Source: Metallosphaera yellowstonensis MK1 (GTDB taxonomy: Archaea > Thermoproteota > Thermoprotei_A > Sulfolobales > Sulfolobaceae). From it: a DNA stretch of 47,417 nucleotides. Below, piece after piece: positions 1 through 47,417 of this stretch. Under the pieces are notes generated by a model. That model was not told the DNA's origin, did no database searches, and saw only the letters and a program-made list of their open reading frames with translations. Position 1 is the first letter of the stretch; the number at the start of each line of letters is the position of its first letter. The translations under genes and the position numbers were made by a program. Location of the stretch: positions 991,248 to 1,038,664 of the forward strand of contig NZ_JH597761.1 in the NCBI RefSeq assembly GCF_000243315.1, given 5' to 3'.

Positions 1-93
1 CTCCTAATACTCTTGTTTTCTGATGATTTATTCTATCTAAAAGATTTTCTACTTAAATCAATAGAACCGCTTATTAATAATATAGATTTATTT

Positions 94-246
94 TCAAGGA
101 GGTGATTTTGGGTCTACCGACCTGGGGGAGGTCCTCCTCTCCTCCAGGGCCCTCCTCTCGATCTCAGCCGTTTCATTTAATAGCGCGTCCTTCCCAAGTA
201 ACTCGGGGACGAGCGAGGTCACCACGTGATTGGATAGAGATCTCAT
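94..246 (-). pseudogene. Short ORF, possible N-terminal fragment of a transposase
   Basis: An ATG-initiated reading frame of 50 residues begins MRSLSNHVVTSLVPELLGKD and ends ERRTSPRSVDPKSPP. It is charged and helical (a run of Glu/Arg around residues 28-38), which reads more like real protein than the competing frame on the plus strand. I do not recognise the family with certainty. The position at the edge of a repeat-rich stretch and the style of the sequence suggest the amino end of an insertion-sequence transposase. No downstream continuation is seen before the AT-rich stretch at 1-93. It could also be a stand-alone small gene. Confidence 0.25.
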
Positions 247-360
247 GGTATGACCTAGCGCTCGTCCCCTTTTTAGTGTTACTGATGTAGGATCAATTAA
301 GTCACTTTCATTCTATAGAAACAAATAGAAATCGCAATGGAGACCTGAATCGCCCCGTCC

Positions 361-661
361 AACTCCCTAAACGCAGACTGTAACTCTTTTACGTAACTAC
401 TAGTTATTTTTAACTCTCTAAATGTCGTTTTGATTAAGTTATGTTCATATAGTATTACCCAAGAATTCTCTCTTGATGATCTCCCGACCGATGATGGGCA
501 CCGCTCACGAGGATGGGAGTGATAAGATCGTGAATGGGAGGGTAGGGGTGTTTCCCTCACTGGCCCCAAGGACTTGAGGGTGACCGTGTATGAGCCCTAA
601 GGAGGGGTGCCAGTGGCGGAATTAGAAGTGGTTAAAGAAGGTAAGTTACGCCACGGGTAAA
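361..661 (+). repeat. Dispersed repeat, copy A (decayed 64-aa ORF element)
   Basis: This gene-free stretch aligns by eye with 4410-4745 over almost its whole length. It starts at the shared block around ctgtaac and ttacgtaactact, followed by a TATA-like tract and a stretch matching the small coding frame of copy B. Relative to copy B, the frame here carries a one-base deletion near 556 and an in-frame TAA near 597. The downstream codons still match (VPVAELEVV, then LRHG and a stop at about 658-660), so copy A looks like a decayed version of the same small gene. It lies just upstream of the membrane ferredoxin gene in the same orientation as copy B, so the two copies form direct repeats around the fox genes. 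Confidence 0.7.
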
Positions 662-740
662 CACTGGTAAATCCTCCTAGATTAATATAGTCTAAATAAA
701 CTGAAAATATTATTTTATCTCTATCCGTTTAGTTACAAAC

Positions 741-749
741 ATTTAAATA
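741..749 (+). promoter_or_regulatory. TATA box for the membrane ferredoxin gene
   Basis: The sequence atttaaata is centred about 27 bp before the ATG at 772. That is the spacing expected for a leaderless archaeal transcript. Confidence 0.6.
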
Positions 750-771
750 ACCCCGTAACAGGAAAATATTC

Positions 772-2721
772 ATGTCATTGATACCTCAAGGTGAACAGCT
801 GCTCGTATTCTTCTCAATAGCTTTCATAATGACCGTATTCTCTATCTATCTCATCTACCTAGTGAAGAGGGGAATCGACGGAATTGGGTTACTCCTAGTG
901 CTATACCTCAGTGGGAGCATGGTAGTGATGTTCGCAACTCTGTCCGTGTTCTTCTCCTCACCTAACCAGACTACTGAGGCGTTGGCCCTCGCTTCCAACT
1001 CGGCGTATATGGTGTTCGGTCTGGTTCCTATACTCATGAGGATGAACAGGGGAGTCAAGGTCAGAAACTGGGTCACGCTCCTAGTTTTCGCAGTCACCAT
1101 GGCTTTGTCTGAGGCCCTCATGGGAGAGACCTTCTACGCTATGTCGACTGGACATCTCGGGAATCCCCTCCTGGGCGTGGAGAACTACTGGTACTTCGGG
1201 GTGATGATATCCGAGATGGCCTTCACCCTGTTGTACTCTTGGAGGACTTTGACTCAACCTCTCAAGAACTTCCTTACCGTAGCTCTTCCCATAATGGCTA
1301 TATCCCCGGTGATCCTTCCCTCAAATCCATCTTTCGTTACAGACGTTATATGGCTCAATGCTAGCCTGATGATTGTGGCGACTGTCCTTATCTACGAGGC
1401 ACTTTATAGGTCCAGGCTGAGGCCCGTTCAGGAGACCATGACTTCACTGGAGCTTATGCTTATCTTCACCGCCATGATGGGGGGGATCTTCTTTTACTAC
1501 CTGCTGGGGAGCTGGTACCTCTTTGACTTCTCCATGATAGCGGGAATGTCGTGGTTCATATACAGGGCGCTGGTGGGCCCCAGTCACGTAAAGGGGAACT
1601 ACACTAGGGACTCCAAGTGGACCTTCTCTTTTGTGGCACTCACCTTCGTCATGGAGTGGCTCATGGGAGGAGTACTCGACTTCGCCTCTGGGATCTTGAC
1701 CCCTGGGCTCTCAGGCTTCCTATCCTCTCTATCCCTGGGCTTCGTCAATCCCAGCACGGACTTAGGGATAGGGGCTCTCTTTGACTTCCTCTCCATCGTG
1801 GGGACCATCACTGGCTCCCTCTGGTTCCTCATTATGATGGGAAGCGAGATGGGACTTTTGGCCGTGTTCAGGATATGGCAGGTGAGACTCAGGGAGAACA
1901 AATTCAGGTTAGCCCTCATGGTCTCAGCTTATGCCATCTACACGATTTATCTACCCTCTTTCTCGCCTCTGTCCTCACGTATAGATTACATCCCGTACAT
2001 GTGGAGTATGGGCTTGGGAACGCTCGGGCCTGTCACGCCACAATATCTCCTCACTGGAATAATAGGGACATACGTGGTTAGCGCCGTCCTCTCCTTCCTC
2101 TTCGGTTCCAGACAGATCTGCTCGGTCACCTGTACCGCACCTACCATGTATCAGGGGACGTTTTATGACTCTCTCAAGACGTTCAACAGGAGCTCCAAGT
2201 TGGGGAGAAAGACGCTCACCAGTAGACTTAGGCCGTGGTACAAGGTCATAGCACTCTCCGTCTGGGGAACCCTGTTAGCCTCTGGGGTTATATCGTACCT
2301 GGATCAGGTGGGGGTGCTAAACATCACCCTGTTCGGCGTAGATCCTACGCAGTTCCTGTACTCCTTCTACTTCAACTTCCTGTGGTACATCGTGTTCATC
2401 TCAATACCGTTCATGGGATCCTACGCTTGTGTGACACAGGGTTGGTGTTCGTGGGGAACGTTCAACCAGTTCTTCGGGAGCCTGGGACTCTTTAGACTTA
2501 AGGTGAGAGATCCGGCTACCTGTCTCTCCTGTAAAACAGTGGATTGTGCTAACGCTTGCCCCGTGGGCTTGACGGACATGAGAACCTCCTTCATAAAGAA
2601 GGGAGAGTTCAAGGCCTTTAAGTGTATAGGTGTGGGAGATTGTGCGGAGGCCTGTCCTTACGACAACATCATGTTCTACGATGTCAGGTCATGGGTCAGG
2701 GAGAGATTCGGAAAGAAGTAA
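772..2721 (+). CDS. Polytopic membrane protein with C-terminal ferredoxin domain (NapH/FoxG-like)
   Basis: A 649-residue protein with roughly a dozen hydrophobic segments over residues 10-560, then a cytosolic iron-sulfur tail. The tail has a full CxxCx4CxxxCP motif (Cys584, 587, 592, 596) and a second, incomplete motif Cx5CxxxCP (Cys618, 624, 628) in which one expected cysteine is absent. Two earlier cysteine pairs (QICSVTC and ACVTQGWCSWG) resemble the membrane cysteines of NapH/CcoG-type polyferredoxins. Those proteins pass electrons between quinol and soluble or periplasmic carriers. Ferredoxin-like membrane proteins of this sort occur in the fox (ferrous iron oxidation) cluster of Metallosphaera and Sulfolobus; I infer this is such a component because foxA follows directly. 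It has its own TATA box and starts without a leader. Confidence 0.7.
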   Translation: MSLIPQGEQLLVFFSIAFIMTVFSIYLIYLVKRGIDGIGLLLVLYLSGSMVVMFATLSVFFSSPNQTTEALALASNSAYMVFGLVPILMRMNRGVKVRNWVTLLVFAVTMALSEALMGETFYAMSTGHLGNPLLGVENYWYFGVMISEMAFTLLYSWRTLTQPLKNFLTVALPIMAISPVILPSNPSFVTDVIWLNASLMIVATVLIYEALYRSRLRPVQETMTSLELMLIFTAMMGGIFFYYLLGSWYLFDFSMIAGMSWFIYRALVGPSHVKGNYTRDSKWTFSFVALTFVMEWLMGGVLDFASGILTPGLSGFLSSLSLGFVNPSTDLGIGALFDFLSIVGTITGSLWFLIMMGSEMGLLAVFRIWQVRLRENKFRLALMVSAYAIYTIYLPSFSPLSSRIDYIPYMWSMGLGTLGPVTPQYLLTGIIGTYVVSAVLSFLFGSRQICSVTCTAPTMYQGTFYDSLKTFNRSSKLGRKTLTSRLRPWYKVIALSVWGTLLASGVISYLDQVGVLNITLFGVDPTQFLYSFYFNFLWYIVFISIPFMGSYACVTQGWCSWGTFNQFFGSLGLFRLKVRDPATCLSCKTVDCANACPVGLTDMRTSFIKKGEFKAFKCIGVGDCAEACPYDNIMFYDVRSWVRERFGKK

Positions 2722-2764
2722 TATCTGCACGTTTATATTCTTGTTTTAACTTTTATAAGACAAA

Positions 2765-2773
2765 CGTATAAAC
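2765..2773 (+). promoter_or_regulatory. TATA box for foxA
   Basis: The tract cgtataaac is centred about 27 bp before the ATG at 2796. A second AT-rich candidate (cttttataag) lies just upstream at 2751-2760. The oxidase gene therefore has its own leaderless promoter rather than depending only on the ferredoxin gene. Confidence 0.55.
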
Positions 2774-2795
2774 ACTTTAACGGTATTAGATAGGC

Positions 2796-4415
2796 ATGGA
2801 ATCTCCGTTATATGGACTTGTAAACTTCGTCAAGCAGGTTTTCCAGCTAGACAAGGATTGGCTCAGCAGGATCACGATGGCCATGATAGTGTTGAGTCTC
2901 ATCTGGGGCATGCTAGGCGTAATAGACGCGATGATGGCTAGGCTACAAGAAGCCGTATGGGGAGTGTCCTCCAGTTTCATACTTACCTCCCCTGAGTACT
3001 ACGGCTCCATAACCCTTCATGGAGTGAGGGACCTATTTGGGTTTGCAGTACAACTCGAGGTAGCTATCTTCGTGTTCCTGTCCCTTAGAATACTCAGGTT
3101 GGAACCTAGAGCAAAGTGGTTCCTGAATCTAGCTTTTGTGATATTCAACATCTCATTCATGCTCCTTGAGGGGCCCATAGTACTCTATCCCACTTTCAAC
3201 GACAACTACTTCTCTGCAGGGTCTTGGTATTACCTCGCACCGTTAGGGCTTCCCAACTATTCCCAGTACGTCCTGAGTCCTCTCTGGTACGTCGGAATGG
3301 AGTTACTGGACATAGGAACTTACATGTTCGTAATATGGCTCATCTATCACTTCTACCTGGCCTCAAAACAGACCAAGGAGAAACTGCCAATCTTCGCGGT
3401 TTACGCATTGGTGACAGCCTTAATGATCGCCCTCGGATGGAGCGGCGAGGCCGCTGCGAACACCTGGGATCTCCTTGCCATGGTAGGTCTTACGAGGATG
3501 GATGTGATAGCCAACCAAATAGCCTTCTGGATCCTGGGTCACTCCATAGTTTACATTGTGTGGATGCCTGCAATAGCCTCGATGTATTACCTCATTCCCC
3601 TGCTGGCCAATAGGCCTCTCTACAGTGATAGGATGGCTAGGATAGCCGCACTGATGTACCTGATATTCTCGAATAACGTACCAATTCATCACCTATACAT
3701 GGTAAACTTCCCTGTGAGTGTTAAGATCATGCAGGAGGTATTAACGTACACCGTTGTAATACCATCTATGCTTACCTTCTTTAACCTGTGGGCAACTGTC
3801 AAGGGAGCGTCGGTCAAGCTGAACCTGATAAGTCTGTGGATAAGTATCAGTTTCGCTGGGGCTATAGCGGCTGGAGTCACAGGGATAGCCAACGGCGATA
3901 TAGCCTTCGACTCGATAATTCATAATACCATGTGGATACCTGGGCACTTCCATGCTATGATATTCTTCTCAATAGTACCCGCTGGCTTCGCGACCCTTTA
4001 TTACCTAGTCCCCATGCTCACTGGAAGAATGTGGTATTCCAAGAGCCTCGGTTGGTTACATATGGTAGGGTATATGATAGGGACTACCATGGTGGTCTTT
4101 GGGTTCGATGACCTTGGCCTCGGCGGCTTGGTCAGGAGGGCAGAGGTGTTCCCGAGAATTCCTACCTACGTAACGCCAGAACTAATTGCATCGCTAGGGG
4201 CAGCCATAGCAGACGCAGCCACCCTAGTTTGGCTAGGAAACCTCGTACTGACACTCCTGAAGGGGAGAACTGCGAATCTCGAGGGAGTTTCCCTCGGCGA
4301 GGTGGTAACGGGAGTGGCCATGCAACTTGAGCCGCCCCACGGATCGGACCTATCGCTACCCATTATGTCCTCCTTGAGGGGAGTAAAGGCCGTAAAGAAG
4401 CTAGTGAGACTGTAA
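2796..4415 (+). CDS. foxA: Haem-copper oxidase subunit I, FoxA-like
   Basis: A 539-residue integral membrane protein with the subunit I signature. His75 (TLHGVRD) and His386 (in GHFH) fit the low-spin haem ligands. His249-Tyr253 (GHSIVY) fits the CuB His with the cross-linked Tyr, His298-His299 (IHH) are CuB ligands, and His384 is the proximal ligand of the active-site haem. The usual HPEVY is HSIVY, so the proton-channel Glu of A-type oxidases is missing; Ile at this place is known from B-type (ba3-like) enzymes. The protein reduces O2 at the end of the respiratory chain. Pairing with the upstream ferredoxin protein points to the iron-oxidation branch. No subunit II (CuA) gene is found in the window. 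The last Leu codon and stop lie inside a 47-bp tandem repeat. SoxB- or SoxM-type function cannot be excluded. Confidence 0.8.
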
Positions 4416-4503
4416 CGCTTCTACGTAACTACTCGTTATTTTTAATCATCTAAATACTGTAACGCTTCTACGTAACTACTCGTTATTTTTAATCATCTAA
4501 ATA
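4410..4503 (+). repeat. 47-bp perfect tandem duplication spanning the foxA stop codon
   Basis: Two adjacent identical 47-bp units lie at 4410-4456 and 4457-4503, each starting ctgtaacgct and ending ctaaata. The first contains the last codon and stop of foxA. A near-identical block occurs once in copy A (about 369-410) and once at the 3' end of the TnpB-like gene (about 24072-24110). Read on the minus strand each encodes a tail IKNNE-stop or a close variant. The block is therefore best explained as the end of a TnpB-type insertion element, duplicated here. Confidence 0.75.
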
Positions 4504-4550
4504 TCGTTTTGACAAGTTGTGTTTATATAGTATCACCGAAGTAGTTTTTA

Positions 4551-4745
4551 TTGATGATCCCCCTAACTGATGACGGGCACTGCTCACGAGGTTTGGGGAG
4601 TGATAAAGGTGTGGATGGGAGGGTATTGAAGTTTCCCTCGACCAGCCCCAATGAGTTAAGGGTGACCGTGTATGATCCCTTAAGAGGGGTGCCCGTGGTG
4701 GAATTAGAAGTAATTAAAAGTAAGGAAAAGTTACGCCACGGGTAA
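4551..4745 (+). CDS. 64-residue protein of a dispersed repeat family (copy B, intact)
   Basis: The only intact member of a three-copy family in this window. It begins MMIPLTDDGHCSRG and its conserved part runs from FPSTSPNELRVTVYD through GVPVVELEV to LRHG at the end. A TATA-like tract (gtttatatag, about 4523-4532) sits some 25 bp before the ATG, so it could be expressed without a leader. Copy A (361-661) and copy C (37644-37770, other strand) keep the same frame and the same final LRHG/LRHR. Upstream similarity extends to the 47-bp unit only for copies A and B. I recognise no protein family. It might be a real small gene carried by an insertion element or the C-terminal remnant of a larger protein. 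Confidence 0.45.
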   Translation: MMIPLTDDGHCSRGLGSDKGVDGRVLKFPSTSPNELRVTVYDPLRGVPVVELEVIKSKEKLRHG

Positions 4746-4769
4746 ACACTTCCATTTTGAGTCCCCTAT

Positions 4770-4778
4770 TTTTATATC
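4770..4778 (+). promoter_or_regulatory. TATA box for the crotonase gene
   Basis: The tract ttttatatc lies about 26 bp before the ATG at 4800, the normal archaeal spacing for a leaderless start. Confidence 0.6.
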
Positions 4779-4799
4779 GCCAATATCCATGTTCAAGAT

Positions 4800-5564
4800 A
4801 TGGTAGTCTCATTAGAGAAGAAGAGGGGGTACCTCCTCCTGACCTTCAACACAGGAGGTAAATATAACGTCTTCAACTCTAGGTTCATGTTGGACATGAT
4901 AGACGCGCTGGCGGAGGTTGAGAAGATAAGGGACCCTCACTATTTAGTGATAAGAGGAGAAAACGGAAATTTTGGAAGTGGTGCTGATATAAGGGAACTC
5001 TCCAAGGCCTCGCAGGACAAAGAGTTCGCCAAGGTCTTCTTCGGCCACATGTACGACCTCTTCGTCAAGCTAATGCAGGTAAACAAGGTAACTATAGCCT
5101 TGGTTGAAGGAGTGGCCTTCGGAGCGTCCTTGGAGGCCCTCTTAGTCATGGATTTCGTGCTGGCCAAGAGGGGAACTAGGTTCGCTGCTCCTGGAGCAAA
5201 GCTGGGAGTCTTTCCTCCAGTATTGGTCTCTGTAGGCCCTTACCTCTTGGGTCATAGAGTCTCCAGGAAGCTGGCGATGTTGGGAGAGGAGATCGATACA
5301 TCTGAGGCCAAGAACGCTGGGCTGATCGACGTCGAGGTCGAGGATCTGGATAGGGGACTCTTGGAACTCCTGGACAAACTAAGGTTCATGGCCCCTTCCT
5401 CCCTTGTGAGGATGAGAAAGATGATAATGAAGAGTCTCATACCCCACCTTGAGGGAGCATTTGAGGAACTCACGACCCAGGTATTCTCCGACGAGGCTAG
5501 GGAGGGAATAAGCGCCTTTTTCTCCAAGATACCCCCAGGGTGGAGCTCAGTCGGTTTCTCTTAA
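4800..5564 (+). CDS. Enoyl-CoA hydratase/isomerase (crotonase) family protein
   Basis: A 254-residue protein of normal crotonase length. The first oxyanion-hole segment is GNFGSGADIREL (about residues 56-67) and the second is GVAFGASLE (about 104-112). One catalytic Glu of true hydratases is kept (Glu112), but the second is replaced: the usual PE.LG reads PGAKLG, with Gly132. One-glutamate crotonases are usually isomerases or act on other CoA thioesters, so assignment as the crotonyl-CoA hydratase of the 3-hydroxypropionate/4-hydroxybutyrate cycle is doubtful. It has its own promoter. Its last 18 bases overlap the 3' end of the convergent permease gene. Confidence 0.8.
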   Translation: MVVSLEKKRGYLLLTFNTGGKYNVFNSRFMLDMIDALAEVEKIRDPHYLVIRGENGNFGSGADIRELSKASQDKEFAKVFFGHMYDLFVKLMQVNKVTIALVEGVAFGASLEALLVMDFVLAKRGTRFAAPGAKLGVFPPVLVSVGPYLLGHRVSRKLAMLGEEIDTSEAKNAGLIDVEVEDLDRGLLELLDKLRFMAPSSLVRMRKMIMKSLIPHLEGAFEELTTQVFSDEAREGISAFFSKIPPGWSSVGFS

Positions 5565-6542
5565 CTTCATGAGCCTTGCCCCTAGAACTATGAAGATTGT
5601 TGTGAAAGCGAGGATGTAGATGAGGTCGACAGCCGAAGGCAAAACGTTATACACCACAACGTCCCTGATAACGTCGTTTATTACTGAGAGGGGTTGATAT
5701 GCAACCAGGCCTCTCAAGGTGGGAGGAAACGAATCCAAGGGGAAAAATGCGTTACTCAAGAACATGAGGGGAAACACTATGACGTTAGCTGCCGTCTGTG
5801 CCACGAAGAGTTTGTCCTTTGGACTTAAACCAAAGATCACAGCGCCCAATCCTGAGAACATAAGGGTAGAGAGGGCCAGGAACGCAATGAAGCCGAGCCC
5901 TATGATCGGTATGAACCCGAAGGCCAAACCCAGGACCAATATGGGGACGGAGGAGATCAGGGTGATTAGGATCTCATATATCATGAGGGCCATCACCCAT
6001 TCGTAGCTCTTTAGGGGGGAGGCAGCTAACCTGTCTACGAGTCTGTCACGATAATATCCAGCTGCGACGCCGGTTATCCCAAAGACTCCGTTGGATAGGG
6101 CCACAACCCCTATCATTCCCGAGACGACGTATGCATAGTATGTGAACCCTGACTCTGGTTTGGTTACAATGTTCACGGCATCAGGTCTAGCGAAGTACTC
6201 TTGGACTAAAGCCTCCAGAGAGGGAACGACATAAGCATCTTGACTCGGATACAGGATGGACACTCTCGTATCGTTGACCTCCAGGTAAATGTAGTTGTGA
6301 AGGAGGGCTTCCCTCTCACCTATTCCTGAGGTTGCAGTGAAGAGCGAACTGTTACTCAGGAACGATACGAGTCCCTGACTTCCGTTTACATCCACCAATA
6401 CGTGTGGCTGTGCCGCAGCACCGAAGCCGAAAGCGAATATGAGGGTGAGAAAGAGCGGAAAGAAGAGAACGAAGAATATTGTGGTTCTACTACTGAGGTT
6501 ATCCTTTATTATTGCCCAGGCTGTCGATGCTACGTTCCTCAA
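5547..6542 (-). CDS. ABC-2 type transporter permease
   Basis: A 331-residue membrane protein. There is one hydrophobic segment near residues 20-45, a long extracytoplasmic loop to about residue 150, then five more membrane segments and a short charged tail (KLRETD). This is the layout of ABC-2 permeases of the drug, lipid or polysaccharide export type. The start codon overlaps the stop of the upstream ATPase gene (6539-6542, ATGA), so the two are translationally coupled. The substrate cannot be read from sequence. Confidence 0.8.
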   Translation of the reverse strand: MRNVASTAWAIIKDNLSSRTTIFFVLFFPLFLTLIFAFGFGAAAQPHVLVDVNGSQGLVSFLSNSSLFTATSGIGEREALLHNYIYLEVNDTRVSILYPSQDAYVVPSLEALVQEYFARPDAVNIVTKPESGFTYYAYVVSGMIGVVALSNGVFGITGVAAGYYRDRLVDRLAASPLKSYEWVMALMIYEILITLISSVPILVLGLAFGFIPIIGLGFIAFLALSTLMFSGLGAVIFGLSPKDKLFVAQTAANVIVFPLMFLSNAFFPLDSFPPTLRGLVAYQPLSVINDVIRDVVVYNVLPSAVDLIYILAFTTIFIVLGARLMKLRETD

Positions 6543-7267
6543 GAAACGTCACCCAGAACCTCCATCAGGGCCAGATAGGCCTCCTCCAGGCTTTGCTTCT
6601 TGAACTCAGACATGAGATCCTGCGGAGTGGAGAGCCTCACTATCTTTCCCTCGTATATGACTGCTACCCTGTCAGATAATCTCTGTGCCTCATCGAGGTA
6701 GTGCGTGGTGAGAAATATTGTCACCCCTTTAGACCTGACTTCCCTTATGATATCCCACACACTTCTCCTAGATCTGGGATCTAGGCCGACGGTGGGTTCG
6801 TCCATGAAAACTATCTTAGGGTCACCTGCCAGTGAACAGGCTATGGCCACCCTTTTCTTGAAACCTCCCGAGAGATTCCTGAATTTGGTCTTTCTATACT
6901 CAGTTACACCTATTTTCTCAAGAAGCTCGTCCACCTGTGATTTCGTGCCTCCATAGAGTTTAACGAAGTACCACAGGTTCTCCTCCACAGTTAGGTCTGA
7001 GAACCCCTGAAACTCCTGGGGTACTATCCCTACCTCTTCCCGTATTCTAACACAATCCTTCGGTGCTTCCATTCCGAGCACGTTAACCTTTCCCTTGGTT
7101 GGGGCAAGGGTACATGAGAGTATTTTCACAGTCGTCGTCTTACCTGCTCCGTTAGGGCCTAGAAGGGAAAATATTTCACCTGAATTGACGGAGAACGTGA
7201 TTCCCCTAAGGGCCTCCTTGCGTCTGCCGTAAACCTTCCATAAGTCCTCAACTATCACGGTCTGCAT
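6539..7267 (-). CDS. ABC transporter ATP-binding protein (DrrA-like)
   Basis: A 242-residue nucleotide-binding subunit with every core motif: Walker A GPNGAGKTTT (about residue 38), Q-loop (VPQEFQGFSDLTVEENL), signature LSGGFKKR, Walker B KIVFMDEPTVGLDP and H-loop TTHYLDEA. It is the energising partner of the permease encoded immediately downstream and overlapping by 4 nt. A TATA-like tract (gttatattc on this strand, about 7290-7299) sits about 27 bp before the ATG. The family includes daunorubicin-type exporters, but the cargo is unknown. Confidence 0.9.
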   Translation of the reverse strand: MQTVIVEDLWKVYGRRKEALRGITFSVNSGEIFSLLGPNGAGKTTTVKILSCTLAPTKGKVNVLGMEAPKDCVRIREEVGIVPQEFQGFSDLTVEENLWYFVKLYGGTKSQVDELLEKIGVTEYRKTKFRNLSGGFKKRVAIACSLAGDPKIVFMDEPTVGLDPRSRRSVWDIIREVRSKGVTIFLTTHYLDEAQRLSDRVAVIYEGKIVRLSTPQDLMSEFKKQSLEEAYLALMEVLGDVS

Positions 7268-7341
7268 AGATCGTAGTTTTCACGTAAAGGGAGAATATAA
7301 CGTTGTGTCAAAAACCCACATATATCTACAGGTGTGTCAAC

Positions 7342-7830
7342 GTGAAGGGAGCAATAATGGCCGGGGGGAGGGGAACCAGGTTCACTCCCCTTAAGCCTAT
7401 CCTGAAGGTATGTGACGAGCCTATGATTCTAAGGGTACACAAGGTTCTCTCAGACTTCGTCGATGAGGTGACCGTTGCTACGGTTAGGGGCCATCCAGCC
7501 GAGAAGATCCTGAGGGAGATTTTCCCTAGGATCATATACACCTCTGGGAAGGGATACGAGCACGACGTACTAGAGGTGGTTAGGGAACTCGGTGTACCCC
7601 TCCTGATCAGTTCAGCAGACCTGCCCTTCTTGCCCAAGGAGGCGGTAAGGCTTTTGATGGACTCCTGTTCAGCATCCGTCTGCACTCTCGAGGACGAGCT
7701 AGGTTTCGTCGGAGTCAGTTTCTGGAGAGGAACTAACCTGGGGGATTACATGTCGGTGAGTTTTCCTGGAACCATCATTAACGTCAATACCGTAGAGGAT
7801 TATGACAAAGCAAATAAGAAGTGCAAGTAA
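7342..7830 (+). CDS. Nucleotidyltransferase, MobA/CobY-like
   Basis: A 162-residue protein starting at a GTG that gives VKGAIMAGGRGTRF, the nucleotide-binding loop of NTP transferases; Lys33 of the frame from 7303 (LKPILKVCDEPM) matches the usual conserved Lys/Pro block. An in-frame start 39 nt upstream is possible, but a TATA box (catatatct, about 7318-7326) lies there and supports 7342. Small archaeal proteins of this kind include CobY, the GTP:adenosylcobinamide-phosphate guanylyltransferase of cobalamin salvage. I favour that but cannot separate it from MobA-like enzymes. The next gene starts 18 bp downstream, so they are probably co-transcribed. Confidence 0.65.
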   Translation: MKGAIMAGGRGTRFTPLKPILKVCDEPMILRVHKVLSDFVDEVTVATVRGHPAEKILREIFPRIIYTSGKGYEHDVLEVVRELGVPLLISSADLPFLPKEAVRLLMDSCSASVCTLEDELGFVGVSFWRGTNLGDYMSVSFPGTIINVNTVEDYDKANKKCK

Positions 7831-7848
7831 AATATCAAGTGGATCTAC

Positions 7849-8577
7849 TTGGAAAGGATTCTCGTTTTCTCTCCTATAAGGGGAATGATGATCCCCCTCT
7901 ATGCTGTACTCAGCGTAATCCTCCTCTTGGTCTCTGTAAGTTATTTTCACGATCTACTCGTTTACGTTGGCCTGGGTAGCAGCGTGAGCCTCTTGCTGGC
8001 TTTTCAGATCTCCTTCCTCAGCCTCGCGTTGAGTCCAGTCAACTTGGTCGTCAAGGAGGTGAGAAAACAGGCCTTGATCCCTGAAGTGGAGGTAATATAC
8101 GTGTTCGGGTTCCCCATTTACGTTCCGAGACTGGAGAGGAGTTACGCCACCACATTGGTCGCCCTGAACCTGGGAGGAGCCATAATACCGGTAGCGCTGT
8201 CCGCCCTCCTGATCAGTTTCCTGTTGAAGTTCTGGGTTCCACTCTTGATTGACGTAGTTCTCACTGTGGTTATCTCTAGACTCTTCTCCAAGGTAGTGAG
8301 GGGTGTGGGGGTGGTCATGAATCCCTTTGTTGCACCGTTCTTCTCGGTGTTGTTCAGTTTCTTCCTATTCTCAAGGTTCCCGTTATTAGTCCCAGTGACT
8401 GCTTACGTCTCCAGCGTTCTAGGCACACTTATAGGGGCCGATTTGCTCAACCTCAATAAGGTGTTGGAGGCCAGCCCACAGGTGGTCAGTATAGGGGGTA
8501 TGGGAAGCTTCGACGGAATATTCCTCTCAGGTCTGTTCTCCATAATCCTCGGTCAGTTCCTCGTCTCTGTGCTTTAG
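7849..8577 (+). CDS. DUF1614-like membrane protein
   Basis: A 242-residue integral membrane protein with about seven hydrophobic segments and the C-terminal motif IGGMGSFDGIFLSG, a recognisable mark of the DUF1614 family. The start is a TTG or GTG-class codon (TTG at 7849) giving a frame ERILVFSPIRGMMIPLY; an ATG-led start at 7885 is an alternative. Function is unknown; it lies downstream of, and presumably in one transcript with, the nucleotidyltransferase. Confidence 0.6.
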   Translation: MERILVFSPIRGMMIPLYAVLSVILLLVSVSYFHDLLVYVGLGSSVSLLLAFQISFLSLALSPVNLVVKEVRKQALIPEVEVIYVFGFPIYVPRLERSYATTLVALNLGGAIIPVALSALLISFLLKFWVPLLIDVVLTVVISRLFSKVVRGVGVVMNPFVAPFFSVLFSFFLFSRFPLLVPVTAYVSSVLGTLIGADLLNLNKVLEASPQVVSIGGMGSFDGIFLSGLFSIILGQFLVSVL

Positions 8578-8590
8578 GCTAAGGCCAAGG

Positions 8591-8695
8591 TTAAACTCGT
8601 CGAGTTTTACCTTATCTGACGGCAGTTTTGGGACTTTCCCAAAAATATCGACCTGTAATCAAGGCGAAATCTAATAACTGCTGTTCCTGATGTTA
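8591..8695 (-). repeat. Dispersed ~58-bp repeat, inverted copies relative to 18 kb
   Basis: Read on the minus strand this gene-free stretch contains cagcagttattagatttcgc, then cttgattacaggtcgatatt and gggaaagtccca. The same order of blocks occurs twice in tandem at about 18027-18147 on the plus strand. A second, poorer unit (aactgccgtcagataaggt) follows on the minus strand, so this site may also hold two units. No reading frame is conserved. It could be an unrecognised RNA, a protein-binding site or a miniature element. Confidence 0.6.
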
Positions 8696-8755
8696 AATCC
8701 TCAGCTTTTAAGGGCCGTCTACGAGGGCTCAACTATCGCCACGATGTGGGGGAGT

Positions 8756-9004
8756 TCAACCTAACCTGATCTCTTTCCTCTCCCTAGCCTTGATTAAGGC
8801 CATAGCCAGGCTGTCTCCCATCTTCACTACAACGCTCCCTTTGGAGAACCTTCCGTATAGGTAGGTGAAACGTCTAGACCTCTTCTTGTTATAATACTTT
8901 AGGGTGCCCAGTGAGAACTTCTGGGCTATAGAGTCCAGAATCTCGAGGTCGAACTCTTCACTGTCTTCTCCTTTAGGAATGGAGAAGACGTAAAGCCTCC
9001 TCAT
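8756..9004 (-). CDS. Small basic conserved-type protein, unknown function
   Basis: An 82-residue protein starting MRRLYVFSIPKGEDSEEF and rich in Lys/Arg in its second half (YYNKKRSRRFTYLYGRFSKG). I do not recognise its family. Its mix of a short beta start and a basic centre would suit a nucleic-acid-binding or ribosome-associated role, but that is only a guess. It is divergent from the thiN gene: the two possible ATGs lie 2 bp apart, which helps decide that thiN really starts further in. Confidence 0.55.
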   Translation of the reverse strand: MRRLYVFSIPKGEDSEEFDLEILDSIAQKFSLGTLKYYNKKRSRRFTYLYGRFSKGSVVVKMGDSLAMALIKARERKEIRLG

Positions 9005-9010
9005 AAATGA

Positions 9011-9018
9011 AAATATAT
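9011..9018 (+). promoter_or_regulatory. thiN: TATA box deciding the thiN start
   Basis: The tract aaatatat is centred 28-29 bp before the ATG at 9043. It makes 9043, rather than the in-frame ATG at 9007, the likely leaderless start of the ThiN gene. Confidence 0.55.
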
Positions 9019-9042
9019 CACCTCCGGGTTAAAGCATTACCT

Positions 9043-9588
9043 ATGAGCGTCGACGAGAGGAAGGCAGTCCTCACGGAATTAGAGGAGGCTCTCAAGAGGT
9101 TCATTGAGGACAGACGGTCCTACCTCTTGATCCCTGAGATAAGGACTAACCTGGGCTACTCCCTCCCTGATCCCAAGGGCGTTGAGGACGTGGCGGCGAT
9201 CCCCGGAAGGCTCACTGTGGCCTTCAATAGGGTGATATACTGTCTCCCTCCGGCCTTTGGGGCATCGGACCACGTGGCTAGGGTGATCATAACTGCCAAC
9301 AAGCACGACAGGAACGTCAGGAGTGCCATGAATCTGGCCCTCTATCCTCAGTTCAAGGAGAGGCTGAATGCGTACGTCTTTGACAGGAGAAGGGAACCTC
9401 AAGGACAGAAGAATGTCGAAGGTAGAACCATGAACTTCATGGTAGAGAGCGCATTTCAGGAGACGGGTAGGATTCCAGACTATATCCTGGACCTTGGAGA
9501 CTATGGGAAGGAACCAGGTACCTTCGTTTTAGGGAGGAATCCCATGGAGGTGGTGGAGAAGGCACTATTCCTCCTTACTCTGCTTTGA
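9043..9588 (+). CDS. thiN: ThiN-family thiamine-phosphate synthase domain protein
   Basis: From the ATG at 9043 the protein has 181 residues: a short helical lead (SVDERKAVLTELEEALKRF) and then a ThiN domain. The domain is shown by GYSLPDPKGVEDVAAIPGRL, the block FGASDHVARVI and SAMNLAL. ThiN joins the pyrimidine and thiazole phosphates to give thiamine phosphate, and is the archaeal replacement for ThiE. In many archaea ThiN is fused to ThiD or to an HTH regulator (ThiR); here it is nearly alone, so an enzyme is likelier than a repressor, but a ligand-sensing role is possible. The 3' end overlaps the convergent padR-type gene by 24 nt. Confidence 0.75.
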   Translation: MSVDERKAVLTELEEALKRFIEDRRSYLLIPEIRTNLGYSLPDPKGVEDVAAIPGRLTVAFNRVIYCLPPAFGASDHVARVIITANKHDRNVRSAMNLALYPQFKERLNAYVFDRRREPQGQKNVEGRTMNFMVESAFQETGRIPDYILDLGDYGKEPGTFVLGRNPMEVVEKALFLLTLL

Positions 9589-10050
9589 CTCCTCAAGTAT
9601 TGCCTCCACATTACCTCTACACTCCTCTAGTACTCTGTTTAACCGCTCGTACAATATTTGGTCGGAAGTCTTCTCTCTATAGCCGTAGAGGAGAAGGCTT
9701 ATGTCGAAGAGTTGAGAAATCAGCTTCCTATAGTTCGTGTTGGAGGAGAACAGAGACTTAACGTTTGACTTGGCCTCCCTCCACTTAGCCTTGCCTGCCT
9801 CCGTGAGTTTATATATCTTCTTGTCCTCCCTCATTTCCACCTCTATCAGACCCTCCCTTATGAGGCTCTTGAGTACCGGGTAAAGGGAGCCTGGGCTCGG
9901 CTTGTAGACACCGCCAAACTTTTTCTCGATGGACTTCATGATCTCATACGCGTGCATCGACCTGTCACTAAGGGCGTCTAAGATCAGCATCCGGAGTGCT
10001 CCTCTCCTTAATCTTTCCAGATTCATTCTCATGAGTAAACACTCTTCCAT
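9565..10050 (-). CDS. PadR-family transcriptional regulator
   Basis: A 161-residue protein. Residues 10-90 form a winged helix typical of PadR: RGALRMLILDALSDRSMHAYEIMKSI, then YKPSPGSLYPVLKSLIREGL and the wing VEMREDKKIYKLTEAGK. The C-terminal half is helical and would dimerise. The start used here is the first ATG; ATGs at 10032 or 10026 (MNLERLRRG) would also give a complete domain. PadR proteins usually repress exporter or stress genes; the ABC exporter at 5.5-7.3 kb is a possible but unproven target. Confidence 0.85.
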   Translation of the reverse strand: MEECLLMRMNLERLRRGALRMLILDALSDRSMHAYEIMKSIEKKFGGVYKPSPGSLYPVLKSLIREGLIEVEMREDKKIYKLTEAGKAKWREAKSNVKSLFSSNTNYRKLISQLFDISLLLYGYREKTSDQILYERLNRVLEECRGNVEAILEESKQSKEE

Positions 10051-10084
10051 CCAAAGAAAAAACTGTTCTTGGAGGGTGGCAAAG

Positions 10085-10330
10085 CTCTAGCTCAGTTTCC
10101 CTAGGGGTTCTGGCTTCATTGAATTTCCATGAATTTGTATCCAATCCTTAGCCCTTGGGCTTCACCGGAGTCAGGGCTGAACCCTTTACACCCCTCCGCC
10201 CCTTAGCGGGATGACTACGTCAAACGGAGTGTCTCTATCCGTTGGGAAAAATCCACACCTTCAGTCCACCGTCACATCTCGTCCGGGCACCTTCACCCCA
10301 TCCGATGTGACTATATTTATCTTTTTTTTT
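10085..10330 (-). ncRNA. Structured gene-free element, related to 23820-24000
   Basis: No gene lies between 10051 and 10575. Read on the minus strand this part shares ordered blocks with 23820-24000: gtcatcccgctaa followed by a GGGG-rich segment, then gactccggtgaagcccaag (identical over 19 bases), then a ggctaaggattg-like block and atgaagcc. Several short inverted repeats (for example around cggatagagacactccg) suggest folding. A TATA-like tract (gataaatatag, minus strand) precedes it. It looks like an RNA gene or the RNA-bearing end of a TnpB-type element (omega-RNA-like); no intact transposase adjoins it. Confidence 0.4.
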
Positions 10331-10566
10331 CCAACAAGTAACAAAACTTTACAGTTTATCGAAAACTTTTGGCAACGGTGCATAACTTAAATCGAATATA
10401 ATGAGGTACTGCCACCCCTGACATATCACTGGATTTCCCGTCGAAGGTTCTGAGAGTGCGGGTTGTGGGCTAAAATCTAGGGTGTGAGTGGATGGACCCT
10501 ATTCGCGGTTAGGGCTTAATCCAAAATATAGAGTTTAATTTAAATATTCTTTCTCCAAGATTAACA
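10331..10566. other. Intergenic stretch without recognised gene
   Basis: AT-rich from 10331 to 10410 with a run of T; then a GC-richer part (10405-10510). It carries the repeated words CTGA, and a TAATGAG with a 12-nt gap to the first CTGA, which faintly recalls a C/D-box sRNA without a good C' box. The tract tttaaatat at about 10538-10546 is a credible TATA box for the flavoprotein gene downstream. Nothing else was recognised. Confidence 0.3.
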
Positions 10567-10575
10567 GTGTTTAAA

Positions 10576-11643
10576 ATGAAGAGGGTAGTTATAGTAGGGG
10601 GAGGAAACGGAGGGGCAGTGGTCTCCAATAGGCTAGCTGGAAAGGGCCTTGAGGTACTGGTAGTGGACCCGGCGGACGTCCACGTATATCAGCCAGGTAT
10701 AGTGGACCTAGCCCTGGGAGAAGAGAGAGTAGAGTCCATAACTAGACCTCTAGACTCTGTGGTATCTGGAAAACACGTTAAGAGTAAGGTCACTAAGGTG
10801 GACCCTGATAATCACAGGGTCTTAACTGACAAGGGGGAAATCAGTTACGACTACCTAGTTTTGGCGCCAGGAGTGAAAAGCAAGGAAATCCCGTCCATTC
10901 CTCATTGGCATACCGTGGAGGGGGGCCTGGAGATCAGGAGGCTCGTGAACTCTTTCTCTGGAAAGAAAATTGTAGTAGGTTACTGGGGAGTTATCAAGTG
11001 TCCTGCTGCACCTTTCGAGTTCTCTTTCCTTCTCAAGAAGAGGTTCCCCAACGCAGAAGTAACTCTCCTCAACCCTATTCTCAACCCACCAGAGATTCAG
11101 AAACCCATGGCAATGGCTTTTGGAAAGAGAGCCACGGAACTTGGAATCAAGGTCATGAGAGGATTTAGGATAACCAAGGTGGACGTCCAAAACAGGGTAA
11201 TAGAATCCGACACTGGTGAGAAGGTCAATTACGACCTAGCCCTATTGGACCCCCCAGTGTATCTCTCCGAGGAATTTAAGGGCCTTGCAGACCAATCAGG
11301 TTTCATTGCAGTGGACCGGGAGAGCCTCAGGGTCGGGAACTATGACAATGTGTTCGCCATAGGTGACGCCAACAACATTACAGTCCCTCCCAAAACCGGT
11401 GCCAAGGCGCATTATGAGGCTAAGGTTGTCTCGGACAACATATTGGCAGACGTGATGGGATGGGAGAGGAAGAGGTACGACGGTTCAGCCATGTGTGCAG
11501 TTTATGGGGGAGGCGGAGAGGGATACCTAATTAGAATGAACTTCACCAACAGCAGGGCTTACGGAGCCTCGCCTATATTTAGTAAAATGAAGAAGGCATT
11601 CACGTCCTTGTATTGGGCAACGTTGAAGGGATATATTCCGTGA
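10576..11643 (+). CDS. Sulfide:quinone oxidoreductase-like FAD flavoprotein
   Basis: A 355-residue flavoprotein from the ATG at 10576, chosen because a TATA box lies about 30 bp upstream. The N-terminal dinucleotide fold is VVIVGGGNGGAVVSNRL, and the second FAD block is VFAIGDANN (about residues 259-267). Cys142 (KCPAAPFEF) and Cys307 (AMCAVYGG) occupy the places of the two redox cysteines that carry the sulfur chain in SQR; a third cysteine present in some SQRs is not seen. It would oxidise sulfide and pass electrons to caldariellaquinone at the membrane face. The C-terminus has an amphipathic segment (MKKAFTSLYWATLKGYIP) fit for membrane contact. A flavocytochrome-c-type or NADH dehydrogenase-like role is less likely. 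Confidence 0.7.
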   Translation: MKRVVIVGGGNGGAVVSNRLAGKGLEVLVVDPADVHVYQPGIVDLALGEERVESITRPLDSVVSGKHVKSKVTKVDPDNHRVLTDKGEISYDYLVLAPGVKSKEIPSIPHWHTVEGGLEIRRLVNSFSGKKIVVGYWGVIKCPAAPFEFSFLLKKRFPNAEVTLLNPILNPPEIQKPMAMAFGKRATELGIKVMRGFRITKVDVQNRVIESDTGEKVNYDLALLDPPVYLSEEFKGLADQSGFIAVDRESLRVGNYDNVFAIGDANNITVPPKTGAKAHYEAKVVSDNILADVMGWERKRYDGSAMCAVYGGGGEGYLIRMNFTNSRAYGASPIFSKMKKAFTSLYWATLKGYIP

Positions 11644-11704
11644 ATCTTGGTAATATTCTATGAGTTTTTGAGGACTTGTTTTAGTTAAAGGGACTTGATA
11701 TCAT

Positions 11705-11730
11705 ATGAAATCCTATGAAGCCCAAACCTC
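11705..11730 (+). repeat. 26-bp fragment of the 23.9-kb RNA-like repeat
   Basis: The 19 bases atgaaatcctatgaagccc and the following aaacctc recur at 23974-24000 with one extra A. Here the fragment stands alone just past the stop codon of segB, with no trace of the rest of the element. Confidence 0.7.
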
Positions 11731-12248
11731 TACTTAATTAAGCCCTTCTCTTTAGCTACGGACTCTGCTATGGCGAAGAGTTCAGGGTAAAGTTGCCTCA
11801 ACCCTATTTCTAAAGCCTCCTTGGCTATCTTACTCATCCTGAATCCTGGCTTTGTGCTAAAGAGATACTGGAGGACCAAGAAGGAGGGATAGCTCCAAAC
11901 TCCTATCTTGGGCTCTCTGGAGAGGAGGGTCATCATTACAGACTCTATACTTCTCTTGTCTCTCGAGACCCCCGACTGAAGGGGGTTCCCTCTCTCCTCT
12001 AAAGTCTCCATCTCAACCTCTGGAGTCCCTTCTACACTCTTCCCCAGAGACTCTAGAGTCAACCCTGAACTCTCTTCTGGTTTCCCTCTCTCCTCTACAC
12101 TCTTCCCCGAACTCTCTGTGGTCTGGGGTAGTGCCTCTCCTCTGTTTTCTCTCGACTCTAGACCTATCTCCTCTTCCTTCTCGACCCTAGAGTCTGAGGT
12201 CTTTCCCACGCTCTTTTTCCTGTTGAGCAGGAAGTCCAGTTCACTCAC
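11730..12248 (-). CDS. segB: SegB-like DNA-binding partner of SegA
   Basis: A 172-residue protein in two parts. Residues 1-95 are disordered and highly charged, with loosely repeated words such as ESLGKSVE, SSGKSVEERGK and LEERGN. Residues 100-172 are compact: a short strand region (KIGVWSYPSFLVLQYLF) and helices SKIAKEALEIGLRQLYPELF, compatible with the ribbon-helix-helix fold of SegB. In Sulfolobales SegB binds palindromic sites and stimulates SegA to move the chromosome. The gene overlaps segA by 4 nt (ATGA), as expected for segAB. SegB of Saccharolobus is shorter (about 109 residues), so the long linker is unusual. Several TCTAGA sites fall inside this gene and segA. Confidence 0.6.
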   Translation of the reverse strand: MSELDFLLNRKKSVGKTSDSRVEKEEEIGLESRENRGEALPQTTESSGKSVEERGKPEESSGLTLESLGKSVEGTPEVEMETLEERGNPLQSGVSRDKRSIESVMMTLLSREPKIGVWSYPSFLVLQYLFSTKPGFRMSKIAKEALEIGLRQLYPELFAIAESVAKEKGLIK

Positions 12249-12904
12249 TCCGTTATCACCTTAGCTAACTCCTCATAGACTCTAGTGACCTTAGGTCTCT
12301 TGAGTCTAACCTCCTCATACCTGGAGGCTGGAACTCCGAGTCTAGACGACTCTGTGAATAGTCTAGACTGAGGGACGGAGAGTCTCAGGAACTTTACCGA
12401 TCTCAATTCCACCTCCAAGGCTCTCTTGGACATATTGGTGAAGGCCACTGCCCCCTTCCCTAGGCTCTGGAGCCTAGAGTCTAGATTTCTGACGGCCTCT
12501 ATAGCAAGGGGTTGAGGAGTTACGGGAGAGACGATTCTGTCAGCAGCTATCATGGAAGCAACCGCGAGCGTACCTAGGTTGGGAGGGGTGTCTACGACAG
12601 TTACTTCGAAGCTTTCAGCTAACTTCCTGATAGCATTCACTATCTCTTCAACCTCTCCCGAGAGTTCCAGCTTTAACAGTCCCAGGTGAGCCGGAAAGAC
12701 CTCCACGCCGAAGATGTTTATGCTCTTTCCTCCCAGAGGGTATTCCCTTCTGTCCCTCCTTATTCCGAAGGAAAAGGAGGTCCCTCCCTCTGGGTCCATG
12801 TCAACTAGGGCAACGTTCTTGCTCTTAGAGAGGACATAAGCCAAGTTGACTGCTGTGGTAGTCTTACCCACCCCGCCTTTCTGATTGATTACCGTAACGA
12901 TCAT
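12245..12904 (-). CDS. segA: SegA, ParA-family segregation ATPase
   Basis: A 219-residue ParA/Soj-type ATPase: deviant Walker A QKGGVGKTTTAVNL (from residue 8), Walker A' ALVDMDPEGG, and Walker B VTVVDTPPNLG. It lacks the long N-terminal HTH of plasmid ParA, matching the size of SegA. It binds DNA non-specifically as an ATP dimer and works with SegB in chromosome partition. The tract gattataagag (minus strand, about 12930-12940) is a TATA box some 28 bp before the ATG. A TCTAGA site lies between the TATA box and the start, which would suit autoregulation. Confidence 0.8.
   Translation of the reverse strand: MIVTVINQKGGVGKTTTAVNLAYVLSKSKNVALVDMDPEGGTSFSFGIRRDRREYPLGGKSINIFGVEVFPAHLGLLKLELSGEVEEIVNAIRKLAESFEVTVVDTPPNLGTLAVASMIAADRIVSPVTPQPLAIEAVRNLDSRLQSLGKGAVAFTNMSKRALEVELRSVKFLRLSVPQSRLFTESSRLGVPASRYEEVRLKRPKVTRVYEELAKVITE
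12356..12370 (+). promoter_or_regulatory. Best candidate SegB-binding site (inside segA)
   Basis: The 15-mer gaatagtctagactg differs at two positions from the SegB site motif I recall for Sulfolobus (GTAGAGTCTAGACTG). It is centred on the palindrome TCTAGA. A second core at 12341-12346 lies 21 bp away, two helical turns. Confidence 0.5.
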
Positions 12905-12905
12905 G

Positions 12906-12911
12906 TCTAGA
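12906..12911. promoter_or_regulatory. TCTAGA site at the segA start
   Basis: The palindrome tctaga, in the setting gtctagagtattc, ends within 7 bp of the segA start codon and downstream of its TATA box. A protein bound here would cover the transcription start, so it is a plausible autoregulatory operator of segAB. Confidence 0.45.
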
Positions 12912-13043
12912 GTATTCTATCGAGACTCTTATAATCCCCTCTACACGGTAATATCGCTTAAATTTGTTTATTTAGTAAATATTCCTTTTGCTATCGACAT
13001 GTATATATATGTGTTACTTATACTGTATAAACAGTAGATTAGA

Positions 13044-13514
13044 ATGAGGAGTGAAGTAGTTAAGGCGTTCTTCATGGCCGAACAATTCTCCAGGATTGTT
13101 ATGGGTAGAGACTTAGGGAGCGACGAGTTGGCTGGGTTAATCCTGGGGGAAAGGTCACAACTCCCTGTGGCAGGCAAGAACATCGCCGTCGCGTTCCTCA
13201 GGTTGGGCCTAGAGGCAGTGAAGTGGTATCATCCCTCAGGCGGAGTTTACATGCCCAGTGCTAAGCTCTTCGTAGTCCCTAGACCCTTTACGAGACAGAT
13301 CTGCATAGGTTGTGACTGGGGGATAGCGGTGAAGGAGAGCGAACCGGGAAAGGACTTGGGTGACCTCTACGAGTCCCGTGACTGCCCTAGAGTCCTTGTA
13401 TCCAAAGGTATTAGGTCTGAGTTCCTGGAGGAAGTGAGGGTCGAGGGATATAACGTCGCTGAAGAGGAGGAAATTGCTAGGAGAGAGGTAATCAGAACAA
13501 TCTCTTCACTCTAG
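13044..13514 (+). CDS. Hypothetical protein divergent from segAB
   Basis: A 156-residue soluble protein that I do not recognise. It opens with a helical stretch (RSEVVKAFFMAEQFSRIVMG), has a central RQICIGCDWGIAV with a CxxC pair and a later DCPR, and ends in an acidic helix (YNVAEEEEIARREVI). The cysteines could bind a metal, but the set is too sparse to claim it. The promoter region shared with segA (12905-13043) is AT-rich with tatatata and a small palindrome around ctgtataaacag. Its divergent pairing with segAB hints at a related role. Its end overlaps the glcF end by 9 nt. Confidence 0.6.
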   Translation: MRSEVVKAFFMAEQFSRIVMGRDLGSDELAGLILGERSQLPVAGKNIAVAFLRLGLEAVKWYHPSGGVYMPSAKLFVVPRPFTRQICIGCDWGIAVKESEPGKDLGDLYESRDCPRVLVSKGIRSEFLEEVRVEGYNVAEEEEIARREVIRTISSL

Positions 13515-14534
13515 ACTCTTCGTTACAGTTTGGGCCAACAGGTCAGCCAAGTGCACCACCTGGAACCCCTTGAAGCTCAGCACCAGGGAGCACGAGGGAT
13601 TAGTGGAGACCACCAGATTCGTACCGCTCCTCCTGATCTTCTCTGCCTTGAGTTCCATCACGTTCTCTGCGATCTGTGGGTGGAAGAGAAAGTATCCTCC
13701 TCCGGCTCCGCACTCGAAGGAGGGCTCCTCCATCTCCACTAAGTTCACTCCCAGTTTCCTTAATACCTCCCTGGTAGCCTTCCCTAGACCTATCATATTT
13801 GCGTGGCACGGATCGTGTACGGTTAGAGATAGTTCCACTCTCTCTTGTCCTAACAAACCTAAGACGTACTCCGAGAAATCCAGGACTTGTACCCCAGACT
13901 CCCTCATGTGGGCCGTACAGTTTGAGGATAGAGAGACCAAAGTGCCTCCCTTAACGTTCGTCAATCTTCGTACGAGCTCTTGGGCCCTCTCCACCTGACC
14001 TTCACTCCTGTGGGCCAGCCCACAACATCCGTTCAACACTGAGACCCTAAGTCCCTTGGCCTTCAGGAACTTCAGGGCGTTCTCGACGGTCCTCCTGTAA
14101 GCCAAAGAGGTTAGACATCCTGGAAAGAGGATCACCTCTGGACTCTCCTCTCTGTACTCTAGAGGTTCCTGTGGATCTCGAAGGGACAATCTCACCCTCT
14201 GAATGAGCCCAGAGTTGAGACTCTTCCCAGCCTTCAGGACTCTCCAGGCCAGCCTAGGCCTCTCCAGGAGGGAGTTCATTAAGATCTTCTCCGGTGTAGC
14301 TCGCCTCACCTTTGTTATGATCCTGGCGTATTCTACGCCGCTGGGGCAGGCCAATTCGCATCTTCTGCAAAACATGCAGGTGTCGAACCCCTGCGAGTCC
14401 ACGTCCAGTTTGACAGCCGTTATCCTCCCACGAGGGGAGTGGACCTCCGACCTAGTCACGACGTACGTGGGGCAAGCCTCCAGGCAGAAACCGCAGTGGA
14501 CGCACGAGTCCTCTAGTCCCACTCCCATAACCAC
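13506..14534 (-). CDS. glcF: Glycolate oxidase iron-sulfur subunit GlcF-like
   Basis: A 342-residue protein with two [4Fe-4S] motifs at the N-terminus (CVHCGFCLEACP and CMFCRRCELACP) and two CCG domains: FPGCL...NGCCGLAHR and DPCHAN...FECGAGGGY. That is the layout of GlcF and of heterodisulfide reductase-like electron carriers. It accepts electrons from the FAD subunit encoded upstream and passes them towards quinone. It overlaps glcD by 22 nt, so the two are coupled. Lactate or another 2-hydroxyacid may be the true substrate. Confidence 0.8.
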   Translation of the reverse strand: MVMGVGLEDSCVHCGFCLEACPTYVVTRSEVHSPRGRITAVKLDVDSQGFDTCMFCRRCELACPSGVEYARIITKVRRATPEKILMNSLLERPRLAWRVLKAGKSLNSGLIQRVRLSLRDPQEPLEYREESPEVILFPGCLTSLAYRRTVENALKFLKAKGLRVSVLNGCCGLAHRSEGQVERAQELVRRLTNVKGGTLVSLSSNCTAHMRESGVQVLDFSEYVLGLLGQERVELSLTVHDPCHANMIGLGKATREVLRKLGVNLVEMEEPSFECGAGGGYFLFHPQIAENVMELKAEKIRRSGTNLVVSTNPSCSLVLSFKGFQVVHLADLLAQTVTKSLE

Positions 14535-15895
14535 CTCGTGACCTCAGTCTTGGGTTCGCAACCGCCCAGGAGTTTACACGGGTTCATCAACCCCCTAGGG
14601 TCGAAGGAATCCTTTATTCTCCTCATGACCCTCATCTCCGCCTCGCCGTGATATAGCCCCATGAACTTCACCTTCTCTATGCCTATACCATGTTCTCCTG
14701 AAGGGACGCCGCCAACGCGCAGGGCTTCCTTCACTATCTCATTGCTTGCCTGAATTGCTCTGAAAAGGCTTTCTGGACTCGAGGGATCGTAGGGTATTAG
14801 GGGATGAAGGTTTCCATCTCCAGCATGAAAGACGTTAGCAATGAACACTCCCCTCCTCTTGGCTATCCTGGATACCTCCTCCAATACTTCGGGGAGTGCC
14901 CTCCTGGGCACGTTACAGTCCAGAGTGAGGTAGGCTGGAGAGATCACCCCCATCGCAGGAAAAGCTCCCTTTCTAGCATTCCACACCTTACCCTCATCCG
15001 CGACCGATAGTCTAGCCCCTCCGGTGTCAGTGAGCACGCCGTTCACTATTTCCTCCTGTTCTTCCACCTCCTCTTCATCTCCGTCTAACTCTATCAGGAG
15101 CAGGGCACCCACATCCGGTATACCTGCCCTATACCTGCTCATCTCCACAACCTTTATGGAGTTCCTGTCCATCATCTCCAAGGCTGAGGGTATGACCCCT
15201 CTCTTGAATATTCCCACCACAGCCTCCCCTGCACTTCTGACGTCAGGAAACACCGCAAACAGACTCCTCCTCGTCTTGGGTCTAGGATAAAGCCTGAGTC
15301 TGACCCTCAGTATAATGCCGAGAGTACCCTCACTACCGACGAAAATGGGAAGAGCGGAGAGGAAGGGACCGTAACTCAGGTCCTCAACCTCTCCGTTGGA
15401 CAGGACTACCCTGAGGGAGATCACGCTATTGAACGTAGTACCGTACTTCACCACGTGAACTCCGCCGGAGTCGTGGGAAATGTTCCCTCCTATGGAGGAG
15501 ACCACGTAACTGGAGGGATCCGGAGCGTAAAAGAGGTGGGGAGGAGCGTTTTTGGTCACCATGACGTTTGCTATCCCTGGGCCCACCTCCATCTCGTAAC
15601 CCTCAAGGGAATACACCCTGTTCAGTCTCGAGAGACCCACTATGACCTCTCCGCCTACTGGAACCGTAGCTCCGCTGAGGCTGGTCCCGCTTCCCCTCAC
15701 TATGAACTTCACTCCTCTCTCCAGTAGGAGCCTGATGACCTTCACCGCTTCCTCCTCGTTTCCCGGTAGGACCACGAGTTCCGGATCCCCCTCCACTGCC
15801 GTGAAGCCGTCATAGGCGTAAAGTTTCCTCTCCTTACCTGAGATGACCCAAGGCTCTCCCACGATCTTTCTAAGGTGCTCCTCCAGTCTCATCAT
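14513..15895 (-). CDS. glcD: FAD-linked glycolate/D-lactate oxidase subunit GlcD-like
   Basis: A 460-residue protein of the VAO/PCMH flavoprotein family. The FAD-binding core has VRGSGTSLSGATVPVGG (about residues 60-76) and the block SSIGGNISHDSGG (about 130-142). The C-terminal substrate cap has NVFHAGDGNLHPLIPYD and SGEHGIGIEKV, both typical of GlcD and D-lactate dehydrogenases. It oxidises 2-hydroxyacids such as glycolate to glyoxylate with electrons going to GlcF. The glcE gene starts 30 bp away on the other strand, so one short intergenic region must drive both. Confidence 0.85.
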   Translation of the reverse strand: MMRLEEHLRKIVGEPWVISGKERKLYAYDGFTAVEGDPELVVLPGNEEEAVKVIRLLLERGVKFIVRGSGTSLSGATVPVGGEVIVGLSRLNRVYSLEGYEMEVGPGIANVMVTKNAPPHLFYAPDPSSYVVSSIGGNISHDSGGVHVVKYGTTFNSVISLRVVLSNGEVEDLSYGPFLSALPIFVGSEGTLGIILRVRLRLYPRPKTRRSLFAVFPDVRSAGEAVVGIFKRGVIPSALEMMDRNSIKVVEMSRYRAGIPDVGALLLIELDGDEEEVEEQEEIVNGVLTDTGGARLSVADEGKVWNARKGAFPAMGVISPAYLTLDCNVPRRALPEVLEEVSRIAKRRGVFIANVFHAGDGNLHPLIPYDPSSPESLFRAIQASNEIVKEALRVGGVPSGEHGIGIEKVKFMGLYHGEAEMRVMRRIKDSFDPRGLMNPCKLLGGCEPKTEVTRWLWEWD

Positions 15896-15925
15896 CTTTA
15901 AATCATCAACGTGCTATAAAACGTG

Positions 15926-16942
15926 ATGTGGCGAGATGAGCTATCCAGGCTCGTGGAAGTGGAGGGGGGTCTAGACTCTCCAGTGAAGAGTGAGGTCCTT
16001 GTCAGGGCCAGAGATTGGAAGGATTTGGCTGAACTCTTATCCTTCTCGTCCAGGAGGGGATTGAAGGTTCACGTGATGGGCGAGGGAGGTCATCACATAG
16101 GAGAGAAGCTCAAATGTGACGTTGCGGTCTCCATGAGGGAGTTGAGGGGAATCCAGGAGATATCCCCAGAAGACCTTTTCGTGACCGTATACTCAGGAAC
16201 TCGCTTCCAAGACCTACTGGAGAAGTTAAGGAAGGACGGGCTCATTATTCCATTTCACTATGAGGGAACCACGGGAGGTTTCGCTTCCACGAACTTACCC
16301 TCCTACGCCAGTTTCTTTCACGGTTACCCCAGGGACTGGCTTTTGGGGGCAGAGGTGATCACTGGGTTGGGAGAGAGAATAACGACCGGAAGTAAGACTA
16401 CCAAGTTCTCCTCTGGTTATAAGATATGGAAGGCCTTGTCAGGTTCCTTGGGGAAGCTAGGAATTTACGTCTCCTTAACGATACGATTGATACCTTTGCC
16501 CGAGAGTATGAGCGTGGTAGAGATTGATCCAGAGAAGCTGGACTCGATTTTAAAGAGGAGGCCTTGGGGAGTGACGCTGGTGAGAAGGGAGAGGTGGAGG
16601 GCCTTCGCCGTCTTTGCCGGTCCCTCTAAATATGTCCAAAGGGTCACAGAAGGACTCAGGGAGGTGGATCCAATAACCTGTGAAGGTGAAAGGGTGACCT
16701 CAATCATGACGCCCAGGGGTATGGAGTTAACTTACGTCTCGTCACTCAACGCTGAGTGCATAACCTCTTACTACGGCACGGGGTACTCTAGACTCTTCAA
16801 CGGAGAGTCTCCTCGCACCCTCAGGTCAAAGGGGCTGGTGGCGATCGGCGAGAAAGGTTGCGATAGGGAATGTCTTCCAGAGCCCACGAAGTCCTTTCTG
16901 ATGCTGAAGAACGCTCTAGACCCTTACAACGTCTTTGTATAG
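15926..16942 (+). CDS. glcE: FAD-binding oxidase subunit GlcE-like
   Basis: A 338-residue protein with a shortened PCMH FAD domain: KVHVMGEGGHHIGEKLKCDV, then VYSGTRFQDLLEKLRKDGLI and TTGGFASTNLPSY. It resembles GlcE, the smaller flavin-binding subunit of glycolate oxidase, and its place beside glcDF supports that. The GSG loop of GlcD is replaced by GEGGHHIG. I start at the ATG at 15926; a GTG at 15923 and internal GTGs are alternatives because the promoter space is only about 30 bp. TCTAGA sites lie near its start (15970) and end (16787 and 16915). Confidence 0.7.
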   Translation: MWRDELSRLVEVEGGLDSPVKSEVLVRARDWKDLAELLSFSSRRGLKVHVMGEGGHHIGEKLKCDVAVSMRELRGIQEISPEDLFVTVYSGTRFQDLLEKLRKDGLIIPFHYEGTTGGFASTNLPSYASFFHGYPRDWLLGAEVITGLGERITTGSKTTKFSSGYKIWKALSGSLGKLGIYVSLTIRLIPLPESMSVVEIDPEKLDSILKRRPWGVTLVRRERWRAFAVFAGPSKYVQRVTEGLREVDPITCEGERVTSIMTPRGMELTYVSSLNAECITSYYGTGYSRLFNGESPRTLRSKGLVAIGEKGCDRECLPEPTKSFLMLKNALDPYNVFV

Positions 16943-17013
16943 GACTATATATCCACATATTTCTTGACATAACCTTTTATAGGTATTCATCTCGGATTAC
17001 ATTAGTTCTGGTC

Positions 17014-17934
17014 ATGAGCGTCAGGAGGTTACAGAAGATAAAGGGAGGAAGCTACATAATATCCCTTCCCAGCGACTGGGTAAGGAAGATGGGACTGGAC
17101 GTTAAAAGTGGCCTTAAGGTCTATGAGGTCTTTGACGGCCTCAAGATTAGGCCCCCTAATGAGGCAAAGAACGAGAAGGTTATACCCTTAGTCGACGTGG
17201 AGGACGTTAAGTACCTGGTGCTCACGTATTATATGCAGGGTATCGATAGGATAGTGGTCAGGTCGCCTAGGGTAATACCCCTGGAGGTCAAGAAGGAATT
17301 GAGGGAGTTACAGCTCCAAGCCTACGGCTTAGAGGTTGAGTCAGAGACCTTCGACAGCATAACCTTCAAAGTTAACGTTAACGTTAACGCCGATTTGGAG
17401 AGCTCCTTCAGGGCGTTCACAGGTAAGATATTGAGCATCATGGAAGATGTGCAGGTCATGCTGGAGAGGTTCAGTGAAGAGATGAGGGACGACCTCCTGG
17501 CCAGGCTTTCAATACTGAACAAGGACTACAGGTTGGTGATCAGGCAGATAGCCCTGGGTGTCCAGAAGGACGACGAGATCACCTTCATGGTTTACCCCAA
17601 GGACGTGGTGTTGTTCGCCATCGCCATAAGGGATCTGGGTAGATTCCTGTCCCATCTCTCCCTCTTCCTTAAGGTGATAGGGGCTCAGGAGGCCAAGGAG
17701 ATGACACAACATTTCACCGTCCTGAAGAAGTTGTTGCACGACTCGGTTCAGATGTTCCTCACTGAAGACCTATCGGCGATGAGGGAGATAAGGTCCAACT
17801 TCAAGAAACTGGAGAGGGAGTCCCCGGGAACTGAGGCAGGAAAGGAGGTCGTAAAGATGGGGAGCTACTGCGTCGCCATGATGGATAACGCCGTCAACAA
17901 GAGCGTCAGGATATTCGATTTCAAGGTCAGGTGA
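17014..17934 (+). CDS. AbrB-PhoU phosphate-signalling regulator
   Basis: A 306-residue protein from the ATG at 17014, chosen because the N-terminus then reads SVRRLQKIKGGSYIISLPSDWVRKMGL, a complete AbrB/SpoVT DNA-binding strand set. A PhoU-type helical region follows from about residue 130 to the end. This fusion is the standard archaeal PhoU-like protein that links phosphate status to transcription. A TATA-like tract (ttttatagg, about 16975-16983) precedes the start. Within it, 17371-17388 is a perfect triple repeat of gttaac, encoding the alternating VNVNVN. Confidence 0.8.
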   Translation: MSVRRLQKIKGGSYIISLPSDWVRKMGLDVKSGLKVYEVFDGLKIRPPNEAKNEKVIPLVDVEDVKYLVLTYYMQGIDRIVVRSPRVIPLEVKKELRELQLQAYGLEVESETFDSITFKVNVNVNADLESSFRAFTGKILSIMEDVQVMLERFSEEMRDDLLARLSILNKDYRLVIRQIALGVQKDDEITFMVYPKDVVLFAIAIRDLGRFLSHLSLFLKVIGAQEAKEMTQHFTVLKKLLHDSVQMFLTEDLSAMREIRSNFKKLERESPGTEAGKEVVKMGSYCVAMMDNAVNKSVRIFDFKVR

Positions 17935-18009
17935 GACCTGTATTCTACCCTGGTGGTTTCGCGAAACGTAGCCAAGCTCTAGGACGATCAGGACTTAGGT
18001 GAGTTTGCC

Positions 18010-18150
18010 TGACCTAAGTTACAGTAGTTACAGCAGTTATCAGATTTTACCTTGATTACAGGGTGCTACCTAAGGAAAAATCCCACAACTGCTGCAGTTA
18101 TTAGTTTTTGCCTCGATTACAGGGCGATATTTAAGGGGAAGTCCCATATC
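18010..18150 (+). repeat. Two tandem ~58-bp repeat units
   Basis: Gene-free stretch between phoU and the next gene. Unit one reads from cagcagttatcagattttac through cttgattacagggtg to aaaaatccca; unit two from ctgcagttattagtttttgc through ctcgattacagggcgatatt to gaagtccca. The minus strand at 8591-8695 carries the same blocks. Each unit has a short inverted repeat around the cagcagtt/aactgctg words, so tandem hairpins are possible. No coding frame is conserved. Confidence 0.7.
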
Positions 18151-18158
18151 GATGTAGG

Positions 18159-18431
18159 TTAGTTGGCTTGTACCAGTTCTTCCTCACTTACCTCCCTTCC
18201 TAAGTCCCCCTTCAGTTTTTTATATGCCTCACCGTCCATGATAAGGACCGTGAGGAGGAACTCGTCACCGTGTTTATATACCTCTTCCAGGACACGATCT
18301 ACTATTTTAGACCTATCCTTACACCCGACCTTACTAACACCCACAAGGGTGTACAGATCTTCCTTGACGAAGATGTGTACGTCCCCAACCAATTCCTTTA
18401 GTTTTCTGTAACCTGCTAAAATCCCGTTCAT
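18159..18431 (-). CDS. Small hypothetical protein
   Basis: A 90-residue protein starting MNGILAGYRKLKELVGDVHI, with alternating strands and helices (HIFVKEDLYTLVGVSKVG, then SKIVDRVLEEVYKHGDEFLL and TVLIMDGEAYKKL). The fold pattern resembles small nucleotidyltransferase-like domains of archaeal MNT/HEPN modules, but the catalytic GS and DxD residues are not present, so I make no functional claim. It is monocistronic and ends beside the tandem repeat. Confidence 0.5.
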   Translation of the reverse strand: MNGILAGYRKLKELVGDVHIFVKEDLYTLVGVSKVGCKDRSKIVDRVLEEVYKHGDEFLLTVLIMDGEAYKKLKGDLGREVSEEELVQAN

Positions 18432-18547
18432 CCTTGGAATCTCGAAATTAAGGTATTAAAACATTCATTCAATGATCCCCAGAAATATAGATAGCTTTAA
18501 ACCCAAGGTGGGTTGGTTTTAAAAACACCTTCATCTCAATTCAGTTC

Positions 18548-19405
18548 ATGACTAGTATATTCCTTACTTTTTTCCTGATATTGATCTTCAGTATGTTGGC
18601 AGGGTTTCTTGGATCTTTAACTGGCTTAGGTGGAGGTACAGTCCTTGTCCCGTTGCTGACCCTTTATCTCGGGATACCCATAATATACGCCACTGGATCA
18701 AGTCTCATATCCACCATAGCCACCTCCAGCGGTTCTGCTTCAGCTTATGTGAAGGAGAGGATAACGAGTGTGAGAATAGGAATATCCTTAGAGATAGCTA
18801 CTACTGCTGGATCCATCGTCGGCTCCCTCACTGTAGCTTACATCTACTCCCTCCACCTTGAGTACGTTATATATATCGTGTTCGGTATAGTTCTGCTGTT
18901 CTCAATTTACCCCACTTTAAGTAAGATGAAGGGGGAGTTCCCTCCTCCCAAGGATCCAGACTGGACAACTAGAGTTTTCAGACTATACGGAGAGTACTTT
19001 GACCCAGCCAACAACGTGATGGTGAAATATTGGGGCGTGAGGTGGTGGCTAGGACTGATAGTGATGTTTTTCGCCGGTTTCATCTCAGGTCTCCTGGGAA
19101 TAGGTTCGGGAGCCCTGAAGGTGCTGGGGATGGATTACGCAATGAACCTCCCCATGAAGGTAACTACTACAACCAGCAACTTCATGATAGGCGTGACCGC
19201 AGCCACGGGGAGTGGAATTTACTGGGCCTTGGGTTATATACAACCCTTCCTTGCAGCACCTACGGCCATAGGCGTCCTCATAGGATCTCTTTTGGGAACA
19301 AGAGTCTTAGTGAGGATGAAGAATAGGAGGATAAGGGCAGTCTTCTTAATAATTTTAGGGTTCCTAGGGATCCAGATGATATTGAGAGGCCTGGGGGTGT
19401 TCTAA
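18548..19405 (+). CDS. TauE/SafE (TSUP) family anion exporter
   Basis: A 285-residue membrane protein with about eight segments in two halves. Each half begins with the family motif: GSLTGLGGGTVLVPLL (about residue 23) and SGLLGIGSGALKVL (about residue 180). TSUP carriers move sulfite, sulfoacetate or other sulfur-carbon anions; in a sulfur-oxidising archaeon sulfite/thiosulfate traffic is a sensible guess. The next gene starts 1 bp after its stop codon and encodes the usual small partner (DUF1634). Confidence 0.85.
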   Translation: MTSIFLTFFLILIFSMLAGFLGSLTGLGGGTVLVPLLTLYLGIPIIYATGSSLISTIATSSGSASAYVKERITSVRIGISLEIATTAGSIVGSLTVAYIYSLHLEYVIYIVFGIVLLFSIYPTLSKMKGEFPPPKDPDWTTRVFRLYGEYFDPANNVMVKYWGVRWWLGLIVMFFAGFISGLLGIGSGALKVLGMDYAMNLPMKVTTTTSNFMIGVTAATGSGIYWALGYIQPFLAAPTAIGVLIGSLLGTRVLVRMKNRRIRAVFLIILGFLGIQMILRGLGVF

Positions 19406-19406
19406 A

Positions 19407-19793
19407 TTGGAGATAAATGATGTCATAAGCTATTCTCTTATCATAGGAGTAGTGCTAAGTATACTCTTAATAGTTAGCGGGGTGGTGCTTCTCTTCGTCC
19501 ACGACGGTGCACAAGGCCTACCTCTTAAGGAGATAGCTAGCACTAACTCCCTGGTTAACTCATCAACCATAACTCCCTATCAGGTCGTTGCAGGAGTGCC
19601 AAAACTCGATGGCCTGTCCTTTATCTATCTAGGACTCATGGTTCTCATAGCGACGCCAGTAGTGAGGGTTGCCCTCCTGATAGGGGACTTCATTAAAAAC
19701 AAGGACCTATTATACGTCATTCTCTCTGTCGTAGTGTTCATAAATATGATGATAGCGATATTCGTAGTTCCGGCCATAATACTGAGGCATTAG
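19407..19793 (+). CDS. DUF1634 small membrane protein
   Basis: A 128-residue protein with three membrane segments (residues 8-32, 70-92 and 101-125) and a loop LDGLSFIYLGLMVLIATPVVRV typical of DUF1634. It starts at a TTG directly after the stop of the TauE/SafE gene. The two families occur together across archaea and bacteria, so it is probably an accessory subunit of the exporter. Confidence 0.75.
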   Translation: MEINDVISYSLIIGVVLSILLIVSGVVLLFVHDGAQGLPLKEIASTNSLVNSSTITPYQVVAGVPKLDGLSFIYLGLMVLIATPVVRVALLIGDFIKNKDLLYVILSVVVFINMMIAIFVVPAIILRH

Positions 19794-19809
19794 GACTTAG
19801 GGAGTGGTA

Positions 19810-21204
19810 CTAATCCCTGTCCTCATACTCCACAGGGTCCTCAACGCCGTTTATCCTGAAGGCCGTTTTCCTCATGTAGCAGGGCCCGCATCTCCCGCAG
19901 TGTTTACTCCCTCCCTCGTAGCAACTCCAGGTCAGGTGAAGCGGGGCACCTATCTCCAATCCCAGCTTCACTATTTCATGTTTCACTAAGTTGCCCACCG
20001 GCATCAAGATCTCAACCCTCTTGTTGGGTCCAACAGCATAAGGGGCTAACTTCTGGAACATTCTCACGAACTCCATCTCGTTGTCCGGATACGCCCCTGC
20101 CTCCTCCAGGTTTACCCCAGATACCACAGCGTCATATCCCTTAGATTCAGCTATGGCTAGGGCTACCGTAAAGAATATGGAGTTTCTCGCCGGTACCCAC
20201 TCGTGGGCGAACTCTGCACCCTCCTCTCCCCTCCTCTCCTTGACGATCTCCCCTCCTCCCTTTAACAGTGTAGCGTTACCCACCATTGAGAACAGGTCCG
20301 TGTTAACTTCCATGAGATCTACGTGCAAGAACTCAGCTATCCTCCTTACCGCCTCCCTTTCCTTCTCCTCCGCCTTATGATGATAGTTGAAGTGCAGAAG
20401 TGTGACCTCGTATCCCTCCCTCAATACCTTTGTCGCAGCTACAGTGGAGTCTAGACCTCCACTTGCTACAACCAGTGCCCTCTTCTTCCTATACTCCTGG
20501 AGTTGTAGAGTTCTCAAACTGGGGGCATCAGTCACTTCGACCACAGTATAGGGATCTAACTTCCTCATGTTAACCGGGTCGAAGGGCCCCACACCAAAGT
20601 AATCGTCAAGAGAGGTGAAGAATACAGCCTTGAGTGAGACGTCGTAAGCCATATAGAGGGGTTTAAAGTTTTGGGCCAGGAAGATCCTGTCAGGCCTCTC
20701 CCTGTCCCCTATGACTAGGGCAAAGCTACCCTTCATTAGGTTCAGGAGATCCCTCAACCCCTCCAAGGAACCATCCCACCTCTTGTCGAGAAGAGGGGGA
20801 AGGACTGCACTGTCTATCCTGGTGTCCCTCTTAAGCTCTAACCTCTTCTCTAGTTCCAGATCGTTGGCTATAATTCCGTTGTGGGACACGACGAATCTGT
20901 TTCCAACGAAGGGCTGTACGTCCCTCTCCGTCTTGAACTTGACGAACTCGGTGGTCGGTTCCGCCCTATTGTTGGCGACCACTACTTTAGTGTCAGGGGA
21001 TAGCACTCCCATCAATTTCTCCTTGTTTAGGGAGGGCCGGCCCACGACCTTGACCTGGCTTATCTCACCCTTGGAACTTATGGTTACAATTCCGAAGCTG
21101 TCTCTTCCCCTATCTTCTGCTCTGATCAGTATCTCCGCCAACCTTGCCTCTACTTCAGAGTACTTCCTTGGATCTAGCAAGAGAACCCCAGTGACGCTAC
21201 ACAT
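19810..21204 (-). CDS. GAT-QueC fusion, archaeosine synthesis
   Basis: A 464-residue two-domain protein. Residues 1-235 are a class II glutamine amidotransferase: Cys2 at the processed N-terminus is the nucleophile and NGIIAN and NNRAEP match the family. Residues 240-464 are QueC-like: ATP loop [11 protein letters not shown] and a zinc site CxxxxxxxCGRCGPC near the C-terminus. In crenarchaea without ArcS this fusion is known to convert preQ0 in tRNA (position 15) to archaeosine using glutamine-derived ammonia. Here it stands alone, with no tgtA or queE in the window. Confidence 0.85.
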
Positions 21205-21249
21205 CCCCTATCTGATCTGTTTAATGTCCCTCAGATCTTAAGTTTGAGC

Positions 21250-23475
21250 TCATCTGAGGCTCTCCCCCTTTATCTCACCGTCCTCAGGCCTCAACCCTCT
21301 CATGACCTCCTCTATCAGCCTGAGGGACTTTCTCCTGGAGAGTACCCTGTTATTGTTCCCACAGTATGGATCGTAGATGCACTTCGGACAACCGTCCTCA
21401 CAGTCGCAACCCTTCACTATGTCCAGAGCTATATCGTAAGCTCCCTCAAGTCTCCTGAACAGCAGCTTAGAGATCCCGTTTCCTCCAACCTGTGAGTCAT
21501 ATATCACTACGTGACCCGAGGGGTAGCTGACCCCGGAGAGGTCCGTTAGGGAAGCCCCTGCAACCACCCTCCCTGCGGCAATGAGGACGTGCTCCGTGGC
21601 GTGGTAAGCCTCCATGGAGGAGAGTATGTCCCATTCCTCGAGGGCTGGATGTTTAATCATCAACCCCTTAGTCCAATAGGAGAAGGAGATCGGTTCGTCA
21701 TAGAGTTCCTCTCCCCTGGGCCTCTCGCTTTTGGAGTAAATGTCATATGTGACATATCCCGTAACGTCTATCCTCACCTTAATTCGACCGTACCTCACTG
21801 GGAGTCCTAAGACTCCCCTCGACTCTTCCTCCCTGAACTCTTGGATGTCTACCCTGTAGAGCGGTTTAGTGTAATGCCTCAAGTCCTCTTGAGCCCTCAC
21901 GACTTTGGCCCTCATGGAGTTCAAGTCCAGTTCCCCTACCGTGTAAGTCCTCTTGGAAATTAGGTAGGTCGCCCCAGGGTAGAGATCGTAGAGGGCCTGA
22001 GGCAGCTCCCTCTCCCCTACCCTCTTGTCCCCTTCCCTGATCTCTACTATTGGACCGGATCTCCTGAGAGACGAGGAGAGTACGAAGTCCCTAGTCCTCT
22101 GGGTAGCGTAGAATACACCTCTCTTTTCACTTACAACCCCCGCGGACGCTAGTTCCCTCAACGCCGTGAGCCACGGTTCCTTCAGCCTTGAGGTTTCGAG
22201 GGCAACCTTCTCCAGGAGCAGGGCTGCCGCATGGACCTTGAGAACTTCCGCGTTACTGTTGTCGAAAGTTATGGGGGTGAGCCTCCTGGAGAAGAACTCG
22301 TTGGGTTTCCTAAGGAAGTAGGAATCGATGGGATTATCGCTGAGGATAGTGAAGATGAAACCTACCTTGTTTCTCCTGCCTGCCCTCCCTGCCCTCTGGA
22401 TGTATTTAGGGTAGCTAGGGGGATTTTCGGCCATTATGACTGCGTCTAAGGCCCCTATGTCTATGCCCAGCTCCAGTGTGGGGGTTGCCACTACGCCCTC
22501 CAGATCCCCACTCCTCAATCTCTCCTCCACCTCCAACCTTTCAGAGGTGGGTATTCCGGCCCTGTGGACTGCCATATTGACCCCATACCGCTCTGACATC
22601 TTAGCCAACCTCTCTGCCATCTGTTGAGAGTCCACGAATACCAGAACCTTCAGTCCCTCCCTGATCAACACTGCCGACAGAAACGCAGATATTGTCCACC
22701 TGCTGACACCGTTGGTTGAAATTAGGGAGTGGATAGCCATACCTCTCCTCCTGGGCATTCCCGTTATCACTTTTCCCCTCACCCCGAACAATTCCTCTAT
22801 CAGAAGGGGAGAGATCTCCACTGTACCGCTGGCTCCCACCAAGTGTATGTCACCGTCTATTTCCCTTGCCCTATCCACTATCCTTCTGAGGTGGGAACCC
22901 AGTACACCCTCGTAAACGTGAATCTCGTCTATCACGAAGTGCTGGGACGATCTTATGAGGTCCCTGAACTTAGGGCTCATGGCCATTCCCAAGTGCATCA
23001 TGTCTGGGTTAGTTATCAACAACTCTGGGGGGTTCGCGTATACCCTCTCCCTATCCTTGGTTTTGGTGTCCCCGTCGAGCACCTCTACCCTTATTTCAGG
23101 TAAAGTTGAGATCAAACCCCTGAGTCTGGCCAGTTGGTCTCTAGATAGAGCCTTAGTGGGATATATCAGCACCGACCTCTCTCCCTTGAGAGCTAAATCC
23201 AGGAGCGGAATCATGAAGGCCTCCGTCTTCCCAGTGCCGGTTCCGGAAACTATTACGACGTTCTCCCCTTCTCTGACGGCCTTGAGGGTCTCCCATTGAT
23301 ATTTGTAGAGCCTCGTTATTCCGGCCCTCTCCAGACCCTCTATCAGCCTCTTGTCTAGGGACAGTTCCCTTACACTGGGGCCGAGATCTGGATCTAGCGT
23401 CGTCTCGGTGTAAACGTGAACCACAGACGAATTGAAGAGCTTAAGTGACTCTGTAACCTTCTCCAGTATATCCAT
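21250..23475 (-). CDS. MrfA/Hrq1-type DEAD/H helicase with C-terminal Zn domain
   Basis: A 741-residue superfamily 2 helicase. Motif I is VSGTGTGKTEAFMIPLLD (about residue 76), motif II DEIH (IDEIHVYEG), motif III is SGTVE, and motif VI is QRAGRAGRRNK. The C-terminal region (about 610-720) carries CDCEDGCPKCIYDPYCGNNN, the four-cysteine DUF1998-type mark of MrfA, YprA and Hrq1. These enzymes unwind 3'-5' and act in repair of mitomycin-type or interstrand lesions. Its upstream region is shared with a divergent small gene 36 bp away. Confidence 0.85.
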   Translation of the reverse strand: MDILEKVTESLKLFNSSVVHVYTETTLDPDLGPSVRELSLDKRLIEGLERAGITRLYKYQWETLKAVREGENVVIVSGTGTGKTEAFMIPLLDLALKGERSVLIYPTKALSRDQLARLRGLISTLPEIRVEVLDGDTKTKDRERVYANPPELLITNPDMMHLGMAMSPKFRDLIRSSQHFVIDEIHVYEGVLGSHLRRIVDRAREIDGDIHLVGASGTVEISPLLIEELFGVRGKVITGMPRRRGMAIHSLISTNGVSRWTISAFLSAVLIREGLKVLVFVDSQQMAERLAKMSERYGVNMAVHRAGIPTSERLEVEERLRSGDLEGVVATPTLELGIDIGALDAVIMAENPPSYPKYIQRAGRAGRRNKVGFIFTILSDNPIDSYFLRKPNEFFSRRLTPITFDNSNAEVLKVHAAALLLEKVALETSRLKEPWLTALRELASAGVVSEKRGVFYATQRTRDFVLSSSLRRSGPIVEIREGDKRVGERELPQALYDLYPGATYLISKRTYTVGELDLNSMRAKVVRAQEDLRHYTKPLYRVDIQEFREEESRGVLGLPVRYGRIKVRIDVTGYVTYDIYSKSERPRGEELYDEPISFSYWTKGLMIKHPALEEWDILSSMEAYHATEHVLIAAGRVVAGASLTDLSGVSYPSGHVVIYDSQVGGNGISKLLFRRLEGAYDIALDIVKGCDCEDGCPKCIYDPYCGNNNRVLSRRKSLRLIEEVMRGLRPEDGEIKGESLR

Positions 23476-23511
23476 TTTCCTTTTATATCGTCCCCATCAC
23501 TAAATAAAAAC

Positions 23512-23715
23512 ATGTCAGAGGTAGTGGATAACGAAAAGGAGCTAAGTTCCCTACTGGACAGGGAGGCCGGTAAGAGGAGGATAAGCGTTGTTATCACAGG
23601 AGTTCTCCTAGAGAGATGCATACCCATATTTCAGAAATACGGCTACGCCGTAATAGATGGTGAGGACTTGCCGAACGGATATTTCAGGATCACAGCAGAA
23701 CTGAGGAGGACCTAG
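23512..23715 (+). CDS. Small hypothetical protein divergent from the helicase
   Basis: A 67-residue protein, MSEVVDNEKELSSLLDREAG then RRISVVITGVLLERCIPIF and ending YFRITAELRRT. A TATA box (cttttatatcg, about 23479-23489) lies some 26 bp before the ATG, supporting real expression. The family is not recognised. Its divergent arrangement with the repair helicase may mean shared regulation. Confidence 0.55.
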   Translation: MSEVVDNEKELSSLLDREAGKRRISVVITGVLLERCIPIFQKYGYAVIDGEDLPNGYFRITAELRRT

Positions 23716-23819
23716 ACCGTGGTGCACTCAAACAGAGCCGTTGCCAACAGTTTCAGTTAAACGAAGTTTACATTTCATATATGCTAAATCTTCGATGAGA
23801 CCGGTACCAGATGTAGTGA

Positions 23820-24000
23820 GATATACCGAAGAGGTGACCACACGAGGTGTGCGGGTTCCCCCATCAAGTCACTCTGATGGGTGGGGTCATCCCGCTAATG
23901 GGGAGGAGGTGGTATGAGTCGGGTTCGCCCCACGACTCCGGTGAAGCCCAAGAGGCTGAGGGTTGATAACAAAATGAAATCCTATGAAGCCCAAAACCTC
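23820..24000 (+). ncRNA. Structured gene-free element, omega-RNA-like candidate
   Basis: Between 23716 and 24090 no gene is found. The part from 23820 is rich in short inverted repeats: ccacacgaggtgtg, cccatcaagtcactctgatggg, and a GGGTTCGCCCC turn. It shares ordered blocks with the minus strand of 10085-10330, including gactccggtgaagcccaag, and its tail (23974-24000) recurs at 11705-11730. A TATA-like catatatgct lies at about 23777. The pattern of conserved hairpins next to a TnpB-like gene suggests an insertion-element RNA, but it faces the TnpB-like gene rather than following it on the same strand, so it may belong to a lost element. Confidence 0.4.
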
Positions 24001-24090
24001 ATCAAAACCTAGTGCCTCCTCTATTTCCTCAATGCTGACGCTCTCCCTTCCTGCCACACCTTAAATATTGTCTGTAACACGTTTACGTAA

Positions 24091-25170
24091 CTATTCGTTA
24101 TTTTTAATTACTTCTAATCCCTTTAATGCTATTAAGTAAGCAGAGGCTGTATGCCTATCAAATCCCTTCTCCCTCATCACCTTGTCGTGATCCTCAGAAT
24201 TTGTAGTACCCTTAGGATTAACTAACACAACGTTAAAACATAACCTAAGTGCTTTAATAACACCGTGAGTTAACAATTGCTTCTTAGCAAAACGCGAAAC
24301 CTTCCTATTACCGCTCTTACTCCTAGTAAACTTCCTCTTCTTAACTAGGAACAAGTCCTCAAAGATAACATAATCAACACCAATCCGTGATAGGAAATTA
24401 AGAGCTTGTGAAAGAGCATTCAAACGCAAAGCCCTAGCTTTCCCTTTAGGAAAACCCGGTCTAGTAACATCTGAATACCGCCACGTCTTATTAGCAATAA
24501 TTTCACCATCCTCGCTAACCACAACAACGTTCAACCTATCACTATTTAAATCAAAACCAGCAAACAAACCGTAACCCACAGGTTTTGGTGAAGAGAAGTG
24601 CTTTAAATAAAGCCAAAGTGGGATTTGGAGGTGAATCATAGGGTAATGCTTGAAACTTACTACAGCACCGTAACCCTCCTCCTTCCTTCGAGATTACTCC
24701 TCTAGCTCAGAAAGTAATGGTAAGTACTCCTTGCCTAAGTACGCCTTCCCGTGAATCCACTTACCCCATGGGTCTTTAACTTTAATTTCCACGTGGTCTT
24801 CCAAAACGTGAAACTTAATCCCCCTATTACCATTATCGCTTTTGTTACCCCTACAAGCGATCCACCTCTTTTTAATCTCAACCTTACTCCCTTTATTCTC
24901 AACTAATGCTAAAGCCTGCTTATAAGCCGTTTCAGCGTAAAAGGCGTAAGGGATGATATTATACAACTCCTTAACAGCATCATTTAATGAAACTCCTCTT
25001 AAAGCTAAGTTGATCCCAGCCTTTACAGCCTTTGAGTGAGAGTAAGCAATTCTAGCTACCTTACCCACGTCCTCGAACTCAACCCTACCATTTATAGTCA
25101 CGAATTGGAAGTTTTCAATTGCTTCCTTAGAACCAATTAGCTTACTCCTCATCATCTGGTAGGATAACAA
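24091..25170 (-). pseudogene. TnpB-like RNA-guided nuclease/transposon protein with one in-frame stop
   Basis: Two frames, 24694-25170 and 24091-24639, lie in the same phase. Translating through the TAA at 24694-24696 gives one protein of about 359 codons: LSELEE, stop, then SRRKEEGYGAVVSFKH and on into the second part. The RuvC-like residues are all in the second part: Asp in AGFDLNSDRLNVV, Glu in VIFEDLF and Asp in GFDRHTASAYLIA. No CxxC zinc ribbon is visible, unlike classical TnpB. One base change (for example GAA to TAA) would explain the break. The C-terminal NNE-stop is the block repeated at 4410-4503 and near 390. The first residues overlap the AbrB-like gene, and ATG at 25155 may be the true start. 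Confidence 0.7.
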
Positions 25171-25306
25171 TTACAATCACCTCCTTACCGTATAATTCCT
25201 TCCCCTTCTCCTTGAGCTTTGAGGGGATAGTTATACCATATCTCTTATTCCCATACTTATCGGTGCCATAACTTGAGACAGTTGATTTGAAAACTATTTG
25301 CTTCAT
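25142..25306 (-). CDS. AbrB/SpoVT-fold mini-protein overlapping the TnpB-like gene
   Basis: A 54-residue protein translated directly from sequence: MKQIVFKSTVSSYGTDKYGN, then KRYGITIPSKLKEKGKELYG and a hydrophobic end VIVIVILPDDEE. The pattern of a strand, RYGITIPSKL and a strand is the swapped-hairpin AbrB fold of transcription regulators and MazE/VapB antitoxins. It overlaps the start of the TnpB-like frame by up to 29 nt, so the two form one unit. A TATA-like tract (ataaatttt on this strand, about 25326-25334) lies upstream. It may control the element or have been captured by it. Confidence 0.65.
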   Translation of the reverse strand: MKQIVFKSTVSSYGTDKYGNKRYGITIPSKLKEKGKELYGKEVIVIVILPDDEE

Positions 25307-25349
25307 AAGAGTGTTAGAAGCATTAAAATTTATAAACTTTTATGCTAAC

Positions 25350-25500
25350 ATTAGAATAGAGGGTGCCACCATGAAGTCGATGAGCAGTCGCGAGGTGGAG
25401 GAAGGCACCCAATGAAACTCCCCATGTCCTTGAAGGGAGTGGTTTAACTACCGCTCCCGTAGACGGCATGGAGAGGGAGAAGGAGTGATGAGGCTGAGTG
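25350..25500 (+). ncRNA. Structured element upstream of the AbrB/TnpB-like unit
   Basis: Strong nested inverted repeats are visible: ggtgccacc (25364-25372) with ggtgg and ggcacc; ctccccatg with catggagag; and an inner hairpin gggagtggt/accgctccc with a 6-base loop. A TATA-like tract (tttataaac, about 25329-25337) precedes it on the plus strand at 25-30 bp. No coding frame explains the conservation of these arms. It could be a small RNA or the left end of the insertion element. Confidence 0.4.
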
Positions 25501-25532
25501 ATTAATAGTCACGAAAAGTGACTATTAGTCAC
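25498..25532 (+). terminator. 15-bp stem hairpin, possible terminator or element end
   Basis: gtgattaatagtcac (25498-25512), loop gaaaa, then gtgactattagtcac (25518-25532). The arms pair over 15 bp with one G-U type mismatch. Short words tgatgaggctga and cgatgaaggctga flank the hairpin on its two sides, an imperfect direct repeat. No U-tract follows directly, so termination is not assured. Confidence 0.5.
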
Positions 25533-25697
25533 GATGAAGGCTGAACTCTACATTAATTTTCTTATAATCAATGATGATCTTCCCGTTACTGACGCTCACT
25601 TCCACCTTGCTCCCTTCTCTTAAGTTTAACAATTTCTAAACCTCTTTTGGAATCACAATTCTATACCTTTATCATCAACAATGAATGTGTATCCCAC
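25525..25697 (-). pseudogene. Decayed AbrB-type antitoxin gene
   Basis: From a GTG at 25697 the frame reads VGYTFIVDDKGIE; after a one-base frameshift it reads IVIPKEV, a stop, and then KLLNLREGSKVEVSVSNGK and IIIDYKKINVEFS. Together this is a complete AbrB/VapB-MazE antitoxin sequence broken by one frameshift and one stop codon. No toxin gene adjoins it. The 25.5-25.8 kb stretch otherwise holds only AT-rich sequence. Confidence 0.65.
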
Positions 25698-25806
25698 AAA
25701 ATATTTTGTATTCCCACTCCCTTAAAATTTACTGACTCTTGCCGATCCTTGTGGTTCCCAAACATCCTTCATTATAAGTTAATAGTAACTCCAGTTCCTT
25801 TTTTCT

Positions 25807-27669
25807 TTGATGAATGGAAGTTTAGTGTTCTCTGCCTTATCTCTCACGAAGATAACCAATCCCCCCAAGAGAGTCTTGAAGGTCATGAGAAGGGAGGACA
25901 TCTCGGAGGAGGGAACACCAAGATACGAGTACTTCAGGGGGGTCGAAGGAGACGTGGTGTTGGACATGACCGACATGAGGGGGATAGAGGACATGGGAGA
26001 TAGACTCAAGGTTCTTCCTGGAACACCGTGGTCTGACGTCATGAAGCACTCTGTTGAAACCTTTGGCCTCATGGAGGCCTCTGTGGGAGGATCTGTAGCG
26101 TTTAGTGACGCAGGTTTCGGTTTTAACGAGTTCGGCCCCATATCCAGGAGAGTGGAGGTGGAGGCTATGTTGAGCGGTCAAACCTACGTGGGTGAGTACA
26201 GGGGAGGTGTAATACTCTCGGTGACCCTGAGAAAGGATCCAAGACCGCTGGAGTACAGGAAGTTGGAGAGAGACTTTGAGTTCCTTATCCAAAGGGTGAG
26301 GTATTGGTTCTCCTACAGTTTACCACCATTTAGAGACGTGACCGTGATCAAGAACGGTAATAAGGCCACGCTCTACGTTGCCTATCCAAAGTCTAGGGAG
26401 GCTTTACTCTCAGAGAAATTGGAGGGTATGACACCTACTAGCTCCTACTCCTTTGAACTCGGTAACTACAGGTTTCGGTACTTCGGAGAACTGAGGACAG
26501 AATCACTCTCTGGGACCCAATTTCCCGACGCAGAGAAGATCTGCCTATTCGTGAGAAAAGACGTTACAAGATTCGTAGTGCTGTCCAGCACCCCTCTGGA
26601 CTTTCCACAAGGAGTGGTCCTATATCCGTATTCCACTGAAGGAAGGACGGACCTATTCCAAGGCTGTATACTATGCGGAAGGTGTGTGAGCGTTTGTCCT
26701 CACGGTCAACAGAGAGGAAATAAGGACTACACCCCTCTAGGATTTTTCATAGCCTCAGTTAACGGACGAGAGGAAGAGTACGCTAATTGCCACATGTGTG
26801 GTAAGTGTGATGAGGTTTGTCCGGCTAAGTTGGACATAGTGGGAAGGTTAAAGGGGAAAGCGAAGTTGAGGTCCCATGAGATTGACGTGGTACTGAACTT
26901 TCCCGCCAAGAAGGTCATACTCCTCACCCCAATCTCTCGGGAGTTGAAGAAGGAGTTGGTGGATGTCCTGAACCTCCTGTCCTCACTGGGAATGAAGTTG
27001 GGTGTACTTACCCTCAACGTTCCTCTCGAGAAGTTGGTTAAGGGCGAACTGGAGTTATCCTTGCCTCAGGAAGTGGAACAGATTTACACCCTCACTCCAG
27101 AGGAAGCCTATTATCTGGTGCAACTGAGGAGCAGGAGGGTCATGGACGTTAGCTTCCTTTACGACGAGTTGCCGGAGCCCTTGAAGAAGAGTGTTACAGA
27201 CAAGAGAGTGCACAGGCCCTGTTTTTACAAGGGTAGGACGAAGGGGGAGGAGAAGTGTAGTTTTGCTCTCCTTGAATTGGTCAACGGAGAACCGACATCC
27301 ACTCCTTCGGTAGGGGCTGAGATCACGCTCTGTCCCTTAGCTGGAAAGAAGTTGGGTATCCCTAGCTACTTGGACGTGATTACTCCTTCAACGGAGGGTA
27401 AACAAGGGGCAAGAGGCGTTAGTGATGAGATATTACGGACATTCAAGGAGAGAGAGAAGGTCATGAAGGACATGGAGTGGTATGAAGGGTTGGACGATAC
27501 CCTCATTCAGGATTACGTTAGAGGCCTACTAAGGGGTGTTCTGAAGGGGAAGGGAGTTGGGGACCTGATATCCCTTTACCTAGGGTTAGGAGATCTCTTC
27601 AAAAGTTCAGAAGAGGAGTGGTTGCTCAAGATAATTGAGGAAGAGGTAAGACGTGAGATAATGAATTGA
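25807..27669 (+). CDS. Fused FAD-domain and Fe-S oxidoreductase
   Basis: A 620-residue protein. Residues 35-150 look like a reduced PCMH FAD fold (GVEGDVVLDMTDMRGIED, then LKVLPGTPWSDVMKHSVETF and ASVGGSVAFSDAGFGFNEFG), like GlcD. Residues 280-350 hold two [4Fe-4S] motifs: CILCGRCVSVCPHG and CHMCGKCDEVCPAK. Residues 380-620 resemble a degraded CCG region with Cys in HRPCFYKG and LCPLAG. So flavin and iron-sulfur subunits that are separate in GlcD/GlcF appear joined, in a diverged form. I infer a membrane-linked hydroxyacid dehydrogenase; the substrate is unknown. An ATG at 25810 is an alternative start. Confidence 0.6.
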   Translation: MMNGSLVFSALSLTKITNPPKRVLKVMRREDISEEGTPRYEYFRGVEGDVVLDMTDMRGIEDMGDRLKVLPGTPWSDVMKHSVETFGLMEASVGGSVAFSDAGFGFNEFGPISRRVEVEAMLSGQTYVGEYRGGVILSVTLRKDPRPLEYRKLERDFEFLIQRVRYWFSYSLPPFRDVTVIKNGNKATLYVAYPKSREALLSEKLEGMTPTSSYSFELGNYRFRYFGELRTESLSGTQFPDAEKICLFVRKDVTRFVVLSSTPLDFPQGVVLYPYSTEGRTDLFQGCILCGRCVSVCPHGQQRGNKDYTPLGFFIASVNGREEEYANCHMCGKCDEVCPAKLDIVGRLKGKAKLRSHEIDVVLNFPAKKVILLTPISRELKKELVDVLNLLSSLGMKLGVLTLNVPLEKLVKGELELSLPQEVEQIYTLTPEEAYYLVQLRSRRVMDVSFLYDELPEPLKKSVTDKRVHRPCFYKGRTKGEEKCSFALLELVNGEPTSTPSVGAEITLCPLAGKKLGIPSYLDVITPSTEGKQGARGVSDEILRTFKEREKVMKDMEWYEGLDDTLIQDYVRGLLRGVLKGKGVGDLISLYLGLGDLFKSSEEEWLLKIIEEEVRREIMN

Positions 27670-27670
27670 C

Positions 27671-28210
27671 TTATTCTCGTCGAACCAGATAAATTAAATG
27701 TGGAGATTCTGGAATAACTAGTTTCTCCATGGCCAGGGAAACGGCGTCTGGCGAGCCCGGCAGCATGAATATCACCTTCCCCGCTATTACACCTGCGGAG
27801 CTTTTGGACAGAAAAGAAGCTGGACCCACTTTTGGATCTGAGAGGCTTAGGGCTCTGAAGACTTCCCCAAATCCTTCAACCTCCCTATCCAATATTCCCC
27901 TTATCGTCTCTACCGTGATGTCCGACTTAGTGTAACCAGTCCCACCTGTAGTGACTATAACATCTACGCCCTCAGTTAGGATCGCGTCTAATACAGCCTT
28001 AAGTATCCTTATCTTTTCGTCTGGAACTAACGTATATCCCTTAACCTCATGGCCGTTCCTTATCACCGCCTCCTTGATTCTATCGCCCGACTCATCCACA
28101 ACTACCTCCCTCTTGCTCATTCTCTCGAACCTGGACGTACTCACGGTTATGACGAAGAAGCCTAACTTCTTAGGTGCTCTCTCCCTGTGTAACTCGTGGG
28201 CATGAGTCAT
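27671..28210 (-). CDS. moaB: MoaB/MogA-type molybdopterin biosynthesis protein
   Basis: A 179-residue protein with the MPT-binding fold: [15 protein letters not shown], then the glycine loop [20 protein letters not shown] and the closing [14 protein letters not shown]. It adenylates molybdopterin on the way to molybdenum or tungsten cofactor, needed by enzymes such as the hydroxylase subunit at 39.5 kb. It is encoded convergent with and 1 bp from the end of the fusion oxidoreductase. Start choice is supported by an N-terminal lead of about 15 residues common in archaeal MoaB. Confidence 0.85.
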
Positions 28211-28391
28211 GAGTAAAATTTTCCTGACAAGAAATAAAGGGTTTCTTCAATGTAAAACGCTGAGGAATTTATCCTTATAGCAAGGTGAGACACTTTCCTG
28301 GGACTTCAATGTTAGCCGAGCTCTTCCACATGACTCCATCATTACTAACATTTACAAATTCCTTATTATCTCCAATCTCCTAAGGTTCATA

Positions 28392-29036
28392 ATGAAAAGG
28401 TACTTTGATCTGGCTGTGAGCATGATACACGGCATCTCCGGACTATTGGTCATTGTGACCCTACCGATTTCGGTGTTGGTTAGCTTTGGAAGCAAGGCGA
28501 CCGTTCCTTCCACGATAGGCCTCCTCCTCGCCCTGTACTTCATCACTGGGTTGGGGATGGTGTATTCCACCTTTAGGGCAGTGGAAGAGGGGGAGGGCTT
28601 TTACGAACAGGCCAGGGCCAGGATATCCCAATACATAGAGTCACAACCGGTAAACACTCCACAGTACCTCTATGGTTATCAGAACCTCAGGCTTCTACAG
28701 GGGAAGAGGAGGGATGAGTTGAAGGTTCTCATTGTTTTAATTCTCCTCTCAGTGGTTAACCAGGTACCTATCCTTAACGTATTACCCATGGTTTACTACC
28801 TCAACAGGACGGTCTCGAGGTTGAGAGCCTTGGCTTTAACCTCTTTCAATATGGGTCTCCCAGTCAATCGCGAGGTTATGCGTGACAACCTGGCTCTCGA
28901 GGTGTTGACCATAGTCACCAATGGAACTACACTTGGCTTGATGACAGCGAGAGTTCACTCCATGATCCTAGCTCTAGGATCCTCACTTCCTCAGCCAAGT
29001 CCAGGTCTAAGTCAAGGAACTCCCTCCTACGGATGA
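28392..29036 (+). CDS. Hypothetical membrane protein
   Basis: A 214-residue protein with two membrane segments near residues 10-33 and 40-60, a soluble stretch (RAVEEGEGFYEQARARISQY), and another hydrophobic pair at about 113-145. No family is recognised. Its last 110 bp overlap the convergent gene at 28927-29766, an unusually long overlap; the final 35 residues are low-complexity Ser/Pro/Gly and may not be under much constraint. Confidence 0.5.
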   Translation: MKRYFDLAVSMIHGISGLLVIVTLPISVLVSFGSKATVPSTIGLLLALYFITGLGMVYSTFRAVEEGEGFYEQARARISQYIESQPVNTPQYLYGYQNLRLLQGKRRDELKVLIVLILLSVVNQVPILNVLPMVYYLNRTVSRLRALALTSFNMGLPVNREVMRDNLALEVLTIVTNGTTLGLMTARVHSMILALGSSLPQPSPGLSQGTPSYG

Positions 29037-29766
29037 CCGTTCCCTCAACGTAAAGCTTAGTCCCTGGAGGTAGCTCCGAGTACCTGCTCCTGTAACTGGT
29101 AACTGTGACCTCCTCTCCGTCCAGTCTCCCGAGGTACTTCAGAGGCAAGGAGTACGGTTTCACTGACTGGGTTATCACTACTTCTCCTCGGACTCTCGTC
29201 AACCCGGAGGCAGGAGACGGATCTTCACACCTCACTATCTTAAAGGTGTAGGGAATCCCCATGTAAGTTCCCTCGGTTAACCTGTAGGCCTTCAGGATAG
29301 CAAAGTCGGTCTCCAGAAGCCCTTCCACCTCTCCCTTACTGTAATGGAACAGTGGTGACGTCAATCCCGCTCTCCTGAGGTTCCTGAGTGTCTCCACGTT
29401 CTCCTCAGACAAGGAAAGTACGTCCATATCCGTTCCATTACCTGCGTACAGGTAACTCCCCGTGACCCCTGCATCCTTGAAGAACGTGAGGAAGTCCCTC
29501 AGGACTCCCCTAGGCTTTACCTCAAAGGGGTTCAACACCTCGCTTTCCTTAAGGGGTACCAGGGGAACCTCGAAACCTATCTCTTCCACAAACCTCAGGT
29601 ACTGGGGGAACCTCTCTCTAACCAGCCTCATTCCTTCCTTCAAAGTTTTGACTTTCACCCCGTTCACTAGCCTGGGGAGAGCCACGGCATAACCCTCTGG
29701 GTGGTAGCATCCCTTAACCGCCCACACCCATCCGGCGTGTCGCAACATATAGCCCTCGAACACCAA
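28927..29766 (-). CDS. Possible nucleotidyltransferase-like protein
   Basis: A 279-residue protein starting MVFEGYMLRHAGWVWAVKGC. It recalls an archaeal family of predicted nucleotidyltransferases: WAVKGCYHPEGYAVALPR at the start, and a mid-protein block GSYLYAGNGTDMDVLSL in which G and DMD could act as the catalytic motif. The C-terminal part is beta-rich (PPGTKLYVEGTVIRRREFLD). The assignment is tentative. It overlaps the 3' end of the membrane protein gene by 110 bp. Confidence 0.45.
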   Translation of the reverse strand: MVFEGYMLRHAGWVWAVKGCYHPEGYAVALPRLVNGVKVKTLKEGMRLVRERFPQYLRFVEEIGFEVPLVPLKESEVLNPFEVKPRGVLRDFLTFFKDAGVTGSYLYAGNGTDMDVLSLSEENVETLRNLRRAGLTSPLFHYSKGEVEGLLETDFAILKAYRLTEGTYMGIPYTFKIVRCEDPSPASGLTRVRGEVVITQSVKPYSLPLKYLGRLDGEEVTVTSYRSRYSELPPGTKLYVEGTVIRRREFLDLDLDLAEEVRILELGSWSELSLSSSQV

Positions 29767-29790
29767 CCTTTTATTCCACCTCTTTCGGTG

Positions 29791-30780
29791 ATGTTTCCGT
29801 TGAAGTTTATAATAGTTGGCGGGGGAATCCTGGGTAGCTCACTATATCATTTACTCAAGGAGGCTGGGCACGAAGTAAAGGTCTTCGATTCTGGGAAGAG
29901 GAGAGTGTTTCCAACCCTAATACACTCCCTCCTCCTGAAGGGGAGGGACGTTGAGCTGGCCAAGGAGAGCCTGGACTTCTACAGGAGAGTAGGTGTTCCC
30001 ATGAGGGAGTTGCCGTCAATAACGTTGGGACATGTACCCCAGGATCTCATCACGCTATGGGAGGGCGTCGGCGTTAAGGTTGAGGAGAAACATGTGGAGT
30101 GGTTGAGAGCCAGGGGATTGTATGCCAAGGGAGGTGACAGGTTAGTGTCGATTGCCCACTTGATCCATAGTACGCCACACGTGAAGGCTGAGGTCTCAGT
30201 GGACCCAGAAACCTTCACCCTTAGAGCGAATGGGAGGGAGGTGAAGGGAGACGTGATCGTAATAGCTGCAGGGGCGTGGAACCCTCAAACAGTCCCCGTG
30301 AGCAGCAAGAGTTACTATTGCTGGGCCACTTTAGCCCTCTTCGGAACCAGTGAGGTGGGAAGTCATATAATCTATGACTATGAGAAGGGTTTCTACTCAA
30401 GGCCCCTCTTGGGATTCGGAGGAAACCTCGCCATAGTAGGTGATGGAGACGTCATAGAGTCCCCTCCAGGGAGGAGGATCTGCGTTAACTCAGCAGATGT
30501 GCTCTCTAGGGTTAGGGAGAGACTAGGGAGATTGGCACCCCTATACACGGCGGGTGAATTCTGTGAAGGAACTCCGGATATGAGACCAGCCTTCGGGAAA
30601 CTTAAGGAGAACGTATACTACGTGGGGGGTCTTAACGGATACGGAGCAGAGGTCGGACCGGGGATAGCCAAATTGCTAGTCGACTTCATTCTTAAGGGCG
30701 AAGAGAACAAAGAATATTCTCTATCTAGGTTTAATGGGCTAAGGGACTTTCGGTTGGGAAGAGAGCCCCACGAGATCTAG
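29791..30780 (+). CDS. FAD-dependent amino-acid oxidase family protein
   Basis: A 329-residue protein from the ATG at 29791: MFPLKFIIVGGGILGSSLYH, the FAD dinucleotide fold. VIVIAAGAWNPQTV and the C-terminal YYVGGLNGYGAEVGPGIAKL complete the D-amino-acid oxidase/glycine oxidase (DAO) pattern. It is likely to deaminate an amino or imino acid, with O2 or quinone as acceptor. A start 90 nt upstream would run through the neighbouring gene, so the ATG after the AT-rich tract ttttattcc is preferred. Its end overlaps the next gene by 42 nt. Confidence 0.7.
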   Translation: MFPLKFIIVGGGILGSSLYHLLKEAGHEVKVFDSGKRRVFPTLIHSLLLKGRDVELAKESLDFYRRVGVPMRELPSITLGHVPQDLITLWEGVGVKVEEKHVEWLRARGLYAKGGDRLVSIAHLIHSTPHVKAEVSVDPETFTLRANGREVKGDVIVIAAGAWNPQTVPVSSKSYYCWATLALFGTSEVGSHIIYDYEKGFYSRPLLGFGGNLAIVGDGDVIESPPGRRICVNSADVLSRVRERLGRLAPLYTAGEFCEGTPDMRPAFGKLKENVYYVGGLNGYGAEVGPGIAKLLVDFILKGEENKEYSLSRFNGLRDFRLGREPHEI

Positions 30781-31206
30781 ACCGAAAATCCTCAGGTGCT
30801 CGTTGACTGAGCTGGGCGAAAAAGGATCTACGTTCAGGTGAGACCTCTGTCTCTCTTCGCACACCTCACAATCGTATCCTATCCACGCTCCCAGGAATTG
30901 ATCCCCTTCGAAGTACTCTACCGCCCTCCAGCCTCTGAAGTTCAGCAGAGCGTTCACGCCTTCCTGGTTCATTAAGGGAAAGACCACCATGTCCTCCAAC
31001 TTAAGGAAGGAGACCTTCAATCTCCCCAGGTTCCTGGGATCTATCAGTACTGAAGTAGGGCCGTACATCGTCGGGTGGTCTGAGACCTTCACGATCTCTA
31101 CCTCACCCTCAGCGTTAGTGTAGACCGCGACCCCCCTGTGATCCTGGAAAAGGTCCCTTAGGTATTCCCACGAGGGGTTCCTCACTCCGGTCAGCCAAGA
31201 TATCAT
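30739..31206 (-). CDS. Hypothetical protein
   Basis: A 155-residue protein from the ATG at 31206 (MISWLTGVRNPSWEYLRDLF). The longer frame adds 29 residues rich in polar clutter, so the shorter start is used; acttta-type AT tract near 31240 would suit a promoter. A CEVCEERQ motif near residue 110 gives one CxxC pair, and MVVFPLMNQEGVNALLNF is the most hydrophobic stretch. No known family was recognised. Confidence 0.5.
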   Translation of the reverse strand: MISWLTGVRNPSWEYLRDLFQDHRGVAVYTNAEGEVEIVKVSDHPTMYGPTSVLIDPRNLGRLKVSFLKLEDMVVFPLMNQEGVNALLNFRGWRAVEYFEGDQFLGAWIGYDCEVCEERQRSHLNVDPFSPSSVNEHLRIFGLDLVGLSSQPKVP

Positions 31207-31308
31207 GAAAAATTGATTTAAACGGCCCGACCCATAAAGTTGTTGTGTGATGAAGTGACGGTTTACTGAAAGCCCGTGAGGAACGTTTCCCATAGCTGAG
31301 TGATCCGC

Positions 31309-31926
31309 ATGAGAAGGCAGTTCGAGGAACAGCTGAGAGGTATCATGGAAAGGCTCACTGAGACCAGTGAGAGGAATAGGGATCTTGAGGAAGTGTACAG
31401 GAGACTTGTATCACTCAGGATATCTAACGCTCATCACGCCTCCTTGGAGCTAGTAGTGGCCAATCACTTCCTCTCGAGAGGATATAGAGTGTGGGTTGAG
31501 CACGAGAAGGACGGATTGATCCTGGACGTCTACTCTCTGGGCGATAGGGAGGTGGGAGTTGAGGTTGAGACTGCTTTCATACCCCCTGAGGTCTTGGATC
31601 GCCCTGAAGATTATCTGACAGCTCGGCTCACGGTTAAAGTTGCCAGATACGGTAAGTCGGTTCAGGATTTTTACATAGCCGTCCCCTCTTATGTCTTCCC
31701 TCCGCTTCCGGCCGTATTTCTCAAGGCCCCAGAGGAGAGGGACGAAGAGGAACTCAGGTGTTTGTTTAGATTGGTGAGGAGATTCCACAATATACCGGGC
31801 TTAGACCTCAGGTCGTTGAAGGAGGGTAGACTTTCTGGGCTACTCTCGGTTAATCTATCCTCGCTATCCGTCTCCTCGCTGGATGTGGCAGTCCTGTCGA
31901 GGAACTCAGAGGTTGACTGTCCCTAG
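31309..31926 (+). CDS. Predicted restriction-endonuclease-like protein
   Basis: A 205-residue protein starting [20 protein letters not shown]. The middle carries [20 protein letters not shown], then [20 protein letters not shown], which fits the E...D...(E)xE spacing of PD-(D/E)XK nucleases (E in the first helix, D in ILDV, ExE in VEVETA). The third position is Glu rather than the usual Lys, so activity is unsure. It is followed closely by the convergent kinase-like gene (20-nt overlap). Confidence 0.45.
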
Positions 31927-32550
31927 GAGGAAGAGGAAGGAGATGAAGGACACTGTTAGGTTGTCATCAACGAAAGGGATTAGCTCTGCTGCCGTGGCCA
32001 CAACTCCAGCGAGGAATCCTGGAACGGAAAGAAGGAAGAAACCGAGTGGAGCTGAGAGCAGGAACATCCCAAGGGACCCCCACAGTCCCTTGAATCTCCT
32101 CCCATAAACGTAGTTCCTTATGATTCCAGTGATTCCGTCACCGAAGGACATGAAGAGGAGAGGGAGGAGGGCCACGAAGAGGTGCCTGTCTCCAAGGTGC
32201 CAAAAGTTTGGATAGAGTACCCACGAGATCAAAAGGATCGTCCCGAAGGAGAGAGAGAAAAATATCTCTCCCATGTTGTCCCTCTCTTGAAACCACTCCA
32301 ACGGCTTTGTCCTCCTCCTGGTCAGGAGAAAAATAGCCATGGAATAGGAGGAGACGATGATCACGAGGGGGGAGGAGAGGACGAAGGGGGAGACCACTGC
32401 CACCACCCCACCTCCAGCCATGTGAATGAACTTCCTAGCCACGTAATTATTCGTTGACCTCTCAACAAACTTTGATAGTTTCAGTGTAACTACTCCGACC
32501 CAGGCTACGAGGACGAGGCCCCACAGGAGGTCACTAATGGTAATTAGCAT
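31906..32550 (-). CDS. Polyprenol/dolichol kinase-like membrane protein
   Basis: A 214-residue membrane protein with about six segments. Key blocks are [11 protein letters not shown] (residues 38-48), [20 protein letters not shown] (about 137-156) with GLWGSLGMF, and the terminal DDNLTV. These match the CTP-dependent dolichol/phytol kinase family (SEC59/VTE5). In archaea such a kinase would phosphorylate a polyprenol or geranylgeraniol for N-glycan or lipid making. It starts at the ATG at 32550. Confidence 0.7.
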
Positions 32551-32638
32551 TCACGAGATAGAGAGACCTGAAGGGTTAAAAATGTGAGCAGGATTCTCCT
32601 CTCTAGAGGTACAAATAAAGAAGGGGAATGTCTTGAGG

Positions 32639-33235
32639 ATGTTCAGATACTCTTTGAGGAACGGAGAGCTGTACCCGGACGAAAATGGCGATGTGACGGT
32701 TTTCGTGGAGAATTGGAACGTTACTGGATTTCGCGGGGGTGAGAGACTTGCAGGGCTCAACTTTCACTTGGAGCCAGAGGAGATGAGGATCCTTGAAAGG
32801 ATCAGGGAACTCACTCGACTAACTGGGATTGAGGTCGACCCTCTTCCAGCCTTGGCTTACCCTGGAAGGGCCAAGGGGCTCATGCTCTCCAAGACGCTAG
32901 GCTGGCTCTTCGAGGAGTTCGTGTATAACGTGATATCAAAGGAGTTCAAGGTGGAGAGACAAGTGAAGAGACTGGAGAGTCTCCACAACTTCACAGGAGA
33001 GAGATTTCACAACAGGCCCGATTTTGTGGTGAACGGCAAGGTCGCCCTGGAGGCTAAAGTCTCATCCCCAAACTACCGACAGTTACTGGAGTACTCTAAG
33101 TCCTATCGGTTCGGGGCCCTGATCATGCCCTTCTCAGGAGGTTTCGCGGTTCCACCTGGATGGAGGTCTTTCACCAACTTTGTCATAGACCAATCCCCTC
33201 TCCTGAAGTGGTTAAGGGAGATTTTACTTGTGTAA
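32639..33235 (+). CDS. Predicted PD-(D/E)XK nuclease
   Basis: A 198-residue protein from the ATG at 32639 (MFRYSLRNGELYPDENGDVT). Around residues 105-150 it holds FEEFVYNVISKEF, then RPDFVVNGKVALEAKV, which is a clear (E)-PD-EAK active site of the PD-(D/E)XK superfamily (RPDF and EAK). The end (RFGALIMPFSGGFAVPPGW) suits the final strand of such a fold. The role could be DNA repair or defence; no methylase neighbour is seen. Confidence 0.6.
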   Translation: MFRYSLRNGELYPDENGDVTVFVENWNVTGFRGGERLAGLNFHLEPEEMRILERIRELTRLTGIEVDPLPALAYPGRAKGLMLSKTLGWLFEEFVYNVISKEFKVERQVKRLESLHNFTGERFHNRPDFVVNGKVALEAKVSSPNYRQLLEYSKSYRFGALIMPFSGGFAVPPGWRSFTNFVIDQSPLLKWLREILLV

Positions 33236-33291
33236 GTAAATTGGTACGCTAGTCCGAGTTAAACTTTTAACTTATTCAAGTAATAGACTTC

Positions 33292-34479
33292 ATGGAATTC
33301 GGCACACCCCTCGTAGGAAACGCTAAAAGGATAATGTTCCTGGGAAGTGGAGAGTTAGGCAAGGAGATGGTGATAGAGGCTCAAAGGCTTGGCATGGAGA
33401 CCGTTGCTGTAGACAGATATGATCTCGCACCAGCCATGCAAGTGGCCCACAGGAAATATGTTGTGAATATGTTGGATGGAAAAGCGTTGAGGGCATTGGT
33501 GTTGAGGGAGAATCCGGACGCAGTTGTAGCAGAGATAGAGGCAATAGACACTGACGCCCTCATCGAGTTGGAGGAGAACGGGGTCAGAGTAATACCCAAC
33601 GCGAGAGCCGTGAAAACCTGTATGAACAGGCTAGAGTTGAGGAGAACTGCTGCCGAGAAGGTAGGAGTTCCGACCACAGAGTATAGGTTCGCTGAGTCAG
33701 CAGAAGAAGCTGAAGAGGCGTGCAAGGACGTGGGACTTCCTTGCCTTCTGAAGCCCGAAATGAGCTCCAGCGGACACGGTCACGTTCTCGTAAAGTCCAT
33801 AGATGAGGTTAGAAATGCCTATGAGGAATCGGTGGCCCACGCTAGGGGAAAGGGGAAGAGAGTCATCGTCGAGGAATACGTGAAGGTAGACACTGAACTC
33901 ACCGTGTTGACGTATAGGCATAACTTCAGGGGAAGTGTGGAGACCAGAACCCTAGAGCCCGTGGAACACAAGAGGCCCAGCTACTACTACGTAGAATCGT
34001 GGCACCCATCTAAGGTCAGCAGCGAGATCAAGGAGAGGGCAAAGGAGTACGCGGTTAGGGTGGTGGAGGAGCTTGGTGGAGTTGGAATATTCGGTGTAGA
34101 GATCCTCGTGTCGGGGAGTAGAGTCCTCTTCAGTGAAGTGTCCCCCAGGCCTCACGATACCGGCCTAGTGACCATGGCGAGCCAGGACATTAGTGAGTTT
34201 CAGATACACGTCAGGGCTGCTGCGGGCCTGCCTATACCATCGGTGAAATTGGTCTCGCCCGCCGCTGCTCACGTAATACTGGCGCAAGGTGAGACGTGGG
34301 CCCCCACATATCTTAACTTGGAGAAAGCTCTGGAAATACCCGGAGTTCAGGTCAGGTTGTTCGGAAAGCCAAGCACTTACGAAAAGAGGAGGATGGGACT
34401 CGTCCTAGCTGTGGGAGATAACGTGGACGAGGCGATAGAGAAGGCAAGGAAAGCCTCTTCAATGATCCTAGTTAAATGA
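33292..34479 (+). CDS. purT: Formate-dependent GAR formyltransferase PurT
   Basis: A 395-residue ATP-grasp protein of the PurT type: [20 protein letters not shown] at the start, [29 protein letters not shown] in the ATP lid, and [13 protein letters not shown] near the catalytic metal site. It makes formylglycinamide ribotide from GAR, formate and ATP, the third step of purine synthesis. The neighbouring 33236-33291 holds an AT-rich tract (cttttaacttattca) suitable as a promoter. Confidence 0.9.
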
Positions 34480-34645
34480 TGACTTGCTGTTAAATTGATC
34501 CGAAAACCCCTTTCAAAAGGGACGATCTCTCACTTTCTGCGACCCTTATCCGTGCCCTTAAGATTCAGGAATCGTGACTCCGGTTACCGCGAAGATCTGT
34601 AGAGGCTCAGGCTAATTGGCTATTCCGTTCTATAATTTCAGATCT

Positions 34646-35698
34646 CTATCCTAGTCCGTGTATATCCCTCAACTTTTTGACCACTTCCCTGACCCTCTCC
34701 ATGACGAAAGCCGAAGACGAGGTGAGACAACAATCGTGTAGGGACTCCACCTCCATTGGATCTATACCAGAGAGCTCCGCAGTCGAGATAGTCCAGACCC
34801 TCGCTGTGGCATCGTAATCATACCCTCCTCCTCCTAACATGAGTATCTTCCCAGTCGATTTATTGTGGGAAAATGAGTGGATCCTCTTTATCACCTCGAG
34901 GTACCCCCTGGTGCTCAGCTTCAGCCCCACTAAAGGATCGCTCATATGGGAGTCTCCTCCCTCTTGGATTACAATGATGTCTGGTTTGAACTTCTCTAAG
35001 GCCGGTATTACCACGTTGTCGAAGGCGTAAAGATACGCGTCATCGCCTGTACCTGGGGGGAGTGGAACGTTAACTGTAAGACCTCTCCCCTCTCCCTCCC
35101 CTATCTCGTCTATGTTTCCAGTCCCTGGGAAGAAACCCCTATGGTACATATGAAGAGATACCTTCAAGGACTTGGGATCCTCGTAAAGTAGGGCTTGCGT
35201 TCCGTCCCCGTGGTGTCCATCTATGTCCACGACTGCCACCCTCCCTAGGAGTTTCTCAGCCTGCTTGACGGCTATGGCGACATCGTTAAATACACAGAAC
35301 CCGGAGGCTGCGCTCCTCTGAGCGTGATGGAGACCTCCCCCCAAGTTAACGGAGTGGTCATACCCCCTGGCTAGAAGCCTTATACCCGTGACGCTACCCA
35401 TAACCCTCATCAATGCGCTCTCGTACACCCCTTTGAAGGCTGGAGTATCGCCGTAATCTAAGAGCCCCTCACCCAGTTCACTCATCGCCCTCACGAAGTC
35501 CACGTACTCAGGAGAGTGAACCTCCGTGAGTATATCTTCCTCCGGCGGATCGGGTCTCACGACTTCAACAACGTGGAAGAATCCCCTCTCCTCCATGTAC
35601 TTTCTTGCCATGCTCTCCCTGAGGGACTTAAAGGGATGGTCTCCTGGGAAGCTATAGTTCAGATAGAGGTCATCCCAAACGAAGGCTGTCCTGTGCAT
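34646..35698 (-). CDS. Histone-deacetylase family amidohydrolase (AcuC-like)
   Basis: A 350-residue protein of the arginase/deacetylase fold. [19 protein letters not shown] gives the catalytic His pair; [13 protein letters not shown] gives two zinc ligands (Asp and His), and [11 protein letters not shown] the third (Asp). [14 protein letters not shown] ends the active site. It probably removes acetyl groups from proteins, polyamines or AcuC-type targets. It is divergent from the CBS-HPF gene 42 bp away. The 34480-34645 stretch beyond its end has no gene I can see. Confidence 0.85.
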
Positions 35699-35740
35699 CT
35701 CTAGTAGGTTTTAATAATTCAAGTTAATAAGGAATCTAGT

Positions 35741-36865
35741 ATGAGTGCCTCGGAACTCACGATAAGTCCAGCCCTGGTAGCTGGGTCAAACGATAGGCTG
35801 AGAGACGTCATAAATAAGATGAGGGAGACCAATCAGTGGGTCGTCCCGGTGGTCAAGGAAAAGAAGCTTGTGGGCCTACTGAGCTTCAAGGACTTAATAA
35901 GGAGGAGAGTGAACCTTGAGACCAAGGTCATCAACGTTTCCTCTCCCGTAATCTCGCTTTCACCCAACGACGACTTCACCACAGTTGTAGTGAAGTTTTA
36001 CACAACTAAGGCCAGAGCGATCCCAGTGGTTAAGGGTAACAGGGAATTGGTTGGAATAATAACCAGAGAGTCCCTCTTGGATTACCTCCTCAAGTCCGGA
36101 CAATTGACTTCAGGAAAAGCGAGGGAGTACATGAGTTCTCCCCCGGTGATCCTCTCTCCAGAGGACTCCGTTGCCAAGGCCAGGTGGATCATGGTGAAGG
36201 ATAACATAAGCAGGATTCCGGTCGTCGAGAAGGGAGTTGTTGGTATAGTCACATCAAGGGATATAGTTAACGCCTTGTACTCTCCCCTGAGCGAGAGGAA
36301 GAGGGCCTCAATACTCAACGAGGAGGAGAGGATCATGGCAAGCCCGGTGAAGGAGATCATGAACTCTCCTGTCATAACTGTGTCCGGAAACGATAGCCTG
36401 AAGTCAGTGGCTGAGAAGTTACTCAAGAATAGGATATCTGGTGCACCTGTTCTAGAGGGGGACTTCGTGGCCGGGGTCATAAGCGGAGTGGATGTGATAA
36501 GATCGCTGGAGTCTAAGTTCCAGCTTTCAATGCCGATTCAGGCCAAACTCACCTCAGGGCTCAGAAACCAAGACCTTAAGGCACAGTTGGACGGAGTGTT
36601 AGAGAGGTACCTCTCCAAACTCGAGAAGTTCACGGACGTGAACAACTTCAGGGTTTCCTTCAAGGAGGAGGCCAGTAGTCAGGGGAGGACACTCTATAAG
36701 GTCACCGTAAACCTCAGCACGAAGATAGGGAACTTCGTCGCCAACGACAGCGACTGGGATCCGGTGGCTGCGGTTAAGAGGGCCGTGGACACGCTGGAGC
36801 AGAGGTTGGTCAAAAAATTAAAGAGAATTCAGGAGAAGAAGGGTGATAAGGAAGAGGAAATTTGA
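35741..36865 (+). CDS. Four-CBS protein with C-terminal HPF-like domain, candidate ribosome hibernation factor
   Basis: A 374-residue protein with four CBS motifs. These are at about residues 10-60 (QWVVPVVKEKKLVGLLSFKD), 70-120, 130-180 (RIPVVEKGVVGIVTSRD) and 205-255 (GAPVLEGDFVAGVISGVD). Residues 265-374 (NNFRVSFKEEASSQGRTLYK, then WDPVAAVKRAVDTLEQRLV) resemble the ribosome-binding HPF/S30AE fold. CBS pairs bind adenylates, so an energy-sensing switch on ribosome dormancy is a reasonable inference; archaeal CBS proteins with this role have been described. The next gene overlaps by 4 nt. Confidence 0.65.
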   Translation: MSASELTISPALVAGSNDRLRDVINKMRETNQWVVPVVKEKKLVGLLSFKDLIRRRVNLETKVINVSSPVISLSPNDDFTTVVVKFYTTKARAIPVVKGNRELVGIITRESLLDYLLKSGQLTSGKAREYMSSPPVILSPEDSVAKARWIMVKDNISRIPVVEKGVVGIVTSRDIVNALYSPLSERKRASILNEEERIMASPVKEIMNSPVITVSGNDSLKSVAEKLLKNRISGAPVLEGDFVAGVISGVDVIRSLESKFQLSMPIQAKLTSGLRNQDLKAQLDGVLERYLSKLEKFTDVNNFRVSFKEEASSQGRTLYKVTVNLSTKIGNFVANDSDWDPVAAVKRAVDTLEQRLVKKLKRIQEKKGDKEEEI

Positions 36866-37599
36866 AAATAGCAGTGGTTCAACCGGCATCCAGGGAGTCG
36901 GCTCTGCGTAACACCGAGAAGGCACTGGAGGATGGCTCCCAACTAGTTCTCCTTCCAGAGAAGTGGGTTCAAACATTAGAGGAGTTACCAGTTGCTGAAT
37001 TTCAGAGGTTAGCGACTAAGTACACCGCTTACATAATACCCGGGGCTGTTGAGGACGGCGTATCGGTGGTCTCTCCCATAATCACTGGGAGAGGCAGAAT
37101 CCTCGGCTTGGCCAAGAAAATCCACCTTTTTGGAAACGAGAGGGGCAGATTGATTCCTGGGGACAAGCTGATCACATTTACGCTAAACGGTGTAAAGATC
37201 GGTGTGGTCATATGCTACGATCTGGACTTCCCAGAGATAGTTAGAGCCCTTTTTCAGAGAGGAGTGGAAGTGCTTCTGGTTCCCTCGAAAGTGAGGAGGG
37301 ACGGCATAGACAGGTGGAGAGACTACGTGAGGATGAGGGCTCTGGAGAACAGGATCGCTGTAGTTAACGCAAATGCCGTCCAAATCCCGGACTTCTTGGG
37401 GGGGAGTATGGTTGTAGTCCCCTATAAGAGGGATTCCATAGTCGACGTCACTGTGCTTGGAGAAATGAAAGAAGAGGACGGCTACATGGTGGTAGACATA
37501 GACCCCATGTCATACTTTCACATCAGGTTGGAGAGACTCAGGGAAATACTTCCCTTCACAGTGGAGTCGTTGGACGAGAAAACAGGAGATTCTCTTTAA
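36862..37599 (+). CDS. Carbon-nitrogen hydrolase (nitrilase superfamily)
   Basis: A 245-residue enzyme with the full nitrilase catalytic set: Glu33 (LLPEKW), Lys86 (KKIHLF) and Cys118 (VICYDLDFPE). It hydrolyses an amide or nitrile; substrate is unknown (omega-amidase or carbamoylputrescine hydrolase are common family roles). The start is TTG at 36862, overlapping the CBS-HPF stop (TTGA), so both genes form one transcript. Confidence 0.85.
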   Translation: MKIAVVQPASRESALRNTEKALEDGSQLVLLPEKWVQTLEELPVAEFQRLATKYTAYIIPGAVEDGVSVVSPIITGRGRILGLAKKIHLFGNERGRLIPGDKLITFTLNGVKIGVVICYDLDFPEIVRALFQRGVEVLLVPSKVRRDGIDRWRDYVRMRALENRIAVVNANAVQIPDFLGGSMVVVPYKRDSIVDVTVLGEMKEEDGYMVVDIDPMSYFHIRLERLREILPFTVESLDEKTGDSL

Positions 37600-37643
37600 T
37601 TGTAGTGAAGATGAAAGGAGCGATTGGGCTTCTCTCACAGTAC

Positions 37644-37770
37644 TTACCTGTGCCGTAAGCTGCCCTCTTCAATCACTCTTGAATACGCCACGGGCACCCC
37701 TGCTGAGGAATCATACACGGGCACCCCCAGATCATTGGGGCTAGTGGAGGGAAACATCACTATCCTCTAA
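37644..37770 (-). repeat. Dispersed repeat, copy C (inverted)
   Basis: Read on the minus strand the frame gives FPSTSPNDLGVPVYDS then AGVPVAYSRVIEEG and SLRHR before a TAA at 37644-37646. This matches the conserved half of copy B (4551-4745) in the same phase, with no intact start. Similarity stops at the beginning of that frame, so copies A and B share an upstream part that copy C lacks. The stretch 37600-37890 has no other gene. Confidence 0.7.
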
Positions 37771-37891
37771 CAGAAAGGTTAGCTTAAAAGTTTCTATATT
37801 TATACACTAAATGTATTTATACTTCTGTATAACCAGGAAAATAGGACTTAAGTTTAGACAAAAAGATTTACATGAAAATTAAATAAAAATG

Positions 37892-38449
37892 TTAACCGTC
37901 TCCTCGATCGTCATCTCCTTGATCGTCGTTCCCATTATCGTGGTGGTGTCCGTGATGTTCGTGATGATCGTCCTTATGTACTACTCCAGGATGTATTATG
38001 AGAAGCGGCTCGTTGTTAACGTTGAGGTCCCCACTGGGATTTTGGGACACTTGATATACTATCGTGATGTGAACCTGGTAAGTTCCATTGCTTAATTGTA
38101 ATACGGCAAAGGGATGATCAAGATCGATCGTTATGGTCTTGTTACCTATATTGATTATTGCCTTGAACTCGCTGAAGTCCTTCTTTAATTTCTCCAAATG
38201 AAGAAGCATAATGGTGTAGTTATCTGTCTTGCTCAAAGTCACTGACGCGTTAACTGTCACGTTCCCCTTCTCTCCTGGGGTCAGGTTCCCTAGGTTAATG
38301 TTTGCAGGTACGATGGTTATGTTTCCTTCGTTGGTGTTGATTATATGATATGTTATGTACGCCAGGGGTCCGTATCCCGCCACAGAAGATGCTGCCACTG
38401 CGGTGGAACCGACGAGTAACGCCACGAGAGCTAGGTATGCAGCTTTCAT
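37892..38449 (-). CDS. Exported protein with His/Asp-rich C-terminal tail
   Basis: A 185-residue protein with an N-terminal signal segment (KAAYLALVALLVGSTAVAAS), then a beta-rich domain with many N-x-S/T sites (for example NVTVNAS, NGTYQ). It ends in a tail of alternating His, Asp and Gly: DDHHEHHGHHHDNGNDDQ. The tail would bind transition metals. The protein sits outside the membrane and is probably glycosylated. No family is recognised. Metal buffering at the cell surface is plausible in a metal-mobilising organism. Confidence 0.6.
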   Translation of the reverse strand: MKAAYLALVALLVGSTAVAASSVAGYGPLAYITYHIINTNEGNITIVPANINLGNLTPGEKGNVTVNASVTLSKTDNYTIMLLHLEKLKKDFSEFKAIINIGNKTITIDLDHPFAVLQLSNGTYQVHITIVYQVSQNPSGDLNVNNEPLLIIHPGVVHKDDHHEHHGHHHDNGNDDQGDDDRGDG

Positions 38450-38671
38450 TTCGTGTTCACCGATGTGTCCTTCTACATTCCTCTATAAATATGAGTGGTT
38501 CCAGTCTCGGTGTAAAGGGACTGAAACAATGTATTTAACTTCGTTTCACTAGCTGGAATATGTATTCTTCGATATAAATTGAAGAATTACCCTGTACTAA
38601 TATTTATCAGATGTAATAAAATTCTGGAATTACACTGGAAAAAATAAAAACTAGTGGGTTTCCGTTTAGCC

Positions 38672-39469
38672 ATGGAACCCACTTCACTGAAGAGATTCTT
38701 AGAAAACTCCTCATTTAGGAGTTCAGCCGCGAGGGCGGAATCGCTCGCCAAAGAGTATAACCTAGTTCCCTTAGTCAGCTTCTATCTGGAGGATGAGTTG
38801 CTCAAGAGGCTCATCCGCTCATTGGATAACATCCTCAAGGATCTCTACTCCAAGCTCAAGTATGACAGGAACATCTTCGTGAAACAAGCCACTAAACTTT
38901 TGGGAGGTAAAGAGTTGGAGGTCGTGGAGTTTCCGTACTACGCTGTCCCCCTCTCAGAGATCTCAAAGATCGCTTTCGTGGAAAATAACGTGATTCCTCC
39001 CAAGGTCTTGGTGAAAGAGGGTACTTTCAGACTCACCTTCCTTCCCTACGAATCCTATTCCCTCATGGAGGACGCGGTGAGAAGACAGGGGGAGGACGAC
39101 ATTGTAGTGGAGTTCAGGGATGGGGCAGTCCTTAAGATGGAGAAAAGGAGGAACATATTCATCGAAAATAAGTCAGTGGAGGCCTTGGGTAAGGGGAGGG
39201 TAGTTCTGAACCTCGTCCTGCCTTCATCTCTAATCGTCTTCTCTGCCGTTGTTGCCATGAACGTACACCCTTGGGAGAACGTAGTGGAGCTCAGGAGACA
39301 GGACGAGGACGTACAACTGAGGGTCTTGGAAGGTTCAGCTTCCGCCGATGAGGTAATGGAAGGGAAGACTCTCACCCCCAAGACCAAGTCGGAGATATAC
39401 TACGATTTCAAAAGAAAGTCCGTCCTACCTCAAGAGATGATAGAGGCTTTGGCTGCTAAATTCTCGTGA
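38672..39469 (+). CDS. Hypothetical protein
   Basis: A 265-residue protein from the ATG at 38672 (MEPTSLKRFLENSSFRSSAA). It is largely alpha in the first third (a long helix around LLKRLIRSLDNILKDLYSKL) and beta in the rest. The family is not recognised. Its last 14 bases overlap the hydroxylase gene on the other strand. A TATA-like AT tract (aaaaataaaaa, about 38640-38650) precedes the start. Confidence 0.5.
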   Translation: MEPTSLKRFLENSSFRSSAARAESLAKEYNLVPLVSFYLEDELLKRLIRSLDNILKDLYSKLKYDRNIFVKQATKLLGGKELEVVEFPYYAVPLSEISKIAFVENNVIPPKVLVKEGTFRLTFLPYESYSLMEDAVRRQGEDDIVVEFRDGAVLKMEKRRNIFIENKSVEALGKGRVVLNLVLPSSLIVFSAVVAMNVHPWENVVELRRQDEDVQLRVLEGSASADEVMEGKTLTPKTKSEIYYDFKRKSVLPQEMIEALAAKFS

Positions 39470-41555
39470 CCTCCTCCATCCTTATGGGGACATGGTTTAT
39501 CTTCCTCTTCAGTAGGTCCTCCACCGCAGCCGTGACTGCAGCTGCGGCAACTCCCACTGGAATCTCACCTATCCCCTTCGCTCCCATGGGGGTGTAGGGC
39601 GACGGTGTGGGCACTATGTTCACCTCTATCTCAGGTATCTCTACCGCCGTCGGCATGTTGTAGTCGGAGAGGTTCAGGGTGAGAGGTTTTCCCTCCTGGT
39701 ACACGTAGGACTCATACAAGGCTATGGATATCCCAGTGTAGGTTCCTCCAGTGACCTGTTCCTTCACTAAGTCCTCATCCAGGGGAGTTCCGGGGTCTAT
39801 GTATACGACGTGTTTCACCGGTAATATCTTCCCAGTCTCCTCATCTATCTTGACCACTGACACGTCGCAGGCGAACGGATACGCATTGAACCTCGACTTC
39901 CCTTGGAGGGTGAAGGTATATCTGGCCTCCTCTTGGAACTTCGTTATGGGGATCCTCTCTCCCGTCGCTTTCACTGTGAAGTGACCGTCGTGATATACCA
40001 CCTCACTCCCTGATTCCGCCTCCAACTTCGACCTTATCTTCCTCACCAGCTCCTCTGTGGCCCCCTTTATGGCTCCTGCCATGAAGACTGCCATCCTGCT
40101 TCCACCGGGTCCGAAGCTTCCCTGTAACCTGGACGAGTCTAGCAACTCCACCTCCACGAGGTTCTCCCTCACCCCCAGCATGGAGGACACTAGTCTGATG
40201 GCGGTGTGCTCGTTCCCTTGACCCTCAGGTCCGTAACCTATCCCGACGATTACCTTGCCTTCCCGAACTGAAACGCTCACCTCCTCCTGACCAGACGGGG
40301 TACTGGGATCTGTGGAACAAGCAATACCAACCCCGAATCCCTTCTCCCGTAATGAGAACAGGTCTTTCCTGGAGAGTGCCATATCCAGTAGAGCAACCGG
40401 GTTACCCGAGTCGTAGAAGGCATAGGGGGCTTCGTAGGGGAACTCCTTGATAAGGTTTCTCCTCCTGACCTCCTCCCTAGTTAAGTCCAGTTCGTCTGCC
40501 ACCGAGTCCATAATCTTCTCAAGGGCCCAGGTATGGGGAGGGGTACCAGCTCCCCTGAAGGCTCCAGGCGGGTTCTTGTTAGTTGCGACTAGGTTCACGT
40601 CGTACCTTATGTTCTTGATGGCGTAAGGCCCGGCCAGGATACCGGTGGGTTTGAAGGCCTGACCTCCCGAGGTGGAGGCACCCACATCTTCCCAGACCGT
40701 GAGGTCCAACCCGGTCACTGTTCCGTCTGCGAGAAAGGTAGCTCTGGCCTTGAACTTCCTCTCTGGTCCGGAGCTGTTTGACGCCATTAGGTGTTCTGTC
40801 CTGTTCTCGACCCACCTGACAGGCACCCTGTACTTCCAGGCCGCGAACGCTAGTATTACTGCGTAATTTAACGCAGAGAACTTTGCCCCGAAGCTTCCCC
40901 CTTGCCTCACGGGCTCAGTGACCACCCTGAGGTTCAGGGCTCTGGATATTTCTCCAGCGAGGAAATTCGGTGCTTGCATATTAGAGATGACCCTGACTCC
41001 CCAGGCCTCAGGGTACACTGAGACGACGAAGGTCTCCATTGGGTTCCCTGAGGATCTCGACCAATATAGATCCAGGTTGACTTCTCTGTCCCCTGAAGGT
41101 ATCCTGCCGTACTCGAAGGTCTTCTTACCCACCACGTTCGATCCTAGCTCCTCGAAGATTAAGGATACGCCGCTCAACGCCTCCTCTATGTCGTTTACTG
41201 GCTCCAACTCCTCGTAGTCCACCTGTACCTCCTCAGCCAGGTCTTGGGCCCTGTAGGGATCCTGAGCCAGGACTAGGGCTATGGGTTCTCCAACGTACCT
41301 CACCTTATCCGTTGCCAAGGGAGATTTACCCAGGGACGATCCCTCCCTGTCCCTCGACTCAGCCTCTCCTACCACCATGTCTCTCCCAGTCAGAACCAAG
41401 GCACCCCCCTTCGTAGCGCCTGATACATCAATACTCCTTATTCTCCCGTGGGGTATCTGACTCCTGACGAATGCCCCGTAATATCCAGAGAACTTGAGGT
41501 CATCCGCGTAGTTTCCTTTTCCCAAGAGTAGGGGAAGAACGTCTAGTCTTCTCAT
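39456..41555 (-). CDS. Molybdenum hydroxylase large subunit (xanthine oxidase family)
   Basis: A 699-residue protein with the molybdopterin-binding layout: GGSFGAKFSALNYAVIL (about residue 216), RGAGTPPHTWALEKIMDSV, GPEGQGNEHTAIRL, GSFGPGGSRMAVF and the catalytic Glu in MGAKGIGEIPVG. Related enzymes in Sulfolobales oxidise glyceraldehyde, other aldehydes or CO, normally with a FAD medium and a 2Fe-2S small subunit. Neither partner gene is found nearby. It follows a 98-residue gene with a 4-nt overlap (41552-41555). The moaB gene at 27.7 kb could supply cofactor. Confidence 0.85.
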   Translation of the reverse strand: MRRLDVLPLLLGKGNYADDLKFSGYYGAFVRSQIPHGRIRSIDVSGATKGGALVLTGRDMVVGEAESRDREGSSLGKSPLATDKVRYVGEPIALVLAQDPYRAQDLAEEVQVDYEELEPVNDIEEALSGVSLIFEELGSNVVGKKTFEYGRIPSGDREVNLDLYWSRSSGNPMETFVVSVYPEAWGVRVISNMQAPNFLAGEISRALNLRVVTEPVRQGGSFGAKFSALNYAVILAFAAWKYRVPVRWVENRTEHLMASNSSGPERKFKARATFLADGTVTGLDLTVWEDVGASTSGGQAFKPTGILAGPYAIKNIRYDVNLVATNKNPPGAFRGAGTPPHTWALEKIMDSVADELDLTREEVRRRNLIKEFPYEAPYAFYDSGNPVALLDMALSRKDLFSLREKGFGVGIACSTDPSTPSGQEEVSVSVREGKVIVGIGYGPEGQGNEHTAIRLVSSMLGVRENLVEVELLDSSRLQGSFGPGGSRMAVFMAGAIKGATEELVRKIRSKLEAESGSEVVYHDGHFTVKATGERIPITKFQEEARYTFTLQGKSRFNAYPFACDVSVVKIDEETGKILPVKHVVYIDPGTPLDEDLVKEQVTGGTYTGISIALYESYVYQEGKPLTLNLSDYNMPTAVEIPEIEVNIVPTPSPYTPMGAKGIGEIPVGVAAAAVTAAVEDLLKRKINHVPIRMEEVTRI

Positions 41556-41848
41556 GTGGAGGATTTAGCGAGGCTAGCTAAAAAACCTCTCAGCCTCTCC
41601 GTAAGCGCCTTAAGATCGCTTACCCTCCTGTTGAAGCTCTCTCCTCCCTGTGGCCTCGGGTGGAATTCACCATGCAATCTCTCAGCGTTCAGGAACTGAA
41701 CCACCACGGAGCCGTCGTTGAACTTGTAGGCCAAATACTCAGCGAGAGAGTAGTAGTCCTGGTAGTTCTCCAGGCTAAAACCGATTAGCTCGGCCACAGC
41801 CCTCATGATGTAACTTAGCGACTTCCAATAGGACTCCCCTGCCTCCAC
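41552..41848 (-). CDS. PaREP1/HEPN-like small protein coupled to the hydroxylase
   Basis: A 98-residue helical protein. The start (ESYWKSLSYIMRAVAELIGF) and the end (NAERLHGEFHPRP, then FNRRVSDLKALTERLRGFLA) resemble PaREP1-type HEPN-fold proteins of thermophilic archaea, in which AE.LH..F is conserved. Its stop overlaps the start of the hydroxylase gene (ATGA), so the two are translationally coupled, which is an unusual partner. A chaperone-like or regulatory role is possible. Confidence 0.5.
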   Translation of the reverse strand: MEAGESYWKSLSYIMRAVAELIGFSLENYQDYYSLAEYLAYKFNDGSVVVQFLNAERLHGEFHPRPQGGESFNRRVSDLKALTERLRGFLASLAKSST

Positions 41849-41924
41849 TAGATCCCGTTTATCCCTACACTCTCATTTCAATCATTTTATGTTCATTCAT
41901 GATCGAGTGTAGGGACTTAGCCCT

Positions 41925-42055
41925 CAACCACCTACTTACGGTAGGTGGGTCATGGGACTCCTTCGAGCCCAACGGCACGGGGCTCACATCTCTGCAATCA
42001 CTCCCACCCTTTTGGGCATAGCCCACATCGGTGTGGGAGGTCATTATTTATCAAC
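41925..42055 (-). ncRNA. Structured gene-free stretch, RNA-like remnant
   Basis: Several hairpins stand out: ccacctacttacggtaggtgg (41928-41948 region, arms ccaccta/taggtgg), gagcccaacggcacggggctc, and cccacatcggtgtggg. On the minus strand a TATA-like gataaata opens it and the 3' part reads ggctcgaaggagtcccatg before the last hairpin. This arrangement recalls the RNA at the end of TnpB-type elements, but no transposase remains and no direct match to the 10-kb or 24-kb elements was found. Confidence 0.35.
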
Positions 42056-42108
42056 GAAAATTCGTTATAAACAGTTATAAAAAGATTTCTATTAACGTGA
42101 GAAAGGAT

Positions 42109-42303
42109 TCAGCCCGTCCTCTCTAGTCTCTCCCCCTCCTCCATGAATTCCTGGCTCAACCTGACCAGAGCTTCCCTCCTCACCTTAAACTCCAGGTATT
42201 CCAGTACCATGTCGCAGAGGAGATCCGACACTGTGGATCGCTTTCCTTCAGCTCTCTCCTCCAATATCTTGTATATAGATTCAGGTAATGTTACCTGTCT
42301 CAT
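42109..42303 (-). CDS. Ribbon-helix-helix (CopG/VapB-like) regulator
   Basis: A 64-residue protein beginning MRQVTLPESIYKILEERAEG, with helix SDLLCDMVLEYLEFKVRREA. It fits the beta-alpha-alpha pattern of RHH antitoxins and repressors. No toxin gene (PIN or HEPN) adjoins it, so it is an orphan or acts elsewhere. An A/T-rich promoter lies upstream between 42304 and 42360. Confidence 0.65.
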   Translation of the reverse strand: MRQVTLPESIYKILEERAEGKRSTVSDLLCDMVLEYLEFKVRREALVRLSQEFMEEGERLERTG

Positions 42304-42468
42304 GGTAAGGAAATACGCTCTACAACCTAAAAGCTGAACACCAAATAGTCATGATTAATCCGTTTTATCAATTATGTTCATGTATAAATTTAAGCATTCT
42401 CGTACGTGTTTATAATCATGGGTAGATTCACTTTAATACCTACTGTAGCCTATTATCATTAGAGATTT

Positions 42469-45268
<2,800 letters not shown>

Positions 45269-45300
45269 ATTTTTTATTTTACTTGGACTCATTCAACTAT

Positions 45301-45774
45301 ATGTCGTTACCTCAGGAATACTTTCTGAACTACAGGGGGGAAAGGGTCTTCACGATCCTCCTAGGGGGCTCTAAGGAGAGGGTCTATCTGTACTATCCTA
45401 AGGCCGACATGGTGTTCGTCGTAGAGGGAGGAGAACCCAAACTCATGGAGATCGTTGAGGTCATAGGCTCCGCCCCTGCCGGTCTCAAACTAGCGCCTCC
45501 CAGTGAGACGTGGGAAAAGGTGAGAACTAGGGAGGTCACCTGGTACGTTCTAGGGAGGGAGATCAAGGCAGACAACATCTACCTGGTCTTGGAGAGCGAT
45601 TCCCAATTCAGGAAGGTCGAGGAGACCTCCTCTCCCAACAGGTTGAAGTACTACGTCCTGAAGGATCAGGATCCCTGGGAGTTCAGGGATTGGTGTTGTG
45701 TTCTCATAGCCTCCACGAAGGACAGGGACGTTCCCCCTTCCTTTAAGAAAGTCCGTATAGGGGAGTTAATCTAG
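45301..45774 (+). CDS. Hypothetical protein
   Basis: A 157-residue protein from the ATG at 45301 (MSLPQEYFLNYRGERVFTIL). A TATA-like tttttatttt (about 45270-45279) lies some 25 bp upstream and rules out the TTG at 45283. The sequence is beta-rich (VYLYYPKADMVFVVEGGEP) with a Trp-rich end (DQDPWEFRDWCCVLIAS). I do not recognise the family. Confidence 0.5.
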   Translation: MSLPQEYFLNYRGERVFTILLGGSKERVYLYYPKADMVFVVEGGEPKLMEIVEVIGSAPAGLKLAPPSETWEKVRTREVTWYVLGREIKADNIYLVLESDSQFRKVEETSSPNRLKYYVLKDQDPWEFRDWCCVLIASTKDRDVPPSFKKVRIGELI

Positions 45775-45811
45775 AGTTATTCTTAAATAGTAGTTTCTAT
45801 AAAATACTCTC

Positions 45812-46771
45812 ATGGACGAAATCGTAAGGAAGAACTACAGGGCAGAGCTGTTCGACCATAGGTTCTACTCATCCTTAGCAGAGAAGGAGGAGTCGCCGAA
45901 GGTCAAGGACGTCCTCTCAGAGCTGGCCAGAGGAGAGCTGGAACACTCGAACTTCTGGAGGAAGGTCGCCGAGAGGAGAGGGGTGAGGCTGGAGGGATTG
46001 GGGATAAGAGACAGAGTAAGGTTATTCCTCCTGTCCAAGCTGAGGAGAGTAGTGGGACTCACCGTAGTGTTAAAGATCGCTGAGTTTGGAGAGGAGGAGG
46101 ACGCGGAGAAGTATTACGCATTGTCGAAAGCCGAGGGGTTCACTGACACAGAAAGGAAGGGGCTGGAGGACATAATGATGCAGGAGCTAGTCCACGAAGA
46201 CCTCCTGATCCAGACGCAACTAGACGTGAATAAGGTGAGGGACGCTATCTACGCCGTTAGCGACGGTCTCATTGAGGTCTTGGCGGCGGTGTCGGGTCTA
46301 GCTGGGTTGTTCCCTTCACCCCTCTTCGTCGCTCTAGGAGGGCTGATAGTTGGGGTATCTGGGATGATCTCCATGAGTATAGGGGCGTACCTCTCTTCGA
46401 AGTCCGAGGAAGACATCAGGAAGAACGCCGAAAGGAAGGCTAGGTTGAGGAGGACGCTTGAGGGGAACATGGTCGAAGAGAAGAGGGAAGAGCAGTCCAG
46501 GGCAGAGGAGAGCGTCAGGACTACAGCGATATCATATATACTCGGCGCCTTGATTCCAGTTATCCCTTTCTTCCTTGGGTTAGAGGGGTTAGCTGGGCTC
46601 CTATCATCATACTTACTAACTGGAGGAACAACTTTTGTGGTTGGAGCTTTGATAGGCCTTCTCAGTGACGTTTCCCCTTGGAGAAAGGGAGCAGTGATGA
46701 GCGGTTTAGCCTTAGCTGCAGCTCTCGTAACCCACGGACTGGGCCTGCTGGCCCACACAGCAGGGCTCTGA
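45812..46771 (+). CDS. Rubrerythrin-VIT1 fusion iron/manganese transporter
   Basis: A 319-residue protein in two parts. Residues 1-145 are ferritin-like with the diiron Glu/His pairs ExxH: YSSLAEKEESPKV, ARGELEHSNFWRK and MQELVHEDLLIQTQ. Residues 150-319 are the VIT1/CCC1 transporter: DAIYAVSDGLIEVLAAVSGL, GMISMSIGAYLSSKSE and three more hydrophobic segments. The fusion (Erv/MbfA-like) senses or oxidises iron and exports it. In this organism it would guard against excess Fe2+. Its gene ends next to insertion-element debris. Confidence 0.85.
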   Translation: MDEIVRKNYRAELFDHRFYSSLAEKEESPKVKDVLSELARGELEHSNFWRKVAERRGVRLEGLGIRDRVRLFLLSKLRRVVGLTVVLKIAEFGEEEDAEKYYALSKAEGFTDTERKGLEDIMMQELVHEDLLIQTQLDVNKVRDAIYAVSDGLIEVLAAVSGLAGLFPSPLFVALGGLIVGVSGMISMSIGAYLSSKSEEDIRKNAERKARLRRTLEGNMVEEKREEQSRAEESVRTTAISYILGALIPVIPFFLGLEGLAGLLSSYLLTGGTTFVVGALIGLLSDVSPWRKGAVMSGLALAAALVTHGLGLLAHTAGL

Positions 46772-46774
46772 AGG

Positions 46775-46898
46775 TCACGAACATCTCTACCTTCACGGGG
46801 ATTTTACGGGAGACCCTACCGTGAGGCCGAGGACCGATTGCCTTTCCCTCTGCGGTTTCCATCAAATTTCCTAAAGCCGATGTCCGGCTTTCTTCCAA
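46775..46898 (-). other. Possible TnpB tail or omega-RNA remnant
   Basis: On the minus strand this gives ESRTSALGNLMETAEGKAIG then PRPHGRVSRKIPVKVEMFVT, and at the nucleotide level short hairpins (aaagccggacatcggcttt; cacggtagggtctcccgtaa and ccccgtg). Such overlap of a protein tail and folded RNA is typical of the 3' end of TnpB genes. The rest of the gene is missing. The frame continues into the VIT1 gene, where it is only a shadow, so the call is weak. Confidence 0.3.
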
Positions 46899-46909
46899 TC
46901 AGGTAATAG

Positions 46910-47062
46910 ACCCTGAATTTTAGGGAGGTTCAAAAACGATTATCCACTGAGAAAATTGAAGCGATCCACAAAGTAGCTGGGGCGATTCAGGGCTCCTTTG
47001 CAAATTGTAATATCTCTGTTGATTTGGACTTATTCAATGGAGGAATTATTGAATATATTTGA
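46910..47062 (+). pseudogene. Fragment resembling an antitoxin tail
   Basis: The plus-strand frame after a stop at 46907-46909 reads NFREVQKRLSTEKIEAIHKV then AGAIQGSFANCNISVDLDLF and NGGIIEYI before a TGA at 47060-47062. No start codon is present. The sequence is consistent with a coding remnant and faintly recalls the C-terminal part of VapB-type antitoxins; I cannot confirm this. Confidence 0.3.
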
Positions 47063-47417
47063 CCGTTTCACGAAGAAATAAGGAACCTTGTAATATTATT
47101 ACAAGGATGAGATAACAGGTCGAGAGGTTGTAGTTGAGGGCTATGGCCCGGGCGATCTGGAGTATCCTCCAGGGGGAGTGGCACTTGCCGAACCTCCTCC
47201 TCTCCAGGAGGGAGTTGAAGGACTCGGCCAGGTTGTTCGACCTGAGGAGGGGCCAGAGCTCCCTGGGGGCGAGGAGGTAGGAGAGGAGGGGAGAGCCACG
47301 GGTGGGGACGGACTCGGCGAGGGAGAGGAGGAGGTCCAGCAAGACCCTAACCCTCCTGTCCACCCTCCGTTTGAGGTGGACCAGGCAGGTCTGCCTCGCG
47401 ACCTTGATCCCGGAGCG
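47046..47417 (-). CDS. Mutator/IS256-type transposase, partial at the window edge
   Basis: The frame is open to the right edge. Before the annotated start it reads RSGIKVARQTCLVHLKRRVD, then RRVRVLLDLLLSLAESVPTR. The C-terminal part has RSNNLAESFNSLLERRRFGK and ILQIARAIALNYNL. These match the CxVHxxRR and late N..E....LLRRR blocks of IS256/Mutator-family transposases, so the start lies outside the window. The last 25 residues (YLILVIILQGSLFLRETVKY) are atypical and run through a palindrome, so the end may be truncated. Confidence 0.65.
   Translation of the reverse strand, partial: RSGIKVARQTCLVHLKRRVDRRVRVLLDLLLSLAESVPTRGSPLLSYLLAPRELWPLLRSNNLAESFNSLLERRRFGKCHSPWRILQIARAIALNYNLSTCYLILVIILQGSLFLRETVKYIQ
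47086..47106. repeat. Palindrome with 9-bp arms at the transposase 3' end
   Basis: ccttgtaat (47086-47094) and attacaagg (47098-47106) are perfect inverted arms around a 3-base spacer. It lies within the atypical end of the transposase frame, so it may be a terminator, target site or an element end. Confidence 0.6.

Follow-up and report, generated by a model that had tools for sequence, protein, structure and literature searches.

A window of 47,417 nucleotides (the whole stretch of DNA analyzed; G000:C10:991248-1038664) from the 2.8-Mb, 21-contig genome of Metallosphaera yellowstonensis MK1 contains two stretches built from the same ordered sequence blocks, one at 10.1 kb with its RNA sense on the minus strand and the other at 23.9 kb with its RNA sense on the plus strand. 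What is this repeat, and why does it carry hairpins? A preliminary description had offered two answers: the guide RNA of a TnpB-type system that survived without its protein or a new noncoding RNA.

The repeat proved to be real and widespread. A DNA search of the same genome identified at least 40 related copies, with E values down to 6e-47 at other loci, and DNA matches were present in 10 of 25 genomes of relatives. Of the 40 matches listed for M. yellowstonensis, 15 had the shared core 64 to 70 bp downstream of a Cas12f1-like_TNB domain (PF07282) on the same strand, and this fixed spacing 3' of the TnpB domain indicates that the core is the right end (RE) of a TnpB element together with its omegaRNA scaffold. 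The extracted copies terminate in ...ATGAAGCCC(A/G)AACCCC, beyond which each continues into unique sequence. In a logo built from 83 right ends, conservation was nearly complete through AACCCC, and the sequence was essentially random starting with the third base past it. The location of the scaffold 3' of tnpB, the sharp element border, the near-random flank, and the covarying structure described below are all as in an omegaRNA. A second common block, GCCGTTGYCAACAGTTTCNGATAAACCGTAAAGTTTATAT, lies upstream of both short and full copies and holds a motif (family consensus, CCGTAAAGTTTATAT) that, judged by the archaeal consensus, is a putative BRE/TATA-like promoter. As this left-end (LE) block precedes short and full copies alike, it fixes the outer borders of the two window elements (Table 1).

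Table 1. Features of the repeat copies in the window
Feature	Positions	Strand	Basis
Element 1, complete short derivative of IS607 lacking tnpA and tnpB	10104-10379	-	LE and RE profile matches, paired; ends as in ISSis5
Element 1 left end (LE at 10379), including target-derived ACC (10377-10379) and putative BRE/TATA-like promoter	10336-10379	-	Alignment of LE copies
Element 1 hairpin A of the omegaRNA, GTCACATC...GATGTGAC	10271-10311	-	
Element 1 hairpin B, CAACGGA...TCCGTTTG	10221-10244	-	
Element 1 conserved omegaRNA core and right end (RE at 10104): GTCATCCCGCTAA, hairpin C, GACTCCGGTGAAGCCCAAG, RE stem, ...GAACCCC	10104-10220	-	
Element 1 flank directly 3' of the scaffold, would-be guide (TAGGGAAACTGAGCTAGAGC...)	10080-10103	-	RE logo; guide role by analogy with TnpB biology
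Element 2, the other short copy lacking tnpB, from GCCGTTGCCAACAG... to ...GAAGCCCAAAACC	23737-23998	+	LE and RE profile matches
Detached tail, right-end-only remnant, RE profile positions 71-114	11692-11730	+	E = 0.006

These borders change the limits first given for the copies. The intervals 10085-10330 and 23820-24000 do each hold a copy, but element 1 continues beyond 10330 and 10085-10103 is flanking sequence, while element 2 starts well before 23820. The elements are 276 bp and 262 bp long, respectively, and the RE terminus of element 2 has decayed, with CCTC in place of CCCC. The lone tail reported at 11705-11730 is a right-end remnant with its motifs in the correct order, although it is wider than was thought, and its E value, from a search restricted to fetched loci, is weak alone. 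We sought pieces of TnpB in both window copies and found none, nor is there room for TnpA; each is thus a derivative rather than an autonomous IS607 member.

The autonomous relative is ISSis5, which on the Sulfolobus islandicus plasmid pYN01 has the same left end, an IS607-type TnpA (serine recombinase), TnpB, and the same right end. Complete copies of ISSis5 were also found in the archaeal viruses ATSV, SSV10, and SSV11 (L190, L191, and L194), and LE and RE profile matches flank tnpA-tnpB at L192, L190, L191, L194, L195 to L198, L206, and L213. In the viruses SMV1 and SMV1a (L189/L193), we observed a right-end remnant without an adjoining TnpB. The TnpA scored 226 bits against the NCBIfam IS607 transposase model NF033518 (cutoff, 110). 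Judged from sequence, the window repeats are non-autonomous miniature IS607 (ISSis5-like) elements of the Sulfolobaceae: they have the ends of an element with a serine-recombinase TnpA and no TnpA of their own. The existence of a full transposase with the same ends had been named beforehand as a finding that would speak against an RNA; ISSis5 is such an element, and it places the repeats in IS607 without conflicting with the guide-RNA reading. In M. yellowstonensis itself, intact TnpA and TnpB reading frames persist, with some of the 81 TnpA matches intact. Locus L025 encodes an intact TnpB of 396 amino acids. The 433-amino-acid TnpB frame of ISSis5 (L192:804-2105) covers the whole omegaRNA scaffold, nearly to the transposon border, so that in the short elements this RNA is retained but no longer has to encode protein. 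The counterpart of hairpin A in the parent elements is the zinc-finger codons of tnpB, CPRCGWVSRKVG, and that of hairpin B is the last (C-terminal) tnpB codons plus the start of the RE.

Short tnpB-less copies with both ends (249 to 288 bp) numbered 24 in six genomes from four genera: 10 in M. yellowstonensis (G000), 7 in G002, 4 in G013, and 1 each in G001, G011, and G014. Most retain the left end, hairpin A, a short linker, hairpin B, hairpin C, and the right end; L006, which is similar in length, was excluded from the 24 as a separate deletion without hairpin A. On an 85-row tree, built from a short alignment with a rough bootstrap, the tnpB-less label changed 10 times, with at least 6 changes forced by supported branches, and the G001 short copy nested within the G001 clade (100/100). 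Given these forced changes, loss of tnpB probably occurred repeatedly.

At least 16 own-genome copies at different sites (including L007, L042, L044, L045, L053, L059, L064, L066, and L086 to L089) have in common a 4-nt deletion in the stem of hairpin A, that is, in the tnpB zinc-finger codons. The deletion frameshifts tnpB ahead of the last RuvC Asp, which we take to lie where the known motif of the family places it. This lineage appears to have spread after TnpB was broken, with programmed frameshifting as the alternative. Four own-genome copies have a common break in the tnpA frame at residue 168. Defective copies are therefore likely to have been mobilized in trans.

Does the RNA structure survive the loss of coding? 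Hairpin B had 13 double-change cells compared with 4.9 in shuffled alignments and a covariation score of 0.326 compared with 0.159 (0 of 500 shuffles), a signal that vanished on sliding; the two innermost pairs of the structure used were poor. The terminal stem GGGCU/AGCCC together with the RE stem had 21 double-change cells compared with 7.5 (0 of 500). In the terminal stem, a C-G pair is replaced by U-A in G001 (GGGUU/AACCC), and G004 has a two-position change (GGGUC/GACCC). Since the shuffle controls keep relatedness, these counts are support, short of proof. In the tnpB-less copies alone, hairpin B was 82% paired, with five double changes compared with 2.0 (about 13 to 14 of 500 shuffles were as high), so that covariation within this subset is moderate. 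In a motif-anchored search, all 7 pairs of hairpin A could form in 16 of the 24 copies, with arm variants such as TGCTACC/GGTAGCA, TCACACC/GGTGTGA, TCACATC/GATGTGA, and TGTCACC/GGTGACA. Arms from the same copy formed 6.46 pairs, compared with 4.94 when arms were swapped among copies; a best-stem search gave 7.61 of 8 pairs compared with 7.10 in shuffles, without clear separation.

Overall, the stem arms vary (identity, 0.53 to 0.65) and the motifs joining them are kept (0.76 to 0.81), and the covariation counts bear out the early impression of conserved hairpins with variable arms. Stems are broken in some copies (e.g., L118 and L130), and folding z-scores of the short copies (mean, -1.2) were weaker than those of other copies (-2.05). 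RNAalifold recovered just 11 pairs from the whole MAFFT alignment because indels break hairpin B, and block alignments were used in its place. A covariance model of the scaffold, searched across the Sulfolobales, also gave lower-scoring matches outside the Sulfolobaceae, in further families of this order, and several of these matches terminate in the same AACCCC. As to identity, the suggestion of a TnpB guide RNA without its protein agrees with these results, since the scaffold lies 3' of tnpB in the parents and its structure covaries after tnpB loss.

We estimate a probability of about 80% that the short elements are miniature IS607 elements in which the left end is kept along with the omegaRNA scaffold, taking their identity together with the likely mechanism. 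The TnpA of full copies would move the short elements in trans via the common ends, and the TATA-like box of the left end would drive a transcript through the scaffold and on into the flank. This RNA may then be bound by TnpB that other copies supply, with the flank serving as guide. Because such a guide matches the empty site, cutting there would favor regain or retention of the mini-element. The RNA would most likely be a selfish trans-acting guide RNA, kept for helping its own element persist. Taken by itself, active guide function in trans seems to us about evenly balanced. These data suggest, short of proof, that the scaffold RNA is of value even without its nuclease gene. Tentatively, and at slightly less than even odds, the omegaRNA could even be the selected unit, with TnpB-less elements of promoter plus omegaRNA arising several times from IS607 transposons in the Sulfolobaceae and guiding, in trans, TnpB encoded elsewhere to cut their own empty sites and so enforce their retention (or, for some, taking part in host regulation). 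It is important to note that mobility needs both ends, and part of the conservation may therefore serve TnpA and not RNA function.

This last point leads to the rival that survives best, in which the short elements are passive mini-transposons whose ends are kept for TnpA binding, whose structure is leftover or partly consists of TnpA sites, and whose RNA is inert in trans. For known MITEs and PATEs, the ends suffice (PMC3119063), decay is evident in many of the own-genome copies, and the copies with tnpB frameshifts and tnpA breaks suggest that defective copies are mobilized in trans anyway. Yet neither hairpin A nor hairpin B is close to the termini, and both are coding in the parents and still pair once coding is lost. 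The same RNA parts also recur in short copies on separate branches, although the deletions in L006, L067, and L080 cut across these parts. We consider purely passive elements rather unlikely, though still a serious competitor.

A second rival would have the RNAs domesticated as host-adopted trans regulators or defense guides, with TnpB or dead TnpB as the effector. Element 1 does lie upstream of a PadR-type regulator gene in the same direction, and TnpB copies broken ahead of the third RuvC Asp are common. Domestication nevertheless seems improbable to us: no locus was seen to be conserved across species, the guides would be unique flanks, and although the neighbor gene of element 1 has relatives in ten genomes, the element was absent from all six of the upstream sequences that were read.

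The insertion sites bear on which transposon family gave rise to the short elements. In Sulfolobales archaeon HS-7, the single record matched in our pattern scan of genome contigs, the sequence around element L014 is TAC-GCC-[element]-TACTACC; the corresponding empty site in G036 reads TAC-ACC-TACTACC, and G037 reads TAC-ACC-GACTACT. The pattern scan of viral contigs matched only one contig, of 48,775 bases. ISSis5 in SSV10 reads GGACA-GCC-[element]-ATTCCGCG, and comparison with other SSVs places the empty site exactly at ...GGACAGCC/ATTCCGCG (slash, junction); alignments of 13 other SSV records span the joined site, and GGACAGCCATTCCGCG is present in both of the records inspected at single-base level. 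Insertion at the L014 and SSV10 ISSis5 sites is therefore precise, at (R)CC and without target duplication, as in IS607. For the window copies themselves, we found no empty sites; relatives carry the neighbor gene of element 1, with differing upstream sequence. The predicted empty sites are ...TTATGCACC/TAGGGAAACTG for element 1 and ...CAAACAGAGCC/TCATCAAAACC for element 2. A candidate target motif, TAY, 5' of the left end gave a weak signal and was dropped. IS607 elements are known to insert at GG with no duplication (PMC6188088), and their fixed right-flanking nucleotide is part of the reRNA scaffold, which the CCCC border of the short elements matches (PMC10711439).

The repeats might also be read as shortened forms of IS200/IS605 elements, or of IS1341 elements with tnpB only, comparable to the PATEs of haloarchaea, given the TnpB-linked omegaRNA, the lack of terminal inverted repeats, and the stem near the RE terminus. 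The ends in common with ISSis5 contradict this origin. The autonomous relative encodes a serine recombinase and not a Y1 transposase, the loci with a Y1 TnpA lack this RE and match the LE weakly, at chance level, and the exchange site is CC/GG with a right flank fixed as CC, rather than the fixed motif and variable right-flanking base of those families; we rejected it as very improbable. Nor are the elements classical MITEs, as the two ends are dissimilar and, judged from the empty sites, nothing other than the exchanged CC is duplicated. Least probable of all, with hardly any chance of being right, is an unrelated noncoding RNA family spread as a repeat, the second of the original proposals: element 1 matched no Rfam family up to E = 5 (4,227 models, the presence of RAGATH-18 among them being unconfirmed) and the ISSis5 right end gave only chance-level matches to other families, but the fixed place 3' of tnpB and both ends identical to those of an IS607 element contradict it.

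Among known systems, the Sulfolobales IS607 elements (ISSis5 of pYN01, SSV10/11, and ATSV) have the same ends, omegaRNA scaffold, and precise (R)CC insertion without duplication; they carry tnpA and tnpB, whereas the short elements carry neither and their scaffold is free of reading-frame overlap. Stand-alone IscB omegaRNAs acting in trans, encoded away from the nuclease gene, were reportedly described by Altae-Tran in 2021; these are likewise apart from their nuclease gene, but the nuclease is of the IscB/Cas9 type and the scaffold is different. The RAGATH-18-derived reRNAs, discovered first as an RNA motif, are the guide scaffold of bacterial IS607 TnpBs, and 64% of RAGATH-18 RNAs adjoin an IS607 TnpB, so that 36% do not (PMC11061315). 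They too are IS607 TnpB scaffolds, but from bacterial strains, and element 1 had no Rfam match. PATEs of Haloquadratum likewise lack a transposase, terminal inverted repeats, and target duplication, and some derive from TnpB-carrying elements, but they arose from IS605/IS1341-type elements, by repeat-mediated core deletion and with no omegaRNA retention described (PMC3119063), whereas the short elements derive from IS607. The Sulfolobus MITEs SM1 to SM4 and SMN1 are non-autonomous and multicopy in the Sulfolobales, with SM3A and SMN1 depending on the ISC1058 and ISC1733 transposases, respectively (PMC3718332, PMC10969869); they have terminal inverted repeats with direct repeats, which the short IS607 elements lack. 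TnpB-less relatives are thus already known (PATEs and 36% of RAGATH-18 RNAs); in the open-access literature, we found no description of archaeal IS607 mini-elements cut to a promoter and omegaRNA.

Several other features were noted. Adjoining element 2 and convergent with it, a broken transposase-like gene occupies 24091-25170 (minus strand); a 158-amino-acid piece has a weak match, below cutoff, to the transposase N-terminal domain model TIGR01765, and a 182-amino-acid piece has no family match and looks RuvC-like by eye. The Sulfolobus sRNA133 (Rfam RF02814; 93.6 bits) lies at 25402-25475 (plus strand), ∼1.4 kb from element 2. A different repeat, CCGATGTGGGCTATGCCC...GAGTCCCATGACCC, is found at 41855-42062 of the window, in the left flank of L006, and in the right flank of L064; short element L006 lies exactly at its border. 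It adjoins TnpB genes of ∼408 amino acids (L037 to L041) and may represent the RE of another TnpB family. Similar stretches of ∼65 bp at 8611-8685 and 18030-18148 are scattered over many loci (e.g., L006, L046, L085, L087, and L089) and form a separate short repeat family.

The short IS607 elements account for a repeat class without an Rfam match. If the RNA works in trans, they would be natural guide-RNA parasites, that is, mobile elements with little left but a promoter and the guide scaffold of TnpB, and one could test directly whether elements without a nuclease spread better because of TnpB RNAs. Such elements would further reveal what a thermophilic IS607 scaffold can do without and would offer trimmed scaffolds for heat-stable TnpB tools.
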